From positions 1-60,234 of the forward strand of contig CADCVE010000106.1 of the NCBI GenBank assembly GCA_902806065.1: a stretch of DNA of 60,234 nucleotides, given 5' to 3'. The stretch comes from an uncultured Rubrobacteraceae bacterium (GTDB taxonomy: Bacteria; Actinomycetota; Rubrobacteria; Rubrobacterales; Rubrobacteraceae). Shown here piece after piece: positions 1-60,234 of the stretch (the first letter of the stretch is position 1; every line of letters begins with the position of its first letter). The notes beneath the pieces are model-generated. The model was not told the DNA's origin. It searched no databases and saw only the letters and a list, made by a program, of their open reading frames with translations. The translations under genes were made by a program, and so were the position numbers.

Positions 1-358
1 CGCCGCCCAGGACCCGATCCGTCTGTTCGACATTCTCGTGCGCAAAGGTCGTGGAGAGGTGGATGGGGGTCGAGATCGGGCAGAAGCCCCTGCCCGGTTG
101 CTCTTCACAGTTACCCCAGCGTTGCTCGCCGGCGTGGACCGCCCTGGTATCGAAACGCTTCAAATGCTTCTCCCTGATCTCCTTTATCGTCCCGCATGGA
201 TCTTTACGGTACCTTTATACTAGCTCAGAGAATATAGCTCAGAGGATAGAGAAAAGCCGCCGATGAGAGTACATCGGCGCTCCTGGCTCCGGTGGCGGCG
301 CAAACCAGCGTGGCCGCAGAAGCCCCCGGATAATCCTGGCGGACTATCAAATCTGTCG
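1..358. other. Left edge with no assignable gene
   Basis: No recognisable gene. One plus-strand frame is open from the window edge to a stop near position 223 and could be the tail of a gene starting outside the window, but its translation shows no domain I know. A terminator hairpin for the next minus-strand gene lies at 258-279. Confidence 0.3.
258..279 (-). terminator. Rho-independent terminator for the DUF4239 gene
   Basis: Perfect 8-bp stem CGCCGATG/CATCGGCG with a six-base loop. On the minus strand it is followed by a short T run (GGCTTTTC). It lies about 80 bases past the stop of the minus-strand gene ending at 359. Confidence 0.6.
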
Positions 359-1126
359 TTAATTGTTTCCTTCGATTGTGTTCAGTACCAGTTCGAAGGC
401 GTCTGGGTCCACCCGCCAGCCGGGGCCGAATGGGTGGTCCAGGACGCCGATCGTAAACAGGATGAGAGCGACGGCGCCCGCCAGTGCCGCTACCGCCAGA
501 ATGTGTAGCCGGTAACTCTTCATTCCGACGAAGTAAGTAAAAACAATCGTGTTTGTCCCCAGACCTATCAGAACGAGCCACAAGATAGGGGGTATCCCTT
601 CGCGGACGTGAAGGATACGCACCTCCCGGTCTTTGTCGAGGTCGTGGATGCGATCTAGCCCTTGAGCATAAAGTGCTTGCTCTGCGCTGGTATCAGGCTC
701 GAAGCTCTGAACGCTTCTCCGAAGCTCGTCGGCGAGCGCCGCCGCGCGAGGACTCGTCTGGCCTCGCTCCATCATGGGCCATTCCTCGTCCATCGTCACT
801 CGGGCATAAGAGATGGCGAGGTCTTGTATTTGGGTCTGCTCCGGTTCGGGGAGGTTCTCGCTGAGCCAGTAAAGTTCTTCCACGCTGCCGGCTTCGCTCT
901 CTACAACGCTCTGGGAGGAAATATACTTGCCTAGCACGAGGTAGGCCGAAAAACCGACCATCATCCCGAACATAACGTAAAGCGCCGCGTAGATTATGCC
1001 GATGGCGGCGGTGTGTGCCTCGCGCACCTCCAATGGCATCAGACGCTGTACTATTACCAACCCCGCGACTGCGAGAAGCACGGATACGGAAACGATCGAA
1101 ATTCCCAGGAGAACCGTGAGCGCCAT
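359..1126 (-). CDS. DUF4239 family membrane protein
   Basis: A 255-residue membrane protein of unknown biochemical role. Two hydrophobic helices lie at the N terminus and two near the C terminus, separated by a soluble, acidic, helical middle of about 110 residues. The C-terminal pattern HPFGPG followed by DAFELVL is typical of DUF4239 proteins, which are distantly bestrophin-like. I chose the ATG at 1126; the frame continues upstream to a TTG at 1189, but that adds a polar stretch without a visible ribosome site. It stands alone, with the tetratricopeptide gene divergent upstream. A channel role is speculative; family membership is fairly safe. Confidence 0.75.
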   Translation of the reverse strand: MALTVLLGISIVSVSVLLAVAGLVIVQRLMPLEVREAHTAAIGIIYAALYVMFGMMVGFSAYLVLGKYISSQSVVESEAGSVEELYWLSENLPEPEQTQIQDLAISYARVTMDEEWPMMERGQTSPRAAALADELRRSVQSFEPDTSAEQALYAQGLDRIHDLDKDREVRILHVREGIPPILWLVLIGLGTNTIVFTYFVGMKSYRLHILAVAALAGAVALILFTIGVLDHPFGPGWRVDPDAFELVLNTIEGNN

Positions 1127-1312
1127 GCTGCTTTTTGTCCCTCGCTCTTCCGTGTAGGTTACTGTTGCGGAACGCGACACAGAATACAACCCGATCCACT
1201 ATCGAACAACGCTTTCTCTACCGCGCGCCGGACAAGGATGCGCCGGACTTCATCCGGCGCTATGCGCCACTATACTGTTCCTGGAGAGATGGTCGGCGAG
1301 TAGGAGGCTCTG

Positions 1313-1630
1313 GTGGAGGACAGGATAGAGTATTTCGAGCGGATGCTGGCGGACAACCCGGACAACCCGACGGGGCTACTGGCTCTAGCGAACGAGTACA
1401 ACAAGGCCGGGCGTCAGGAGGACGAGGCGGTGGCTCTGCAACGGTACGTCTCGACCCACGAGGACGAAGGGAACGCGTATCTCAGGCTCGGCGAGGCGCT
1501 GCATGCAATTGGGCGGGACGATGAGGCGCGGGCCGCGTACGAGAAGGGTGTCGAACAGGCGGAGAAGTTCGGGCACAGTGGCATGGCCGAGGACCTGCGC
1601 GTTGCCCTAATCGGGCTGTCGGAGAGTTAG
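1313..1630 (+). CDS. Small tetratricopeptide-repeat protein
   Basis: A 105-residue protein built of about two and a half TPR helices: LLALANEYNKAGRQEDEAVA near residue 21 and AYLRLGEALHAIGRDDEARA near residue 54. TPR proteins are protein-binding scaffolds, so no reaction is expected. The GTG start at 1313 sits 5 bases after a good ribosome site (TAGGAGG, 1301-1307). There is no signal peptide, so it should be cytosolic. It lies about 280 bases before the 2-oxoglutarate dehydrogenase genes in the same direction, but the gap argues against tight co-translation. The partner is unknown. Confidence 0.75.
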   Translation: MEDRIEYFERMLADNPDNPTGLLALANEYNKAGRQEDEAVALQRYVSTHEDEGNAYLRLGEALHAIGRDDEARAAYEKGVEQAEKFGHSGMAEDLRVALIGLSES

Positions 1631-1907
1631 AAGATGCCCGCCGAGAAAGCATCTTTAAGCGAGGATTTGGGTAAGACCGGTAGCGTGGAGATGCGTTATT
1701 ATTTTGGATAGAAATATGCTTTACCGCTTTGCGAAAAACTACGGACACGACCGTCGCCACGCAGAGGGTCCAATCTGGTGTTGCCCGCGCGAAACGCAAG
1801 CGCGAAACGCGGGGCTCGCAACGGGGGTTTTGCAATCACGAAGCGCGACTTCGCTAGGCGCGGGATCATCCGCGCGGCGAACCATTATCCTGGGGGTGCG
1901 ATAACTT
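1631..1907 (+). other. Leader region upstream of sucA
   Basis: No gene. It contains an 11-base direct repeat GCGCGAAACGC (1787-1797 and 1800-1810) inside a CCCGCG/CGCGGG inverted repeat (1784-1789, 1808-1813). This could be a weak terminator for the TPR gene or part of the sucA leader; the sequence does not decide. Confidence 0.3.
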
Positions 1908-4775
1908 TTGGAGAATATTACTGAGAGCCAGTTCTACGGTCCGAACCTCGGCTATGTACTGGAGCTATACGAGAGATACAGAGAAGACCCCGACTCCGTA
2001 GACGAGAGCATGCGAAGCTTCTTCGAGACCTGGAGCCCGCCGCAACCGGGGACCAACGGCCAGGCTGCGGGGGTGACTGCCGAGGCAGACGTAGAGAAGA
2101 TCGTCGGGGCGACCAAGTACGTACGTTCAATCCGGGACTTCGGACACCGGGTGGCCCGGTTGGACCCACTGGGGAGCGAGCCTCCGGGTGACCCGACGCT
2201 CGAGCCCGGTTTTCACGACCTCACTGACGAGGACCTCGAAGCCCTGCCGGCGGTTTTGATCAACGCTCCAGGGACGGGGCCGATCGCGGAGCGCACGAAT
2301 ACGGCGCGCGAGGCTATAGACGAACTCGCGCGCATCTACTGCAACACTACCGGTTACGACTTCGGCCACATCCACAACTCGACAGAGCGGTTCTGGCTCA
2401 GGGATGCGGTCGAGTCGGAGCGCTTCAACCAGATCGGGGACGACGACGAGGCAAAGCGACTCCTGAAGAGTCTGACGCGAGTGGACACGTTCGAGAGGTA
2501 CTTGCACAGGACGTTCCTCGGTCAGAAGCGCTTCTCCGTAGAGGGCACGGACATGGTCGTGCCAATGCTAAACCTATTGGTCCGCTCCGCGGCCGAGGAG
2601 GGTACGCCCGAGGTGGTCCTGGGCATGGCTCATCGGGGGCGGCTCAACGTGCTTGCTCACGTCCTGAACAAGCCGTACTCGAAGATCTTTGGGGAGTTCC
2701 AGCAGCCGGATAGCGGTGAGAAGCCGTCGGCCGCCGGCCTTCCGGGCGATGCCTGGGTAGGCGACGTGAAGTACCACCTCGGCATCCGCGGTTACCATCT
2801 CGAAAGTGGCGAGGAGGATCAGCATGTCCTCGTCAACCTGGCGCCCAATCCGAGCCACCTGGAGGTCGTGGATCCGGTGGTCGAAGGCATGGCCCGGGCC
2901 GCCCAGGAGACGCGCGACGAGGCCGGGCCGCCGAAGCAAGACGAGGACGCCTCGCTACCGGTCCTCATCCACGGGGACGCGGCGTTCCCGGGAGAGGGCG
3001 TGGTGGCCGAGACGCTGAACCTGTACAAGCTGCCCGGCTACAAGACCGGCGGCACCATACACATCATCACCAATAACCAGCTCGGGTTCACCACCGAGCA
3101 GGACGACGCGCGCTCCACTCTTTACGCCAGCGACCTCGCGAAGGGGTACGAGATCCCGGTCCTACATGTCAACGCCGACGATCCGGAGGCTTGCCTGGCG
3201 GCGGCAAGGTTTGCGTTCGCCTACCGCGAGGAGTTCCGCAAGGACTTCATGATAGACCTCATCGGCTACCGCAGGTTCGGCCACAACGAGGGCGACGAGC
3301 CAGCCTACACCCAACCGAAGATGTACGAGATCATCAAAGATCACCCCACGGTGCGTGAGATCTACGCGCGGGAGCTGGAGGAGCGGGGCATCATTGCCGA
3401 GGGCGAGGCTGATGAGCTAGTCGAGCAGATCTGGGAGAGGATGGACGAGGTTCGCAAGAACCCCGAGGAGATGGACGAGGATGACCTCGCCACCGACGAG
3501 CCGCACACACCGCTGGTCGAGGTCCCGGAGACGGCCGTATCCGAGGAGAGGCTCGTAGAGCTGAACCAGGCCCTGCTGGAGCGCCCCGAGGGCTTCCACT
3601 CCAACGACAAGCTGGAGCGGCTCCTGCATAGAAACCGGGGCGAGCTAAACGGTGACAGCGGCGGAGTAGACTGGGCACACGCGGAGGCGCTCGCCTTCGC
3701 CAGCCTGCTCGAAGACGGCGTCCCGATCCGTCTCACAGGCCAGGACACCGAGCGGGGTACCTTCTCGCAGCGCCACGCGGTCCTGCACGACATCGAGACT
3801 GGCGACGCTTACGTGCCGCTACAGAACATCCCGCAGGCTAAAGCCTCCTTCGACGTCCACAACAGCCCGCTCTCGGAGGTCGCTGTGATGGGCTTCGAGT
3901 ACGGCTACACGATGAACGCGCAGGAGGCGCTCGTGCTGTGGGAGGCCCAGTACGGGGACTTCTCCAATGTTGGGCAGACGATGATCGACCAGTTCATCGT
4001 CTCCGGGCAGGCCAAGTGGGGGCAAACATCGGGGCTCGTGTTCCTGCTGCCGCACGGCTACGAGGGCCAGGGGCCGGAGCACTCCAGTGCCCGGCTGGAG
4101 CGGTACCTGCAGCTTGCGGCGCACGAGAACATTCGGATTGCCAACTGCACCACGGCGGCCCAGTACTTCCACCTGTTGCGCGCCCAGGCCGTGCTCAGGG
4201 ACGAGCAGCGCCCGCTGATAATCATGACCCCGAAGAGCCTTCTCAGGCATCCATTGGCGGCCTCAAATCTAGAGGAGCTTACCGGCGGCAAGTTTCAGCC
4301 CGTGCTGGACGACGAGGAGATGAGTTCCGAAGAGCGGGCGGACTCCATAGAGCGGCTGATGCTGTGCTCTGGCAAGTTCTATACGGAGCTTGTTCAGAGC
4401 GAGGCGCGCAAGGAGGATGAGGTCACAGCCGTGGCGCGCGTAGAGCTTCTGTACCCTTTCCCGGAGCAAGATGTAAAGGGGATTATCGAGGGCTACCCGA
4501 ATTTGCAAGAGATCGTGTGGGTTCAGGAGGAGCCGAAGAACATGGGGGCGTGGACGTTCGTGGAGCCAATTCTGAGAGAGATTGTGGACGGCGAGCTGCC
4601 CATCCGGTACATTGGCAAGCCGGCCCGTCCGAGCACGGCGCAGGGTTCGGCGGGATTCCATAAGCGGGAGCACGCGCGGATAGTGCGGGAGGCTTTCAAG
4701 AGTGCCGACGAGGACATAGAGAAGGAGTTCGCACCCGAGGAGACCCAGGAGAAGGCCCCCAGCAAGACCGATTGA
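1908..4775 (+). CDS. sucA: 2-oxoglutarate dehydrogenase E1 component
   Basis: Thiamine-diphosphate enzyme that decarboxylates 2-oxoglutarate and passes the succinyl group to E2 lipoyl groups in the cytosolic TCA-cycle complex. The 955 residues match ordinary E1o; it lacks the extra N-terminal acyltransferase domain of mycobacterial Kgd. It opens with the short E1o N-terminal segment (residues 8-45, QFYGPNLGYVLELYERY). HRGRLNVL is near residue 241, HGDAAFPGEG near 355 and NNQLGFTT near 388, the thiamine-binding region. The C-terminal half has GQDTERGTFSQRHAVL. The start is TTG at 1908, preceded by a GGGGGTG ribosome site. sucB follows after 35 bases, so the two form an operon. No E3 (lpd) gene is in the window. 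Confidence 0.95.
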   Translation: MENITESQFYGPNLGYVLELYERYREDPDSVDESMRSFFETWSPPQPGTNGQAAGVTAEADVEKIVGATKYVRSIRDFGHRVARLDPLGSEPPGDPTLEPGFHDLTDEDLEALPAVLINAPGTGPIAERTNTAREAIDELARIYCNTTGYDFGHIHNSTERFWLRDAVESERFNQIGDDDEAKRLLKSLTRVDTFERYLHRTFLGQKRFSVEGTDMVVPMLNLLVRSAAEEGTPEVVLGMAHRGRLNVLAHVLNKPYSKIFGEFQQPDSGEKPSAAGLPGDAWVGDVKYHLGIRGYHLESGEEDQHVLVNLAPNPSHLEVVDPVVEGMARAAQETRDEAGPPKQDEDASLPVLIHGDAAFPGEGVVAETLNLYKLPGYKTGGTIHIITNNQLGFTTEQDDARSTLYASDLAKGYEIPVLHVNADDPEACLAAARFAFAYREEFRKDFMIDLIGYRRFGHNEGDEPAYTQPKMYEIIKDHPTVREIYARELEERGIIAEGEADELVEQIWERMDEVRKNPEEMDEDDLATDEPHTPLVEVPETAVSEERLVELNQALLERPEGFHSNDKLERLLHRNRGELNGDSGGVDWAHAEALAFASLLEDGVPIRLTGQDTERGTFSQRHAVLHDIETGDAYVPLQNIPQAKASFDVHNSPLSEVAVMGFEYGYTMNAQEALVLWEAQYGDFSNVGQTMIDQFIVSGQAKWGQTSGLVFLLPHGYEGQGPEHSSARLERYLQLAAHENIRIANCTTAAQYFHLLRAQAVLRDEQRPLIIMTPKSLLRHPLAASNLEELTGGKFQPVLDDEEMSSEERADSIERLMLCSGKFYTELVQSEARKEDEVTAVARVELLYPFPEQDVKGIIEGYPNLQEIVWVQEEPKNMGAWTFVEPILREIVDGELPIRYIGKPARPSTAQGSAGFHKREHARIVREAFKSADEDIEKEFAPEETQEKAPSKTD

Positions 4776-4810
4776 GACACCCGAGAAACAGCGAGAGGAA
4801 GAGGTAGAGC

Positions 4811-6145
4811 GTGGCGGTCGAGATACACGTCCCGGAGCTTGGTGAGTCGGTTACCGAAGCGACGGTTGGTAAGTGGCTCAAGAGCGAGGGTGAGGCCGTG
4901 GAGGCTGGTGAGCCGCTCGTCGAGTTGGAGACGGACAAGATCAACTTCGAAGTCGAGGCCGAGCAGGACGGCGTCCTCGAAAGTATCGCCAAGGGCGAGG
5001 GCGAAGACGTTGGCGTGGGCGAGGTGATCGGCACTATAGGCGAAGGCTCCGCCGATAGCGCCGACGGCGGTGGCTCACAGGAGACCGAGGAAGACGAAGC
5101 CGAACAGGAGGAGGGCCAGGAGGAGAAGCCTCAAGAGGAGGAATCTCAGGAGGAGGAGCAGCAGCCGGCGGCCGAGGCTGGAGGCGAGGAGACTAACGGA
5201 CACCGGGAGGACAGTGGCGTACGGGCTTCGCCGTCGGTGCGCAGGCTTGCCGGGGAGTACGATGTAAACCTTGCCGAGGTATCCGGTTCGGGTGCGGGTG
5301 GGCGCGTGACGAAGGACGACGTGGAGCGCTTGATCCGGGAGCAGAGCCGCGGTGGTTCTGCTCAGGAGGAGGCCCCCGAGCGTGACGGTCAGAAGGAGGA
5401 GGCACCCTCCCAGGAGTCTGCCCCGGCGGCTCAGAATGGCAGGGGTGACCTGGAGGAGCGCGTCCGGCTCTCGCGCCGCAGGAAGACTATAGCGGCGCGG
5501 CTCGTCGAGGCGCAGCAGACGGCGGCCATGCTCACCACCTTCAACGAGGTGGATATGAGCGCCATACTGGAACTCAGAAAGCGCCGCAAGGAGGCTTTCC
5601 AGGAGCGGCATGATACCAAGCTCGGCTTTATGTCCTTCTTCACCAAGGCGTCCATCGGGGCATTGAAGGCGTTCCCGAAGATCAACGCTGAGCTTCAGGA
5701 GAACGAGCTTATCTACAAGCACTACTATGATATAGGCGTCGCGGTGAACACCGAGGAGGGACTAGTAGTCCCAGTCGTGCGCGATGCGGACAGGAAGAGC
5801 TTCGCCGACATCGAGCGCACCATAGCGGAGCTTGGCGGGAAGGCTCGCGACGGCAAGCTCGGCCTCGAAGACCTGCAGGGTGGCACGTTCACCATAACCA
5901 ACGGCGGTATCTTCGGCTCGCTCAACTCGACGCCTATACTCAACACGCCTCAGGTAGGTATCTTGGGGATGCACAAGACTCAGGAACGTCCCGTAGCCGT
6001 AAACGGACAGATCGAAATACGCCCGATGATGTACCTGGCCCTCTCCTACGATCACCGCATCGTGGACGGTGCCGACGCCGTGCAGTTCCTCGTGCGCGTA
6101 AAGGAGCTCATCGAGGACCCGGAGTCCCTGTTGCTGGAGGGGTAG
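4811..6145 (+). CDS. sucB: Dihydrolipoamide succinyltransferase (E2o)
   Basis: E2 of the 2-oxoglutarate dehydrogenase complex; it takes the succinyl group from E1 and transfers it to CoA. Domains in order: one lipoyl domain (residues 1-78, lipoylated Lys43 in ETDKINF); a very acidic Glu/Gln-rich linker (about 86-135); a peripheral-subunit-binding domain (about 137-175, [11 protein letters not shown] and GGRVTKDD); a second flexible linker; and the acyltransferase domain with SYDHRIVDG (His415, Asp419). The start is GTG at 4811. It follows sucA closely and is ended by a terminator at 6176. Pairing with sucA makes succinyl rather than branched-chain specificity likely. Confidence 0.93.
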
Positions 6146-6175
6146 AAACCCCGGCGGATTACTGGAGAAAAGCTT

Positions 6176-6203
6176 GGGGAGGCTCGTTCTGGCGGGCCTC
6201 CCC
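6176..6203 (+). terminator. Terminator after sucAB
   Basis: Perfect 8-bp stem GGGGAGGC/GCCTCCCC with a 12-base loop, followed by TTCTCT. It lies 31 bases past the sucB stop and separates sucAB from meaB. Confidence 0.65.
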
Positions 6204-6304
6204 TTCTCTGTCGGTCAAGCCGTTTCTCCGCTACACTTGCCTCGCCGACGCCGCCCGGACGCTCTTGGATCGAGAGGGCAACGACAGGTATCTGAGACTG
6301 AACG

Positions 6305-7282
6305 TTGAAGAACAGCGAAGGTGCAGGGAGAGAGGAGCAGTTGAGCGATAACGAACTGGTAGAACGGCTGCTCTCCGGGAACAAGCGCGCTCTGGCGCGG
6401 GTTATCTCCAGGATCGAGGGTGAGGGCGCCGAGGTTCCGGATATTATCTCGCAGATTTACTCGCACACGGGAGAGGGCGTTACCGTTGGCTTCACTGGTC
6501 CCCCCGGCGTCGGCAAGAGTAGCATTATCGCGATGCTGATCAAGCTGTATCGCGGAGAGGACAAGAAGGTTGGGATAGTCTCCGTGGACCCTTCCAGCCC
6601 GTTTACTAAGGGCGCTATCCTCGGGGATCGCATCCGGCTAGCGGACCACTTCCTCGATAAGGACGTCTTTATTCGCTCGATGGGGAGCCGGGGGCACCTT
6701 GGAGGGTTGGCGGGTGCCTCGCAGCTCGCGGGGCTCGCGATGCAGGCGTATGGGATGGATGTAGTACTTTATGAGACCGTCGGGGTTGGACAGGGTGAGG
6801 TGGAGGTCGCGTCGGCGGCGGATACGGTAGTGCTGTGTCTGCAGCCGGGGGCGGGAGACTCAGTACAGGCTTTGAAGGCCGGGGTCATGGAGATCGCGGA
6901 TATCATCTGCATCAATAAGGCGGATCATCCGCAAGCCAAGGGAACAGCATCCGAGGTGCGTTCTATTCTGGAGATCGGGCACGAGCTAGACCCGGATGCC
7001 CCGATGCCTCCCATTGTCATGACTCGCGGGGACAACGGCGAGGGTGTCGAGGAACTGAAACAGAAGATCGCCGAGCACCGGGAGTTCCTTCAGGAGAGCG
7101 GGCGGATGAAGGAGCGCCACCTAGCCTCTATAAAGGAGTTCATACTCTCCTGGACGACGAACAAGATGGAGAAGGAGATCCAAGAACGGCTCTCCAGAGA
7201 AGACGCTGAGCTTATGGAGAAGGTCCGCAAGCGGGAACTAGACCCTATCTCTGCTGCTGAGACGCTGTACAAAGAGGTTTAG
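6305..7282 (+). CDS. meaB: MeaB-type GTPase, methylmalonyl-CoA mutase chaperone
   Basis: G3E-family P-loop GTPase of the MeaB/ArgK branch. MeaB gates cofactor loading of B12-dependent methylmalonyl-CoA mutase and protects it during turnover. The P loop GPPGVGKSS is near residue 65, the switch region has VDPSSPFTKGAILGDR, YETVGVGQGEVE follows, and the guanine motif NKAD is near residue 204. The 325 residues are full length. Two TTG starts are possible: 6305, or 6341 with a close AGAGGAG site; I kept the longer form. No mutase gene is in the window, but the propionyl-CoA carboxylase genes at 13.5-17 kb feed the same pathway. Confidence 0.9.
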   Translation: MKNSEGAGREEQLSDNELVERLLSGNKRALARVISRIEGEGAEVPDIISQIYSHTGEGVTVGFTGPPGVGKSSIIAMLIKLYRGEDKKVGIVSVDPSSPFTKGAILGDRIRLADHFLDKDVFIRSMGSRGHLGGLAGASQLAGLAMQAYGMDVVLYETVGVGQGEVEVASAADTVVLCLQPGAGDSVQALKAGVMEIADIICINKADHPQAKGTASEVRSILEIGHELDPDAPMPPIVMTRGDNGEGVEELKQKIAEHREFLQESGRMKERHLASIKEFILSWTTNKMEKEIQERLSREDAELMEKVRKRELDPISAAETLYKEV

Positions 7283-7325
7283 TAGCCGCGCGAACGCGGC
7301 GGTCAGCTACGACCTTTTGCGATCC

Positions 7326-7352
7326 GGGCCGGCGACGTTACGTCGCCGGCCC
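7326..7352 (+). terminator. Terminator after meaB
   Basis: Perfect 12-bp GC stem (GGGCCGGCGACG and its complement) with a three-base TTA loop, 44 bases after the meaB stop. The T tract after it is poor (TTCGTG). It may also serve the minus-strand pseudogene ending at 7366. Confidence 0.6.
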
Positions 7353-7365
7353 TTCGTGCGCGCTT

Positions 7366-7783
7366 CTAGCTTACGACGCCGCCCGCGCCAACCGTCGTGA
7401 AGGCCGAGGCGCCGGCCTCGATGAAGCCCGAGGCGAGGACATCGACCGTTACGCCTGGCCCGCCGAGATCCTTGTATGAGGTCGTATCGGAGGTAGGTTC
7501 AGCGTCGGTAACCCTGGCGAAGGCGAACGTAAAGCCCTGGCCCCTACGGCCTTGCGGTGTCTGGGCTCCTTGAGTTCCCGGCTCTCCCTGTGGCCGGGGA
7601 GAACCGTCTTGTTGCAGAAGATCGGGGTCTGCTTGTTCTTTTTGCATTGACTCGGGCTGTCGAGGACTTCGAGCTTCCCCGTTTTGTCGTTTTAACAGCC
7701 GTTGGTGGTCTGGTTATCCGCAAAGATCATCTGGGCAGTCGTAGCGTCCGGCACGAGTGCAGCGGCAAAAGCTATTACGACAT
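7366..7783 (-). pseudogene. Decayed secreted protein with a short collagen-like stretch
   Basis: Reading across frames recovers a broken gene. After the ATG at 7783 one base seems to be missing; the frame then gives a signal-peptide-like stretch (VIAFAAALVP), then ATTAQMIFADNQTTNGC interrupted by TAA (near 7695). NDKTGKLEVLDSPSQCKKNK follows in the same frame. Near 7600 the frame shifts again to PQGEPGTQGAQ and runs to the stop at 7366, ending in VTVDVLASGFIEAGASA. The order signal, C-x-KTG-x-L, CKK, Gly-Pro-rich repeat, beta-rich tail is common in secreted actinobacterial proteins. At least three lesions make a working product unlikely. Confidence 0.7.
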
Positions 7784-7964
7784 AAGCCGGTCTCGGGCCT
7801 CCCTCCGCTCTAACTTTCGCCCGTTCGCCTCTCTCTTACGGTATCGAGGGAGAAGAGACCTCACCTCTATGCTACATAGTACTTATATTGCGACGGTAAT
7901 CGTGAGACGTGAGCGTCGAACACGAGTTGAGTTTTTGATAGAAGCCTGGAGAAACCCGGCGGGT

Positions 7965-7970
7965 TATACT
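7965..7970 (+). promoter_or_regulatory. Possible -10 box for the BCKDH operon
   Basis: TATACT about 50 bases before the E1 alpha start, in a locally AT-richer stretch. No well-spaced -35 box is evident, so this is only a candidate. Confidence 0.3.
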
Positions 7971-8019
7971 AGAGATGCAAGAAGTGTTGCTAACTCTTCG
8001 TTGGGGAAGGAGGAGCCGC

Positions 8020-9024
8020 ATGGATCTCAAGGGTGCCCGGACCGGGCACGGTTCTGTGGGCCTGGAGAGCGATGACCTGCTGAGGATGTACCGTTGTATG
8101 CTTCTGGCGAGGAAGGTGGACGAGCGGTCCTGGATCCTCAACCGCCAGGGCAAGGCGGCTTTCGTGATTTCCTGCCAGGGTCAGGAGGCCGCGCAGGTGG
8201 GTACGGCCTACAACCTCCGCCCCGGCCACGACTACGTCTACCCGTACTACCGGGACTCCGGTATAACCTTGCTCCTCGGTCAGACCGCCCGCGGCCAGTT
8301 CCTCAGCCTCCTGGGCAAGAAAGAAGACCCGAACAGCGCTGGCCGTCAGATGCCGGGCCACTACAGCAGCCGCGAGTTGAACATCGTCACCGCCTCCGCC
8401 CCCGTGGGCGTGCAGTACCCGCAGGCAACCGGCTCCGCACTCGCGTTCAAGATGCGTGGCGAGGATGGGGTGGTCCTGGCGTGCGGCGGCGAGGCCTCTA
8501 CCAGTGGCGGCGACTGTCACGAGGCCATGAACTTCGCCGGCATCCACGACCTGCCCGTCGTGTTCCTCATCGAGAACAACGCCTACGCTATCTCCGTTCC
8601 GGAGAAGATGCAGGTCGCCGGGTCCATATACAAACGGGCCGAAGGATACGGGTTCCCCGGCGTCGAGGTGGACGGCAACGATGTGCTCGCCGTTTACGAG
8701 GCGGCGAGAGACGCGTTCGAGCGGGCACGTAGAGGCGAGGGACCAACGCTCATAGAGGCGAGGACTTATCGTATGACCGCGCATTCCTCGGATGACGATG
8801 ACAGACGCTACCGCGAGCGAGAGGAGATCGAAGGCTGGCGCCAGAAGGACCCCATCATCCGCTTTGAGAAATACCTGGAGGAAGCTGGGCTGCTGGATGA
8901 CGAGAGCAAGGAGGAGATAGCGGCCAGCATCAAGGACGAGGTAGATGAGGCGTCCGAGTACGCGGAGCAGGCTCCCTACGCTGACCCCGAGGAAGCTGTG
9001 GAACGCGTCTACGCGGAGGGTTAG
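8020..9024 (+). CDS. bkdA: 2-oxo acid dehydrogenase E1 alpha (branched-chain type)
   Basis: Thiamine-diphosphate E1 alpha subunit, 334 residues. With the beta subunit it decarboxylates a 2-oxo acid, probably the branched-chain ones, and loads the lipoyl arm of E2. Visible landmarks: YPYYRDSGITLLLGQ, GRQMPGHYSS, the thiamine/Mg region CGGEASTSGGDCHEAMNFA followed by ENNAYAIS, and the phosphorylation-loop-like YRMTAHSSDDDDRRYR. I chose the ATG at 8020 because GGAAGGAGG precedes it; the frame is open further upstream to 7975. The beta subunit starts 8 bases downstream. A pyruvate or acetoin complex is an alternative, but the nearby leucine dehydrogenase and propionyl-CoA genes favour branched-chain substrates. 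Confidence 0.88.
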   Translation: MDLKGARTGHGSVGLESDDLLRMYRCMLLARKVDERSWILNRQGKAAFVISCQGQEAAQVGTAYNLRPGHDYVYPYYRDSGITLLLGQTARGQFLSLLGKKEDPNSAGRQMPGHYSSRELNIVTASAPVGVQYPQATGSALAFKMRGEDGVVLACGGEASTSGGDCHEAMNFAGIHDLPVVFLIENNAYAISVPEKMQVAGSIYKRAEGYGFPGVEVDGNDVLAVYEAARDAFERARRGEGPTLIEARTYRMTAHSSDDDDRRYREREEIEGWRQKDPIIRFEKYLEEAGLLDDESKEEIAASIKDEVDEASEYAEQAPYADPEEAVERVYAEG

Positions 9025-9032
9025 GGATACTC

Positions 9033-10019
9033 ATGACGACGAAGAACTTGTTACAGGCTATAGGTGAGGGGTTGGCCGAGGAGATGCGTTCTGACGAGAC
9101 CGTGATGGTGCTCGGGGAGGACGTGGGGCGGGCCGGCGGGGTCTTTCGGGTCACGCAGGGGCTCATGGACGAGTTCGGGCCGTTCCGGGTGATGGATACG
9201 CCGCTGGCGGAGAGCCTCATCGCCGGGGCCGCTATTGGGCTCTCGGTAAACGGGATGCGTCCCGTGGCGGAGATACAGTTCGCCGACTTTATCCCGCCGG
9301 CCTTCGACCAAATCGTTAACGAGGCCGCTCGCTTCCATTACCGCTCCAACGGCGCTTGGAGTTGTCCGATGACGATCCGGGTGCCCTACGGTGCGGTACC
9401 CGGTGGCGCCCTGTACCACTCCCAGAGCGTCGAGGCGTGGTTCTGCAACACCCCCGGCCTCAAGGTAGTCGCGCCGACCTTTCCGGCGGATGCGAAGGGC
9501 ATGATCAAGAGTGCTATACGAGATCCGAACCCCGTCCTCTTTCTGGAGCACAAAAGGACCTACCGCCTGATAAAAGAAGACGTCCCGGAAGAGGATTACT
9601 CCGTGCCGCTGGGTAAGGCCAGGGTTCACCGGGGGGGAACGGACCTGACTGTCGTCTCCTACGGGCTGATGCTCCACACGGCATTAGAAGTCGCCCGAAA
9701 GATCTCTAACGAGTACGACATCGAGGTCGAGGTCGTGGAGCCCAGGACGCTGTATCCGTTGGATAAGGAGACGATCCTCGACTCCGTCAAGAAGACCGGG
9801 AAGTTACTGGTTATCTCTGAGGCGAACCTCACCGGCTCCTTTTCGGGGGAGATAGCGGCCATCGTCGCACGTGAGGCCTTTGAATGGCTGGACGGGCCGG
9901 TGATGCGGCTCGGGGCGCCGGACGTGCCGGCGGCGGCGTTCGCGAAGCCGATGCTGGACTTCTTCGTGCCCTCGGCCGAGAAGATAGAGGCGGCGATGCT
10001 AGAGCTCGCCCGATACTAG
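9033..10019 (+). CDS. bkdB: 2-oxo acid dehydrogenase E1 beta
   Basis: Transketolase-like beta subunit, 328 residues, that completes the E1 alpha2beta2 heterotetramer. It has the family opening (LLQAIGEGLAEEMRSDETV), GEDVGRAGGVFRVTQGL, DTPLAESLIAGAAIGLS and the C-terminal VVEPRTLYPLDKETILDSV segment. It follows E1 alpha by 8 bases and precedes the E2 gene by 25, so the three are one operon. It is normal length with no disrupted motif. Confidence 0.9.
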   Translation: MTTKNLLQAIGEGLAEEMRSDETVMVLGEDVGRAGGVFRVTQGLMDEFGPFRVMDTPLAESLIAGAAIGLSVNGMRPVAEIQFADFIPPAFDQIVNEAARFHYRSNGAWSCPMTIRVPYGAVPGGALYHSQSVEAWFCNTPGLKVVAPTFPADAKGMIKSAIRDPNPVLFLEHKRTYRLIKEDVPEEDYSVPLGKARVHRGGTDLTVVSYGLMLHTALEVARKISNEYDIEVEVVEPRTLYPLDKETILDSVKKTGKLLVISEANLTGSFSGEIAAIVAREAFEWLDGPVMRLGAPDVPAAAFAKPMLDFFVPSAEKIEAAMLELARY

Positions 10020-10044
10020 GAGTAGAACCGGGAGGAGGTATACC

Positions 10045-11442
10045 TTGGCGACGCCGATAAAGATGCCTCAGCTTGGGGAGAGCGTGACTGAGGGGACGCT
10101 GGCGCGCTGGCTCAAGGCCGAGGGGGAAGAGGTCGAAAAGGACGAGCCGCTGTGTGAGATCGACACGGACAAGGTCAGCTCCGAGCTGCCCTCGCCGTTC
10201 GCCGGCAAGGTCGAGAAGCTCCTCATCTCCGAGGGCGCCACCGTGGACGTGGGGACCGAGATCGCGCTGGTAGCGGTCGGGGGAGATAAGAACGCAGACT
10301 CCTCCAGAGAAGCCCTAACTAGAGAAGACATATCCGCTGGCGCCCCAACCGAGGAGTTATCGGCCGTGGAAACGGAGGCCCGGCCGTCCGCCGAGAATAG
10401 CGAGAGGCGGCACATGGTCGACGGGACGCGTAGCGGGGCACGCGATAATGGCAATGAACCGGGGCATGTCGAGAGTGTGGAGACTCTGAGATTGACGCGC
10501 TCTTCACCGGTGGTCCGCCGGCTCGCGGGCAAGCATGGCGTGGATATTGCGGAGATCCCCGGTACCGGCACCGGCGGCCGAGTTACGAAAAAGGATATCG
10601 AAGTATACATAGAAGGACGCGAGGAGGTGTACGAAACGCCTGGTCTCCGGGAGGAGAGAGAAGCCTTCGCGCCGCCAGAGGCGCCTGAAGCGGTGCCCGA
10701 GCCTGCACGGCTGAAGCTTGAGCCGGAGCGGGTAGAGGTTTATGAGGGTGACCGGGTGGTGGAGGCTACGAGCATCCGCCGGGCAACAGCGGAGCGTATG
10801 TCCAGGAGCATGCGCGAGGCTCCGCACGCTTGGAGCATGGTAGAGGTAGACGTGACCGGGCTCGTCGCGCTGCGCGAGAGGGTCAAGGAGGAGTTCGCCG
10901 AGCGTGAGGGCGTGAAGCTCACTTACCTGCCGTTCATCGTAAAGGCGGTGGTCGAGGGGCTGAAAGAGCATCCGGTCCTCAACTCCGTGTGGGACGGGGA
11001 CCGCATCGTACTGCGCAAGGAGACAAACGTTGGGGTCGCGGTGGATCTGGAGGACGCTCTGATCGTGCCGGTCATCTCCGGCGCCGATAACCTAAATACT
11101 CTGGGCCTCGCCCGAAAGATAAATGACCTTGTCCGGCGGGCGAGGAGCAGGCAACTCATACCTGACGACCTTACCGGGGGCACCTTCACCGTCAACAATC
11201 CTGGCGCTCTGGGCTCCGTGGTCTCGGTCCCGATCATCAACCATCCGCAAGCGGCCATACTCTCGGCCGAGGCCATCTTGAGACGCCCGATCGTCGTGGA
11301 TGACGCCATCGCGATCCGGAGCATGATGAACCTGGAGGTCTCCTTCGACCACCGGATTTTGGACGGCGGGGTGGCGCTCCGGTTCTTGAACGCGGTCAAG
11401 GGGCGGCTGGAGAGCTACGGGCCGGAGAGCGGTATAGATTAG
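10045..11442 (+). CDS. bkdC: 2-oxo acid dehydrogenase E2, lipoyl acyltransferase
   Basis: E2 of the complex encoded just upstream; moves the acyl group from lipoyl-lysine to CoA. Domains: a single lipoyl domain (residues 1-78, Lys43 in DTDKVSS), an acidic linker, a peripheral-subunit-binding domain (about 152-190, SSPVVRRLAGKHG and GGRVTKKD), a second linker, and the catalytic domain with SFDHRILDG (His436, Asp440). The TTG start at 10045 is preceded by GGAGGAGG. The window holds two E2 genes of similar design; this one pairs with the alpha/beta E1, sucB with SucA. The shared E3 is elsewhere. Confidence 0.9.
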   Translation: MATPIKMPQLGESVTEGTLARWLKAEGEEVEKDEPLCEIDTDKVSSELPSPFAGKVEKLLISEGATVDVGTEIALVAVGGDKNADSSREALTREDISAGAPTEELSAVETEARPSAENSERRHMVDGTRSGARDNGNEPGHVESVETLRLTRSSPVVRRLAGKHGVDIAEIPGTGTGGRVTKKDIEVYIEGREEVYETPGLREEREAFAPPEAPEAVPEPARLKLEPERVEVYEGDRVVEATSIRRATAERMSRSMREAPHAWSMVEVDVTGLVALRERVKEEFAEREGVKLTYLPFIVKAVVEGLKEHPVLNSVWDGDRIVLRKETNVGVAVDLEDALIVPVISGADNLNTLGLARKINDLVRRARSRQLIPDDLTGGTFTVNNPGALGSVVSVPIINHPQAAILSAEAILRRPIVVDDAIAIRSMMNLEVSFDHRILDGGVALRFLNAVKGRLESYGPESGID

Positions 11443-11453
11443 GGGAGTAGACA

Positions 11454-11765
11454 ATGAACTGGAAGCAACTTGTAGAGGTGCTGGAGCGTCTTGTTCCTGC
11501 TGGCAGCGTAACGACGTACGCTCAGGTATCCCTTTGGGGATATGGTGTACCCAACTACAATCAACCGGTTCGCTCATTACTGGCTGGAGCTAGGAATAAC
11601 GGCTACCTGCAACTGACGAACCGTGTAATCAAGAGCAATGGTGAATTGGCAGAGTTGCCTGACGGACAAGACCAGCAGAGGCATCAGCTGCTGGCTGAGG
11701 GCGTACCATTCGTTGCAGATGGTAGGGTAGATCTCGGCCGCGTTTCTCCAGTAGCACTCGCCTGA
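11454..11765 (+). CDS. MGMT-fold (alkyltransferase-like) protein
   Basis: A 103-residue protein resembling the C-terminal DNA-binding domain of O6-alkylguanine-DNA alkyltransferase. It has the helix-turn-helix entry VPAGSVTTYAQVSLWGYG followed by NQPVRSLLAGARNNG, where the arginine-finger region is expected. The protein has no cysteine at all, so it cannot transfer alkyl groups by the PCHR mechanism. Alkyltransferase-like proteins lacking that Cys flip and mark damaged bases for nucleotide excision repair, which is the best guess here. A good ribosome site (AGGGGAG) precedes the ATG. It sits 11 bases after the BCKDH E2 gene and may be read through, though the functions look unrelated. Confidence 0.65.
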   Translation: MNWKQLVEVLERLVPAGSVTTYAQVSLWGYGVPNYNQPVRSLLAGARNNGYLQLTNRVIKSNGELAELPDGQDQQRHQLLAEGVPFVADGRVDLGRVSPVALA

Positions 11766-11789
11766 GCAAGCGTTGCAGCGGTTGGGTTC

Positions 11790-12242
11790 TTATTGACGCT
11801 GTGATCGGCTATTCGCTCGTTTGTCGCGCGCTTCTTCGCGGTGCTGCTCGTAATAGAACGTCATCCGGTCGATGTACCACAGCTTCAGCAGAAAAGCCGT
11901 GCCCCCGAAGAACATCGTCGGCCAGAACCGCCGCTTGTAGGCCGACCAGAGCCCACTCGCGAAGAAGGCAGCCGATGCCCCGGTTAGCGCCGTAGATAGG
12001 TCTCGTGGTCGCTCGGCCGTCCACAGCTCCTCCCCGAGCACGCCGCGTGTCGCCCACGACTCGTCACTCTCGGGTTCGGGGAAGAGCACGGGGTTGACGG
12101 CGAACCACGCGGCGACGGCGGCGCCCTGCTTCCAACTGCGGTACCAGAACGGAAGGTAAACGAGAGGGTAGCTGAGGATGCGGCTCCACACGCTGAGGGG
12201 GTTCGAGTGACGCTTCCAGGTTTTTTCGCTGAGTATTGCCAT
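11790..12242 (-). CDS. DUF6653-like membrane protein
   Basis: A 150-residue small membrane protein. It opens with WKRHSNPLSVWSRILSYPLV, then a hydrophobic segment (residues 38-55), a Pro/Glu-rich stretch with NPVLFPEPE and two Trp residues, and a C-terminal hydrophobic region around residues 112-130 (WPTMFFGGTAFLLKLWYID). This pattern recalls DUF6653, of unknown function. The ATG at 12242 follows AGAAGGAG. It converges with the MGMT-like gene and lies 57 bases downstream of leucine dehydrogenase on the same strand, so it may be co-transcribed with it. The tail is charged and basic. Confidence 0.6.
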   Translation of the reverse strand: MAILSEKTWKRHSNPLSVWSRILSYPLVYLPFWYRSWKQGAAVAAWFAVNPVLFPEPESDESWATRGVLGEELWTAERPRDLSTALTGASAAFFASGLWSAYKRRFWPTMFFGGTAFLLKLWYIDRMTFYYEQHREEARDKRANSRSQRQ

Positions 12243-12299
12243 GTGGTTCTCCTTCTCTGGTCGGCTGCGGACTGGTTTAGCGGGGCCTGATCGCCACGC

Positions 12300-13406
12300 C
12301 TAGATCGTCTCTCTGCGGCGTTGTAGCTGACCGTAGGGGTGGCCGGTGTGGAGACGCTCCATGGAGCTTATCGCGGCGATGCGTTCGAGGGCCAGGGTGT
12401 CGGCGGCTACGTTGGTCGGGACGCCATCACGCTTGGAGATGGCGATGATACTGCGAACGGAGTCGGCGATGCGCATCACCCGCTTGGTGGCTCGCCGCTC
12501 GTTGTAGCCCTCCAGCTCGTCGGCAACGTTTATGAGGCCACCGGCGTTTATGACGTAGTCCGGAGCGTAGAGGATGCCGCGCTCTGCCAGAGCTTCACCG
12601 TGCCGACTCTCGTCGAGCACGTTGTTGGCGCTCCCGGCGACTATCCGGCAGCGGAAGTTAGGCAAGGTTTCGTCGTTTACCACGGCGCCCAGGGCACACG
12701 GGGCGAGTACGTCACAGGGTATTGAGAGGATCTCGTCCGGCTCCACAGCCTTGGCGCCGAACTCGCGAGCTGCGCGCCGTACGGCGGAGGCTTGGAGGTC
12801 TGTAACTATCAGGCGTGCTCCCTCTTCATGGAGCAGGCGGCAAAGATGGTAGCCCACGTGCCCGAGACCCTGTACCGCGACGGCACTACCTTCGAGAGAG
12901 GTCGTGTCGTAGACCTCCTCCACGCAGGCCCGCATCCCCTGAAGAACGCCCAGAGCAGTAAAGGGGGAAGGGTCGCCCGAACCGCCGTACGATACATCCG
13001 CGCCGACGACGTAAGAGGTTTCGACCTGGATGTGGTGTATGTCCCCGGTCGAGATGCCGACGTCCTCGGCCACGATGTAACGACCACCTAGAGTCTCGAT
13101 GTAGCGGCCCAGGGAGCGGAAGAGGGCTTCGGATTTGTGCTTGCGCGGGTCGCCGATGACGACGGATTTACCGCCGCCGAGGTTGAGGCCGCTCGCGGCG
13201 GCCTTGTAGGTCATCCCGCGGGCGAGGCGCAGGGCATCGGTCACGGCCTCGTCCTCGGTATTGTAGGGCCACATCCGGCAGCCGCCGAGGGCGGGTCCCA
13301 GCGTAGTGTCGTGGATAGCGATTATGGCTCGGAGACCTGTGGCCTGATCGTGGCAGAACACGACCTGCTCATAGCGATACTCCGCCAGCTTCTCGAAGAT
13401 ATGCAT
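12300..13406 (-). CDS. ldh: Leucine/Glu-Leu-Phe-Val dehydrogenase
   Basis: NAD-dependent amino-acid dehydrogenase, 368 residues, that interconverts a branched-chain amino acid and its 2-oxo acid plus ammonia. Lys68 (GMTYKAA) and Lys80 (GGGKSVV) fall where leucine dehydrogenase has its substrate and catalytic lysines, and the Rossmann GLGHVGYHL motif is near residue 180. The length matches leucine rather than glutamate dehydrogenase (about 450). ATG at 13406 follows AAGGAGGAAG. The gene diverges from the acyl-CoA carboxylase genes across 94 bases, so the two may share a control region. The product 2-oxo acids are the expected substrates of the complex at 8-11.4 kb. Valine or phenylalanine preference cannot be excluded. 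Confidence 0.88.
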   Translation of the reverse strand: MHIFEKLAEYRYEQVVFCHDQATGLRAIIAIHDTTLGPALGGCRMWPYNTEDEAVTDALRLARGMTYKAAASGLNLGGGKSVVIGDPRKHKSEALFRSLGRYIETLGGRYIVAEDVGISTGDIHHIQVETSYVVGADVSYGGSGDPSPFTALGVLQGMRACVEEVYDTTSLEGSAVAVQGLGHVGYHLCRLLHEEGARLIVTDLQASAVRRAAREFGAKAVEPDEILSIPCDVLAPCALGAVVNDETLPNFRCRIVAGSANNVLDESRHGEALAERGILYAPDYVINAGGLINVADELEGYNERRATKRVMRIADSVRSIIAISKRDGVPTNVAADTLALERIAAISSMERLHTGHPYGQLQRRRETI

Positions 13407-13500
13407 CTCTTCCTCCTTCCCATTCCCGGGGACGGGAGCCGCTTTGTAATTTTACTATCGAACGTAACACTGTGGGCGAATCGCCATCCGCGCGTGTAGA

Positions 13501-15084
13501 ATGCCTTTTATGCAGGGTGAGAGATTAGGAGAGAACACTACCGCCGGGAAGATCGAGGGTCTCGAACGCCTCCGCGAGGCGGCGGCACACCCGGCGCCGG
13601 AGCAGGCCGTCACCCGGCAGCGCGAACGCGGCAAGCTCACGGCACGCGAGCGCATAGAATTGCTCCTCGACCCCGGCACCTTCGTCGAACTGGACCGCTA
13701 CCGGGTCCACCGCTCGTACAACTTCGGTTTGGAAGAGAACAGGCCGCTTGGCGATGGGGTGATAACCGGCTACGGCGAGGTCGCTGGGAGGAAGGTCTGC
13801 GTCTTTTCGCAGGACTTCACCGTTTTCGGTGGTTCTCTGGGTGAGGTGTACGCGCAGAAGATCTGCAAGGTCATGGACCTTGCGATCAACACGGGTTGTC
13901 CTGTCGTCGGGATCAACGACTCCGGCGGGGCGCGTATCCAGGAGGGCGTCGTCTCTCTCGCCGGCTACGCGGATATCTTTCACAGGAACGTGTTGGCCTC
14001 CGGGGTCGTGCCCCAGGTCAGCGTAGTCATGGGTCCCTGCGCGGGAGGAGCCGTCTACTCACCGGCGATCACGGACTTTATCTTCATGGTCGAGGAGACG
14101 AGCCACATGTTCATCACCGGCCCGGACGTCATAAAGAGCGTCACGGGCGAGGAGGTGACGCAAGAAGAGCTGGGCGGCGCGGGCACCCACAACACGAAGA
14201 GTGGTGTCGCCCACTTCTCCTCCCCGGATGAGGAGACCTGCCTCGAAGACGTCCGCTACCTGCTCACCTTCCTACCCGAAAACAACCTGGAGAGTGCCCC
14301 GTACTACAGGCCCTCCGATGATCCGGAGCGGATGGACGAGGCGCTAGCCGCACTGATCCCCGACTCCGCCCAGCGGCCCTATGATATGCGGGAGGCTATC
14401 GAGGGTGTGATGGACGATGGGGAGTTCTTCGAGGTGCAGGAGGGGTGGGCGCAGAACCTCGTCGTAGGCTTCGCGAGGCTCGACGGGCATGCGGTCGGTG
14501 TCGTCGGGAACCAGCCAGCGGTGTTGGCGGGGACGCTGGATATAGACGCGAGCGTGAAGGGCGCGCGGTTCGTGCGTTTTTGCGACGCATTCAACATCCC
14601 GCTGGTAACCTTCGTGGACGTGCCGGGGTTCATGCCCGGGACGGACCAGGAGTTCGGCGGCATCATCCGTCACGGGGCGAAGTTGCTCTACGCTTTCTCC
14701 GAGGCGACGGTGCCGAAGATGACGGTTATCACCAGGAAAGCCTACGGCGGAGCCTACGACGTCATGTGCTCCAAGCACATTGGGGCGGACGTGAACGTGT
14801 CGTGGCCGACGGGGGAGATCGCGGTGATGGGCGCGAGGGCCGCTGTGAATATCATCTTCCGCCGTCAGATCGCCGAGGCCGAGGACCCGGACGAGAAGCG
14901 CGAGGAGTTGATCTCCGGTTACGAGGAGCGGTTCAACAACCCGATGGTCGCCGCCGAGATGGGTTACATAGACGATGTAATAGACCCGCGCGAGACGCGA
15001 CCGTACCTCATAAAGGCCCTCTCCATGATCCGCACCAAGCGCCCCGAGCGCCCGCCGCGCAAGCACGGAAATATCCCTCTTTGA
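13501..15084 (+). CDS. pccB: Acyl-/propionyl-CoA carboxylase, carboxyltransferase (beta) subunit
   Basis: Biotin-dependent carboxyltransferase, 527 residues, transferring carboxyl from carboxybiotin to an acyl-CoA; with propionyl-CoA the product is methylmalonyl-CoA. Two crotonase-fold halves are evident: the acyl-CoA oxyanion stretch [11 protein letters not shown] with [13 protein letters not shown] in the N half, and [10 protein letters not shown] with GGAYDVM in the C half. In [17 protein letters not shown] the Asp sits at the position that in Streptomyces PccB (Asp422) favours propionyl over larger chains; this is an alignment by eye. The stop overlaps the TTG start of the epsilon subunit. 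It converges on the pathway served by meaB. Confidence 0.92.
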
Positions 15085-15293
15085 GGATAAACCCCGAGCC
15101 AAGCCCCGAAGAGGTCGCGGCGATCATGGCGGCGCTCGTCGTCACGAGGGAGGTCTATGAAGATCCGGAGGTGGAGGCCAATCTGCGCCGAAGCCGATGG
15201 AGGCTCGCCGGGTTGCTTGGACACGCGCCGCCGCGGGAGATGAAGCTAGACGGCGCTTTGTGGACTTACTCTAGTTGGGAAGGCATGGTCTAG
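15081..15293 (+). CDS. Acyl-CoA carboxylase epsilon subunit
   Basis: A 70-residue protein in the slot between the beta and alpha carboxylase genes. It begins [18 protein letters not shown] and ends in a Trp-containing basic segment ([18 protein letters not shown]) and SSWEGMV. Actinobacterial acyl-CoA carboxylases carry such small epsilon subunits, which start with a PxPEExAA motif and bind and stimulate the beta subunit. The TTG at 15081 overlaps the beta stop (TTGA), typical of translational coupling, and the stop at 15291-15293 touches the GTG of the alpha gene. In-frame sequence continues upstream within the beta gene, so automated calling may place the start too early or miss the gene. 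Confidence 0.8.
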
Positions 15294-17051
15294 GTGTTCG
15301 AGAAAGTCTTGATTGCGAACCGCGGTGAGATAGCCGTGCGTATAATCCGCGCTTTGCGGGAGTTGGAAGTAACGAGTGTGGCGGTGTACTCGGATGCGGA
15401 TCGGAAATCGCTGCACGCGCGTCTTGCTGATGAGGCGTATCATGTGGGACCTGCGATGGCGACAGAGAGCTACCTTGACGTCGAGAAGCTGATCGAGGTG
15501 GCGGAGCGTTCGGGGGCGGAGGCGGTCCATCCGGGGTACGGCTTTCTGGCGGAGAGCGCGCCTTTTGCGCGAGCGGTAGAGGAGGCCGGACTGGTGTGGA
15601 TCGGGCCTCGACCGGCGGCAATGGAGGCGATGGGGAGCAAGGTCGAGAGCCGGCGTATCATGGCGAAGGCAGGTGTCCCCATGACACCGGGCACCGAAGA
15701 TGCCGTCGAGTCCGCGGGCGCCGTCTATGAGTTCGCGGAGGAGCACGACTACCCGGTGGCGGTGAAGGCGTCGTCCGGGGGCGGCGGCAAGGGCTTCGCG
15801 GTCGCCTACGATGAGGCGGGGGCGGAGGCGGCCTTCGAGCGGGCGAGACGCGAGGGGGAGGCGTATTTCGGGGATGGGTCGGTGTATCTGGAGAAGTATT
15901 TGCCAGGGCCGCGGCACGTGGAGATACAGGTGGTACGCGACAAGCATGGGAACGCGGTGCACTTGGGGGAGCGGGACTGTTCTATTCAGCGCAGGCATCA
16001 GAAGCTGCTGGAGGAGTGTCCGAGCCCGGCGATAGACCCCGCGATGCGTGAGGAGATGGGCGGGGCGGCGGTCGAGGCGGCGGAGGCCGTTGGCTACGAC
16101 AACGTGGGCACGGTCGAGTTTCTGGTGCAGGATGATGGATTCTATTTTCTGGAGATGAACACGCGGGTGCAGGTCGAGCATCCAGTGACCGAGGAGGTTA
16201 CAGGGGTAGACATTGTGCAGACCGGTATCCGTATCGCCGCCGGGGAGGAGTTGGCGTTCTCCCAAGAGGACGTTGGTTGGCGGGGACATGCGATCGAGGT
16301 GCGCGTAAACGCCGAGGACGCGACGAACGACTTTATACCGAGCCCCGGCAACGTTACCCTCTACGAGGAGCCGGGCGGGCCAGGCGTCAGGGTAGATTCG
16401 GCGCTCCGCGAACCGGGCGTGGTCCCGGAATATTACGATCCACTCTTCGCGAAGCTCATCGTGCGGGGAGCGAACCGGGAGGATGCCCTCAGACGGCTGC
16501 GGCGCGCGCTTGCGGAGTTCAGGATCGAGGGTATAGCCACGACCCTGCCGTTCTTCGAGGCTATTCTGGAGGACGAGGTCTTTGTAAAAGGAAGCTACAC
16601 GACCGGGTTCATAGCCGAGCGGCTCGCGGGGCTGAAGATCAAAGGCCAGCCAGGCGCGCACGGCGCTGGCGCGAAGCTGGAGAAGGAGGCTCGGGAGGTC
16701 GAGGTCGAGGTCAACGGCAAGCTCTTTCGGGTGAAGGTGTATGGGGACGAGGCCGGGACGGGGGGTGGCACCGGGGGCATGAAGGCTCCTCCCGCGAGGC
16801 GGAGTCGGGAGCGAGGCGGTGGAATGGCTCAACTCACCGAGGGTACGGTGGTTGCGCCGATGCAGGGTACGATCCTGAAGGTGTTCGTCGAGGAGGGGCA
16901 GGTGGTCGCGGTGGACGATCCCGTATGCCTCCTGGAGGCGATGAAGATGGAGAGCGAGGTCCGGGCCAGGAGGGACGGCGTGATCTCGGAGGTGCTGGTC
17001 GAGGCCGGTAAGACGGTGCGTTCCGGCGACCCCCTCGTCGTTTTGGAGTAG
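15294..17051 (+). CDS. pccA: Acyl-/propionyl-CoA carboxylase alpha subunit (biotin carboxylase plus BCCP)
   Basis: ATP-dependent biotin carboxylase fused to its biotin carrier, 585 residues. The N-terminal carboxylase domain has IANRGEIAVRIIRALRE, HPGYGFLAE, the ATP-grasp loop SSGGGGKGF (about residue 160), RDCSIQRRHQK, and EMNTRVQVEHPVTEE (active-site Glu and Arg). A linker with Gly-rich sequence leads to the carrier domain, biotinylated at Lys551 in EAMKM. GTG start directly abuts the epsilon stop, so beta, epsilon and alpha are one operon. The alpha subunit could also serve other beta subunits (acetyl-CoA). Confidence 0.93.
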   Translation: MFEKVLIANRGEIAVRIIRALRELEVTSVAVYSDADRKSLHARLADEAYHVGPAMATESYLDVEKLIEVAERSGAEAVHPGYGFLAESAPFARAVEEAGLVWIGPRPAAMEAMGSKVESRRIMAKAGVPMTPGTEDAVESAGAVYEFAEEHDYPVAVKASSGGGGKGFAVAYDEAGAEAAFERARREGEAYFGDGSVYLEKYLPGPRHVEIQVVRDKHGNAVHLGERDCSIQRRHQKLLEECPSPAIDPAMREEMGGAAVEAAEAVGYDNVGTVEFLVQDDGFYFLEMNTRVQVEHPVTEEVTGVDIVQTGIRIAAGEELAFSQEDVGWRGHAIEVRVNAEDATNDFIPSPGNVTLYEEPGGPGVRVDSALREPGVVPEYYDPLFAKLIVRGANREDALRRLRRALAEFRIEGIATTLPFFEAILEDEVFVKGSYTTGFIAERLAGLKIKGQPGAHGAGAKLEKEAREVEVEVNGKLFRVKVYGDEAGTGGGTGGMKAPPARRSRERGGGMAQLTEGTVVAPMQGTILKVFVEEGQVVAVDDPVCLLEAMKMESEVRARRDGVISEVLVEAGKTVRSGDPLVVLE

Positions 17052-17165
17052 AGAGCTATCAGCTTTCAGCGAGATGCCTGGCTTGTGGCCGGTGACGCGG
17101 GTGGCTAACTGCCGGTGTGAGAATTTAGTGTCCGAGCGTACCGTCGTGGTCCACCCCACGGTGTC

Positions 17166-18281
17166 TTGCAATATCTCAAACCGGTTCCGGGAATGGTAGA
17201 GCACGCGGCGGATTTCGAGTGGCGCGGCGAGGGCGAAGGCGCCGAGGTCGTGCTCTATGCCCCCGAAGCGGCTTCCGCTGAACGAGGCTTTGAAAAACTC
17301 ATGCCGGCCGCCAGTCTGCCCGGTGTAGTGAGCCCCGTGCATGCCGCTGCCTCGGGTTCCAAGGTGGGTTGGGTCGCGGCTTCGGAGACGCACGCCGCCC
17401 CAGACCTGTTCTCCACACCCGCGCGGGGCTTGCTGCTCGTCGCCAATGCGTCCGTTGAGGAGTTCGGCTTGTCGCCCGGTGAGGTGGGGGACCTTGTATT
17501 GCGCAACCTCTCGGAGATTTCGCCGCCGCGGTTTGGGGAGGCCGAGGTGCGGCGGGCCGTGGAGAATGGGGTGGTGTGGGCGGCAGAGGAGGGTTTGATC
17601 CCCGAGGAAGACCTCGCCTTGTTTGGGGCCCCTGGCTCCGCCTCCGGCTCTGCCACCGGCGAGTCCGACGCCCTCCCCCGGCGTGCCCTCTCCGCCGGAG
17701 CGCAAGACTTAGGGCGCCGCCAGTGGATAGAGGTCTACACAGTCGCGGAGGTCCTGGATTCGGATCAGGCGGAGGCCCTGGCGCTGAGTGCCGGCGCACT
17801 CATACTCCACACGGAGACCGTCTCCGAAGACCTCGGAAGACTCGCCCTGATCGCTCACCGGGAGCGAATCCTCAAGCAGGTCTGGAGCCGAGACTTCGGC
17901 GCAACCGCCGATCTGCCGGCCGCCCCTCTGGAGACCGAAGAGGCCTCGGACCTCCTTGCCGCCGTTCGGGCGATCGCCAATTACGCTGATGCCCGGGCCG
18001 CGCTACTCCTGAACGAACTGCGCCGGGTGTTCATCGAGGAGGGTGGCGTGCAACTCCATGCAGCGTGGCGGCTTGGAGGAATCGCGCAACGGGACGATCT
18101 TCTCCTTCACCGTCACAACCTGGCGGCGATAGAGGGAGGTGGCATCCTGTCAACGCGGGACTTCGTGGCGGCAGGTACCGGTGCGATGCGTGCGAGCGCG
18201 CCAACCTTTGGTCCAGGCTCCGAGGAGGAGCCCTGGGCGTGGGAGGAGGCGGGGCTTCTGGAGAGGGTAGCGCGTCTTTGA
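17166..18281 (+). CDS. RtcB-like protein with the active site erased
   Basis: A 371-residue protein that aligns by eye with RtcB RNA ligases along its whole length. Matching blocks in order: AASLPGVV and KVGWVAA (RtcB LPGIVG and PIGGVAA), VENGVVWAAEEGLIPEEDL (region before the catalytic core), RALSAGAQDLG with VYTVAEVLDSDQAEALAL, AAVRAIANYADARAALLLNEL, and HRHNLAAIEGG. The metal ligands and guanylylated site are gone: no DxNCGVR, GSGNHF reads DLGRRQW, HSGSRGLGH reads HTETVSEDLG, and the VHRKGAT histidine region is altered. Ligase activity is therefore not expected. The frame is intact and codon use looks normal, so it is probably made. TTG at 17166 or ATG at 17193 could start it. Known RtcB proteins repair or splice RNA; what this one does is unknown. 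Confidence 0.65.
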   Translation: MQYLKPVPGMVEHAADFEWRGEGEGAEVVLYAPEAASAERGFEKLMPAASLPGVVSPVHAAASGSKVGWVAASETHAAPDLFSTPARGLLLVANASVEEFGLSPGEVGDLVLRNLSEISPPRFGEAEVRRAVENGVVWAAEEGLIPEEDLALFGAPGSASGSATGESDALPRRALSAGAQDLGRRQWIEVYTVAEVLDSDQAEALALSAGALILHTETVSEDLGRLALIAHRERILKQVWSRDFGATADLPAAPLETEEASDLLAAVRAIANYADARAALLLNELRRVFIEEGGVQLHAAWRLGGIAQRDDLLLHRHNLAAIEGGGILSTRDFVAAGTGAMRASAPTFGPGSEEEPWAWEEAGLLERVARL

Positions 18282-18410
18282 GGACATTAGAGGGATAGGA
18301 TGTGAAGGGGTCTCGTACGGTGAACCGGATGTTACGAGAGCCGATGAGCTGGGGTAAGAAGCCGGGCAACTAGAAGGAAGACGATACGGCGGAGAGATCA
18401 GGAGAAGACG

Positions 18411-18689
18411 TTGACCGGCGAGATACTAGACAAGTTTTCCCAGCTGATAACGACGGCCCTCGGGCTCGTGGCGGCCCTGGCGTGGAACACGGCTATCCAG
18501 AACCTGTTCACCCAGCTCTTTGGTGAGGCGGGAGGTGCTCTGATCGGCCAGTTTATCTACGCAGCCGTTATTACCCTCATCGTAGTCTTCGCCACCATCG
18601 CGGTGAGCCGGGCCGCCGCACGAGCCAAGAAGGCCGAGGAGGAGCGGGACAAGGGTATCCTGGGCCTGGGAGGCCGCTCGAAAGATTGA
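18411..18689 (+). CDS. DUF5654 family small membrane protein
   Basis: A 92-residue protein with two hydrophobic helices (about residues 12-32 and 45-67) and a basic, charged tail (RAAARAKKAEEERDKG). The phrase ALGLVAALAWNTAIQNLF followed by FGEAGG is characteristic of DUF5654, whose function is unknown. The start is TTG at 18411 after AGGAGAAG. It stands alone, 129 bases past the RtcB-like gene, and converges with the bifunctional-nuclease gene. Confidence 0.75.
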   Translation: MTGEILDKFSQLITTALGLVAALAWNTAIQNLFTQLFGEAGGALIGQFIYAAVITLIVVFATIAVSRAAARAKKAEEERDKGILGLGGRSKD

Positions 18690-18706
18690 CCGGCTGCCAG
18701 ACTCTA

Positions 18707-18729
18707 GGGGGAGCTTTTTATCGCCCCCC
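18707..18729. terminator. Weak hairpin between convergent genes
   Basis: GGGGG and CCCCC arms around a T-rich loop (AGCTTTTTATCG) between the convergent DUF5654 and bifunctional-nuclease genes. The stem is only 5 bp, so its function is uncertain. Confidence 0.35.
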
Positions 18730-18742
18730 GTTCGAGGCATTG

Positions 18743-19249
18743 CTACTTGAAGTCGTCCGGGGAGACCCGGTTCATCCAGTCCTTGAACTTATCCACGACC
18801 TCTTCTTCGGGGGCATCCTCCATCGCCTCTGCCTCTTCGAAGACGACGCCAGCCTCTTCTATCACCGTGTCGGAGGCGAAGATGGTAGCGCCGGTGCGTA
18901 CGGCGATGGCGATGGCGTCCGAGGGCCGGGAGTCTACCTCCACGGTGCGGCCTTCTATCTCCACGTGCAGGGTCGCGAAGAAGGTCGAGTCGCGCAGCTC
19001 GGTTACGGTAATGCGTTCCAGGGAGCCGCCCATCTCGGTCATAATGTTGGCGGCGAGGTCGTGGGTAAGGGGCCGGCTAAACTCCTGGTTCTGTAGCTTC
19101 ATCAAGATAGAACGAGCTTCAGGTTGGCCGATCCAGATCGGCAGATAACGGTTCTCGTCCTCGACCTTCAGAATAACTATAGGACTGGAGCTGAAGAGGT
19201 CCAGGTTGATCCCGTAGACGGACATCCGGGTGAAGCCGTTGGCGCTCAC
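18743..19249 (-). CDS. Bifunctional nuclease family protein (BFN/DUF151)
   Basis: A 168-residue protein with the full BFN core: VYGINLDLFSSSPIVILK, LPIWIGQPEA near residue 38, RPLTHDL near 60, and the signature SRPSDAIAIAVRTGA near 107. In plants BFN proteins have RNase and DNase activity; the bacterial role is not firmly known. An acidic tail (EEAEAMEDAPEEE) follows the core. The start is GTG at 19249; an internal ATG at residue 9 (19225) gives the more usual MSVYGI opening and is a fair alternative. It is a single-gene unit. Confidence 0.88.
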   Translation of the reverse strand: MSANGFTRMSVYGINLDLFSSSPIVILKVEDENRYLPIWIGQPEARSILMKLQNQEFSRPLTHDLAANIMTEMGGSLERITVTELRDSTFFATLHVEIEGRTVEVDSRPSDAIAIAVRTGATIFASDTVIEEAGVVFEEAEAMEDAPEEEVVDKFKDWMNRVSPDDFK

Positions 19250-19467
19250 TGGCTATTTCGCTCCTCTCACGCTACGGAATAACAACTGTTTCGTGGCGAG
19301 TATTGGAATCTTATACACTACCCCGATTCTACTTTGCGACCCCCGCCCCTTCAATCTCCAGGCGACCCTTCCGGACAACGCCCCTGGCGACACCCCGCGC
19401 CAGGCGACCCTCCTTGTTGTACAATATCGCGGCGATAAGCTACGCTCCGCGCGGCGGCTTATCCTAA

Positions 19468-19541
<74 letters not shown>

Positions 19542-19997
19542 CTATCAATAACACTCGGTTTGCAGAGAAAATAAAAGAGAGGAGAAAAGGGTCCGGGCAT
19601 GCTCCGGACTCTTGTGCAGCAATACGGTTCTTCTCTGAGAGGATTTTGCGATCCGCAGGTCGGGGCACCCACTCGGGCTAGCTCCCTCACGTTGCATGCG
19701 TCACCTGCGCAGCAAGCCTGGCTCATCGCTCCGTAGAGCATGATTTCTCCCGTCGATAACGAGACGGCTCGGAATCAGGCGAAGAAGCGAATCCAGATAG
19801 AGACGCATTCAAGCGCAATGGGATTCGTTGTGCTGGATAGAACTACGAGCCGAAGTCGAGCTAGCGAGGGGAATGTCTGAGAGGTTGCTCGCCAGGAACA
19901 CTACAAATCCGGTACGGGGTTTCTTAGACCTTATCCAGAAACTATCATACAATAGATGCTCGTGGTTGACGGAGATCTTCGGGAGGCATGAAAAGAG
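19542..19997 (+). other. Gap between tRNA-Ile and the transposase
   Basis: No gene seen. A hairpin GTCCGG/CCGGAC (19591-19609) with weak T tract may end tRNA transcription. No clear inverted-repeat end of the insertion element could be found upstream of the transposase start. Confidence 0.4.
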
Positions 19998-20576
19998 ATG
20001 TCCAGAACTAAACCCTGGATGGTGTCCGACGAGTTTTGGGAGAATGTCGAACCGTTGGTGCCAGAGGCGCCTTCGCACGAGAGGGGCGGCAGACCCCGCA
20101 TGCCCAACCGCCAGGCGTTCGAGGCGATGGTCTACGTTTTGCGTACCGGCATTCAGTGGAACGCCCTACCCCGAGAGCTTGGGGCGAGCTCGACGGTACA
20201 TGCGCGCTTTCAGGAGTGGGAACGGGAGGGGTTCTTCGAGGAACTCTGGCGGGCGGGTCTCGTGGAGTACGAGGAGATGGAGGGTATCGAGTGGGAGTGG
20301 CAATCGGTGGATGGGGTGATGACGAAGGCCCCTTTAGGACGCGGCGCGACCGGTCCCAACCCCACTGATCGGGCCAAGAAAGGGGTAAAGCGCAGCATGC
20401 TCACCGACGGGACGGGCATCCCATTGGCGGTCGTGGTCGATGGGGCCAACCGCAACGACGCGAAGCTCTTGGCGGCCACCCTCGATGGGATCGTGGTGGC
20501 TCGCCCAACCTCCGAAGAAGAAGAAGAAGAAGGCTCCGAGCATCTGTGTCTGGACGCGGGCTACGATTCTACGTAG
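19998..20576 (+). pseudogene. Truncated IS5-family transposase
   Basis: N-terminal 192 residues of an IS5-type DDE transposase. The DUF4096 region is intact (WMVSDEFWENVEPLVP, GGRPRMPNRQAFEAMVYVLR, GIQWNALPREL) and the first catalytic Asp is in the QSVDGVMTKAP block. It then reads GTGIPLAVVVDGANRNDAK and LCLDAGYDST and stops at TAG. The rest, normally about 80 residues with the catalytic Glu and the WVVERTHSWL-type signature, is absent. The sequence beyond the stop does not resume a transposase frame. It is an insertion-sequence remnant next to tRNA-Ile, and cannot move by itself. Confidence 0.8.
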
Positions 20577-20866
20577 TTCCCTTGAGCTTGGAAAACGTAT
20601 AAAGTTGAATATATGTGATGTTTTTGGACGGATAGAGAAGAGACTAGTAGGTAGAGCAGGAGAAACAGAAGTCGGGCCGGGCTCTTTAGAAGGGGGGAGA
20701 TTACCAGCCGGGTCAGGGGATTGCTCTACTCTATCTGAAGGTGCTTCTATACGGAACGTTGGTCTAGGGTACCTATCCAACCGGTATCTGGCTAGTTCTA
20801 CGGTCAAGGGCCTTGATCCAGGGGCAGCACGAGTACAAGTAGAGAATTATGCGGAGGGGGAACAGA
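20577..20866 (+). other. Gap between transposase remnant and secreted-protein genes
   Basis: No gene recognised. It should include the promoter of the secreted-protein cluster, but I could not assign convincing -35 and -10 boxes. Confidence 0.3.
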
Positions 20867-21205
20867 ATGAGGAAGATGATGTTGCTGGCGGCGCTCTTGG
20901 CGATGCTGGTGGTTGCGGCTATTCCGGCCATAGCGCAAGTCGAGCAGGGCTTCGATCAGGAGACCGAGAGCGGCGACGTGAACCAGACGTTCGAGATCTC
21001 CGGTGGCGGCGACAACGGTAGCTCGTGCGTGAACGTCAACGGCAATGTGAACACTGGTAACCTGCAGAACCAGAGCGGCTCCATCCAGTACGCTTCGGAC
21101 ACCGAGGACTTCGAGCAAGAGGACCTCAGCAACGCGCTCAACGTGGGCGGTACCTCGACGGTGACGTGCGACCAGCAGGTCAACCAGGCTGCATCTGCCG
21201 GCTAA
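20867..21205 (+). CDS. Small secreted protein, NTGNLQ family, copy 1
   Basis: A 112-residue exported protein of a family I do not recognise. A classical signal peptide (MRKMMLLAALLAMLVVAAIPA) ends in AIAQ. The mature part is polar and rich in Asn, Gln, Gly and acid residues, with blocks SGDVNQTFE, NVNTGNLQNQSGS, DTEDFEQEDLSNAL and the end VTCDQQVNQAASAG. It has two cysteines that could form a disulfide. The ATG at 20867 follows GGAGGGGG. The next gene is a clear paralogue with the same block order. There is no membrane anchor, so the product is probably released or held in the envelope. Its function is unknown. Confidence 0.8.
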   Translation: MRKMMLLAALLAMLVVAAIPAIAQVEQGFDQETESGDVNQTFEISGGGDNGSSCVNVNGNVNTGNLQNQSGSIQYASDTEDFEQEDLSNALNVGGTSTVTCDQQVNQAASAG

Positions 21206-21235
21206 GGACGAGATAGCAGCCACGCATTAATCGCT

Positions 21236-21266
21236 AGGAGTAGGGTCTTCTTTGGACCCTACTCCT
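21236..21266 (+). terminator. Hairpin between the two NTGNLQ genes
   Basis: Perfect 12-bp inverted repeat AGGAGTAGGGTC/GACCCTACTCCT with a 7-base loop (TTCTTTG), 30 bases past the first secreted-protein gene. It lacks a T tract, so it may be a 3' stabilising or attenuating hairpin rather than a full terminator. Confidence 0.55.
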
Positions 21267-21282
21267 ATGAAAGGGGGGAGCA

Positions 21283-21666
21283 TTGAACAGCATCGTGCTA
21301 AAGCGGTTGCTGCTCTTGGCGGCAATGGCGGCGATGGTGTTGGCGCTAGCCATACCGGCCTTAGCCAGTACGGCCAACACCGGTAACCTACAAGACGTTC
21401 TAGGCCAAGGCTCAGAGCAAGAAGCCGACAGCGGGGAGATCAATCAGTCTTTCGAGGCCACCGGATCGGGAGACAACTCCAACCAGTGTTTCGGGTTCAA
21501 CGGTACTGCCAACACCGGCAACCTGCAGAGTTCGACTAGCTTCAGCCAGTTCGACTCTGATATAGAGCAGTTCGAGCAAGACGATGTTGGGTCCGATCTT
21601 ACGATAAGTGGCGACTCTCCGGTGACGTGCGACCAGCAGGTCAACCAGGCCGCGTCGGCCGGCTAA
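21283..21666 (+). CDS. Small secreted protein, NTGNLQ family, copy 2
   Basis: A 127-residue paralogue of the gene at 20867. Signal peptide (LLLLAAMAAMVLALAIPALA), then two NTGNLQ blocks (residues 32-37 and near 76), SGEINQSFEATGSGDN, SDIEQFEQDDVGSDL, and the identical C-terminal VTCDQQVNQAASAG. Copy 1 has only one NTGNLQ block, so this copy has an extra repeat near its N terminus. Two cysteines are conserved. The start is TTG at 21283 after AAGGGGGGAG. The pair arose by tandem duplication. It resembles repeat-bearing surface or matrix proteins in composition, but I know no named family. Confidence 0.8.
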   Translation: MNSIVLKRLLLLAAMAAMVLALAIPALASTANTGNLQDVLGQGSEQEADSGEINQSFEATGSGDNSNQCFGFNGTANTGNLQSSTSFSQFDSDIEQFEQDDVGSDLTISGDSPVTCDQQVNQAASAG

Positions 21667-21699
21667 CGACCGGATCGTGGTTTAGCGTTGTTAGTAGAC

Positions 21700-21721
21700 G
21701 GGCCCCTCTTCGTAGGGGTCC
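21700..21721 (+). terminator. Hairpin after NTGNLQ copy 2
   Basis: GGGCCCCT/AGGGGTCC stem of 8 bp with one G-T pair and a six-base CTTCGT loop, 33 bases past the stop. No T run follows. Confidence 0.45.
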
Positions 21722-21760
21722 GCCTCGAATAAAGACCACTTCTTGACAAGGGGGTAGAGG

Positions 21761-22189
21761 TTGAGGAAGTTGATGATGTTGGCGGCGATGCTCGCAGTAG
21801 TCGTGGTGGCCGCTGCTCCGGCGCTTGCCCAGGAGGAAGCGCCCGCGGTGGTCGCCGATTCCACAGGCGATGTTCCTTACGCCAAGGCCGGTGGCGCTGA
21901 GGCGAAGGTTGACTGCCCGGATGGGATTATAGAGTCCAAGGCTGGCGGTGTGGTTGCCAAGACTGACTGTGAGCCTCCGCCACCCCCGCCTGCCCCGGCT
22001 CCGAAGGTCGTTCCGGCGTCCGCACCCGCTCCGGCGCCCGCACCCGCTCCGGGGCCTGCGCCGGCTCCCACGCCTGCTCCCGCGCCCAAGGCGCAGTTGC
22101 CAGCGAGCGGCGGCGTGTCGTTGTTATTGCTTGGCGCTGGTGCTCTGCTAGTTGCTGGCGGCCTCTTGGTCCGCAGGAGCGTTCGGTAG
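21761..22189 (+). CDS. Secreted Pro/Ala-rich protein with sortase-type C terminus
   Basis: A 142-residue cell-wall protein candidate. Signal peptide (residues 1-23, ending ALAQ); a short mature domain with two AKAGG/SKAGG repeats, each followed by V-x-K-x-DC (Cys residues near 52 and 69); a proline-alanine spacer of about 40 residues (PAPAPAP type) that would span the wall; then LPASGG, a hydrophobic helix and RRSVR. LPxxG plus helix plus basic tail is the sortase sorting signal, here with S in place of T. TTG start at 21761 follows AAGGGGGTAGAGG. No sortase gene is in the window. It shares orientation and signal-peptide style with the two genes before it. Confidence 0.8.
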   Translation: MRKLMMLAAMLAVVVVAAAPALAQEEAPAVVADSTGDVPYAKAGGAEAKVDCPDGIIESKAGGVVAKTDCEPPPPPPAPAPKVVPASAPAPAPAPAPGPAPAPTPAPAPKAQLPASGGVSLLLLGAGALLVAGGLLVRRSVR

Positions 22190-22213
22190 TAGCGGCGAAT
22201 AGCATAAAGGAAG

Positions 22214-22243
22214 AAGGGGCAGGGCCATACAGCCTTGCCCCTT
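22214..22243 (+). terminator. Terminator of the secreted-protein cluster
   Basis: 12-bp stem AAGGGGCAGGGC/GCCTTGCCCCTT (one G-T pair) with a six-base loop, followed by CTGTCATTC. It lies 25 bases past the sortase-substrate gene. Confidence 0.6.
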
Positions 22244-22303
22244 CTGTCATTCGCTTGGTTAATGTGCTAGCCCCAATAAACGGGGGCGGAGGGAGGGAGC
22301 GCA

Positions 22304-22738
22304 TTGAAGCGCATATTCTTACTTTTTACGGGGGTCACGCTTGTGGCCACGATGGTGTTCATGAACGTTGTATCGGGTGTCGCTGAGGAAGATCCATCCA
22401 CCGGCAAGCCACCTTTTATTGAGGAAGAGCCTCCTTCCTTTGAGGAGGAACCTCCTTTCGAGGACGAGCCTCCTTTCTTCGAGGAAGGGCCTCCTTTCGA
22501 TGAAGAGCCGCCTTTCTTCGAGAGCGAGCCTCCTTTTGAGGACACTGCGGATGAGCCTCTTGTCGAGGACGGACCAGAGCAGGAAGTACCTCTTTGTGCG
22601 CCGGGGTGGCTGCAGGAGTGGTACCCGGACTGGGCGAGCGGATGGTGGTACTTTTGGTGGTTCCAGTATTGCTATACAAGTGAGGATGGATGGTACAGAA
22701 TGTACGATGTTTGGGAATGGGGATACCCTATGTATTAG
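22304..22738 (+). CDS. Secreted protein with acidic EEPPF repeats and a Trp/Tyr-rich end
   Basis: A 144-residue exported protein of no known family. The signal peptide is residues 1-27 (LFTGVTLVATMVFMNVVSG). Then comes a run of about eight imperfect five-to-eight-residue units of the form E-E-x-PPF between residues 35 and 82, giving an acidic, proline-rich rod. The last 50 residues change sharply to aromatic-rich sequence (WASGWWYFWWFQYCY, DVWEWGYPMY) with two cysteines. The TTG at 22304 follows GGAGGGAG. The repeat suggests an extended stalk with an aromatic, possibly carbohydrate- or surface-binding tip; that is inference. The gene stands alone after a terminator. Confidence 0.7.
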   Translation: MKRIFLLFTGVTLVATMVFMNVVSGVAEEDPSTGKPPFIEEEPPSFEEEPPFEDEPPFFEEGPPFDEEPPFFESEPPFEDTADEPLVEDGPEQEVPLCAPGWLQEWYPDWASGWWYFWWFQYCYTSEDGWYRMYDVWEWGYPMY

Positions 22739-23144
22739 TGAGTGAACTCCACTATCTTGGCCCGTTGTGCGTGCTACTGGCAGTTATAGCAGCAGAGATA
22801 CAGACTAGTAGCTTCGAGCTGATCAGTGCCCAAACACTTCGGAGCCATGATTGGTCTGACTGGTAAGAGGTCTGCAAGTGGTAGTACTGAGCTTGGCACG
22901 AACACGGGGGCTGGAAAATTCTCCGTAACGACGGCTAGTGTTGGATAGGAAAACTAGTAGGGTGGACTCTTCAGGAGTTCACCCTCTCACATTGTCCGAC
23001 TTAGAGATCGTTTAACGGCTTACGTGGCTTTGCATCAAAAGCCAGATTTGAACACTAGAGGTAGCAGTTTGGCTGTGAGTAGACTACCTCTTATTTATAG
23101 CCGTTTGTAACTTTGATGCAAAGCCGTTGACGGCTAAGATTCCC
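22739..23144. other. Gene-free stretch containing a MITE-like palindrome
   Basis: About 400 bases without a gene between the EEPPF protein and the DUF309 gene. The right part holds the inverted-repeat unit listed at 23026-23125. Nothing else is recognised. Confidence 0.5.
23026..23125. repeat. 100-bp nested palindrome, MITE-like
   Basis: Outer arms GGCTTTGCATCAAA (23026-23039) and its exact complement TTTGATGCAAAGCC (23112-23125); inner arms AGAGGTAG (23057-23064) and CTACCTCT (23084-23091). It encodes nothing. The size and terminal inverted repeats suggest a miniature inverted-repeat element or a large RNA hairpin. No clear target-site duplication is visible. Confidence 0.6.
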
Positions 23145-23573
23145 TTACGCCCACTCCACTTTGGGGACCTTTGACCTGTCGAACTCTTGTATACGGTCGC
23201 GTCCTATCTCCTCTAGCTCTTCGAGGCACTGTTCGCTCTCCCGGACGAGCCTGGATACGTCTATACCGAGGGTTACGGGTTCGAACTCTTTGAGGCGGGT
23301 TGTTCCGTTGCGGATCAGGCTGGTGGCGCCGCGCCAGTTGCCGTTTTGCTGATGGTAGAAGCCGACGCCGACCTGCAGGATACCCTGGTACAGAAAACGG
23401 ACGTTGCGGGACTCTTGCATCCAGGCCTCTTCGAGGTACTCGTGGCACTCGTAGAACTCGCCCTTGTTGAACTCCTCGATGCCTTTGAGGACGAGGTCCG
23501 GGACGTCTCCAGGTTTATTTCCGCCGGCTTCGCCGTTGAAGTCGTCGTCGTCTCTAGCCGCAACAGCCTCCAC
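23145..23573 (-). CDS. DUF309 family protein
   Basis: A 142-residue, mostly helical protein. The DUF309 signature is clear: GIEEFNKGEFYECHEYLEEAW followed by FLYQGILQVGVGFYHQQNGNWRGA. The family's function is unknown; the His and Glu residues in the signature are conserved. The frame is open into the upstream gene. I chose the GTG at 23573, which overlaps the stop of the zinc-ribbon gene by about 20 bases and would allow coupled translation; another GTG lies at 23591. The N-terminal 20 residues are acidic and poorly conserved. Confidence 0.75.
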   Translation of the reverse strand: MEAVAARDDDDFNGEAGGNKPGDVPDLVLKGIEEFNKGEFYECHEYLEEAWMQESRNVRFLYQGILQVGVGFYHQQNGNWRGATSLIRNGTTRLKEFEPVTLGIDVSRLVRESEQCLEELEEIGRDRIQEFDRSKVPKVEWA

Positions 23574-23799
23574 CGCAGCAGCCACCGCCACCGCCGCCGC
23601 CAGCCATGCGAGCGTTCATCACGGGGTTGGTAGAGAGGGCGGAGGCACCCGGGGTGATCGAGGTGAAGTTAGAGATCAAACGCCGCGACTCGAACCCACC
23701 GCAATCCGGACACTCCGCAGCTTCGTCAGCCGCACTCATCGAACGCATCAACTCGAACTGCTCCTCGCAATCGGAGCACTTGTACTCGTAGAGAGCCAT
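23554..23799 (-). CDS. FmdB-type zinc-ribbon protein
   Basis: An 81-residue protein beginning MALYEYKCSDCEEQFE with a second CPDCGG pair near residue 31, the two CxxC knuckles of the FmdB/putative regulatory zinc ribbon. It ends in a Gly/Cys run (GGGGGGGCCGGGCCG), also common in this family. The ATG at 23799 follows GAGGTGG. It overlaps the downstream DUF309 gene and is probably co-translated with it. Its role is not established; a regulatory or metal-carrying role is usually assumed. Confidence 0.85.
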   Translation of the reverse strand: MALYEYKCSDCEEQFELMRSMSAADEAAECPDCGGFESRRLISNFTSITPGASALSTNPVMNARMAGGGGGGGCCGGGCCG

Positions 23800-23990
23800 A
23801 GTTCCACCTCTCGGTCGATGATATTGAACGATTATTGTACCCCGGTCACGTATCTCGTGGCTGCGGTGGACCTTTCGAGGCGCTGTAAGTGAAATCTACT
23901 TTAAATCGCTTTGCGGGAGTTGTCAGTCATGGGGTTGTTAGATAGAGTTGCGTGTTATTGGTGTAACCGGAGTGGAAGGCGTCTAAATTT

Positions 23991-26507
23991 ATGTCAGCAG
24001 AAGGGGTCAAGTTAGACAAGAAAGGCACCGCCCGCAAGGGGTCTTCTGGTTCGGGCGGGATCCCTTTGATGATCCTTTTCTCGGTGACGATATTCGTAAG
24101 CGCTGCACTCTTGTTCCTGGTCGAGCCGATGTTCGCCAAGTTCATCCTGCCGCTGTTCGGGAGCACGCCCGCGGTGTGGACTGGCTCCATGATGTTCTTC
24201 CAGGCGGCGCTGCTTGTCGGCTACCTTTACGTACACCTTACGACTACCTGGCTCGGTGCCCGCCGGCAGGCCGTTCTACATCTCGTTGTCGTGCTGTTGC
24301 CGCTGCTGGTCCTGCCTTTAGCCAGGCCTGGTGGTGAGTGGGCGCCTTCTGCGGAGGGAACCCCGATCTTCTTGCTTCTGGGGCTGCTCCTAGTTACGGT
24401 GGGGCTCCCGTTCTTCGCGATCTCGACAACCAACCCCCTGGTCCAGAGATGGCTCGCCGACACCGATCATCCCGCCGCCAAAGACCCCTACTTCCTTTAC
24501 CGGGCGAGTAACCTTGGCAGCGTAATAGGGTTGCTAGGCTACCCGCTGGTGGTAGAGCGTGGGCTGACGCTCCAGAACCAGGGCCTGATATGGTCGTTGA
24601 GTTACGGGCTGCTGATAGTCCTGGTCTTCGCCTCGGCGGTGATGCTTTGGCGTTCTACTCCCGCCACTCCAGAGACGCGGGAAGAGGAGGCGGAACCGCT
24701 GGCCGGAGACCCCATAAGCGGGGGTGGCTCTTCTCAGACCGCCGAGCCTTCGCTCGCCACCCCCGGGCTCACAGGGGACGTTACGATCTGGCGGCGACTG
24801 CGGTGGATCGGGCTTACGTTCGTCCCTTCGAGCATGATGCTCGGTGTTACGGCCTTTATAACGACAGATATTACGCCGATTCCGCTGCTGTGGGTGGCCC
24901 CGCTCTCTCTGTACCTGTTCTCGTTCGTGATCGTCTTCTCGCCGAGCCAGAGAATACCCGACCTGATCCACAAGATAATGGTCGGGGCGCTGCCGCTAAT
25001 GATGGCGGTGCTGGTGATAACTATTCTCATGGATATGCGCGACCCATTCTACTTATTCATATTGCTGCATCTTCTGGGCTTCTTCGTGGTGACGATGGTG
25101 CTGCACGGCGAGGTGGCGCGGGACCGTCCGCCGGCGCGGTACCTCACGGAGTTCTACCTGTGGATAGCCGTTGGAGGCGTCCTGGGCGGTGTATTCAACG
25201 CCGTCATCGCACCGGTCGCGTTCGACACGGTGATCGAGTACCAGCTTGCGATAGTGCTCGCATGCATGTTCGTGCCGGGGCTCGTGCTCTCGCGTCTGCT
25301 CGGGGGCACCCGCGCGGAGCGGGACGCTGCCCGCGGTAGCGAGGAAGGGCAGGGTTCCGAAAGGTCCGCCGGGGGCGAGGAAAATGAGGTGAGCCGCAAC
25401 GGTAGCGGAAGTGGCGCGCACCGGTCGTCCCCGCGCTGGCTGGGTCTCGCACTGGACGTGGCTCTGCCCGTGGTTGTTGGTGTGGCGCTCTTGGCGGTCG
25501 GCTGGGCCGTGGATCAGGGGACCTTCGATTCCTTGAACGGGGCATTCAACTCTTTGGTGGGTTCGGCTGTCCTGGATAGAAGCGTCATCTGGTCAACGGC
25601 TATCGGTCTGGGTATCGGGGTGAGCCTGTGGTTCGCTTACTCGGCCAGCCGTCCTATCCGCTTCGGGCTGTGCATCGCGGCGATCGTGCTGGCCGTTAGC
25701 TTCGCGGAGGCCGAGGAGGCGACGCTCTTCGAGGACCGCAGTTTCTTCGGGGTGTACAGGGTCACGGGCGATCAGGATCTCCACACTCTCGTCTTCGGCA
25801 GCACCAACCACGGCGCCCAGATCTTCGGGACCGAGACTCCCGTACCGACCACTTACTATCACAGCACAGGACCGATAGGACAGGTCTTCGATGCCTTGCC
25901 CGAGGACGTGACCTCGAAGCCGGCCGTGATCGGGCTGGGTACCGGCACCATGTCCTGCTACAACAACCCCGGTCAGCAAATGACCTTCTACGAGATAGAC
26001 CCCCTGATCGAACGCGTCGCCCGTAACGAGAACTTGTTTACTTACCTGCGCGACTGTCCGGGCGAGAACGAGGTGGTCATCGGCGACGCTCGCCTCTCCA
26101 TGGCCGAAGCCCCGGATGGGAGCTACGGGGTGATCGCGGCGGACGCCTTCAGCTCCGACGCTATACCCGTTCACCTGATGACCCGCGAGGCCATAGATAT
26201 GTACTTCGATAAGCTGCAGGACAACGGGGTCCTGGCTATGCACATCTCCAACAGGCACCTGGAACTTGAACCCGTACTCGGTAACGTCGCTCAAGACGCC
26301 GGACTCACCTGCCGGGCCCAGTACGATCAGGAGAACGAAGGCATACCGGGCAAATTCGTCTCCCACTGGGTAGTAATGACCCGCGAGGAGGGGAACCTCG
26401 GTAGCATGGCTGGCGATGAGCGGTGGCGGCCCTGCGGCCAGGAACCAGGCTCCGCAGTCTGGACCGACGACTACTCGAACCTGCTCAGCACCTTCCAGTG
26501 GAACTAA
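23991..26507 (+). CDS. Fused MFS-like membrane / spermidine-synthase-like protein, copy A
   Basis: An 838-residue protein with a large membrane part and a C-terminal aminopropyltransferase-like domain. The first membrane block (residues 23-220, about six helices, SAALLFLVEPMFAKFILPLFG) is followed by a polar loop, a second block (about 270-430), another polar Ser/Gly/Glu-rich insert, and two or three more helices. The Rossmann domain shows VIGLGTGTMSCY, FYEIDPLIERVA, IGDARLSMAEAP and AADAFSSDAIPVHLMTREA, matching spermidine-synthase folds. Fused MFS/spermidine-synthase proteins are known as a family, but substrate and reaction are not. A paralogue lies at 34598-37105 on the other strand. A strong terminator follows at 26540. 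Confidence 0.85.
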   Translation: MSAEGVKLDKKGTARKGSSGSGGIPLMILFSVTIFVSAALLFLVEPMFAKFILPLFGSTPAVWTGSMMFFQAALLVGYLYVHLTTTWLGARRQAVLHLVVVLLPLLVLPLARPGGEWAPSAEGTPIFLLLGLLLVTVGLPFFAISTTNPLVQRWLADTDHPAAKDPYFLYRASNLGSVIGLLGYPLVVERGLTLQNQGLIWSLSYGLLIVLVFASAVMLWRSTPATPETREEEAEPLAGDPISGGGSSQTAEPSLATPGLTGDVTIWRRLRWIGLTFVPSSMMLGVTAFITTDITPIPLLWVAPLSLYLFSFVIVFSPSQRIPDLIHKIMVGALPLMMAVLVITILMDMRDPFYLFILLHLLGFFVVTMVLHGEVARDRPPARYLTEFYLWIAVGGVLGGVFNAVIAPVAFDTVIEYQLAIVLACMFVPGLVLSRLLGGTRAERDAARGSEEGQGSERSAGGEENEVSRNGSGSGAHRSSPRWLGLALDVALPVVVGVALLAVGWAVDQGTFDSLNGAFNSLVGSAVLDRSVIWSTAIGLGIGVSLWFAYSASRPIRFGLCIAAIVLAVSFAEAEEATLFEDRSFFGVYRVTGDQDLHTLVFGSTNHGAQIFGTETPVPTTYYHSTGPIGQVFDALPEDVTSKPAVIGLGTGTMSCYNNPGQQMTFYEIDPLIERVARNENLFTYLRDCPGENEVVIGDARLSMAEAPDGSYGVIAADAFSSDAIPVHLMTREAIDMYFDKLQDNGVLAMHISNRHLELEPVLGNVAQDAGLTCRAQYDQENEGIPGKFVSHWVVMTREEGNLGSMAGDERWRPCGQEPGSAVWTDDYSNLLSTFQWN

Positions 26508-26539
26508 CTTCTAGAGTACCCCTATCGTAGTCGTTGAAC

Positions 26540-26571
26540 GGGCCGGTCTCCGAGAGGAGGCTGGCCCTTTT
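26540..26571 (+). terminator. Strong rho-independent terminator
   Basis: 12-bp stem GGGCCGGTCTCC/GGAGGCTGGCCC (two G-T pairs) capped by a GAGA tetraloop and followed by TTTTA, 32 bases after the MFS/spermidine-synthase copy A stop. Confidence 0.88.
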
Positions 26572-26791
26572 ATCTCGTTGCCGACGGCGATACTCCTGGC
26601 CGGCTGTAGAAGGCACGGAGTATAAAGCTCGTACCCCGGACGGGGCTAACAAGCAAGATATAGTGGGCTTATCTACCGTCTTCCTTTACAGTCCTTGTGA
26701 AAAACGCTCTAGAAGCGGTAGCTGGCGAGACTTTGCAAGAGGTCCTCGGCTATCTGCAAACCTCGGATACCCACCAGGTCCGCGAAGGCTT

Positions 26792-27391
26792 TCAGGCGCG
26801 GCGGAAGGGGTCGCGCCCCGCTTCGCGTTCCCCGACGGGCGCAGCCTCGCGTTCCGCTTCGCGGGCGATGGCCTCTTCGAGACGCTCCCGGCGCTCGCAC
26901 TCGCGCTCTTCGCGATGCCTCTTGAGCTCCTCCTCGGGTTGCTCCAGCCAACCCCTGATCCTCAGCTCTATCTGGTCACGCACCACCCGGAACCTCTCCA
27001 ACGTGGAGTCGTAGGGGATATCCTCGTCGCGGCGGGGGTCCTCGAAGATCCACGAGAAGGTCGTACCCACGCCCGGGAAAGTCTTGGGGCACCGCTCCTC
27101 GGCCCGGGCACACACGATCACGAGGTAGCTGAAGTACTCCTTGCCCATGTAGGTCGAGAGGGCCTTGGGGTACTGATCGTAGATGTCTATACCGACCTCT
27201 CTCATCGCCTCTACCGCGCAAGGATGCACCTCGTCGGTGGGCTCTGTCCCGGCACTCATGGCCTCGAAGCGGTCGCTAGCGAGATGCCGGAGCAACCCTT
27301 CGGCCATCTGGCTCCTCGCGGAGTTGTGCGTGCAGACGAACACTGCGCGGGCCTTCCCGTCTCGCTTTCTATCCCACGCCCCGTGAATCAC
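26792..27391 (-). CDS. arsC: Arsenate reductase, low-Mr phosphatase fold
   Basis: Reduces arsenate to arsenite using a triple-cysteine relay and thioredoxin. The catalytic loop CTHNSARS gives Cys20-x5-Arg26; the relay cysteines Cys94 and Cys101 (VIVCARAEERCP) are spaced as in pI258-type ArsC (Cys10, Cys82, Cys89). The 199 residues exceed the usual 130-140 because of a highly charged C-terminal helix rich in Arg and Glu (EEELKRHREERECERRERLE). The GTG start at 27391 overlaps the stop of the phosphoesterase gene (GTGA), so the two are coupled. It is the last gene of the arsenic cluster, and no efflux pump follows. Confidence 0.9.
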   Translation of the reverse strand: MIHGAWDRKRDGKARAVFVCTHNSARSQMAEGLLRHLASDRFEAMSAGTEPTDEVHPCAVEAMREVGIDIYDQYPKALSTYMGKEYFSYLVIVCARAEERCPKTFPGVGTTFSWIFEDPRRDEDIPYDSTLERFRVVRDQIELRIRGWLEQPEEELKRHREERECERRERLEEAIAREAEREAAPVGEREAGRDPFRRA

Positions 27392-28164
27392 AGTACCTTC
27401 ACTGGCTTCGGGGCTCCGCCGGCGCGGAGCTGATCGGCGAACTCGTCTGGCAACTCGCTGCGCCGGATGCCGTCCATCGCCTTCTCCAGGTCGTACTCGA
27501 CGCGTACGAACTCCACCTGCCCGATCTTCTCGCCAGCTTCGACGAGTACGTAACTGGCCCGCCAGTCACCGTCCTTTGGCTTGCCGACCGATCCTGTGTT
27601 GACGAAGCGCACACCCGCGACCTCCCGAGTCCAGGGCTTGTGGGTGTGGCCGAAGGCGATCAGGTCGCCATCCTTTAAGCCAGCGGTCTTCGCCATCTTC
27701 TCGCAGAAGGAATCGGATCTGTCTTCGGTCCAGTAGAGGGTGTTGAGGGTGGGCGCGCCGTGGACGAGCGTTATCTGAGGCCGCGAGGTGTGGCTGCCCC
27801 GGGGGCGCAGGTCCATGCGGAAGGGCAGCTCCCACAGCGCCCTCTTGGTCTGGGGTGCTATGTGCTCGCGGGTCCATCCGTAGCTTATATGGGAGAGCTC
27901 CTCGGCGTGCGCGCTGTCGGCCCAGCAGCCGCAGTGCTTGTAGTCGTTGGCGACGGTCGAGTCATAGTTGCCGGCGATTCCCCGGATGCCCCGCTCCCGG
28001 ATCAGGGACACCACCTCGTCGGGCCAGGGGGCGTAGCCGACGAGGTCCCCAAGGTGGTAGACCGCGCCAACGTCGTCGCGTTCGCGTCTGTCGTCTATAT
28101 CCGCTAGCACTGCCTCCAGCGCGGGCAGGTTGGAGTGAACGTCGGAGATCAGGGCATACTTCAC
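27388..28164 (-). CDS. Metallophosphoesterase, YfcE/MJ0936-like
   Basis: A 258-residue calcineurin-like phosphoesterase. The dimetal motifs are all present: SDVHSN (residues 7-12), YHLGDLVGYAP, AGNYDSTVA, and later VHGAPT and FGHTHKPW. The substrate is unknown; relatives hydrolyse phosphodiesters or protein phosphate. GTG at 28164 follows a good AAGGAGG. An ArsR-type inverted repeat sits just upstream (28177-28194) and the stop overlaps arsC, so this enzyme is tied to the arsenic response. Its role there is unknown. Confidence 0.88.
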   Translation of the reverse strand: MKYALISDVHSNLPALEAVLADIDDRRERDDVGAVYHLGDLVGYAPWPDEVVSLIRERGIRGIAGNYDSTVANDYKHCGCWADSAHAEELSHISYGWTREHIAPQTKRALWELPFRMDLRPRGSHTSRPQITLVHGAPTLNTLYWTEDRSDSFCEKMAKTAGLKDGDLIAFGHTHKPWTREVAGVRFVNTGSVGKPKDGDWRASYVLVEAGEKIGQVEFVRVEYDLEKAMDGIRRSELPDEFADQLRAGGAPKPVKVL

Positions 28165-28176
28165 AGAGGCCTCCTT

Positions 28177-28194
28177 AATCGTAGTTTGACGATT
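28177..28194 (-). promoter_or_regulatory. Possible ArsR operator
   Basis: Inverted repeat AATCGT-N6-ACGATT directly upstream of the phosphoesterase-arsC pair, between its ribosome site and the preceding gene. It resembles short ArsR-type dyads, and two ArsR genes lie 2.5 kb away. Binding is inferred only. Confidence 0.45.
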
Positions 28195-28243
28195 TGTGGT
28201 CCGCAGTATACGCGCCGTTGCAAGTCGTTTTGTTGCAAGGCGG

Positions 28244-29371
28244 TTAAATCTTCTTCGTTGCGGAATTGCTTTGGAGGTACTCGTGTATCTCTTTGGCGGT
28301 GGCCCGGGCTGTCCTACCTACCCCGATCAGAGTAGCCGAGGCGTAGCCGGTCCAGTCGCCGTAGCCCAACAGCCACAGCCGGGGCTCCTCCCTGGAGCGC
28401 GTGCCCGCGGCGCCGGTCGTCTGAGCCCGGCCGTCTGGGCCTACGATACCCAGAGGCTTCAGGTGATCCAAGGCGGGGCCGAAGCCGGTACACCAGATCA
28501 CGGCGTCTGTGGGCTCCTCGGTCCCGTCGGACCACACGACGCCCCGTTCGGTGAACCGCTCGAAGGGCCGCACGCTCGTCAAGGCGCCGCGTTCGCGGGC
28601 CTCTCTGACCGGCGGCAGCATCACGATGTTGCCCAGGGAGAGAGCGGGCCCCTCGTTCGATGGCCCGTCCGAGCCCTTCTGCCGTGCGGCGAAGTAACGG
28701 GCGCTGGCGCGCTCGAAGAGGATGCGGCCGTCCACGTCTTCGGGCAGGAACTTGGGCTCGTCGAGCGTCACCCACGCTGCGTCGGCGACCTTCGAGACCT
28801 CCGCGAGGATCTGGGCGCCGGAGTTCCCGCCGCCCACGACCAGGACCTTTTTGCCGGCGAAGCGCTCCGGCGAGCGGTAGTGGGCGGAGTGGAGTTGCTC
28901 GCCGCGGAAGTTGCCCCGTCCCGAGTACTCGGGGAGGTGAGGCTTGCTCCAGGTGCCGGTGGCACTGACTACGGCCCGCGCCCGTACCCTGGCCATTCTC
29001 ATCTTCAGGGTAAGATGCTTGCCCTCACCGAACTCCCGGTGGATCTCCTTGACTTGGACGGGCCGGTAGACGGGTAGTCCGTAGCGCTCCTCATAGCGCG
29101 CCAGGTACTCGACGGTGTTGTCGCGCGATGGATACCTGTCGGCGCCGCCCGGCATGATCCAGCCCGGAAGCGAACTGTAGAGGGCCGGCGAGAAGGCGCG
29201 TAGGGAGTCCCACCCGTGCCGCCACGCTCCTCCCGGACCTACCCCCGCGTCGAAGATCGCGAATGAGAGCCCGGCACGCCTCAGATAATATCCGACGGCG
29301 AGCCCGGCCTGCCCGCCGCCCACCACCGCTACATCCAAGACCTGCGTCCTCGCGTCACCGTTCTCGCTCAA
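28244..29371 (-). CDS. arsO: ArsO-like flavin monooxygenase
   Basis: A 375-residue FAD/NAD(P)H-dependent monooxygenase. The FAD motif [19 protein letters not shown] is at residues 16-34, [18 protein letters not shown] follows, and the NADPH motif [14 protein letters not shown] is near residue 176. The FMO-like stretch is modified. Enzymes of this type encoded in arsenic clusters are named ArsO; the arsenical substrate is not well established. The start is TTG at 29371. It lies between arsH and the phosphoesterase on the same strand, with about 80 bases to the latter. A generic flavin monooxygenase remains possible, but context supports ArsO. Confidence 0.8.
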
Positions 29372-29515
29372 TGTCCCACGGCTCCGTCCACGGCCCTGTC
29401 TATAGCCCCGAAGCTAACCCTTTGAAAATGCGAGCAGACCTGCTTCGTCAACCGGTGCCTCCGCCGCCAGGGTAAGAGCCAGGTGTTTGCTTGCGCTCTT
29501 CCAGGGGCGAGCAGA

Positions 29516-30247
29516 TCATGAACTGACCTGCTGTTGTTGAGCCGCGGCGATGTACGCCTGACCGTGTGGCGACCGCCCCTCGGACTTACGCTCGCTGTAC
29601 CGATCGACGAGGTAGTCGGCCCGGTCTCGCGTCAGCAGCGTGAATTTGACGAGCTCTTCCATCACGTCCACCAGCCGGTCGTAATAGGCGGAAGGCTTCA
29701 TTCGCCCGGCCTCGTCGAACTCGTCGTAAGCCTTCGCTACCGACGACTGGTTCGGGACGGTGATCATTCGCATCCAGCGACCCAAAATCCGTAGCGCGTT
29801 CACGGCGTTGAACGATTGCGACCCAGCGTTGACCTGCATGACCGCGAGCGTCCGCCCTTGGGTTGGCCGCACTCCACCGCTCTCCAGCGGAAGCCAGTCG
29901 ATCTGCGATTTAAAGATCCCCGTGATGGTCCCATGTCGCTCGGGGCTGCACCAGACATGCCCTTCCGACCAGATCGACGCCTCGCGCAGTTCGGCTACCT
30001 TGGGGTGGTCGGGGCTGGCGTCGTCCGGCTGGGGCAGGCCGCGCGGATCGTAAATCCGGGTTTCGGCCCCGAAGCGGCGGAGCAGCTGTTCGGCCTCTTC
30101 CACCAGCAGCCTACTGTAGGATCGGTCACGGAGCGAGCCGTAAAGTAGGAGTACGCGCGGCGGATGCGTCGAGGCTCGCTCGATCGACAGCTTCTCTAAC
30201 GTAGGCGGGTCCACAAATTCGGGGGAAAGCGCAATAAGTTCGGACAT
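29516..30247 (-). CDS. arsH: ArsH organoarsenical oxidase
   Basis: A 243-residue NADPH-dependent FMN reductase of the ArsH family, which oxidises trivalent methyl- and aryl-arsenicals to less toxic pentavalent forms. The FMN loop [14 protein letters not shown] (residues 35-48), [20 protein letters not shown] (near 99) and GRTLAVMQV are diagnostic. ATG at 30247 follows GGAGGACTC. Downstream is arsO, upstream the ArsR genes. ArsH is usually linked to ArsM; here arsM is broken, so ArsH may act on arsenicals made by other organisms. Confidence 0.92.
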
Positions 30248-30300
30248 GAGTCCTCCAGGGAGAGGTCAGTTACTGCTTTGCAGCAACGCGACTGTTGCGT

Positions 30301-30317
30301 AATCGACGATATACGAT
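30301..30317 (-). promoter_or_regulatory. Possible ArsR site before arsH
   Basis: AATCGACGATATACGAT, an imperfect dyad in the 95-base gap between arsR and arsH. It shares the AATCG/CGAT half-sites with the dyad at 28177. Inferred from position and similarity. Confidence 0.35.
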
Positions 30318-30342
30318 AAGAACCGCAAAAATTTGCTATTTA

Positions 30343-30738
30343 CTATAAGTGGGCGTCCGAGAGTCTTTTGAACTCGGCGAGGGCCTCGCGGTCGAGGCAA
30401 TAGCATGTGCGTGGGCCGTCTATTGTGCCCTCGATCAGGCCGGCCTCTTTCAGGACCTTCAGGTGTTGGCTGACCGTCGACTGGGCGAGTGGCAGCCTCT
30501 CCACGATGTCACCGCAGACGCAGGTGTCCACCGAGAGCAACAGTTTTACAATCCGCACCCTAACCGGGTGTCCGAGCGCCTTACAGAACCTGGCGAGCCT
30601 CTCCTGATCTCTCCCCGAGCCCTCAAGCGCCGCTCCCACCGCTATCTCTCCGGCAGGACGGCAGCTTCCATTCGCGTTGCCTACAACGATCTGAGCCGGA
30701 CTGCTGTCCTCTTTAAGGGTGTGTACTTTAGTCGTCAT
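30343..30738 (-). CDS. arsR: ArsR-family repressor 1
   Basis: A 131-residue winged-helix regulator. The ArsR core runs from [15 protein letters not shown] (residue 54) through [14 protein letters not shown] (Cys73, Cys75, the alpha-3 As(III) site) to [19 protein letters not shown], the recognition helix. There is an additional N-terminal 40-residue tail with Cys26, which could supply a third thiol ligand. It overlaps the end of the upstream ArsR gene by 11 bases, so the two are co-translated. Arsenite binding should release it from operators in this cluster. Confidence 0.9.
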
Positions 30739-31222
30739 TGTCCGATTCTTGCGATCGTCCAGCCGAGGAGCAGGCTCCGAGGTGTTCGCCGGTTTCGTGG
30801 AGCAGCTTTAGATTGGCTTCTTTGTCGAGGGAGTAGGAGTTCCGCTTCCCACGCCGCTCCTCTCGCACCAAATCTGCGTCCTTGAGTTTGCGAACGTGGT
30901 ACGAGACCTTCGACTGGCCCATGCTGAATATTCCCTCAAACGCGCAAACGCAGATACCGGGGTCTCCGGTGTTCTCGACGCTCGCGGGGACCCCGAGGTC
31001 CGGCAGGCCGCAGCATCCCCGGCCTTCGGTGGCGGCGGTAGCCATGAGTCCGAGCATCCGCACCCGTATGGGATCCAATACGGCCCGGCCGAGGTCGGTG
31101 GGACGGGCGAACCGCTCTTCCTCGACGGACCCGTCCGAGTCGAAAGTTGGCTCAGGCGCATGCGAGACATTGTTACCGACGATATTCCTTTCTAGTAACT
31201 CCAGCTCAACACGTCGCACCAT
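30728..31222 (-). CDS. ArsR-family repressor 2
   Basis: A 164-residue ArsR-type regulator. It has [12 protein letters not shown], a longer-than-usual middle ([12 protein letters not shown]) and then [31 protein letters not shown] with the recognition helix and a CVC pair at the metal-binding position. The inserted CC adds possible thiol ligands. It ends in a Ser/Gln/Asp-rich tail with a Cys. I chose ATG at 31222, 4 bases past the arsM-remnant stop; the frame extends to a TTG at 31279. Why two repressors are needed is not clear; they could respond to different arsenicals or form a graded switch. Confidence 0.85.
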
Positions 31223-31226
31223 GCCC

Positions 31227-32033
31227 CTAATTGTAGCCTCGTTCGGCCGGCTTGCGACCCCTGACGAACGCGCTAGCAACAGAGACTTCCCGTAGTGCCT
31301 CCACGCTCTCGGGGCTCAAAGACCCGGCCCCCTGCTCGGGCTGATAGGAGTGGGTAGCCTCCACGGATACTTCCTCGAAGCCCGCGGCTTTCAGAAGCGC
31401 CTCGTACTCGGCCTTCTCTAAAGCCCCGCAGATGCAGTCGGACCACTTCTCGACCCTATCCCTCGCCTCGTCAGACGGTTTCTCCTTCTCTGAGGAGAGG
31501 TTGATGACGCAGTTGTTTATTACGACGGCCACGTGGTCTTGGGGGAGCGGTACGGCCTCGATCTCCCCCTTGAGAAACTCGGCGTTCTCCACGCCAGCCT
31601 CGTGCCGGTTCTCACGGCCATCTCCAGCATCTCGTCGGTCATGTCCAGCCCGTAGGCCTTCCCATCCGGAGCCACCCGCCGAGCTGAGAGCAGCACGTCT
31701 ATCTCGCCACCGCTTCCGAGGTCCAGCACGACCTCGCCGGACGAGAGGATCGCGAGTGCCACCAAACTTCCGCACCCGAGTGAAGCGTCCGCGGCAAGCC
31801 GGGGAAAATTACCCTTTTCGGCCTCCGAGTAACTGCCACCGGTCATCTACTTCCTGCCCCCTGCAGTGTCCAGTCCAACACCGAATCCGCAACAAGATGA
31901 GGACGAGGGCCACAGCAAGAAGACGCGCCGCCACTGGCAAAGTCGAGATCCCGAACCGCGCCCTCCTGGTTTGCACCTGAAACGCTCCCCGTACCGAACG
32001 GGCCACGTCGGCGTACCGCTTCCTCACCCGCTT
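31227..32033 (-). pseudogene. arsM: Arsenite methyltransferase (arsM) remnant
   Basis: ArsM methylates arsenite using S-adenosylmethionine. Its pieces can be read in three frames. RKRYADVARSV (near 32010) matches the family N terminus. SCCGFGVGLDTAGGRK then runs into an in-frame TAG (just before 31846). [36 protein letters not shown] and [11 protein letters not shown] follow in one frame, and after a one-base deletion near 31615, [17 protein letters not shown] in another. About 30 residues after [10 protein letters not shown], the region with the LKPGGR motif, are deleted. The tail (CICGALEKAEYEALLKAAGF) is intact. Two frameshifts, a stop and a deletion mean it is not functional. Confidence 0.88.
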
Positions 32034-32047
32034 CCCAGAGGTCGAAA

Positions 32048-32079
32048 AAGGGGTGCGAACAGAAACGTTCGCACCCCTT
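32048..32079 (-). terminator. Terminator of tatA
   Basis: Perfect 13-bp stem AAGGGGTGCGAAC/GTTCGCACCCCTT with a six-base loop. On the minus strand a T5 run follows, 69 bases past the tatA stop. Confidence 0.88.
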
Positions 32080-32147
32080 GGAGAGTTGCGTAGCGGCATA
32101 CGTCGTAGGCTGCTGGTCCTTATCTCTCAGTGCTTGTGCTCGGTTTG

Positions 32148-32384
32148 CTAGACGCGGGTATCATCTTTCTCCGCGCGCACTGTCTCATTCTCGACCGCCT
32201 TGTTTTGGGGCAACTCTTCGGCTTCGCCCGAGGTGCCCTTCTTGAACTCCCGGACGCCGCTCCCGAGTCCCCTGGCGAGTTCGGGGATGCGCTTTGCCCC
32301 GAAGACCAAAAGGATGATGGTGAGCAGGATGATCAACTCCGTCGGCCCTATTGTGGGGAGCCCTGGGATCAATGCAAGGTACAT
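32148..32384 (-). CDS. tatA: Sec-independent translocase protein TatA
   Basis: A 78-residue TatA/E protein: one N-terminal membrane helix (TELIILLTIILLVFGAKRIPEL), the hinge and amphipathic helix (ARGLGSGVREFKKG), and an acidic tail. It forms the pore-like part of the twin-arginine export system. ATG at 32384 follows CTAGGAGGAC. No tatB or tatC is adjacent. It lies downstream of a Tat-exported PhoX phosphatase on the same strand, but a terminator between them shows separate transcription. Confidence 0.92.
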   Translation of the reverse strand: MYLALIPGLPTIGPTELIILLTIILLVFGAKRIPELARGLGSGVREFKKGTSGEAEELPQNKAVENETVRAEKDDTRV

Positions 32385-32423
32385 GAGGTCCTCCTAGTAT
32401 GAACGTAAGTATGGACGTGAAAA

Positions 32424-32447
32424 GAGGGCCCGCAGGAACGGGCCCTC
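32424..32447 (-). terminator. Terminator of the PhoX gene
   Basis: Perfect 9-bp GC stem GAGGGCCCG/CGGGCCCTC with a six-base loop, followed on the minus strand by TTTTC. It separates phoX from tatA. Confidence 0.88.
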
Positions 32448-32470
32448 CTCCTGACAGGCTCGGGGAGCTT

Positions 32471-34054
32471 CTAGGCGCCGCTCGCCGGGCCGTTGCCGAA
32501 GTTCTTGTTGTTCGCACCCTCGCGCTTCTCGAACGGGCCGTAGATCGCGTAGGTGACTGCCTGGGCCCCCGGGACTCCGCCCGGGAGGTTGCCGCGTGAC
32601 CCCTGCTGATTGACGAACAGCGTCTGGCCGTCGGGGCTGAAGCAGGCTCCGCAGAACTCTGTGTCGTTGTCGGCGGTCTGGGCGAAGTTGTAGATCTCGC
32701 CGTCCTGGGTGACCCCGCGGATGAACTGCTCACCCGGCGAGTCCTCGCACAGGAAGATGTCTTGCGTCTGCGGAACGATCGTGATGTTGTCAGGGTTCTC
32801 GAGCGTGTTGCGGTCCGTCGAGACGTAGATCAGCGTGAGCACCTCGCGACCCGGATCGTACTCCCACACCTGACCGAGGTTCTGCGGCCCGCCCTCGGTG
32901 CAGTCGAAGTAGATCTTGAAGCCCGCGCCCTGCGAGGAGGCCCAGATACCCTCCTGCCGGTCGAAGTACGCGGCGCCGTTGTCCTGCGCCTGGATCCGCG
33001 TTGGGGTGAACCCGGGGGCCCGGTCGCGGCGGTTGTCGGTGTCGTCCTCGTGGTCGGCCTCGGGCACCGGAACCCACTCGACCGGGAAGCTAGCGCCGGG
33101 CGTGACGACTGCGTCCATGTTCATGTGCGGTGAACCCTTGATGGCCAGGGCCTCGAGCGGGCCGGTGGTCTCCGCAAGGTTGTCCGACTGCCCAACGCGC
33201 TGGTCCGGGATGTAGCGGTACAGGCACGCGCCGATCTCGCCCAGGACGGGGTCCAGCTGGATTCTGCGATCCTCGGTCTGGTAGAGGATACCAGCGCGGA
33301 ACGTCGTCGCTTCGTGGACGAAGCGCCCAGCGGCGAGGATCGGCACGGCCACGACCGGGCCGTCCGACATGGCGTCGACCTCGAAGTTGTAGCCATGCTT
33401 GAGGGGTGCGAACGTGCCGGCCTCAGTGGTCCCGGTCGGGCCCTTGACGACCTCCTCGCAGGTTATCCACTTCTTGAACGGCGCCTCACCGCCAGCGCAG
33501 TTGGTCGAGGTGCCGCCGAGGATGTTGAACTTGTCGGAGACCGTGTACTCGAAGAGCTGCTGGCCGGTCTCCGGATCGGTACCCGCTGGCTCCCGGTCGA
33601 CGACGAGCTTGGTGCAGCCGCCGAAGGTCGACTCGTCGTACTCGAACGCGGGGCCGGTGACGACCTTGATCTCGCCCGGGCGCTCGCGGTTCTCGTGGTT
33701 GCGGATGAGCACGGTGCGCTTGCCTTCGCCGTTCGTGTTGCCCCCGGTGTCCGGGAAGGCGCCCATCGCGTCGAAGATGCCCGGGGTGGGCCGTCCGTCG
33801 CGCTGGGGTAGGCCCTGCATGTCGATGCGCTGGACGTTGAACGCCGCCGGCAGCATGAGGTCGCCCTTGGGTACCAGTGGGCCATAGCCCGCCGCCGCGG
33901 AGGGAGTCTGGCCCTTCGCCACGCGTGCTCCAAGAGCGGCAATAGGCGATCCGCTAAGCATTAGCGCCGCCGCGGTCGCTCCTCCCAGGCCCAAGAAGGC
34001 CCGACGGCTTATCGGACCCGGCCTACCTTGGATTGGGTTTTCCGGAATACTCAA
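32471..34054 (-). CDS. phoX: PhoX/DUF839 family phosphatase, Tat-exported
   Basis: A 527-residue secreted protein of the PhoX/DUF839 family; characterised PhoX enzymes are calcium- and iron-dependent phosphomonoesterases. The Tat signal SRRAFLGLGG is at residues 17-26, followed by a hydrophobic stretch (AAALMLSGSPIAALGA). Family landmarks: VLIRNHEN near residue 108, GGCTKLVVD, CAGGEAPFKKWITCEEV, and IYFDCTEGGPQNLGQVWEYDPG near 388. TTG at 34054 follows AGAGGAGGAAG. A triple 11-base PHO-box-like repeat lies 100 bases upstream. Some DUF839 proteins have no proven phosphatase activity, so the reaction is probable rather than shown. Confidence 0.88.
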   Translation of the reverse strand: MSIPENPIQGRPGPISRRAFLGLGGATAAALMLSGSPIAALGARVAKGQTPSAAAGYGPLVPKGDLMLPAAFNVQRIDMQGLPQRDGRPTPGIFDAMGAFPDTGGNTNGEGKRTVLIRNHENRERPGEIKVVTGPAFEYDESTFGGCTKLVVDREPAGTDPETGQQLFEYTVSDKFNILGGTSTNCAGGEAPFKKWITCEEVVKGPTGTTEAGTFAPLKHGYNFEVDAMSDGPVVAVPILAAGRFVHEATTFRAGILYQTEDRRIQLDPVLGEIGACLYRYIPDQRVGQSDNLAETTGPLEALAIKGSPHMNMDAVVTPGASFPVEWVPVPEADHEDDTDNRRDRAPGFTPTRIQAQDNGAAYFDRQEGIWASSQGAGFKIYFDCTEGGPQNLGQVWEYDPGREVLTLIYVSTDRNTLENPDNITIVPQTQDIFLCEDSPGEQFIRGVTQDGEIYNFAQTADNDTEFCGACFSPDGQTLFVNQQGSRGNLPGGVPGAQAVTYAIYGPFEKREGANNKNFGNGPASGA

Positions 34055-34153
34055 GAACTTCCTCCTCTATTTTTTCTTTCTCTTCTTGCCCTTCTACTAT
34101 CAGCCTGTGATTCGAGGCTGAGACCGGGCAGAGTATAGAGAGAGGGATAAAGA

Positions 34154-34186
34154 CTTGGGTTAACTAAACGTAAACTCTACTTGAAC
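34154..34186 (-). promoter_or_regulatory. PHO-box-like triple direct repeat upstream of phoX
   Basis: Read on the minus strand, three adjoining 11-base units GTTCAAGTAGA, GTTTACGTTTA and GTTAACCCAAG. Actinobacterial PhoP boxes are direct repeats of 11 bases with consensus near GTTCACC. The site is 100 bases upstream of the phoX start, in the right orientation. Phosphate control is inferred. Confidence 0.6.
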
Positions 34187-34546
34187 ACTAGATGTAGCTA
34201 AATGCTACCGGCTCTCATTACTAACTGAAAGACGACAGTGCAAAGAAGTGGTGATCTTAGGGTGGGTGCCGAGACGGTTCTCTGGTTTGGCGAGGAGGTG
34301 ATTCTGCCTTCTAGGGTCTGACCACGTAGGGGCGGGGTGAAGGAGAAACTCCGGGGACGAGCAGGTGCTCGTTAGATAGGCGTCTGGAAGTAGAAGCTAA
34401 AAGACTCGGAAAAATCAGGCGTCCGCAGTGGGGCAGCCAGGTGTGCTCGGTGAGCAGGTCCAGAGGAGGGTTGCCTCCCCGAGGGGGTGTCGTATCGGGT
34501 TAGGGGCTCTAGCCGGGACCGGTGTAGCAGAAGGGCCGGGTAGCAG

Positions 34547-34575
34547 AAGGGCCGAGGTTTTTAGCCCCGGCCCTT
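34547..34575 (-). terminator. Terminator after MFS/spermidine-synthase copy B
   Basis: 11-bp stem AAGGGCCGAGG/CCCCGGCCCTT with one mismatch, 23 bases past the stop of the minus-strand gene. Its loop contains the T/A run; the T tract after it is weak. Confidence 0.55.
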
Positions 34576-34597
34576 GTATTCTTTTAGCTCTTTAGGC

Positions 34598-37105
34598 TCA
34601 GTTGAACTGTACGGTGCTGAGCAGGTTGGAGTAGTCGTCGGTCCAGACCCTGTCCGTTTCGGGGTTGGTCGCGCAGGGCGCCCAGCGTGGGTCGGTTGGC
34701 ACGCTACCGAGGTCGGCGTCTTCGCGAGCCAGAACGGTGAAGTGGCTCGCGAGCTTGTATGGGATATTTTCGGGCGCCGTGTCGTATTGCGCGTAGCAGA
34801 CGAGTCCGCGGTCGCGCGCCAGGTCGCCGACCACGGGCTCTAGCTCCAGGTGCCTGTTGGAGATATGGTGGACCAGGACGCCGTTCTCGTTGAGCTTGTC
34901 CATGTACATGTCGGTGGCCTCACGCGTGAGCATGTGGATGGGTATGGCGTCCGAGGAGAAGGCCTCGCCGATGATCATGCCGTACTTCCCACTGTCGGCT
35001 TCGGCCAGACGAAGCCGGGCGTCGCCGAGGATCACGTCGTACTCGCCCGCGCAGTCTCGAAGGTAGGTAAAGAGGTCAGGATTGCGGGCCATGGACTCGA
35101 CGGCCGGGTCGATCTCGTAGTAGTCCCACTGCTGGCCGGGCTCGGCGTAGCATGACATCACGCCCGCGCCCAGGCCGAGCACGGAGATCGGCGCCTCGTC
35201 CGTGGCCTCGGCAGGCAAGAGGTCGAAGAGCTGCCCGAACGGTCCCGTCGGGTCGTGGTAAGCGATAGGCGTGGGAGGCTGGGGTCCCACGACCTGCGCT
35301 CCGTGGTTCGTGCTGCCGACCACAAGCGCGCGGTACTCGCCGCCGGAGCCATCCGTCGCCGGCTGACTCGTGACCTGGTAGAGCCCGTAGAAGCTCCGGT
35401 CTTCATAGAGTTGCGTCTCGCCGTTCGCGTAGGTAACGGCAACTATGACCGCCGCAATGCCGAGCCCGAAGCGCAAGGGCCGGCTGGAGACATACGCGAA
35501 CCACAGGCACGCCAGACCGGCGCCCAGGCCGATACATATATACCAAACGCTGGCCCTGTCCAAGTTGAATGTCTCGTTGAAGGAGTCGAAGTACCCGTTG
35601 TCGATAAGCCAACCAATGCCTACCAACGCCAGCCCCAGCGCCACTGGTAGCGCCAGGTCCAGGGCCAGTTTCGGGCTGGAGAACCGGTCCGCGCCACTGC
35701 TGCGCTCGGAGGCAGGCTCGGAGCCTTGCTCTCCTTCAGGGCTTCCTTCGGGACGCTGCTCACCAGCGCTTCTTCTGGGGCCGAGTAGGTGTGCGATGAC
35801 CAGCCCGGGCAGGAACATACAAGCGAGCACTATGGCCAGCGGGTACTCGATCACTGTGTCGAACGCGACCGGTGCTATCAGGGCGTTGAACACGCCGCCC
35901 AGGACGCCTCCAACGGCGATCCACAGGTAGAACTCCGTGAGGTACCGCGCCGGGGGGCGGTCTCTAAACACCTCACCGTGCAGCACCATCGCCACCACGA
36001 AGAAGCCCACGATGTGTACCGTTAACCGCGCCCAGTAGGGGATGCCCAGGCCAGCGAGCGTATCTATTACCAGCAGCGCCATCATCACTGGCAGCGCCAG
36101 CACCATGATCTTGTGGATTACGTCGGGCACTCTCTGGCCCGGCGAGGAGACGATCACGAAAGAGAACAGGTACAGTGAGAGCGGTATTACCCACAGCAGC
36201 GGTACCGGCGTTATGTCGGTCGTCGCGAAGGCCGTTACCCCGAGCATGAGACTTGAGGGAACGAACGTGAGTCCTATCCAACGCAGCCGCCGCCAGATCG
36301 TGACGTTCTCAGTGAGACCCGGGGAGAGTGAAGGTTCGGCGTTCTGCGGGGAACCGCCGCCGCTCAATGGGTCTCCCGCTAGCGGCTCCATCTCCTCTTC
36401 CTCCTGCGCGGCGGAGCCGCTAGCGGGCGCCGGATTGGAACGCCACAGCATCACCGCCGATGCGATGACCAGCAGTACGAGCAGCCCATAGCTCGCTGAC
36501 CATATCAGCCCCTGGTTCTGGAGCGTCAATACCCGCTCCACAAACAACGGGTAGCCCAAGAGCCCGATGATGCTGCCCAGGTTGCTCGCCCGGTACAGAA
36601 AATAGGGGTCCTTGGCGGATGGATGATCCGTGTCCGCCACCCACCTCTGGACCAGCGGGTTCGTCGTCGAGAGCGCGAAGAATGGGAGCCCCACCGAGAC
36701 TAGCAGCAGACCCAGGAGCAGGAAAATCGGGTTTTCCTGCGTCCCGGGGGCCCACTCTTCGCCTGGCACGGCCAGCGGCAAGAACAGGATCGGTAACAGG
36801 ACGACGACGAGGTGCAGTACCGCCTGGCGCCTGGACCCTAACCAGGTGCTCGTAAGATGCACGTAGAGGTAACCGGTGAGGAGCGCCGCCTGGAAGAACA
36901 TCATGGATCCGGTCCATACCGCGGGCGTGCCGCCGAAAGAGGGCAAGACGAACTTGGCGAACATCGTCTCGACCATGAACAAGAGGGCGGCGCTAACAAA
37001 GATCGTGGCGGAGAACAGGAGCATCATCAAAGCCCCACCCGAACTTGAAGACCTCTTCTTGCCAACGGTATCCTTCTTACCTGCCTTGACCCCTTCTGCT
37101 GACAT
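34598..37105 (-). CDS. Fused MFS-like membrane / spermidine-synthase-like protein, copy B
   Basis: An 835-residue paralogue of the gene at 23991, collinear over its length and clearly similar in every membrane block (FVSAALLFMVETMFAKFVLPS, YLYVHLTSTWLGSRRQAVL, FLYRASNLGSIIGLLGYPL). The C-terminal Rossmann domain has LGLGAGVMSCY, YYEIDPAVESMA, ILGDARLRLAEAD and GEAFSSDAIPIHMLTREA. In the last motif Gly-Glu replaces the Ala-Asp of copy A, so the Asp of the AADAF pattern is Glu here. The two polar inserts differ most. ATG at 37105 has a weak distant GGAAGG site. Substrate unknown. The two copies face opposite ways about 8 kb apart. Confidence 0.85.
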   Translation of the reverse strand: MSAEGVKAGKKDTVGKKRSSSSGGALMMLLFSATIFVSAALLFMVETMFAKFVLPSFGGTPAVWTGSMMFFQAALLTGYLYVHLTSTWLGSRRQAVLHLVVVLLPILFLPLAVPGEEWAPGTQENPIFLLLGLLLVSVGLPFFALSTTNPLVQRWVADTDHPSAKDPYFLYRASNLGSIIGLLGYPLFVERVLTLQNQGLIWSASYGLLVLLVIASAVMLWRSNPAPASGSAAQEEEEMEPLAGDPLSGGGSPQNAEPSLSPGLTENVTIWRRLRWIGLTFVPSSLMLGVTAFATTDITPVPLLWVIPLSLYLFSFVIVSSPGQRVPDVIHKIMVLALPVMMALLVIDTLAGLGIPYWARLTVHIVGFFVVAMVLHGEVFRDRPPARYLTEFYLWIAVGGVLGGVFNALIAPVAFDTVIEYPLAIVLACMFLPGLVIAHLLGPRRSAGEQRPEGSPEGEQGSEPASERSSGADRFSSPKLALDLALPVALGLALVGIGWLIDNGYFDSFNETFNLDRASVWYICIGLGAGLACLWFAYVSSRPLRFGLGIAAVIVAVTYANGETQLYEDRSFYGLYQVTSQPATDGSGGEYRALVVGSTNHGAQVVGPQPPTPIAYHDPTGPFGQLFDLLPAEATDEAPISVLGLGAGVMSCYAEPGQQWDYYEIDPAVESMARNPDLFTYLRDCAGEYDVILGDARLRLAEADSGKYGMIIGEAFSSDAIPIHMLTREATDMYMDKLNENGVLVHHISNRHLELEPVVGDLARDRGLVCYAQYDTAPENIPYKLASHFTVLAREDADLGSVPTDPRWAPCATNPETDRVWTDDYSNLLSTVQFN

Positions 37106-37347
37106 AAATGTAGAAGCCTTCCTTCCTGAAAAATTAATCTCTGCTTGTATGAATTCCTAGCACGCAACTGTATCGGAGATGTTTATGACTGGCAATACTT
37201 GCAATGTTAAATATATGTTACGAGGCTGAAATCTCCCGCGTTTCTCGCGCGGTGGCCCGGGGTAGTTTAGCGAGCGTGCAAGTTGTCCTATACCGGCGGA
37301 GGCCGGGCCGGGGTAATCCCTGGTAGTACCCTAAGGAGGGTCCGCAG

Positions 37348-37869
37348 ATGAACGAGATAAACGTAGACCTCGAAGCCCTGCCCATTGGCGAGGACGCGCC
37401 GGAACTGGTGAACGTCGTAGTCGAGGTGCCGGTGGGCAGTCGTAACAAGTTCGAGTACGAGCCGGAGCTAGGCGTGATCGTGCGTGACAGGGTCCTCCCG
37501 GGGAATGTCCGCTTCCCGGCTGACTACGGCTTTATACCTTCCACCGAGAGCGCCGACGGCGAGCCGCTGGATATTATGGTGGCTGCACATGACCCTGTGT
37601 TCCCCGGCTGTGTGGTGAAGGCCCGCGTCATCGGCGCGCTGGAGATGATCGAAGACGGGGAGCAGGAGTACAATATCTTTGCCGTTCCCAACGACGACCC
37701 CCGCTTCGACGATATACGGAGCCTCGATGATATGCCCGACCAAAACCTGCGCGAGATCGAGCAGTTCTTCACAGCTTTCAAGCGGTTGGAGGGCGATGAG
37801 GACGCGGAGGTCAAAGGCTGGTGCGGCATCGAAGAGGCCCAGGAGATCATCCGCAAGAGCGCCGGCTGA
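37348..37869 (+). CDS. ppa: Inorganic pyrophosphatase, family I
   Basis: Hydrolyses pyrophosphate to two phosphates in the cytosol. 173 residues, the family size. Signature residues are in place: NVVVEVPVGSRNKFEYE, FPADYGFIPST, DGEPLDIMVAAHDPVFPGCVV (the Mg-binding Asp cluster) and later VPNDDPRFDDI and GWCGIEEA. ATG at 37348 follows AAGGAGGG. A perfect 14-bp terminator lies downstream. It is monocistronic and intact. Confidence 0.95.
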   Translation: MNEINVDLEALPIGEDAPELVNVVVEVPVGSRNKFEYEPELGVIVRDRVLPGNVRFPADYGFIPSTESADGEPLDIMVAAHDPVFPGCVVKARVIGALEMIEDGEQEYNIFAVPNDDPRFDDIRSLDDMPDQNLREIEQFFTAFKRLEGDEDAEVKGWCGIEEAQEIIRKSAG

Positions 37870-37920
37870 GCAGCTACATAAGGGACGCCTGCCTGATGCC
37901 TTTCTAGAGGCGTACCGCTC

Positions 37921-37954
37921 GTAGAACGTAGATCTCAGGCGATCTACGTTCTAC
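37921..37954 (+). terminator. Terminator after ppa
   Basis: Perfect 14-bp stem GTAGAACGTAGATC/GATCTACGTTCTAC with a six-base loop, 51 bases past the ppa stop; only CCTTC follows. Near-palindromic ends allow action on both strands. Confidence 0.65.
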
Positions 37955-37997
37955 CCTTCAGCACCCTACTACGCATCGCCGCCGTCCGGCGTCTCCG

Positions 37998-38231
37998 CTA
38001 TGCGCCCTTTTTCTTCTCCTCGGTCTTCTCGCCAGCCTCTTCTTTGGCGGTCTTCTCTATCTCTTTGGCGACGTTTTTGTTCTCTTCCTCTTTGTCTTCT
38101 TCTTCGGAGTTCTGAACCTCGGCAGGCCGGTTCTGTTCCTGGGTTCCCTGGGTGGTGAACCCACAGGCACTCAAACCCGGAACAAGGACCAGCATCGCGA
38201 GCAGGAGCGCGGCTATCTTCGATTTACTCAT
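37998..38231 (-). CDS. Small charged lipoprotein
   Basis: A 77-residue lipoprotein. Signal peptide with lipobox VPGLSAC (Cys23), then a short polar linker and a highly charged, Lys/Glu-rich helical tail (EEEDKEEENKNVAKEIEKTA) predicted to be unstructured or coiled. ATG at 38231 follows GGAGGAGAG. No domain recognised. It would be anchored to the outer face of the membrane. It is isolated, converging with ppa. Confidence 0.75.
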   Translation of the reverse strand: MSKSKIAALLLAMLVLVPGLSACGFTTQGTQEQNRPAEVQNSEEEDKEEENKNVAKEIEKTAKEEAGEKTEEKKKGA

Positions 38232-38342
38232 CGCTTGGAAATCTCTCCTCCGTAGATCTGTGAGCGTAGATTACCATTGGCATCGCCCTCGCGTAAAACG
38301 AGACGGTCGAGGGAGACGAGTCGGGTTTACTCCGCTGCTCCA

Positions 38343-39281
38343 CTAACCTCCGACGCTCAAAACAGCCTTGCCAGTATAGCCGCGGTCGAGGAGCTTTTGG
38401 GCTACCTCACCGACCTCTTCCCAAGGAGCCTCGACGCTTACGTGCGGCACGAGGCGCCCCTCATCGACCAGACGCGAGAGACGCGCCAGCCCGTCAGAGG
38501 CCGGATGCGCGAGGACCTCGTGGAACACGATAAAGCCGTAGAGCTTCACCCCACCCGCCAGGTAGAAACTCCGCGCGTCGAAGCTAGTCTCCGGCTCCCC
38601 GGACGAGCCGAACGTAACGCAGATACCGCCCGGAGCGAGCATGCTCATCGCGTCACCGAGCACCCTGCCACCGACCGATTCGAGTATGAGATGATACGAG
38701 CCGAAGCGCCCGGCGCCCTCGGCGCTCTCACCGACGACGACCTGGTGTGCCCCGGCCTCACGGACCAACTCCTTGTGCTCCTCGCGCCGTACGAGGGCCA
38801 CGACGCGGGCGCCGGAGAGCCGCGCGAGTTGTACAGCGAAGTGCCCCGCTCCTCCGGAGGCCCCGGTTATTAGCACGCTGCGTCCGAGCATGCCGCCGCC
38901 CTTCTCCAGGGTGTACAGGGCGGTCAGGCCCGCTACCGGCAGCGTCGCCGCCTGCTCAAAGGACACGCGCTCCGGCAGCTCCGCCAGAGCGTTTATGGGC
39001 ACGGCTGCCAGCTCGGCCCAGGCCCCCGAGGGGAGAAAGCCGACTACTCGGGCGCCGGTTTGCGGACCGGTACCGTCGGCGGCGGGACGTTCGACGGTGC
39101 CCGCGAGGTCCCAGCCCGGGTTGAAGCCGGGTTCGGCCTCCTGGGCGCGGCGCACCTCGCCGCGGTTCAAAGAGATCGCCGCGACCCGCACCAGCGCCTC
39201 CGAGGGAGCCGGCGTTGTCTCCCGCATCTCTCCGAGGGAGAGGTTTGCCGGGGCTCCTCTATCAACGAGTACGGCGCGCAT
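38343..39281 (-). CDS. Quinone oxidoreductase-like MDR protein
   Basis: A 312-residue medium-chain dehydrogenase/reductase without zinc. The catalytic-domain start AVLVDRG, SLNRGEVRRAQ, PGWDLAGTVERP, LPVAGLTALYTLEKGG and the NADPH motif VLITGASGGAGHFAVQLARLSG (near residue 135) are present. The structural-zinc cysteine set and the catalytic Cys/His are missing, as in quinone oxidoreductases. ATG at 39281 follows GAAAGGAA. It precedes the antiporter genes on the other side of a short gap on the same strand; the functional link is unclear. Substrate not predictable. Confidence 0.85.
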   Translation of the reverse strand: MRAVLVDRGAPANLSLGEMRETTPAPSEALVRVAAISLNRGEVRRAQEAEPGFNPGWDLAGTVERPAADGTGPQTGARVVGFLPSGAWAELAAVPINALAELPERVSFEQAATLPVAGLTALYTLEKGGGMLGRSVLITGASGGAGHFAVQLARLSGARVVALVRREEHKELVREAGAHQVVVGESAEGAGRFGSYHLILESVGGRVLGDAMSMLAPGGICVTFGSSGEPETSFDARSFYLAGGVKLYGFIVFHEVLAHPASDGLARLSRLVDEGRLVPHVSVEAPWEEVGEVAQKLLDRGYTGKAVLSVGG

Positions 39282-39292
39282 GTGGTTCCTTT

Positions 39293-40921
39293 CTAGTTAT
39301 CATGGTCAAGCTTTCGTAGCTCTAGCCGTGATTCTTCGAGGTCGAGGTCGCGTTCGATGCGGTGCATGGCTTCGTCCCCGATCTCGCCGTCGTTGCGCAT
39401 GCGTAGTAGCTCCTGGCGCTGCGCCCGCAATAGCTCGTGTGTGAGGCGTTGGTAGGCGTTGGAGCGTTCTTCGAGGCCGTCGCCGTCGTCGCCGTCGAAG
39501 CGGGCGACGAAGCGGCTGCGGCGGTAGTTGTACATCCCGCGCACGCGCTCGGCGGTGTCCTCGCGCACCCACTCCTCCTCGGCGAGCGCGTCTATGCGGT
39601 CTAGCGCGGCCGCTGCTACGTGGATCCTGCCCTTCGTCTCTTCCCTTTCGGTGCTTCCGTCGTCTTCTATCTTGAGGAGTCGTATAAGGGCGGGCAGGGA
39701 GAGACCCTGCAGGACGAGCGTCGCCAGTATCACGCAGAACGTCAGGAAGAGGATGAGGTCGCGGCCAGGAACGGACAAAGGGAGGGCGAGGGCGGCGGCT
39801 AGCGAGATCACGCCGCGCATCCCTGCCCACGAGACGACCATGACGTTGCGCCACGGCGGCGTGGGGTCGCGCTCTCTCAGGGAGCGCGACGCTAGGCGCG
39901 GCAAGTAGGTTGCCGGGAAAACCCACACGATGCGTATCAGGATCACGGCGAGGCTCACCGCCACCGCGTAGAGGAAGAGTTCGGCGTAGGAGTACTCCCC
40001 AAGGCCCTCGACAACGTAGGGGAGTTGTAGGCCGATCAGGCCGAACGCCAGCCCGTTCAGCAAGAAGACGACGACATTCCACACTGCGGCGCCCTCCAGG
40101 CGCGAGCCCGACGACATGAGCGCGGGGGCCTTGCGTCCGACGTAGAGACCGCCTGCCACCACCGCGAGCACCCCCGAGAAAAAGGGCTCGCCGGGGAACC
40201 CGAGCAATTCGTGCCAGAGTAGGTGCGGACCCTCCTCTGCCGCGAGGTACGCCGCGAAAGGCGTCAGCAGGGAGGCAACTATCTCGACCGGCGTGTCGTC
40301 CAGGAACTCGAACACCCGCACCATTAGCCAGCCCGCCGCCAGCCCGACCGCGATGCCGCCGACCGCAACCACCACGAACTGCAAGGCGGCCCCCGAGAGC
40401 GAGAAGGCGAGCGTCCCGGCGGCCACCCCAGAGGCTATCCGGTAAGCGACGATGCCCGTCGCGTCGTTGAGCAGGCTCTCCCCTTCGAGGATCGTCACGA
40501 TCCGGCGCGGCACCCCGAGGCGCTGGGCGATGGAGGTGGCCGCGATCGCGTCGGTGGGGGAGACGATCGCCCCGAGCACGAACGCTGCCGGCCAGGACAG
40601 GCCAACGACCCAGTGCGCCACCGCCGCCACCGCGACCACCGTCAACAGCACGAGGCCGATGGCGAGCAGTCCTATCGCCCTGATGTTCGCGCGGAAGTCG
40701 CGCCAGGAGGTGAAGTATGCCGAAGAGAACAAGAGCGGCGGCAGGAAGAGCACGAAGACTATGTCCGGCTCCAGCTCGACGCGGGGCAATCCGGGGATGA
40801 AAGCCAGGACCAGGCCGCCGAGGACGAGCAGGATAGGGTAGGGCACCCCGATCCTACGCGCCAGCGTCGCAAGCGCAGCCACCGCCGCGAGTAACACGAG
40901 GATTACCTCTAGCTCAGGCAT
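39293..40921 (-). CDS. CPA1 Na+/H+ antiporter, copy 1
   Basis: A 542-residue sodium/proton exchanger in the cytoplasmic membrane with about 12 helices (residues 1-415) and a 120-residue cytosolic tail. The transport signature VLGAIVSPTDAIAATSIAQRLGV (ion-binding region near residue 135), LEGESLLNDATGIVAY (near 164) and AGMRGVISLAAALALPL (near 370) are present. The tail carries the helical end MHRIERDLDLEESRLE. ATG at 40921; an AAGGAG site lies 12 bases ahead. A close paralogue follows upstream on the same strand, 86 bases away. Probably sodium or pH homeostasis; K+ exchange is possible. Confidence 0.9.
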   Translation of the reverse strand: MPELEVILVLLAAVAALATLARRIGVPYPILLVLGGLVLAFIPGLPRVELEPDIVFVLFLPPLLFSSAYFTSWRDFRANIRAIGLLAIGLVLLTVVAVAAVAHWVVGLSWPAAFVLGAIVSPTDAIAATSIAQRLGVPRRIVTILEGESLLNDATGIVAYRIASGVAAGTLAFSLSGAALQFVVVAVGGIAVGLAAGWLMVRVFEFLDDTPVEIVASLLTPFAAYLAAEEGPHLLWHELLGFPGEPFFSGVLAVVAGGLYVGRKAPALMSSGSRLEGAAVWNVVVFLLNGLAFGLIGLQLPYVVEGLGEYSYAELFLYAVAVSLAVILIRIVWVFPATYLPRLASRSLRERDPTPPWRNVMVVSWAGMRGVISLAAALALPLSVPGRDLILFLTFCVILATLVLQGLSLPALIRLLKIEDDGSTEREETKGRIHVAAAALDRIDALAEEEWVREDTAERVRGMYNYRRSRFVARFDGDDGDGLEERSNAYQRLTHELLRAQRQELLRMRNDGEIGDEAMHRIERDLDLEESRLELRKLDHDN

Positions 40922-40964
40922 GGTCGCTGCGCTCCTTTGTCGCTTCGCTCCAATTGTGGATTTG

Positions 40965-41016
40965 GAATGGTGAATTGTGAAGTATCTTTGCCGTCACCAT
41001 TAGCAATTCACCATTC
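40965..41016. repeat. Inverted repeat between the antiporter genes
   Basis: Arms GAATGGTGAATTG (40965-40977) and CAATTCACCATTC (41004-41016), perfect over 13 bp around a 26-base loop. The right arm covers the stop codon of the antiporter ending at 41008. The sequence is AT-rich compared with its surroundings. It could act as a terminator, attenuator or a small inserted palindrome. Confidence 0.55.
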
Positions 41017-42630
41017 TAACCTTGATTCTTCGAGGTCGAGGTCGCGTTCGATGCGGTGCATGACTTCGTCCCCGATCCTGCCTTCGTCGCGCAGGCGGAT
41101 GAGGGTTTCGCGTTGCGCCTGGAGCAACTCTATTTGCAGGCGTTGGTAAGCGGTGGAGCGGTCTTCGAGTCCGTCCTCGTCGCCGTCGAAGCGGGCGGCG
41201 AAGCGTCGGCGGCGGTAGTTGTACATGCCGCGCACGCGCTCGGCGGTGTCCTCACGCACCCACTCCTCCTCCGCCAGCTCCTCCAGACGCTCCAGCGCGG
41301 CCTGGGCGATCTCGATCCTCCCCTTCGTCTCCTCCTTCTCCCCTACGTGATCGTCCTCGACGCCTAGAGCCCGGATCAGGGCCGGCAGGCTGAGACCCTG
41401 CACCACGAGCGTCACCAGGATCACGCAGAAGGTCAGGAAGAGGATGAGATCGCGTCCCGGGAACGGCGCGCCCGTATCAGTGGTGAGCGGAAGGGCGAGG
41501 GCCGCGGCGAGGGAGATGACGCCGCGCATCCCGGTCCAGGATATGATGGAGATGGTCTGCCAGGGGGGGGGCGGGTCGTATTCGCGGATGCAGCGGCTGA
41601 GGACGCGGGGGAGGTAGGTGGCCGGGAAGACCCACAGGATGCGCACGATGACTACGGTCAGGCTTATAAGGCCAGCGTACAGGGAGAGCTCGATCATAGA
41701 GTACTCTGAGAGACCGTCTACTATATTGCGCAGTTGCAGCCCGATGAGGATAAAGACCGCGCCGTTCAACAAGAACGAGATTAACTCCCACACCGCATAC
41801 CCTTGCAGGCGCGTACTGGACGGGATGATGCTCGCGCCACGCCGTCCCAGATAGAGTCCGGCTACGACCACCGCGAGCACGCCCGAGAAGTGGAGCTCCC
41901 CGGGCAGGGCAAGCTCTTCCCACACGTAGGTCGGTAGCTCCTCCGCTGGCAGGTAGGCGAGGAAAGGCGTGAGCAGGGAGATAGTGTTCTGAACGGACGG
42001 GTCCGGGGAGAGGCTCCGGCGTAACCGGATGACGGCCCACCCGGCTGCCAGCCCGATCACGATCCCGCCGATGCTGCCCGCGATGAAGCTCAAACCAGCC
42101 TGCCAGATCGAGAACGTGCCCGCCGTGACGGCTGCCGCGGCGATGCGGTAGGCGACGATGCCAGTGGCGTCGTTGACGAGGCTCTCGCCTTCGAGGACCG
42201 TGACTACACGGCGGGGAACGCCGAGGCGCTGGGCTATGGCCGTGGCGGCGATGGCGTCGGTGGGGGAGACGATGGCGCCCAGAGTAAAGGCCGCCGCCCA
42301 GGTCAAATCTTCTATCGCGGCGTGCGCGACCACGGCGACGATGCAGGTCGTAAAGATCACGAGCCCCACGGCGAGCAGCGAGATAGGCCGCAAGTTCGCC
42401 CGGAAGTCACGCCAGGAGGTGAAGAGCGCCGACACGTAGAGCAGCGGCGGCAGGAAGATCAAGAAAACGAGATCCGGGTCCAACTCCACCCGCGGGAGCC
42501 CCGGTACGAAGCCCAAAACCAACCCGCCCAGAACGAGCAGGATCGGATACGGGACCCCAACCCTCGAAGCAAGCGTCGCTAACATCGCAACGGCGAGGAG
42601 CAGCGCAAGTACTACCTCGATCCCCGGCAC
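41008..42630 (-). CDS. CPA1 Na+/H+ antiporter, copy 2
   Basis: A 540-residue paralogue of the neighbouring antiporter, with the same layout: about 12 helices, VSPTDAIAATAIAQRLGV, LEGESLVNDATGIVAY, GMRGVISLAAALALPL, and the cytosolic tail MHRIERDLDLEESRLE ending in W. The last codons and stop fall inside an AT-rich 13-bp inverted repeat, so the 3' end may have been remodelled. GTG start at 42630. The two copies arose by tandem duplication and are probably read in one direction. Different ion preference or pH set point is plausible but not visible. Confidence 0.9.
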   Translation of the reverse strand: MPGIEVVLALLLAVAMLATLASRVGVPYPILLVLGGLVLGFVPGLPRVELDPDLVFLIFLPPLLYVSALFTSWRDFRANLRPISLLAVGLVIFTTCIVAVVAHAAIEDLTWAAAFTLGAIVSPTDAIAATAIAQRLGVPRRVVTVLEGESLVNDATGIVAYRIAAAAVTAGTFSIWQAGLSFIAGSIGGIVIGLAAGWAVIRLRRSLSPDPSVQNTISLLTPFLAYLPAEELPTYVWEELALPGELHFSGVLAVVVAGLYLGRRGASIIPSSTRLQGYAVWELISFLLNGAVFILIGLQLRNIVDGLSEYSMIELSLYAGLISLTVVIVRILWVFPATYLPRVLSRCIREYDPPPPWQTISIISWTGMRGVISLAAALALPLTTDTGAPFPGRDLILFLTFCVILVTLVVQGLSLPALIRALGVEDDHVGEKEETKGRIEIAQAALERLEELAEEEWVREDTAERVRGMYNYRRRRFAARFDGDEDGLEDRSTAYQRLQIELLQAQRETLIRLRDEGRIGDEVMHRIERDLDLEESRLEW

Positions 42631-42672
42631 CCTCTACACCTCATCCCTAACCGAGCAAACCACGAAACTCTC

Positions 42673-42981
42673 CTACACGAACCGCTCGGACATGAGCTGC
42701 GTAACCTCCGCGAACCCGTGTAGCTCGGACGAGAGACTCTGACTCTCCTCGCCCGCCATGTCCCGCCCGAGTTGCTCTAAATCAGCTATCTCGACGGTCA
42801 CGACGTATCGGTAGGGTGGAGCGGCGTCCGACCCGAGCAGGCCACTTACGCTATGGTTTTGCCAGTCCGCGACGGAGGGAAGACGCCGCACCGCCGGGGC
42901 GTAGGACTCCACGACCCAGCGTTCATATTCCTCCGGGCTCACGCTTTCCTTGAGGTTGACCAGTACGGTTATCATCGGCAT
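42673..42981 (-). CDS. REDY/EthD-like small dimeric barrel protein
   Basis: A 102-residue protein with a ferredoxin-like alpha/beta pattern: MPMITVLVNLKESVSPEEYERWVVESYAPAVRRLPSV (broken across helix and strand) and later YRYVVTVEIADLEQLGRDM. This resembles REDY/HapK or EthD small stand-alone barrels, whose chemistry varies. I chose ATG at 42981 because GAGGAGAG precedes it; the frame extends to a start at 43026 overlapping the neighbour. The downstream distance to antiporter 2 is 42 bases, same strand. Family assignment is tentative. Confidence 0.6.
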   Translation of the reverse strand: MPMITVLVNLKESVSPEEYERWVVESYAPAVRRLPSVADWQNHSVSGLLGSDAAPPYRYVVTVEIADLEQLGRDMAGEESQSLSSELHGFAEVTQLMSERFV

Positions 42982-43018
42982 GTTAGCTCTCTCCTCAGAG
43001 TTTCTCGCGTACGTTGGG

Positions 43019-43321
43019 TCAACCACTGAATCTTAGCTCTTCGAGGTCTATATCGCGTTCGACGCGGCGCATTACCTCGGCGTTGATCTCTCCGGCGTCG
43101 CGCAGGGATATCACCGCTTCGCGTTCCGCGGTGAAGAGGTCCCTCCGGCCAGCTTTCATCGCGTGGCGGTTGGGGCTCGAATCACAGCAACCGACGTGAT
43201 CGCAGGAGAGATATTCCCGCAGATGCATCCAGGTGTCGCCCATCTGCAGGCACTCCTCGCAGCAGTTCGCGCTCGGCCGTACGTCTTTGATCCGGTCCAG
43301 GTGCGTGCAGTTAGTCGCCAC
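43019..43321 (-). CDS. Chimeric gene: partial UBP zinc finger joined to antiporter tail
   Basis: A 100-residue open frame made of two recognisable parts. Residues 4-56 are the first half of a UBP-type zinc finger: CTHLDRIKDVRPSAN, CCEECLQMGDTWMHLR, CDHVGCCDSSPNRHAMK. The second half (HFH, HPI and WCYVDE region) is missing. From residue 57 it reads RRDLFTAEREAVISLRDAGE and EVMRRVERDIDLEELRFSG, closely matching the cytosolic tail of the two antiporters nearby. In actinobacteria a UBP finger is often found with such antiporters. A deletion joining a finger to a third antiporter tail is the likely origin. Whether it is expressed is unknown. Confidence 0.65.
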   Translation of the reverse strand: MATNCTHLDRIKDVRPSANCCEECLQMGDTWMHLREYLSCDHVGCCDSSPNRHAMKAGRRDLFTAEREAVISLRDAGEINAEVMRRVERDIDLEELRFSG

Positions 43322-43341
43322 TTCGATCTCCTTTATCCTCT

Positions 43342-43850
43342 TTACACGGAAGACGAGGTGCTCCGAGCTTCGCCGGGCTTACTACCGGATGCCTCCGGTC
43401 TCCCGGCCTGTGCCTTGCCCCCGACCAGGCCTGCCGCCACCGCGCTCATGCCCGCCAGTCCCGCGGCTACGTACATCGCTAGCCCGAAAGCTTCCACGAA
43501 CGCCTCTTCCACGGCCCGCTTTACCGCCGCGGCCGTCTCGCTGCTTACTCCCGCGTGTACTTCCACCCCGCCCAAATCTATCTTCTCGGCCTTCAGTCAT
43601 GCCTGCTGTTCGGGCGTGAGGCCCGGTTCCGGCGCGCGGCTGTCCAGCCCGCTCGTGAAAGCCGCGAAGACAAGGATTCCACGACCCAATGGGTGTCCAT
43701 GGCGGTGGCATCGAACTCTGTTGCAAAGCCGGCAGCAACAAGTTGATCATGGTACTGGTGATAAAGACCATGCCGGAGCCGATGACGGCGGCGGCCAGAA
43801 CCCAGTCCCCGAGATCGGCGAACGAGGAACTATACTCTGGTTGTCGGGTT
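43342..43850 (-). pseudogene. Deleted DHA2-type MFS exporter
   Basis: Remnant of a relative of the exporter at 43984. The N-terminal part reads DWVLAAAVIGSGMVFITSTM and NLLLPALQQS (helix 1 of the family). It then jumps, with a frame change, to LVFAAFTSGLDSR and GLTPEQQA, an in-frame TGA (near 43600), LKAEKIDLGGVEV and the last helix EAFGLAMYVAAGLAGMSAVA. About 360 residues (most membrane helices) are missing. No start codon precedes the first part. It cannot form a transporter. A tandem duplication followed by deletion explains it. Confidence 0.8.
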
Positions 43851-43983
43851 GACTACCGGCGTTTGTCACTCACTGTCTCCTCAAGAGTGGGCTCTCTCCC
43901 GAGCTTCAACCTGGACGCTGTTGGACTGAATCCGTCGCGTGCAATTAGTAACTGTTTCGATGTCCTTCTCTCTACGTGGAAGC

Positions 43984-45627
43984 TTATGCGGGAGCCGAAG
44001 CGCCACGGGCCTCTCCGGGCTCCGGGCCGGGCTCCGCCGCCACCTCCGGCCTCGCCGTTTGTCCCTTGCCCTCGATAAGGATCGCCGCCGCCACGGCGCT
44101 GGCAACCGCGAGCCCCGCCGCTATGTACATCGCCAGCCGGAACGCGCTCAGGAACGATTCGGCTACCGCCTGCTCGATAGCAGCGGCCGTTTCGCCGTCC
44201 ACTCCCTCCGGGACCTCGGCCCCGCCAAGGTCCACCTTCTCGGAATCCAGAGCCGCCTGCTGCTCGAGGCTAAGTCCAAGACCCTCGGTCCTGCTATCCA
44301 GAGCGGCGCTAAAGGCCACGAAGACAAAGATCCCGAGTACCGCTATAGAGAGCAGACCCGCCGTGCGCGACACCGCATTGTTTACACCCGAGGCCAGCCC
44401 CGAGTGCCGGCCCTCGACAGCGTTCAGAGCGGTCGTCGTGAGGGGTGCTATCACCAGGCTCATCCCGAAGCCCTGGACGGCGACCGCCGGAAAGAACGTC
44501 GTCCAGTAAGAACCTTCCGTCCCCGGTAGGGCGAAGAGGATGAAGCCTACGGCGGCGATGGAAGGACCTATTATCAGCGGCAGTTTTGCTCCGTAGCGGG
44601 TCACGAGTCCTCCGGCCCAGCGCGACATCAAGAACGTGATGACTATGAACGGCAGGAACGCGGCCCCCGCCGCCGTCGCCGAGTAACCATGCACCTGGAT
44701 CAAGAGGAACGGAAAGAAGTACAACGACCCACCTAGCCCGGCGTACAGCAGCAGCGTAAGCAGGTTCGCCCCGCTGAAGTTACGGGACTTGAACAGGCTC
44801 AACGGCATCATAGGCTCGTGGCTGCGCCGCTCGACGAAGACGAACGCCGCGAGCGCCAGAAAGCCGACCACGAGGGTGCCCAGGACCAGTGGATCACCAA
44901 AGCCCCGATTGGAGGACTCGATCAAACCATAGACGACACCTCCGAGGCCCAGGGTAGCCAGCAATGCCCCCGGGAAGTCCAGCCTCCTCGCGTCCGGGTC
45001 GCGGCTCTCGGGGACGTGGCGAAACACTATGTAGAGCACCACGGCCGCCAGCGGCACGTTTATGAGGAACGCCGCTCTCCACGAGACGTTCTCGACCAAG
45101 TAGCCGCCGAGGATGGGGCCTAGAGCTGCCGTGATCCCGGAGAACCCCGACCAGGTGCCTATAGCCTTGCCGCGTTGTTCGCCCTCGAAAGAGGCGCTGA
45201 TGATCGACAGGGAACCCGGCACCAGGAGTGCCCCGCCGATGCCCTGTACGGCCCGCGCGGCGATGAGTTGGCCCGGGCTCATAGCGATACCGCATCCTAT
45301 GCTGGCGAGGGCGAAGAGCGCTACTCCCAGAGTGTAGATGCGCTTGCGCCCGTAGTGGTCGCCTAGAGAACCGCCGACCAGGATCAGGGCGGCCAGCAAC
45401 AGCGCGTAGGATTCGACGATCCACTGCGCGTCTATGGCGGTGGCGCCCAACTCCTGCTGTATGGCGGGGAGGGCGACGTTGGTCACCGTGCTGTCGATAA
45501 ACGCCATGCCGGAACCGATGATGGCGCCGGCCAGGATCCAGGGTCCCGACGCTGGCGCGCAAGGAGCTCCGAGCTTACCGGACTGGATGACGCCATCGTC
45601 ACACGGAGGCTTGCCGAGGGTTGCCAC
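43984..45627 (-). CDS. DHA2-family multidrug/MFS exporter (EmrB/QacA type)
   Basis: A 547-residue, 14-helix drug:proton antiporter of the cytoplasmic membrane. Visible signatures: helix 1 DSTVTNVALPAIQQELGA, WIVESYALLLAALILVGGSLGDHYGRKRIY (motif A, near residue 70), RAVQGIGGALLVPGSLSIIS (motif B/C region, near 123), and GPILGGYLVENVSWRAAFLINVP. The C-terminal tail is Pro/Glu/Ala-rich. GTG start at 45627 follows GAGGAGACGG. It lies 53 bases below DUF924 on the same strand and may be the last gene of the kinase operon; a weak intervening signal cannot be excluded. Substrate unknown. Confidence 0.88.
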   Translation of the reverse strand: MATLGKPPCDDGVIQSGKLGAPCAPASGPWILAGAIIGSGMAFIDSTVTNVALPAIQQELGATAIDAQWIVESYALLLAALILVGGSLGDHYGRKRIYTLGVALFALASIGCGIAMSPGQLIAARAVQGIGGALLVPGSLSIISASFEGEQRGKAIGTWSGFSGITAALGPILGGYLVENVSWRAAFLINVPLAAVVLYIVFRHVPESRDPDARRLDFPGALLATLGLGGVVYGLIESSNRGFGDPLVLGTLVVGFLALAAFVFVERRSHEPMMPLSLFKSRNFSGANLLTLLLYAGLGGSLYFFPFLLIQVHGYSATAAGAAFLPFIVITFLMSRWAGGLVTRYGAKLPLIIGPSIAAVGFILFALPGTEGSYWTTFFPAVAVQGFGMSLVIAPLTTTALNAVEGRHSGLASGVNNAVSRTAGLLSIAVLGIFVFVAFSAALDSRTEGLGLSLEQQAALDSEKVDLGGAEVPEGVDGETAAAIEQAVAESFLSAFRLAMYIAAGLAVASAVAAAILIEGKGQTARPEVAAEPGPEPGEARGASAPA

Positions 45628-45680
45628 CTACCGTCTCCTCTCCCACGAGTGCCTCTGAAATCCTACTAGTAACGCCCGCT

Positions 45681-46256
45681 CTAGAAAGACGAGTCCGGTC
45701 CCTTCAGGAACTCCGCCTCCTCGAGAGTAGTCTCCCGACCCAGGATCTGGTTGCGGTGCGGAAATCGCCCGAAGCGCTCGACTATCACCATGTGCCGCAT
45801 CGCATAACCGAGCAGGTCCTCCGACCCGGTCTCCGCGGAGAGCCCCCGGAATAACTCCACCGAGAACCGCTGGTCTTCCAGGTCCTCGCTGTGCATGAAG
45901 GGCATATACAAGAACAGGCGCTGAAAGGACGGTAGCTCCCGGTCGTAAGCGTGCTCCACGGCGTGTCGGGCCGCCGCGAGCGCATCCGCGTCCGTGGCGT
46001 GCGTCTTCGGATCTCCGCGGAACATATTGCGGGGGAACTGATCCAGCGTGATAATGAGGGCCAGGCAGCTTTGCGCTTCGTCCTTCCAGCTCTCCAGCCT
46101 CCCCGCGGCGGCCTCCTCGTGGACGTTTTCGAAGCGGTCCCGGATCTCGCGGTCGAACTCCGCGTCCTTTGTGAACCAGGCCTGACGGTACTCCCCGTAG
46201 CCCTCCTCACCCTCACGCCCGAACCAGAAATCCAGGACCTCTCGCGGCTCGCTCAT
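45681..46256 (-). CDS. DUF924 family protein
   Basis: A 191-residue helical, soluble protein of the DUF924 family, related in fold to TPR proteins; function unknown. Signature blocks: VLDFWFGREGE (residue 7), WFTKDAEFDREIRDRF, LALIITLDQFPRNMFRGDPKTHATDADAL (split across residues 63-92), and RLFLYMPFMHSEDLEDQ. ATG at 46256 overlaps the stop of the cyclase-like gene by 4 bases, so translation is coupled. It is the last clear member of the six-gene operon. Confidence 0.88.
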   Translation of the reverse strand: MSEPREVLDFWFGREGEEGYGEYRQAWFTKDAEFDREIRDRFENVHEEAAAGRLESWKDEAQSCLALIITLDQFPRNMFRGDPKTHATDADALAAARHAVEHAYDRELPSFQRLFLYMPFMHSEDLEDQRFSVELFRGLSAETGSEDLLGYAMRHMVIVERFGRFPHRNQILGRETTLEEAEFLKGPDSSF

Positions 46257-46849
46257 TCGGTGCGGCTCACAACGGTCACTTCATCGTCGCCGCGGCGGGT
46301 TACCGAGGGGAGACCTTCGAGATACGAGCTATACCGGCCGAGCATCCACAGCTCCGGCGTTATCTCTGAGACGAGATCCCCGTCGTCGAAGATGCGCACC
46401 ATGGAGCTCTCTGAGACGACTACCGCTACGGCGTTGGTCCGGTGTGATACGGAGGCCCCGGCCATGTGACGGCTCCCGAGGCCCAGGGGCACGTTGAGGT
46501 TGTCGGAGACGGTGTCTATGTAGCGGGCCGCGGAGAGCACCACGCCTGCGTTCGAGACTACGAATGCCCCGTCGAGTTGGGCCAGCTCTTTCAGAGTCTC
46601 GCGGACGTTCGGGTCGGCGATGTGCTTGGACTCGTCGGGGTGGCCTTGCAGGGGGTCGAGGATGAGAGGGCGCGAGGTCTTTAGCACCGCCTCCGAATCC
46701 CCGACGACGAAGAGCGTACCGATCTTACGCCCTTCGCGACCCTCCCGCGCTATCTCCACCGCCAGCGTCACCGCCTGCTTCAGGATTTTCGTGTCGATCC
46801 CACGCCGCTCGGTGCAGATCTCCTTGAACAGGTCGTTTCTGAGATCCAA
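46253..46849 (-). CDS. DisA-N (diadenylate cyclase-like) domain protein
   Basis: A 198-residue single-domain protein. The DAC fold is seen in LKELAQLDGAFVVSNAG (DGA motif, residues 93-95) and GSRHMAGASVSHRTNAVAVVVSE (residues 125-147). DAC enzymes make c-di-AMP from two ATP; their second motif is normally RHR, while here it reads RHM, so activity is likely but not certain. An N-terminal segment of about 85 residues (LFVVGDS and LILDPLQGH) precedes the core. There is no membrane helix or DNA-binding domain, unlike CdaA or DisA. TTG start; 2 bases from the kinase stop. It may supply the ligand for the kinases in its operon. Confidence 0.75.
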   Translation of the reverse strand: MDLRNDLFKEICTERRGIDTKILKQAVTLAVEIAREGREGRKIGTLFVVGDSEAVLKTSRPLILDPLQGHPDESKHIADPNVRETLKELAQLDGAFVVSNAGVVLSAARYIDTVSDNLNVPLGLGSRHMAGASVSHRTNAVAVVVSESSMVRIFDDGDLVSEITPELWMLGRYSSYLEGLPSVTRRGDDEVTVVSRTE

Positions 46850-46851
46850 TA

Positions 46852-48285
46852 TCAGCCTCCAACTTTGTCGGTTTCGCCGTTCGCTTCGACTCCCGGTGCT
46901 CCTGGTGGTCCGCCCACGGGTAGCCGCACCTTGAAGCTCGTCTCTCCGGGCTGTGAGTCTACCCGGATCTCACCGCCGTGCCCCGCGACTATTCGCCGTA
47001 CGATGTCAAGTCCGAGCCCCGTTCCCTCGCCGACGCCCTTGGTGGTAAAGAATGGCTCGAAGACGCGGTTCTTGAATTCGCGCGAGATGCCCGGCCCATC
47101 GTCGGCGATCTCCACGAGTACGTACTCCCCGTCGCCGGAGGTCTTTACCTTTAGCTTACCGTGCCCGTCCATCGCATCCACGGCGTTATCCACGATATTC
47201 GTCCACACCTGGTTCAACTCCCCGCCGTGCGCGCACAGACGCGGCAACCCCTCCGCATACTCCCGCTCGACCTCGATCCCATTCCTGAGCTTGTGAGCGA
47301 GGATGGTGAGCGTACTCTCCAGCCCCTCGCGCACGTCTACCTCACTCATGGACGTCTTGTCCATGTGCGAATACTCCTTCATCGCCCGCACCAACTCCGA
47401 GATGCGCCCCGTGCTCTGCCCGACTTCATCCACGAGCGCCGCGAGGTTCAGCGTCGCCCCGAGCCACTCCAGAGCCCCGACGAGCCCCTCACCATACAGA
47501 CTATCCGGCCCCGCGGCTAACTCATCCAGCCGTTCGGCGTCCAGATTCGCGGAGACGAGCGTTGGAGCCAGCTTCCAACCATCCTCCAGGCCGTGGTCTT
47601 CCAGCCAGTCCGCGAGCTCGTCCTCCCTGTCGCTCCGTTCGAGCGTGTCCAGGTAGACGGGGCCGCCGGAGCCCTCCGCCACCTCCCGCCCGAGAGCGGC
47701 GAGGTTCTCCTTCTGGGCGGGGGTGAAGCGTGCGTCGTGGGTGAGGGCCATTCTCTGGGTCTTCAGGGTCTCTTCTTGCAGGGCGTCGGCGGCGCGACGC
47801 GCGGCGGCGGCCGGGTTGTTCAACTCGTGGGCGAGGCCGGCGGAGAGCTTGCCCAAAGAAGCCATCTTCTCCTGCTGGCGCAGCCAGGCCTGAGACTCGC
47901 GCATGCGCCGGGCGAGGGTGGAGAGGAAGACGTCGCCGACCTGCGGTCTCTCGCTCGACAGCTTCTGGAAGGATGCCGACGGTATCTCCAGAATGCGGCT
48001 CGGGGCCGCAGCTTGCGCCCGGTGGCGCGAGCTCTTGCCCGTCAGGATCGCAAGCCCACCGGTGAACTCGCCGGGTGGATGGACCGCGATCGTCTCGCCC
48101 TCGCCCTTGAGGGAGATCCGGACCTTACCCTCCAACACCACGTAGAAGCTGTCAACGGACTCCTTCTCGGTAAACAGGTACTCGCCCTCCTCGATGCGTC
48201 TCTCCTTCCCGTAAGGCCGGAGCCACTCCAGTTGCTCGTCCGTAAACTTCGGAAAGACCGCCGTATCGCCCGGCTCGTGCATCAT
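46852..48285 (-). CDS. Histidine kinase with N-terminal cyclic-nucleotide-type domain, 1
   Basis: A 477-residue soluble kinase. Residues 12-130 form a cNMP-binding-type beta barrel (YLFTEKESVDSFYVVLEGKV; PBC region GEFTGGLAIL then SSRHRAQA), linked by a helix to a HisKA box with His153 (LAHELNNPAA), and a GHKL ATPase domain (ELNQVWTNIVDNAVDAM; ADDGPGIS; GEGTGLGLDIV). In CRP the cAMP contacts are Glu72 and Arg82; here the Glu position is Gly but an Arg remains. No transmembrane segment: it senses a cytosolic signal. The 4-base overlap with kinase 2 and 2-base gap to the cyclase-like gene show coupled expression. Confidence 0.88.
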   Translation of the reverse strand: MMHEPGDTAVFPKFTDEQLEWLRPYGKERRIEEGEYLFTEKESVDSFYVVLEGKVRISLKGEGETIAVHPPGEFTGGLAILTGKSSRHRAQAAAPSRILEIPSASFQKLSSERPQVGDVFLSTLARRMRESQAWLRQQEKMASLGKLSAGLAHELNNPAAAARRAADALQEETLKTQRMALTHDARFTPAQKENLAALGREVAEGSGGPVYLDTLERSDREDELADWLEDHGLEDGWKLAPTLVSANLDAERLDELAAGPDSLYGEGLVGALEWLGATLNLAALVDEVGQSTGRISELVRAMKEYSHMDKTSMSEVDVREGLESTLTILAHKLRNGIEVEREYAEGLPRLCAHGGELNQVWTNIVDNAVDAMDGHGKLKVKTSGDGEYVLVEIADDGPGISREFKNRVFEPFFTTKGVGEGTGLGLDIVRRIVAGHGGEIRVDSQPGETSFKVRLPVGGPPGAPGVEANGETDKVGG

Positions 48286-49739
48286 CGGGATACCTCCCGC
48301 GTCTCTCGGGTAGCTCTGTGAGTAGTCTCCTTCTCGGTCCCCGCGCCCGGCGCGAGCGGGAGTCGTACCTGGAAGCGCGTATCATCCGGTTCCGAGACGA
48401 CCCGGATGTCTCCGCCGTGCTGCCCGACGACTATACGGTAACTTATGTCCAGCCCGAGCCCCGTTCCCGCCCCAACCCCCTTCGTGGTGTAGAAAGGCTC
48501 GAAGACCCGCGCCTGAAGCTCCTCGGGGACACCGGGGCCATCGTCGGAGACCTCCACCAGCACCCCGTCGCCCTCGCATGTAGTTCGCAACCGGATGTGG
48601 CCCTGCCCGGATCCATCCTCGACGGCGTCTATGGCGTTGTCTATGAGGTTTGTCCAGACCTGGTTTAGCTCGCCCCTGTAGGCGGTTATGCGTGGTAGGT
48701 TCGGGTCGTACTCGCGCTCGATCTCCACGCTCGGGCCGATCTTGTAGCCGAGGACGGCGAGAGTCTGTTCGATACCCTCGTTTACGTCCACCTCCACGAG
48801 TGGCGCGTGATCCATGTTCGAGTACGACTTGGCCGCCTCGACCAGCGCCGAAATACGCCCCACCCCGGCCTCGGCCTCCTTCAGAAGCCCCGCTGTTACA
48901 ACCGTCGCCCCGAGGTACTCCAGTACGCTCTCCAGAGCCTCCTCCGGCGTGGCGGCTTCTACCTGCATGAGCCATCCGGTAGCCAGACCCGCTCCGACGA
49001 AAGCGGGGGAGAGGTCGAAGCCGTTCTCCAGGCCGCGTTCGTCGAGCCAGGCAGTGATCTCGTCCTCCAGGTCGCCGCGCTGCAGCGTGTCGAGGGCGGG
49101 GGGTGTGGCGGCGCGTGCTAATGCTTCTTCTTCAAGCGTGGCGAGGATTTCGAGATGAGCAGATTGTAGTGCCCGGCCTAGCTCTAGTGCTAGCCTCTTT
49201 GTCGTTTCGATATTTTCGCGCAGGTCGCCGACGGCGCGGCGGCTGGCGGCGGCGGGGTTGTTTAGCTCGTGGGCGAGGCCGGCGGCGAGGGTGCTGAGGG
49301 AGTTTTGCTTCTCGCGTTGGCTGGCGATGGATTGGAGGATCTGGACGCGCTGGGCCATGGTCTCCAGGATCTTGCTGCTGAAGGCCGGATAGATGGTGAG
49401 CATGCGCCTGAATACCGCGTCGGGGAGCAGGAAGAACCGGCAGTCCGTAAGCGCCCGGCCCGTCGCGAGGAAGGGCGTGCCGGAGAGTAGCGGGACTTCG
49501 GCGAAGAACATGCCCTTGCCGTAGACGTTTATTACCACCTCGCTGCCGTCGGCCTTTTTGGTGATCCTGAGCTCGCCTTCGAGGATCACGTACAGGTGCT
49601 CGACCGGCTCCCCCTCCCGGCCGTTTACCTCGCCCGCCCGCACGAACTTCTCCGAACCCTGCTCCGCGACCCATAGCAGCTTGTCATCGGTCAGCCCCTC
49701 GAAGAGCGGGACCTCGCGTAGCTCTTCGAACATCTTCAT
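48282..49739 (-). CDS. Histidine kinase with N-terminal cyclic-nucleotide-type domain, 2
   Basis: A 485-residue paralogue of its neighbours. Domains: cNMP-type barrel (residues 10-135; VEHLYVILEGELRITKK, then FAEVPLLSG), HisKA with His158 (LAAGLAHELNNPAA), and GHKL ATPase (ELNQVWTNLIDNAIDA, SDDGPGVP, GAGTGLGLDIS). In the phosphate-binding cassette Glu is kept (FAEVPLL), but the Arg that contacts cyclic-nucleotide phosphate in CRP is absent (TPFLATGRAL). It probably does not bind cAMP in the usual way. The ATG start overlaps the preceding kinase stop by 4 bases, and the stop overlaps kinase 1. No receiver or membrane segment. Confidence 0.88.
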   Translation of the reverse strand: MKMFEELREVPLFEGLTDDKLLWVAEQGSEKFVRAGEVNGREGEPVEHLYVILEGELRITKKADGSEVVINVYGKGMFFAEVPLLSGTPFLATGRALTDCRFFLLPDAVFRRMLTIYPAFSSKILETMAQRVQILQSIASQREKQNSLSTLAAGLAHELNNPAAASRRAVGDLRENIETTKRLALELGRALQSAHLEILATLEEEALARAATPPALDTLQRGDLEDEITAWLDERGLENGFDLSPAFVGAGLATGWLMQVEAATPEEALESVLEYLGATVVTAGLLKEAEAGVGRISALVEAAKSYSNMDHAPLVEVDVNEGIEQTLAVLGYKIGPSVEIEREYDPNLPRITAYRGELNQVWTNLIDNAIDAVEDGSGQGHIRLRTTCEGDGVLVEVSDDGPGVPEELQARVFEPFYTTKGVGAGTGLGLDISYRIVVGQHGGDIRVVSEPDDTRFQVRLPLAPGAGTEKETTHRATRETREVSR

Positions 49740-51151
49740 GCCGTCTCCTTCACGGGTAGACCCAAGGGTAACCGTACCTCCATGCGGGTCTCGCCGGGCT
49801 CCGAGACCGCCCGTATCTCCCCGCCATGCCTCTCCACCGCCCGACGAGCGATGTCCAGACCCAGCCCGATCCCGGCACCAACCTCCTTCGTCGTGAAGAA
49901 CGGCTCGAAGACGCGGTCCTGTATCTCCTCCGGGATACCCGGGCCGTCATCGGAGATCTCTATTAGCACCCGCCCGTCCGCGCAGGTAGCGGTGCGTATC
50001 CGGATGCTACCGTCGCCGGCCGCGTCTATGGCATTGTCTATGAGGTTGGTCCAGATTTGATTCAACTCGCTCCCGTAGGCGGCGATACGCGGCAGGTTCG
50101 GGCCGTACTCGCGTGTCACGGTGACGTTCTCTTTCCTCAGCTTGTGGCCGAGCATCTTGAGGGTGTTCTCGATGCCCTCGCGCACGTCCACCTCTTCGCG
50201 GGAGGGGGCGTGATCCATGTAGGTGTACTCTTTCACCGCCTCGACCAACTCGGAGATGCGCTCGGAGCCTTCTTCAATCTCCTTCAGTAGCCCGTCCCCC
50301 GTTAGATCCGTCGCGAGCCAGGAGAGCACGCTGCCGAGAGCTTCGGCGGAAACCCGATCTTCCAGTTCTTTCAGCCACCTCTCATTCAGCCCCGCTCCCA
50401 CGAGGGGCGGAGCCAACTCCCAGGCATTTTCGATGCCGCGTTCGTCGAGCCAGTCCGCCACTTCATCCTCCCGGTCGCTGCGTTGCAGGGTGTCGAGTTC
50501 GGGGGACTCTCTCGCCGACCTTGCAATATCTCGGGGTAGGTTGGAGACGTAGGCTCTTTGTTCCGGGTTCAGTTGGCAGGCTAGGTCGAAGGCGTGGGAG
50601 GAGAGGGTGGAGAAGGTTTCGCGGGCGTCTGACGCGCTTCTGCGGACTGCTGCGGCGGGGTTGTTCAGTTCGTGGGCGAGACCGGCGGCCATGTTGCCCA
50701 GGGAGATCAGCCGCGCTTGCTGCTGGGAGACGGATTCGTGGATTTGGGAACGCTCGATAGCGATGGCGAGGACGCTGCGCAGGACCTCGGGGCAGATAGC
50801 GAGCATCTCCCGGAAAGCGTCCGGCTCCAGCTTGAAGAGGTGAAGCTCACTCAGGGCGTAGCCGGTGGTTGGATACGGCGCGTCGAGTAGGAGGATGAGT
50901 TCGGCGAAGACCTCACCCGCGCCAAGCGTCACCGCGTGGACCTCCTGCCCGCCTACCTTGCGCGTCCACTCCGATTGGCCTTCGAGGATGACGTAGAAGC
51001 CGTCGGGAGGATCTCCCTGTGAGGCGATTTTCTGTCCCGGCCGCAGGTAAACCTCCGTGCCTTTGCCGGAGATCCAGGTGAGTTGCTCCCAGGAGAGCCC
51101 CGAGAAGAGCGACACCCGTCGTAGGGCGTCGCTCGTGATAATGCTTTGCAT
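49736..51151 (-). CDS. Histidine kinase with N-terminal cyclic-nucleotide-type domain, 3
   Basis: A 471-residue paralogue. Barrel at residues 12-130 (DGFYVILEGQSEWTRK, then VFAELILLLDAP), HisKA His160 (MAAGLAHELNNPAAAVRRSA), GHKL ATPase (GSELNQIWTNLIDNAIDAA, SDDGPGIP, GAGIGLGLDIA). As in kinase 2 the cassette Arg is missing (YPTTGYAL). It is the first kinase after the receiver-flavoprotein gene, 2 bases away. All three kinases share architecture, so one triplicated ancestor is likely; the sensory domains have diverged most. They would phosphorylate the single receiver in the operon, which is inference. Confidence 0.88.
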   Translation of the reverse strand: MQSIITSDALRRVSLFSGLSWEQLTWISGKGTEVYLRPGQKIASQGDPPDGFYVILEGQSEWTRKVGGQEVHAVTLGAGEVFAELILLLDAPYPTTGYALSELHLFKLEPDAFREMLAICPEVLRSVLAIAIERSQIHESVSQQQARLISLGNMAAGLAHELNNPAAAVRRSASDARETFSTLSSHAFDLACQLNPEQRAYVSNLPRDIARSARESPELDTLQRSDREDEVADWLDERGIENAWELAPPLVGAGLNERWLKELEDRVSAEALGSVLSWLATDLTGDGLLKEIEEGSERISELVEAVKEYTYMDHAPSREEVDVREGIENTLKMLGHKLRKENVTVTREYGPNLPRIAAYGSELNQIWTNLIDNAIDAAGDGSIRIRTATCADGRVLIEISDDGPGIPEEIQDRVFEPFFTTKEVGAGIGLGLDIARRAVERHGGEIRAVSEPGETRMEVRLPLGLPVKETA

Positions 51152-51153
51152 CG

Positions 51154-52833
51154 CTACACCTTTGCCAGGTACTGGTGGATGAACTGCACCGAGATCGAAC
51201 CTTCACCAACCCCCGAGGCCACCCGCTTCACGGAACCGTGCCGCACATCACCGGCAACAAAGATCCCCGGTACGCTCGTCTCTAAAAGGAAAGGGTCCCT
51301 GTTCTCCGTCCAGTTCTTCGGCCACTTGCCGTTTTTTACGAGGTCTTGACCGGAGAGGATAAAGCCTCGCTCGTCTCGCTCGACGACCCCTTCCAGCCAG
51401 TCCGTCTTCGGCGACGCCCCGATGAAGATGAACAACGAGTGGGCCGGGACGGTCTCCTCTTCGCCCGTCGCGGAGTTTCTTACCGTGAGCTTCTCCAGGT
51501 GGTCCTCCCCGAACGCCTCGGAGACGCCCGATTTGATGCGGACCTCGATGTTCGGGGTGTCCTCTATCTGCTTGACGAGGTACTCGGACATGCCCTTGCG
51601 CAGGTCTTCCGAGCGGCACAGGATGACTACCTTGCGGGCGTGGCGGGAGAAGTACATCGCGGCCTGTCCGGCGGAGTTGGCCCCGCCTACTATATACACG
51701 TCCTCGTCTTTACATGAGAGTGCCTCGGTCATCGCGGCTCCGTAGTAGATGCCGCGGCCGCTCAGCTTCTCCACGCCCGGCATGTCCAGCTTGCGGTAGG
51801 AGACGCCGGTCGTGATGAGGAGGGCGTGGCAGCTTATCTCCGTGCCGTCCGCAAGCCGCACTACACGGTACGGGTCTTCGACCCTGATCTCCGCGACCTC
51901 CTGCGGGGTGAGGATCTCGACCTCGAACCTCCTCGCCTGCGTAACCGCCCGCTGCGAAAGGTCCGCCCCGCTGAGCCCCGCCGGGAAGCCAAGATAATTC
52001 TCGATGCGGCTGCTCGTCCCAGCCTGCCCGCCCGGCGCCTCTCTCTCTATAAGGACTGTTCTCAAGCCCTCCGAAGCGCCGTAGACGGCGGCGGCCAGCC
52101 CGGAGGGGCCGCCACCGACGATGACCAGGTCATAGAAAGGTCGCTCGGCCCGCGTCTGCAAGCCGACCTTCTCGGCGACCTCGACGTTCTCCGGCGCCTC
52201 CAGATAGCTCCCGTCCTCGAAGACGACGAGCGGCAGGCTCGGCTCACCGTGGTCCGCCTGCTCCACGAGTTGGCGGGCATCCTCGGAGGACTCGATGTCT
52301 TGCCACTGGTAGGGCACGCGGTTGCGGGCGAGGAAGTCCTTGACCGCGTGGGACTTGGGAGACCAGCGGTTGCCGACGACCCGGATGCCTTCAAAGGGTG
52401 GACGGTAGGAGGAGCGCCAGTCTCCGAGGAGGTCGTCGAGCACCGGATAGAGGTTCTCCTCGGGCGGGTCCCAGGGCTTCTGGAGGTAGTAATCCAGCCC
52501 GATCTCGTTTATCGCCTTGATCGCCGCGTCCGTATCGGCATACGCCGTGAGCAGGACCTTCTTGGCATCCGGGAAGAACCCCTTCGCCTCCTCCAAAAAC
52601 TCCACACCCGTCTTACGCGGCATCCGCTGATCCACTAAAAACAGCGCCACCGTATCCCCGCGCAAAGTCAACTTCCCCAGAGTATCCATCGCCGAATCCG
52701 CCGAATCCGCGCTAAGAATACGATAACCATCCCCACCACGGCCCCGACCGTACTTGCGCCGCAGGTCACGCTCGACCGCCCGCAGAACCTCCCGGTCGTC
52801 GTCAACCGCGAACACCACCGGTTTACCCGCCAT
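51154..52833 (-). CDS. Receiver domain fused to a thioredoxin-reductase-like flavoprotein without redox cysteines
   Basis: A 559-residue protein. Numbering from the ATG at 52833 (GAGGTGGGG site; the frame extends to TTG at 52851): receiver domain residues 1-135 with phospho-acceptor Asp68 (FLVDQRMP), Thr96 and Lys119 (QKPW); a glutaredoxin-like domain about 145-215 (VVGNRWSPKSHAVKDFL, SLPLVVFEDGS) that lacks the CxxC; and a flavin reductase about 228-559 with FAD motif VIVGGGPSGLAAAVYG and NADPH motif IVGGANSAGQAAMY. The disulfide CxxC normally near GxxYCATC reads GIYYGAAMTEA. Only three scattered Cys remain. The output is therefore probably electron transfer or flavin sensing, not thiol reduction. 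First gene of the operon. Confidence 0.85.
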   Translation of the reverse strand: MAGKPVVFAVDDDREVLRAVERDLRRKYGRGRGGDGYRILSADSADSAMDTLGKLTLRGDTVALFLVDQRMPRKTGVEFLEEAKGFFPDAKKVLLTAYADTDAAIKAINEIGLDYYLQKPWDPPEENLYPVLDDLLGDWRSSYRPPFEGIRVVGNRWSPKSHAVKDFLARNRVPYQWQDIESSEDARQLVEQADHGEPSLPLVVFEDGSYLEAPENVEVAEKVGLQTRAERPFYDLVIVGGGPSGLAAAVYGASEGLRTVLIEREAPGGQAGTSSRIENYLGFPAGLSGADLSQRAVTQARRFEVEILTPQEVAEIRVEDPYRVVRLADGTEISCHALLITTGVSYRKLDMPGVEKLSGRGIYYGAAMTEALSCKDEDVYIVGGANSAGQAAMYFSRHARKVVILCRSEDLRKGMSEYLVKQIEDTPNIEVRIKSGVSEAFGEDHLEKLTVRNSATGEEETVPAHSLFIFIGASPKTDWLEGVVERDERGFILSGQDLVKNGKWPKNWTENRDPFLLETSVPGIFVAGDVRHGSVKRVASGVGEGSISVQFIHQYLAKV

Positions 52834-53085
52834 CGGCACCCCACCTCTCAAACAAAACCCTCAAAAACTATCCAACACCACAAAATACGCCCGCAACGGC
52901 CTCCCTGAAGGACCTTGATGGTAGTGTAGCACTGGCCTCAAAACGTCCTGTTACAGGTATGTAAAACGCTGTCGCATCTTCAAGTCTTCAGAGAGCATCT
53001 CCAAACGACATCTCTCTACTCCCATGTTTGTACTTCAGGCATGTTGAAGGATGGTAGCGTGGGGCTTACACTCAGCCTTATTCCC

Positions 53086-53158
53086 GGGGCCGTAGCTCAG
53101 CTGGGAGAGCGCCGCCCTTGCACGGCGGAGGTCAGGGGTTCGATCCCCCTCGGCTCCA
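53086..53158 (+). tRNA. tRNA-Ala (UGC)
   Basis: A 73-base cloverleaf: acceptor GGGGCCG/CGGCTCC (one G-T), D arm GCTC/GAGC, anticodon stem CCGCC/GGCGG with loop CTTGCAC (anticodon TGC), T arm AGGGG-TTCGATC-CCCCT, discriminator A, no encoded CCA. The integrase gene lies right after its 3' end, so it is the likely attachment site of the island. Confidence 0.95.
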
Positions 53159-53190
53159 CTCCTAAAGTGCCTGCAAATCATAACAAAATT

Positions 53191-53221
53191 AAAGCCCCTC
53201 GATGCAAACACTAGGGGCTTT
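53191..53221 (-). terminator. Terminator of the integrase gene
   Basis: 9-bp stem AAAGCCCCT/AGGGGCTTT with a 13-base loop; on the minus strand AATTTTG follows. It lies between tRNA-Ala and the integrase stop and can act in both directions. Confidence 0.7.
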
Positions 53222-53248
53222 GTGCATCAACGGTGCAGCAACGCGCGG

Positions 53249-54397
53249 TTACGATAGGGCTTCTTCGAGGGCTTTAGCGGCCTTCTCCTGCATGTCGGGG
53301 AGCACATGGGAGTAGGTGTCGAGTGTTATGGCTATCGTGGCGTGCCCGAGCATCTCGGAGACGATCTTGGGGTTGACGTTGCGCGATAGCAGGAGCGTGG
53401 CGCATGTGTGGCGTAGGTCGTGAAATCGGGTGCCGGGAGGCAGGCCAGCATGCCGTAAGAGCTTAGCGAACGAGCGGTTGCGCAGGTTGGAGGGGTTGAT
53501 AATACCGCCGGTCTCGTTGGCGAAGACGAGACCCCCGTTCCTGTAGAGGGATCCGAGGCGATCTATCTCCTCCAACTGGCGCTCCAGGTGTCCTCTGAGG
53601 GCCACTACAGCACCCGTCGTGAGGCGCACAGTGCGACGGCTCTTCTTCGTCTTTGGCTCACCAGTAGAGTAGGTACCCTTTGTCCGGGTGAGGGTGCGCC
53701 GAACCCTGAGTGTGCCCGTTTCGAGGTCCAGGTCCTCCCATCTGAGGGCCAGTAGCTCGCCCTGCCGCAATCCCGTGTGTATGGCGAGCAAATAGAGGGC
53801 CGATAGACGGTCTCTGGCTTCTTCGGCGGCCTCGATGAGTCGGTTGGCCTCTTCGGCAGTGAGCGGGTCGATCTCTTCGCGGTCTATGCGCGGGAGTTTT
53901 AGCGAGTCCGTAACGTTGCGAGGTATCAGGCCGTCGGCGACCGCCTGCGCGAAGGCTTTGTGTAGAAACGTGTGCAGCTTGTGGATGGTTGCTGGCGCGA
54001 GTCCGGAGTCGAGACGGTCCCGGTACAGGTTCCGCACGTGCGACGGGGTAAGGCTCTTCAGTTTCATCCGTCCTAAAGCCGGAACGATGTGCAGCCTGTT
54101 TATCTGCTCGTACCGCTCGAAGGTGCTTACTCTCACCGTGCCCTTTGCGGAGCCTTGAAGCCACTGCGTTACGTACTCCCCAACCGTTAGGCTTCCGGCG
54201 TCGAAGAAGAGGCCACCGTCCCGGTCTGCCATAGCCTTGGTGAGCTTCTGCCGCACCTCACTTCGGGTCTTCCCAGTGACGTAGCGGCGTTTGGGACCTT
54301 CGGCTGTATGTATTGTGTAAGATCCTCGGTAGCCGACCTTCTTTCCGTTGCGCTTATGCTCATAGATCGAGCCTTCGCCGTTGCCGTTCTTCGCCAC
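53249..54397 (-). CDS. int: Tyrosine recombinase/integrase
   Basis: A 382-residue phage-type integrase. An arm-binding N domain (EGSIYEHKRNGKKVGYRGSY, residues 8-60) is followed by the SAM-like core-binding domain (LTVGEYVTQWLQGSAKGTVR) and the catalytic domain with HTGLRQGELLALRW (Arg), HDLRHTCATLLL (His-x-x-Arg), GHATIAITLDTYSHV (His and nucleophilic Tyr). All catalytic residues are present and the length is normal. It faces the tRNA-Ala 3' end 90 bases away, the usual arrangement for an element integrated there. The XRE gene follows immediately upstream on the same strand. Confidence 0.93.
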   Translation of the reverse strand: MAKNGNGEGSIYEHKRNGKKVGYRGSYTIHTAEGPKRRYVTGKTRSEVRQKLTKAMADRDGGLFFDAGSLTVGEYVTQWLQGSAKGTVRVSTFERYEQINRLHIVPALGRMKLKSLTPSHVRNLYRDRLDSGLAPATIHKLHTFLHKAFAQAVADGLIPRNVTDSLKLPRIDREEIDPLTAEEANRLIEAAEEARDRLSALYLLAIHTGLRQGELLALRWEDLDLETGTLRVRRTLTRTKGTYSTGEPKTKKSRRTVRLTTGAVVALRGHLERQLEEIDRLGSLYRNGGLVFANETGGIINPSNLRNRSFAKLLRHAGLPPGTRFHDLRHTCATLLLSRNVNPKIVSEMLGHATIAITLDTYSHVLPDMQEKAAKALEEALS

Positions 54398-54400
54398 CTC

Positions 54401-54604
54401 TCAAACCTCCTGTTTCAAAAGCTCCCTGGGCTCCACCCCTAGAACCCCTGCGATCTTGCGGATGGTTTGCGGGTGGGCATGCTCGAAGCCGTTCTCTAGT
54501 CTCCAGACCGTCATCTGGGTTAACCCAGCCATACGGGCCAACTCCCTTTGGGAGAGGACATTGTCCTCCCTCAGGCGCTTCAACTTTCGTGCATCCACCT
54601 CCAT
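54401..54604 (-). CDS. XRE-family helix-turn-helix regulator
   Basis: A 67-residue single-domain regulator: LKRLREDNVLSQRELARMAGLTQ (helices 1-3) and TVWRLENGFEHAHPQTIRKIAGVLG. I chose ATG at 54604; the frame is open further to 54685. It is 3 bases upstream of the integrase gene, so it likely forms an excision/integration control unit with it, as a repressor or excisionase-like switch. The AT-rich 5' side carries the promoter. Confidence 0.82.
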   Translation of the reverse strand: MEVDARKLKRLREDNVLSQRELARMAGLTQMTVWRLENGFEHAHPQTIRKIAGVLGVEPRELLKQEV

Positions 54605-54790
54605 TCCACGAAGAGTAGGGTGTTCTCGTGCTGAGATCAATATTATATCTATATTATAGCATAAGAATGAAAGTATCAAGAGCAAGGCATCGGCATTTCT
54701 TCATAGGTTGTGGGGGTAGCACAACCATTGGTTTGTTCAGTTGGCTCAAGGTCTGGTTTTGCCGATGGGGGTGCGTAGAAGGCCGGGAGG

Positions 54791-54860
54791 ATGATGCCAC
54801 TAATGCCACTGTTGCCAGACCCTGTTTACTCAATGGCATCAGTGGCGACAGTGGCATCAT
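54791..54860. repeat. Palindrome made of TGCCACT-type iterons
   Basis: A left arm of 27 bases (54791-54817) and right arm (54834-54860) are complementary at 23 of 27 positions around a 16-base loop. Each arm contains direct copies of TGCCACT or its complement AGTGGCA, spaced 9-10 bases. This looks like an iteron or operator cluster of the integrated element, or a stem-loop RNA. It lies between the XRE regulator and the decayed genes. Confidence 0.55.
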
Positions 54861-54895
54861 TTTGTAGACGTGTACCAGTGGCCGCACTCCTGTGA

Positions 54896-55435
54896 GATAG
54901 GGGAGATAATGTTGGAGGGCACGGCGGGGGTAGGCTATATGGAAAGGTCTTCTACCTGGGTCTGGCACTGAACCCGAAGTATATTGAAGGGGTCGTAGAG
55001 GGACACTTGGAGAGGATCGGCGAGGACGACCCCGAAGAGGAACAGATCTTCCGGGACCTCTGGGAGGACGAGACCCAGCGGGAAGAAGAGGTAGAGAACG
55101 CAGTCCGAGACCCCATGAAGTATGAGATGGAGACCACCAGGGGCTACTACAGAAACGGACTTACTGGATACAGTGAGGATAGTGAGTATCTTCTTGTGAG
55201 AGCCCTGAGGATGGCTCCTGATCCCCTCGGAGAGTTCAGATGGTGCCGGGGGAGGGGCGGTTGCTCGAGGGCCTTAGAGGGCATTCTCGTTGGCCTTTCT
55301 TCTCGGGGCGGGTACGGGTGTTTCGGACTACTCCTTACTACGGCGATCGTAGGAGCAGCAGTCACTTGCTGCCATTATCGTCCCCTTCTCGTCAGAACTC
55401 CACAAACAAATCTACCTGAACGTGTTCTTCACTGA
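54896..55435 (+). pseudogene. Eroded gene fragment of unknown type
   Basis: Frame open for 179 codons but with no good start (only a TTG at 55007). The first half looks coding (GKVFYLGLALNPKYIEGVVE, then LERIGEDDPEEEQIFRDLW and DETQREEEVENAVRDPMKYE). After about 55220 the composition is no longer protein-like. No family recognised. Treated as a remnant; a short real gene starting at 55007 cannot be excluded. Confidence 0.4.
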
Positions 55436-56175
55436 GGTGTGGGTCAGGGACCCGAAAGAGCAGTAAATATAGAAGTGCAGAAATCCAAAGGCAGGAGTCG
55501 GGATGAGCTTGTACGCACGTTTGCTAGAGGAGCGTGAAGAGGAGGAGCGCCACAGGGGATGTACTTCCGGGAGGCCGAGGACACGGCCTTGAGAGGATGA
55601 GGTCTTATCTCATCTACGGGATGAAGTCCCGGTTTGAGGGAATGCACCTCGCCACCTTGAGAAAAAGTATCCCGATAAGTTTTGGAATCTTCGTTATGGC
55701 CGGTTGTAGATCTGACCCTCCATAGGACGTAGCTAGGAGGCCTCCGGGGCGCTTGAGATTTACGCCGAACCCGCCCGCAGCTCCATCCTCTGGTTGGTGG
55801 TCTCCTTCTCCGCCCCGGAGATCTCCTGGGGGTTCGGGCCCTCGTAGTACTCACCGTCCCGCTCCACCTGTCGTTTCAAGGGTCCGAAGAGTAGGTGGCA
55901 GGGCAATGCCCGGCGGAATGGCTGCTCCTTGAAGGCGAGCGAGACGGGGGGTCTACGAGCAGCGTGAGGTGTTCCATAAAGGCGTCAGCTGTCTGAACCT
56001 CTTATCGGTATCACCCTTCTTCGGCCTTGGATGCCTCGCACCCCGGCTGCCGAGGCAGGACCCGGGGTTCGAACATGATCCAGAGGAGGATAATTCTTGA
56101 GGTCTGAGGCAACTTTGAGACACCTTCTTAAGATCCCCCGTGCCTCTTGTAAGAGGACCTTGAGTCGAGGTTCTT

Positions 56176-56443
56176 ACGCTTATTACGCTTTTTGCGCATC
56201 CTGTGAGCCACTGTGTTACCCGGCCCCAAAATCGCCGGTACCCACGGCGGGGTTCGCAGAGCTATAACAGAGCTGTGGGAAGCTTGATACTTAGATGTTC
56301 ACCCCAACCGGAGAGGTAGAGGCCCGCTGGAAGGACTGGGGGGAGGGAGAATGCCTTAACCCTCGTAGGTGCCACTCAATTTAGCCTCCAGCCTAGATCC
56401 GATAGACCTAACGCTGATGCTGCGCAAAAAGCGTAATAAGCGT
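56176..56443. repeat. 268-bp unit bounded by a perfect 23-bp inverted repeat
   Basis: Arms 56176-56198 (ACGCTTATTACGCTTTTTG and four more bases) and 56421-56443, exact complements over 23 bases. A diverged second unit appears at about 56693-56960 (TTATTACGCTTTTTACGC on the left, GCGTAATAAGCA on the right), with similar text between such as GAGCCACT-x-x-x-TTACC. A short, repeated, non-coding element is suggested. Confidence 0.6.
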
Positions 56444-56603
56444 AGAAACCAACACCCTTTACTACACCAGCGTCGTTGGCCTTCTGGAAAACGTTGGCCC
56501 TCGCAACGCCGGGGAGGGTATACGTCTCGGGGGCCTGAAGGCCAAGTGCCACAAGTACAACGAGTTGAGGGCCGAGGAGCGGGGGCAGGGGGAGTTGTTG
56601 TAG
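56418..56603 (+). pseudogene. Short eroded coding fragment
   Basis: A 61-codon open stretch after a TGA reading VISVETNTLYYTSVVGLLEN, then GEGIRLGGLKAKCHKYNELR and AEERGQGELL before TAG. It has no start codon and no recognised family, but the amino-acid make-up is protein-like. It begins inside the right arm of the 23-bp inverted repeat. Confidence 0.35.
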
Positions 56604-57028
56604 GGGTAGACCCGACGTTCGGGATCCCTATCGCTGTTCATCGCTCTTCTCCATCGTGCACGGCCACACCTTAGCCAAATAGCGAACCGGGACTTATTAC
56701 GCTTTTTACGCCCCCGGGAGCCACTCCATTACCTGGCGCCCGGATCTTTGGTGCATACGCTGGGCCTGTAGGGCTGTGGGAGCCTCGGCTCCTTATGATC
56801 TCACTCCTCAATGCGAACGTAGAGGCTCGCCGATAATCCCTTTGCTTCACTCGGATGAGGCGCAGGTACAGTACCTACCTCTGCCGTTCAACCTTCTACC
56901 ACCCGATCCACTTATCTGCCTCGGTTCAATACCTCCGCCGCCGATGCTGCGTAATAAGCATAGGAAGTCCCGGTCATTGAGTACAGGCCCAGGAGCGTAC
57001 TCCACCTCGGCGGGGTGGCCTTCCTCTC

Positions 57029-57115
57029 GGTCGGCGGCTTCGCGGGCCTCAGACTCGCCCGGTTGTGGCCTTCAGTTCGGGGAAGAAGGCTGCTGCGAAA
57101 CTAAGGCTCCAGCTA
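57029..57115 (+). repeat. Imperfect direct repeat, left copy
   Basis: About 85 bases similar to 58953-59038. The best blocks are CGGCGGCTTCGCGGGCCTCA and GAAGGCTGCTGCG. In frame it reads VGGFAGLRLARLWPSVRGRR then LLRN and TAA; the right copy reads GGFASLRSVRSWSLVKSRR then LLRS and TAG. Both look like the 3' end of one duplicated gene. Confidence 0.55.
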
Positions 57116-57338
57116 GGTTCTACGGGAGTCTCGGTCGCACCTCTTGCCCGGGGCGACGAAGGCAACGCTTACGACGTTACTACGTCATCCTTTCGGAGGG
57201 CACGCCTGCCCGAAAGGATGAAAGACAGGGGCAATGGCGGAGAAGTTGCCGAACTGTAATCGGTCTGTAATCTACGTCCCACAAGATTTCACTATACGGT
57301 CCCGGATTGGCCGGGCGAGGAAAAGAAGGAGGCAAGAG

Positions 57339-58796
57339 ATGAAGCGGATCGCGGTGGCGGCTTTTACGAGGCTGGCGAAGAGGCTGTTGGTTCTGATGGC
57401 AGTACTGGTGGCGATGCTCGCGGTGACGATCCCGGCGATCGCGCAGGGGCAGATCTCGGCAACGGGGATACTTTTGGACGGCCTCCCGGCGGACGTGGGA
57501 GCCAACGGCACCCACTCGATCACCGACGGGGCATCTTCCACCGTGTACGCCCTCAAGAGTGGGGTCGTGGACCTCGACGCCTACGTCGGTCAGGAAGTGA
57601 CCGTCTACGGCACGATGACCCCCGGCCAGGCCAGCTCGGGCAATCCCAGCTTCGAGGGGAACGGCAACCTGCCCTCCATAGACGTCACGCGGGTGGAACC
57701 GGCGGACGGTCCGTCTCCCGGTCCGTCGCCGGGCGAAGCGGCCACGCTCTCGTTCGAGCTGACCGTCGAGGGCGAGCCCCCCGAGGGCACGCAATTCTTC
57801 GGCGCCCCGGGCGAGGGAGGCGGACAGTTCTTCGACGCCGAGGGCAATAGGTTGGGGCCTGTGCTACTCACGGACTCCGATGGCGACGGTATCTACACCG
57901 GTAGCACCACCCTGGCCAACCCGGGCACGGGACCGGTGGTGTCGCTGCCGGTCCAGATAGTGCAGGAGAACGGCGGGAATATCGAGGTGATCCGGGACTT
58001 CGGCGTGATGGGAATCGGCGGGGACGAGACCTTCGAAGCCAGCGTCTCCTTCGACGAGGATGGAGAAGAACCCACCACGCCCGGCACCCCGTCGCAGGAC
58101 AGGACCGCCACGTTCGATTTCCAACTGACCGTAAAGGGCGAGCCGCCCGCGAGCGCGAGGTTCTTCGGGGCTGTGCCCGCCGAGGGGTGCATCTCCGCGG
58201 AGCTCACCGACCCGGACGGCGATGGCGTCTTCAGCGGCAGCTTGGACGTCCCCAGGTTCGCGCCGGGGCCGGTACCGCCGGACTCCGATCCGGTCTCTCT
58301 GCCGGTCCAGATAGTGCAGGCCGACGGCGGTGCGGGTCCGTGCAACCCAACCCGGGTAATAAAGGACTTCGGCACCGTTCCGGCCGACGACGAGACGTTC
58401 AAGGCTAGGGCCAACTTCAAGGAGAACGGCGATGGCACCACAACCCCCGAGCCTGGCAACAGTGGTGACACCGACGACAGCGGCGATAGCACCGGTTCCG
58501 GCAGTGACGGCGCTGACAGCGGCAGTTCCGGCAGTAGTGGCAGCTCTGGTAGTGACGGCTCCGACAGTGGCAGTTCTGGCAGTGGCGGCTCCGGCGGTGA
58601 CATCTCTGGCGGTAGTGGTGGCTCTGGCAGTAGCGATTCCGGCAATGATGCCAAGGGCAGCGGGTCCCTAAGCGGTGTGACCAGCGGGGTAAGGGGCCTA
58701 CTTCCCAGCACGGGCGGTGGCGTAGCTCTCTGGATGCTCGGCGCGGGTATCCTGCTGATCGGCGGCGGGCTCTTGATACGCAAGCTCGCTCGATAG
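57339..58796 (+). CDS. LPXTG-type cell-wall protein with two repeated domains
   Basis: A 485-residue surface protein. Signal peptide residues 1-36 (LLVLMAVLVAMLAVTIPAIA). A small N-terminal domain (residues 37-120, DLDAYVGQEVTVYGTMTPGQ, an OB-like strand pattern) is followed by two homologous domains of about 100 residues, each opening LSFELTVEGEPPEG or FDFQLTVKGEPPAS, with a DxDGDG loop (possible calcium site) and ending SLPVQIVQ...DFG. Then a Ser/Gly/Asp-rich linker of about 80 residues, LPSTGG, a membrane helix and RKLAR. ATG at 57339 after AAGGAGG; the frame extends upstream to 57234 without function. Anchored by a sortase not in the window. Role unknown, perhaps adhesion. Confidence 0.85.
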   Translation: MKRIAVAAFTRLAKRLLVLMAVLVAMLAVTIPAIAQGQISATGILLDGLPADVGANGTHSITDGASSTVYALKSGVVDLDAYVGQEVTVYGTMTPGQASSGNPSFEGNGNLPSIDVTRVEPADGPSPGPSPGEAATLSFELTVEGEPPEGTQFFGAPGEGGGQFFDAEGNRLGPVLLTDSDGDGIYTGSTTLANPGTGPVVSLPVQIVQENGGNIEVIRDFGVMGIGGDETFEASVSFDEDGEEPTTPGTPSQDRTATFDFQLTVKGEPPASARFFGAVPAEGCISAELTDPDGDGVFSGSLDVPRFAPGPVPPDSDPVSLPVQIVQADGGAGPCNPTRVIKDFGTVPADDETFKARANFKENGDGTTTPEPGNSGDTDDSGDSTGSGSDGADSGSSGSSGSSGSDGSDSGSSGSGGSGGDISGGSGGSGSSDSGNDAKGSGSLSGVTSGVRGLLPSTGGGVALWMLGAGILLIGGGLLIRKLAR

Positions 58797-58817
58797 CAAC
58801 GGGCGACGCCCAATTGT

Positions 58818-58846
58818 GGGCCGGGGTCCTAGGGTGACTCCGGCCC
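58818..58846 (+). terminator. Terminator after the LPXTG gene
   Basis: 11-bp stem GGGCCGGGGTC/GACTCCGGCCC with one G-T pair and a seven-base loop, 21 bases past the stop, followed by TCCCCTT. Confidence 0.65.
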
Positions 58847-58952
58847 TCCCCTTGCTAACCGAAGGCCCCCACCAGCGAGAGCAGGAGACCGGCGGCTACA
58901 TACAGGACCCCCAGCACGAGACCGGCGAGGTGTATCCGGGGGCTCCGGCGGA

Positions 58953-59038
58953 CGGCGGCTTCGCGAGCCTCAGGTCTGTCCGCTCGTGGTCACTGGTTAA
59001 AAGTAGAAGGCTGCTGCGGAGCTAGAGTTGTGGCTAGA
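58953..59038 (+). repeat. Imperfect direct repeat, right copy
   Basis: Right-hand partner of 57029-57115; the two copies flank the LPXTG gene in the same orientation about 1.9 kb apart. It encodes GGFASLRSVRSWSLVKSRR and then a stop. Otherwise 58847-59042 has no gene. Confidence 0.55.
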
Positions 59039-59042
59039 ATAA

Positions 59043-60234
59043 GGCGGGCTTGAGCAACGGCGGCGGGGAGGCGATACGGAACCAAGCAAGGGCACAACAG
59101 CACCTCGGGAGGCCAATACTCGCGAGGAAGCCTGTACACGCGCCACGGATAGGGCGAAGCGGGCCGCAGGTAGACGCCTCGCCTGGCTGCGGTTCGCGCT
59201 CGCGGCTGGCCTGGTCGCGGGATTGCTCCTCTCCCCGAACCTCTGGGTGTCCTCCACGCGGACGTACCCGCTAACGCCCGTCTGGGACTTGGTCCCGTCC
59301 CTACCGTATCCAGCGGACTACGCGCTGTTCGGCCTGTTCGTGGCGCTCGCCGCCAGCGTGGGAATAGTGCGGGGCCGGGCCTTGGGTTGGCTCGCGGCCG
59401 TATTTCTGGTCGTGGCGATGTTCCTCGTCCTGGGGGACGTCTCAAGGCTTCAGCCGTGGCTCTACCAGTATTCCTTCATGCTCCTGGCCTTGTGTTTGTA
59501 CGCGTGGGGCCGCGTCGATACCCCGGACGCGCTCAACGCCTGCCGCTTAATCATCGTCGCAACCTACTTCTGGAGCGGGCTGCAGAAGGCCAACGCAGGT
59601 TTCTTCGAACTCACCTACCCGTGGCTCGTCGGACCCTTAACCGAGCGGCTGCCCGATTGGGCGGGCTCCGCGTTGTTGTCGGGAGCCTACACCGTGCCCT
59701 TTGTCGAGGCGGCGATAGGCGTCGGGTTGCTCACGCGCCGTTTCCGAAAGCTTGGGGTAGCCGGTGCCATCCTCATGCACACGTTCATCATGTTCTGCGT
59801 AGGGCCGTGGGGGAACGACCACAACTCAGTGGTCTGGCCCTGGAACTTCGTGATGGTCGCCTTCGTCTTCGTACTGTTCTGGAGAGCACCGGACGAGCCT
59901 TCCCCTTGGAATATTCTGGTTCCTGGCCGGAACTACTTCTCGACCGGCTTCGCCCTGCGGGCGGCGGTGCTGGTCCTGTTCGCCCTCATGCCACTGTTCA
60001 GCTTCTTCGGGCTGTGGGATTCCTACCTCTCCTCCAGCCTCTACTCCGGGGCCACCAAGCAGGGGCATGTGATGGAGTGGGACGGCTCGGACTGGCAAAC
60101 TACTAGGATCGGGGACCTCGCCGTGCAGGAGCTGAACGTCCCCGCCTACCCGGAGGAGCGCGTCTTGAAGAGTGTCTTCACTCAGAGGTGGTGCGAAGCT
60201 CAAACAGATTATCAGGGTGTGGTCCTGCGGGTAG
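59043..60234 (+). CDS. Multi-pass membrane protein, cut off by the window end
   Basis: An open frame from the stop at 59040-59042 to the window edge, about 397 codons, with 7-9 hydrophobic helices: LAWLRFALAAGLVAGLLLSP, YALFGLFVALAASVGIV, LGWLAAVFLVVAMFLVLG, YSFMLLALCLYAWGR, YTVPFVEAAIGVGLLTRRFR and so on, with motifs YFWSGLQKANAGFFE and DHNSVVWPWNFVMV. The pattern recalls HTTM/DoxX-like membrane proteins; no exact family is claimed. No ATG, GTG or TTG occurs in frame before TTG at 59223, which would delete the first helix, so the true start may be CTG, or a frameshift lies near 59050-59170. The 3' end is outside the window. Confidence 0.6.

Follow-up and report, generated by a model that had tools for sequence, protein, structure and literature searches.

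A probable RtcB-fold pseudoenzyme family of Rubrobacterales whose gene usually closes an acyl-CoA carboxylase operon

Introduction

RtcB is a 3′-phosphate/5′-hydroxyl RNA ligase, and bacterial paralogues with specialised roles are cited in the literature (PMC10630183; PMC9223846). Its metal site holds one Mn on Cys98, His234 and His329 and another on Asp95, Cys98 and His203 (PMC10630183); Asn202 contacts the triphosphate and His404 is the nucleophile (PMC3973293). Here we describe an RtcB-family protein, pseudo-RtcB, encoded in a stretch of 60,234 nucleotides (the window) from an uncultured Rubrobacteraceae bacterium. Pseudo-RtcB resembles type-1 RtcB (TTHA1785/2epg; P. horikoshii PH1602/1uc2; PF01139) over the full fold, with its blocks in the same order, and shares scaffold residues with it, including His329-Arg330. 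Unlike type-1 RtcB, it lacks Asp95, Cys98, Asn202, His203, His234 and His404, is about 110 residues shorter with deletions around the active site, and is acidic, lysine-poor and without a link to Archease.

As an extra bacterial RtcB-family protein, pseudo-RtcB can be compared with RtcB1-3 of Myxococcus xanthus and RtcB2-PrfH of E. coli. These paralogues, where studied, reportedly retain ligase or capping activity, whereas the pseudo-RtcB family has lost its catalytic residues. Another comparison is with the epsilon subunit of actinobacterial acyl-CoA carboxylases (AccE/PccE), which is likewise non-catalytic and belongs to the same operon; however, epsilon is a small unrelated protein, and this locus already has a gene for a probable epsilon between those for beta and alpha. 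A literature search, thin on subscription journals, found no paper on an RtcB pseudoenzyme or on RtcB together with Rubrobacter. The pseudo-RtcB family is most aptly described as a new, catalytically inactive form of the RtcB fold.

Results

Pseudo-RtcB is a full-length RtcB homologue

The reading frame is open across 17166-18281 on the forward strand, beginning at TTG 17166, as the initial annotation had reported. Because orthologues begin near residue 8-10 of this ORF, ATG 17193 is more likely to be the start codon, which would give a protein of 362 amino acids.

The proposal that the product is homologous to RtcB over its full length was borne out by sequence, profile and structure comparisons. 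Pfam PF01139 (RtcB) matched it with 37 bits (E=3.2e-9; gathering cut-off 27), single-sequence phmmer matched Thermus RtcB TTHA1785 (2epg; E=9e-12), and a profile of the family detected the P. horikoshii and Thermus enzymes at E of about 5e-18. Profile-profile comparison and structure prediction, the checks suggested at the outset, both returned RtcB. Using hhalign, the family aligned with seven canonical Rubrobacterales RtcBs over 306 columns at 98.3% probability, and an AlphaFold2 model based on 27 family sequences (pLDDT 90.8, pTM 0.91) had 2epg as its best Foldseek match (E=7e-22, TMq 0.81). All 16 significant PDB chains were RtcB (TMq 0.76-0.81), and no fold other than RtcB was significant when the model was searched against PDB and viral folds. 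The homology is beyond doubt, and the predicted fold is that of a complete RtcB. The expectation that this relationship would be hard to see by pairwise search applies to part of the family: most orthologues fall below the PF01139 cut-off, but the window member passes it and is also found by phmmer.

The catalytic residues are lost throughout the family

To compare catalytic positions, 28 family members (window included) were aligned with eight canonical RtcBs of the same order, using P. horikoshii numbering. All 28 pseudo-RtcBs have lost Asp95, Asn97, Cys98, the His of AHNN, His404 and Arg408 by deletion. None of the 28 retains Asn202 or His203, which are either missing or substituted, and His234 is substituted in every one. 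The HR of VHRKG is kept (His329 in 27 of 28, Arg330 in 28 of 28), and among the five residues of the two-metal site (Asp95, Cys98, His203, His234, His329) only His329 is retained. The motifs were lost mostly by deletion (DxNCG, part of GSGNHF, AHNN and HGAGR), and the segments that contact GTP in RtcB are deleted as well. The initial annotation had described all catalytic residues as replaced; the loss is real, but it consists mostly of deletions rather than substitutions and spares His329-Arg330. Judged from the alignment, pseudo-RtcB is very probably not an RtcB ligase and would be unable to guanylylate or ligate RNA.

Conservation within the family is partly ancestral and partly new. Of the 297 columns that are invariant in the canonical set, 73 are preserved in the family consensus and 85 are deleted from it, and 23 of the 48 near-invariant pseudo-RtcB positions are common to canonical RtcB. 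Since pseudo-RtcB has the His329-Arg330 pair and about half of its near-invariant positions in common with canonical RtcB, an ancestral ligand site of some kind could have survived. A further 24 near-invariant positions carry residues unlike those of canonical RtcB. Conserved family-specific features include W10, R104, E138, H222-R223-x-R225, W292-GG and a SAPPFG...WPWEEAGLL tail; several of the residues unlike canonical RtcB are polar (R104, E124, E138, R163, H222, R223 and D253).

The family was found only in Rubrobacterales and is under purifying selection

Counting matches better than E=1e-20, pseudo-RtcB is present in 34 of the 39 Rubrobacterales genomes examined. Among the five genomes without a match, three (G004, G033, G034) are incomplete, and the absence from G027 was set aside, with the BFN neighbour lying at a contig end where pseudo-RtcB would sit. 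The remaining genome, G016 (99% complete), truly lacks the gene, its carboxylase alpha and BFN genes being about 0.4 kb apart; a small ORF occupies that gap (locus L100). A profile search of 396 sampled Actinomycetota genomes detected no family member beyond Rubrobacterales: full-length members scored >430 bits, and matches outside the order scored <=71 bits and lay in reading frames at least as long as canonical RtcB. No relative was found among phages and plasmids at E<=1e-5.

The dN/dS of pseudo-RtcB is 0.16-0.36 (Nei-Gojobori, 13 pairs), and the protein identity of the adjacent carboxylase exceeded that of pseudo-RtcB in each of the seven pairs compared. Pseudo-RtcB is thus under purifying selection, which is looser than that on the adjacent carboxylase. 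The idea of a pseudoenzyme kept under selection, for which orthologue dN/dS and conserved residues had been proposed as the check, is upheld: because the losses are family-wide (shared by the 28 aligned members), the gene is present in most genomes of the order and dN/dS is low, with the predicted fold intact, pseudo-RtcB is a lineage-restricted, selected pseudoenzyme family and not a pseudogene.

Pseudo-RtcB usually closes an acyl-CoA carboxylase operon

The gene and its neighbours in the window are as follows.

12300..13406, reverse strand: Glu/Leu/Phe/Val dehydrogenase, conserved left flank (synteny)
13501..15084, forward strand: acyl-CoA carboxylase carboxyltransferase, beta (Pfam Carboxyl_trans, 676 bits)
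15087..15293, forward strand: probable acyl-CoA carboxylase epsilon, small ORF between beta and alpha (Pfam ACC_epsilon E=0.005, below cut-off)
15294..17051, forward strand: acyl-CoA carboxylase alpha, biotin carboxylase + BCCP (Pfam Biotin_carb_N/C, CPSase_L_D2, Biotin_lipoyl; synteny)
17193..18281, forward strand: RtcB-fold pseudoenzyme CDS, 362 aa (frame, Pfam, phmmer, hhalign, AlphaFold2/Foldseek, orthologues)
18411..18689, forward strand: small membrane-like protein of the DUF5654 type, usually found downstream (Pfam DUF5654; synteny)
18743..19249, reverse strand: protein with a bifunctional nuclease (BFN) domain, neighbouring downstream in convergent orientation (Pfam BFN_dom; synteny)

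Carboxylase alpha lies directly upstream of pseudo-RtcB in nearly all orthologous loci, and most of the examined loci that are long enough show the arrangement dehydrogenase, beta, alpha, pseudo-RtcB, BFN. The alpha stop codon precedes the pseudo-RtcB start by 1-46 nt in 23 of the 25 orthologous loci with both genes (<=15 nt in 19), and GGAGTAG, the last codons of alpha, could serve as a ribosome-binding site in many of them. Longer spacings occur in two g3 genomes (102 and 243 nt) and in the window (141 nt), where the 141-bp gap has no repeat copy elsewhere in the source genome. Two kinds of exception were found. Genomes G026 and G028 keep pseudo-RtcB with no orthologous carboxylase alpha (best about 55% identity), and G016 has the carboxylase without pseudo-RtcB, with BFN adjoining the carboxylase. 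In most genomes pseudo-RtcB stands last in an acyl-CoA carboxylase operon, and the link is not obligatory. Genes for a 2-oxoacid dehydrogenase and MeaB also lie near the operon in the window; together with the carboxylase genes and the neighbouring Leu/Phe-type dehydrogenase, they form a neighbourhood that would fit branched-chain amino acid breakdown through propionyl-CoA.

Elsewhere in the window, two adjacent paralogous genes for small secreted-looking proteins (20849-21205 and 21283-21666, forward strand) both carry the motifs GDN and NTGNLQ and have a C-terminus in common, VTCDQQVNQAASAG. An IS5-like transposase ORF at 19998-20576 (forward strand) is apparently truncated or frameshifted. 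Similar long membrane-type proteins of 838 and 835 aa are encoded about 8 kb apart in opposite orientation (23991-26507, forward; 34598-37105, reverse).

Pseudo-RtcB occurs independently of canonical RtcB and Archease

The source genome (G000) contains no other RtcB-family gene and no Archease. Among the 22 best Rubrobacterales genomes, canonical RtcB is present in 12 and absent in full form from 10 (G000, G002, G005, G010-G013, G019, G023, G029), all 10 of which carry pseudo-RtcB; G002, counted here as lacking full canonical RtcB, has one weak putative fragment. Some genomes (G001, G014, G015, G026, G028, G038) carry both proteins, and G016 has canonical RtcB and Archease without pseudo-RtcB. 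Archease was detected in 10 Rubrobacterales genomes, each with a type-1 RtcB or a fragment of one. The occurrence of pseudo-RtcB is independent of both canonical RtcB and Archease.

Among the canonical genes of the order, type-1 RtcB has Archease directly upstream (L036-L043). A second RtcB type (G006, G022, G024, G025, G031 and others) has canonical motifs in the five examples examined (L045-L048, L050), and genomes with only this type have no Archease.

Discussion

Loss of catalytic residues alone could also mark a decaying pseudogene without function, and the copy in the complete genome of Rubrobacter marinus (NZ_CP045121; L085 / L004) is spread over several frames. However, the neighbouring R. 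marinus carboxyltransferase is likewise split across frames, so assembly indels are probable there, and the frame is intact in the 28 aligned copies; given the dN/dS and the spread among genomes, we rejected decay as scarcely credible. Hardly less improbable is a role in regulating a true RtcB RNA ligase or in serving it as a decoy subunit. The initial annotation had raised the regulatory role, which would suit the identical fold and the genomes with both proteins. As a general function it is contradicted by the ten genomes, the source genome included, without full canonical RtcB, by the reverse situation in G016, and by Archease, which tracks canonical RtcB only. The same annotation suggested that the protein could bind RNA. 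RtcB ancestry and the retained His329-Arg330 would accord with a nucleic-acid binder that kept substrate binding and lost catalysis, but with a pI of 4.3-5.1 and 0-4 lysines the family differs from the canonical RtcBs of these bacteria, which have a pI of 6.0-8.8 and 11-21 lysines. Such an acidic composition, almost devoid of lysine, makes RNA binding unlikely, and with the GTP-contacting segments deleted as well we regard an RNA-binding role as very improbable.

A re-purposed enzyme deserves more weight and is still unlikely. Here, the family-specific polar residues and the His-Arg pair would form a new active site with a different chemistry, perhaps for a CoA-linked or acyl substrate. The near-invariant positions unlike canonical RtcB, several of them polar, and the retained His-Arg pair (H306-R307) speak for it. 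No catalytic constellation is recognisable, however, and many of the newly conserved residues are W, G, P or A, as would suit packing or an interface. Pseudo-RtcB is instead probably a non-catalytic RtcB-fold accessory protein that acts by binding, a statement that leaves aside the identity of its partner. One variant of this explanation, with another partner, is that the protein works apart from the carboxylase, perhaps with BFN or DUF5654, and merely shares the carboxylase promoter. This is favoured by G026 and G028, which keep the gene without carboxylase genes at the site and whose pseudo-RtcBs are 92% identical to each other with a dN/dS of 0.26, and by BFN, which adjoins pseudo-RtcB convergently in nearly all loci reaching that far. 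The short spacing after the biotin carboxylase stop codon in most loci argues against it, as does G016, where BFN stays beside the carboxylase without pseudo-RtcB, and we consider it somewhat unlikely.

For the accessory protein, the likeliest candidate partner is the product of the adjacent upstream gene, the biotin-carboxylase/BCCP subunit, or else the holoenzyme. The carboxylase leads because of the operon position, and we propose it tentatively because of the counterexamples in G026/G028 and G016. The two-metal site and the guanylylated histidine are lost throughout the family in Rubrobacterales. According to this model, pseudo-RtcB, acidic and poor in lysine, would use its family-specific conserved residues as an interface for another protein or a small ligand, and would act as an assembly or regulatory accessory of acyl-CoA carboxylase. 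A possible, if rather doubtful, outcome is that within one bacterial order an RNA-ligase fold has come to serve a biotin-dependent acyl-CoA carboxylase as a regulator or as a subunit without catalytic function.

RtcB is a well-studied enzyme family, and a pseudo-RtcB family throughout nearly a whole order is a natural experiment on an RNA-ligase scaffold without its metals. Pfam labels pseudo-RtcB an RNA ligase despite the missing catalytic residues. Because pseudo-RtcB is the sole RtcB-family member in at least nine near-complete Rubrobacterales genomes, automatic annotation could wrongly credit such genomes with RNA repair.
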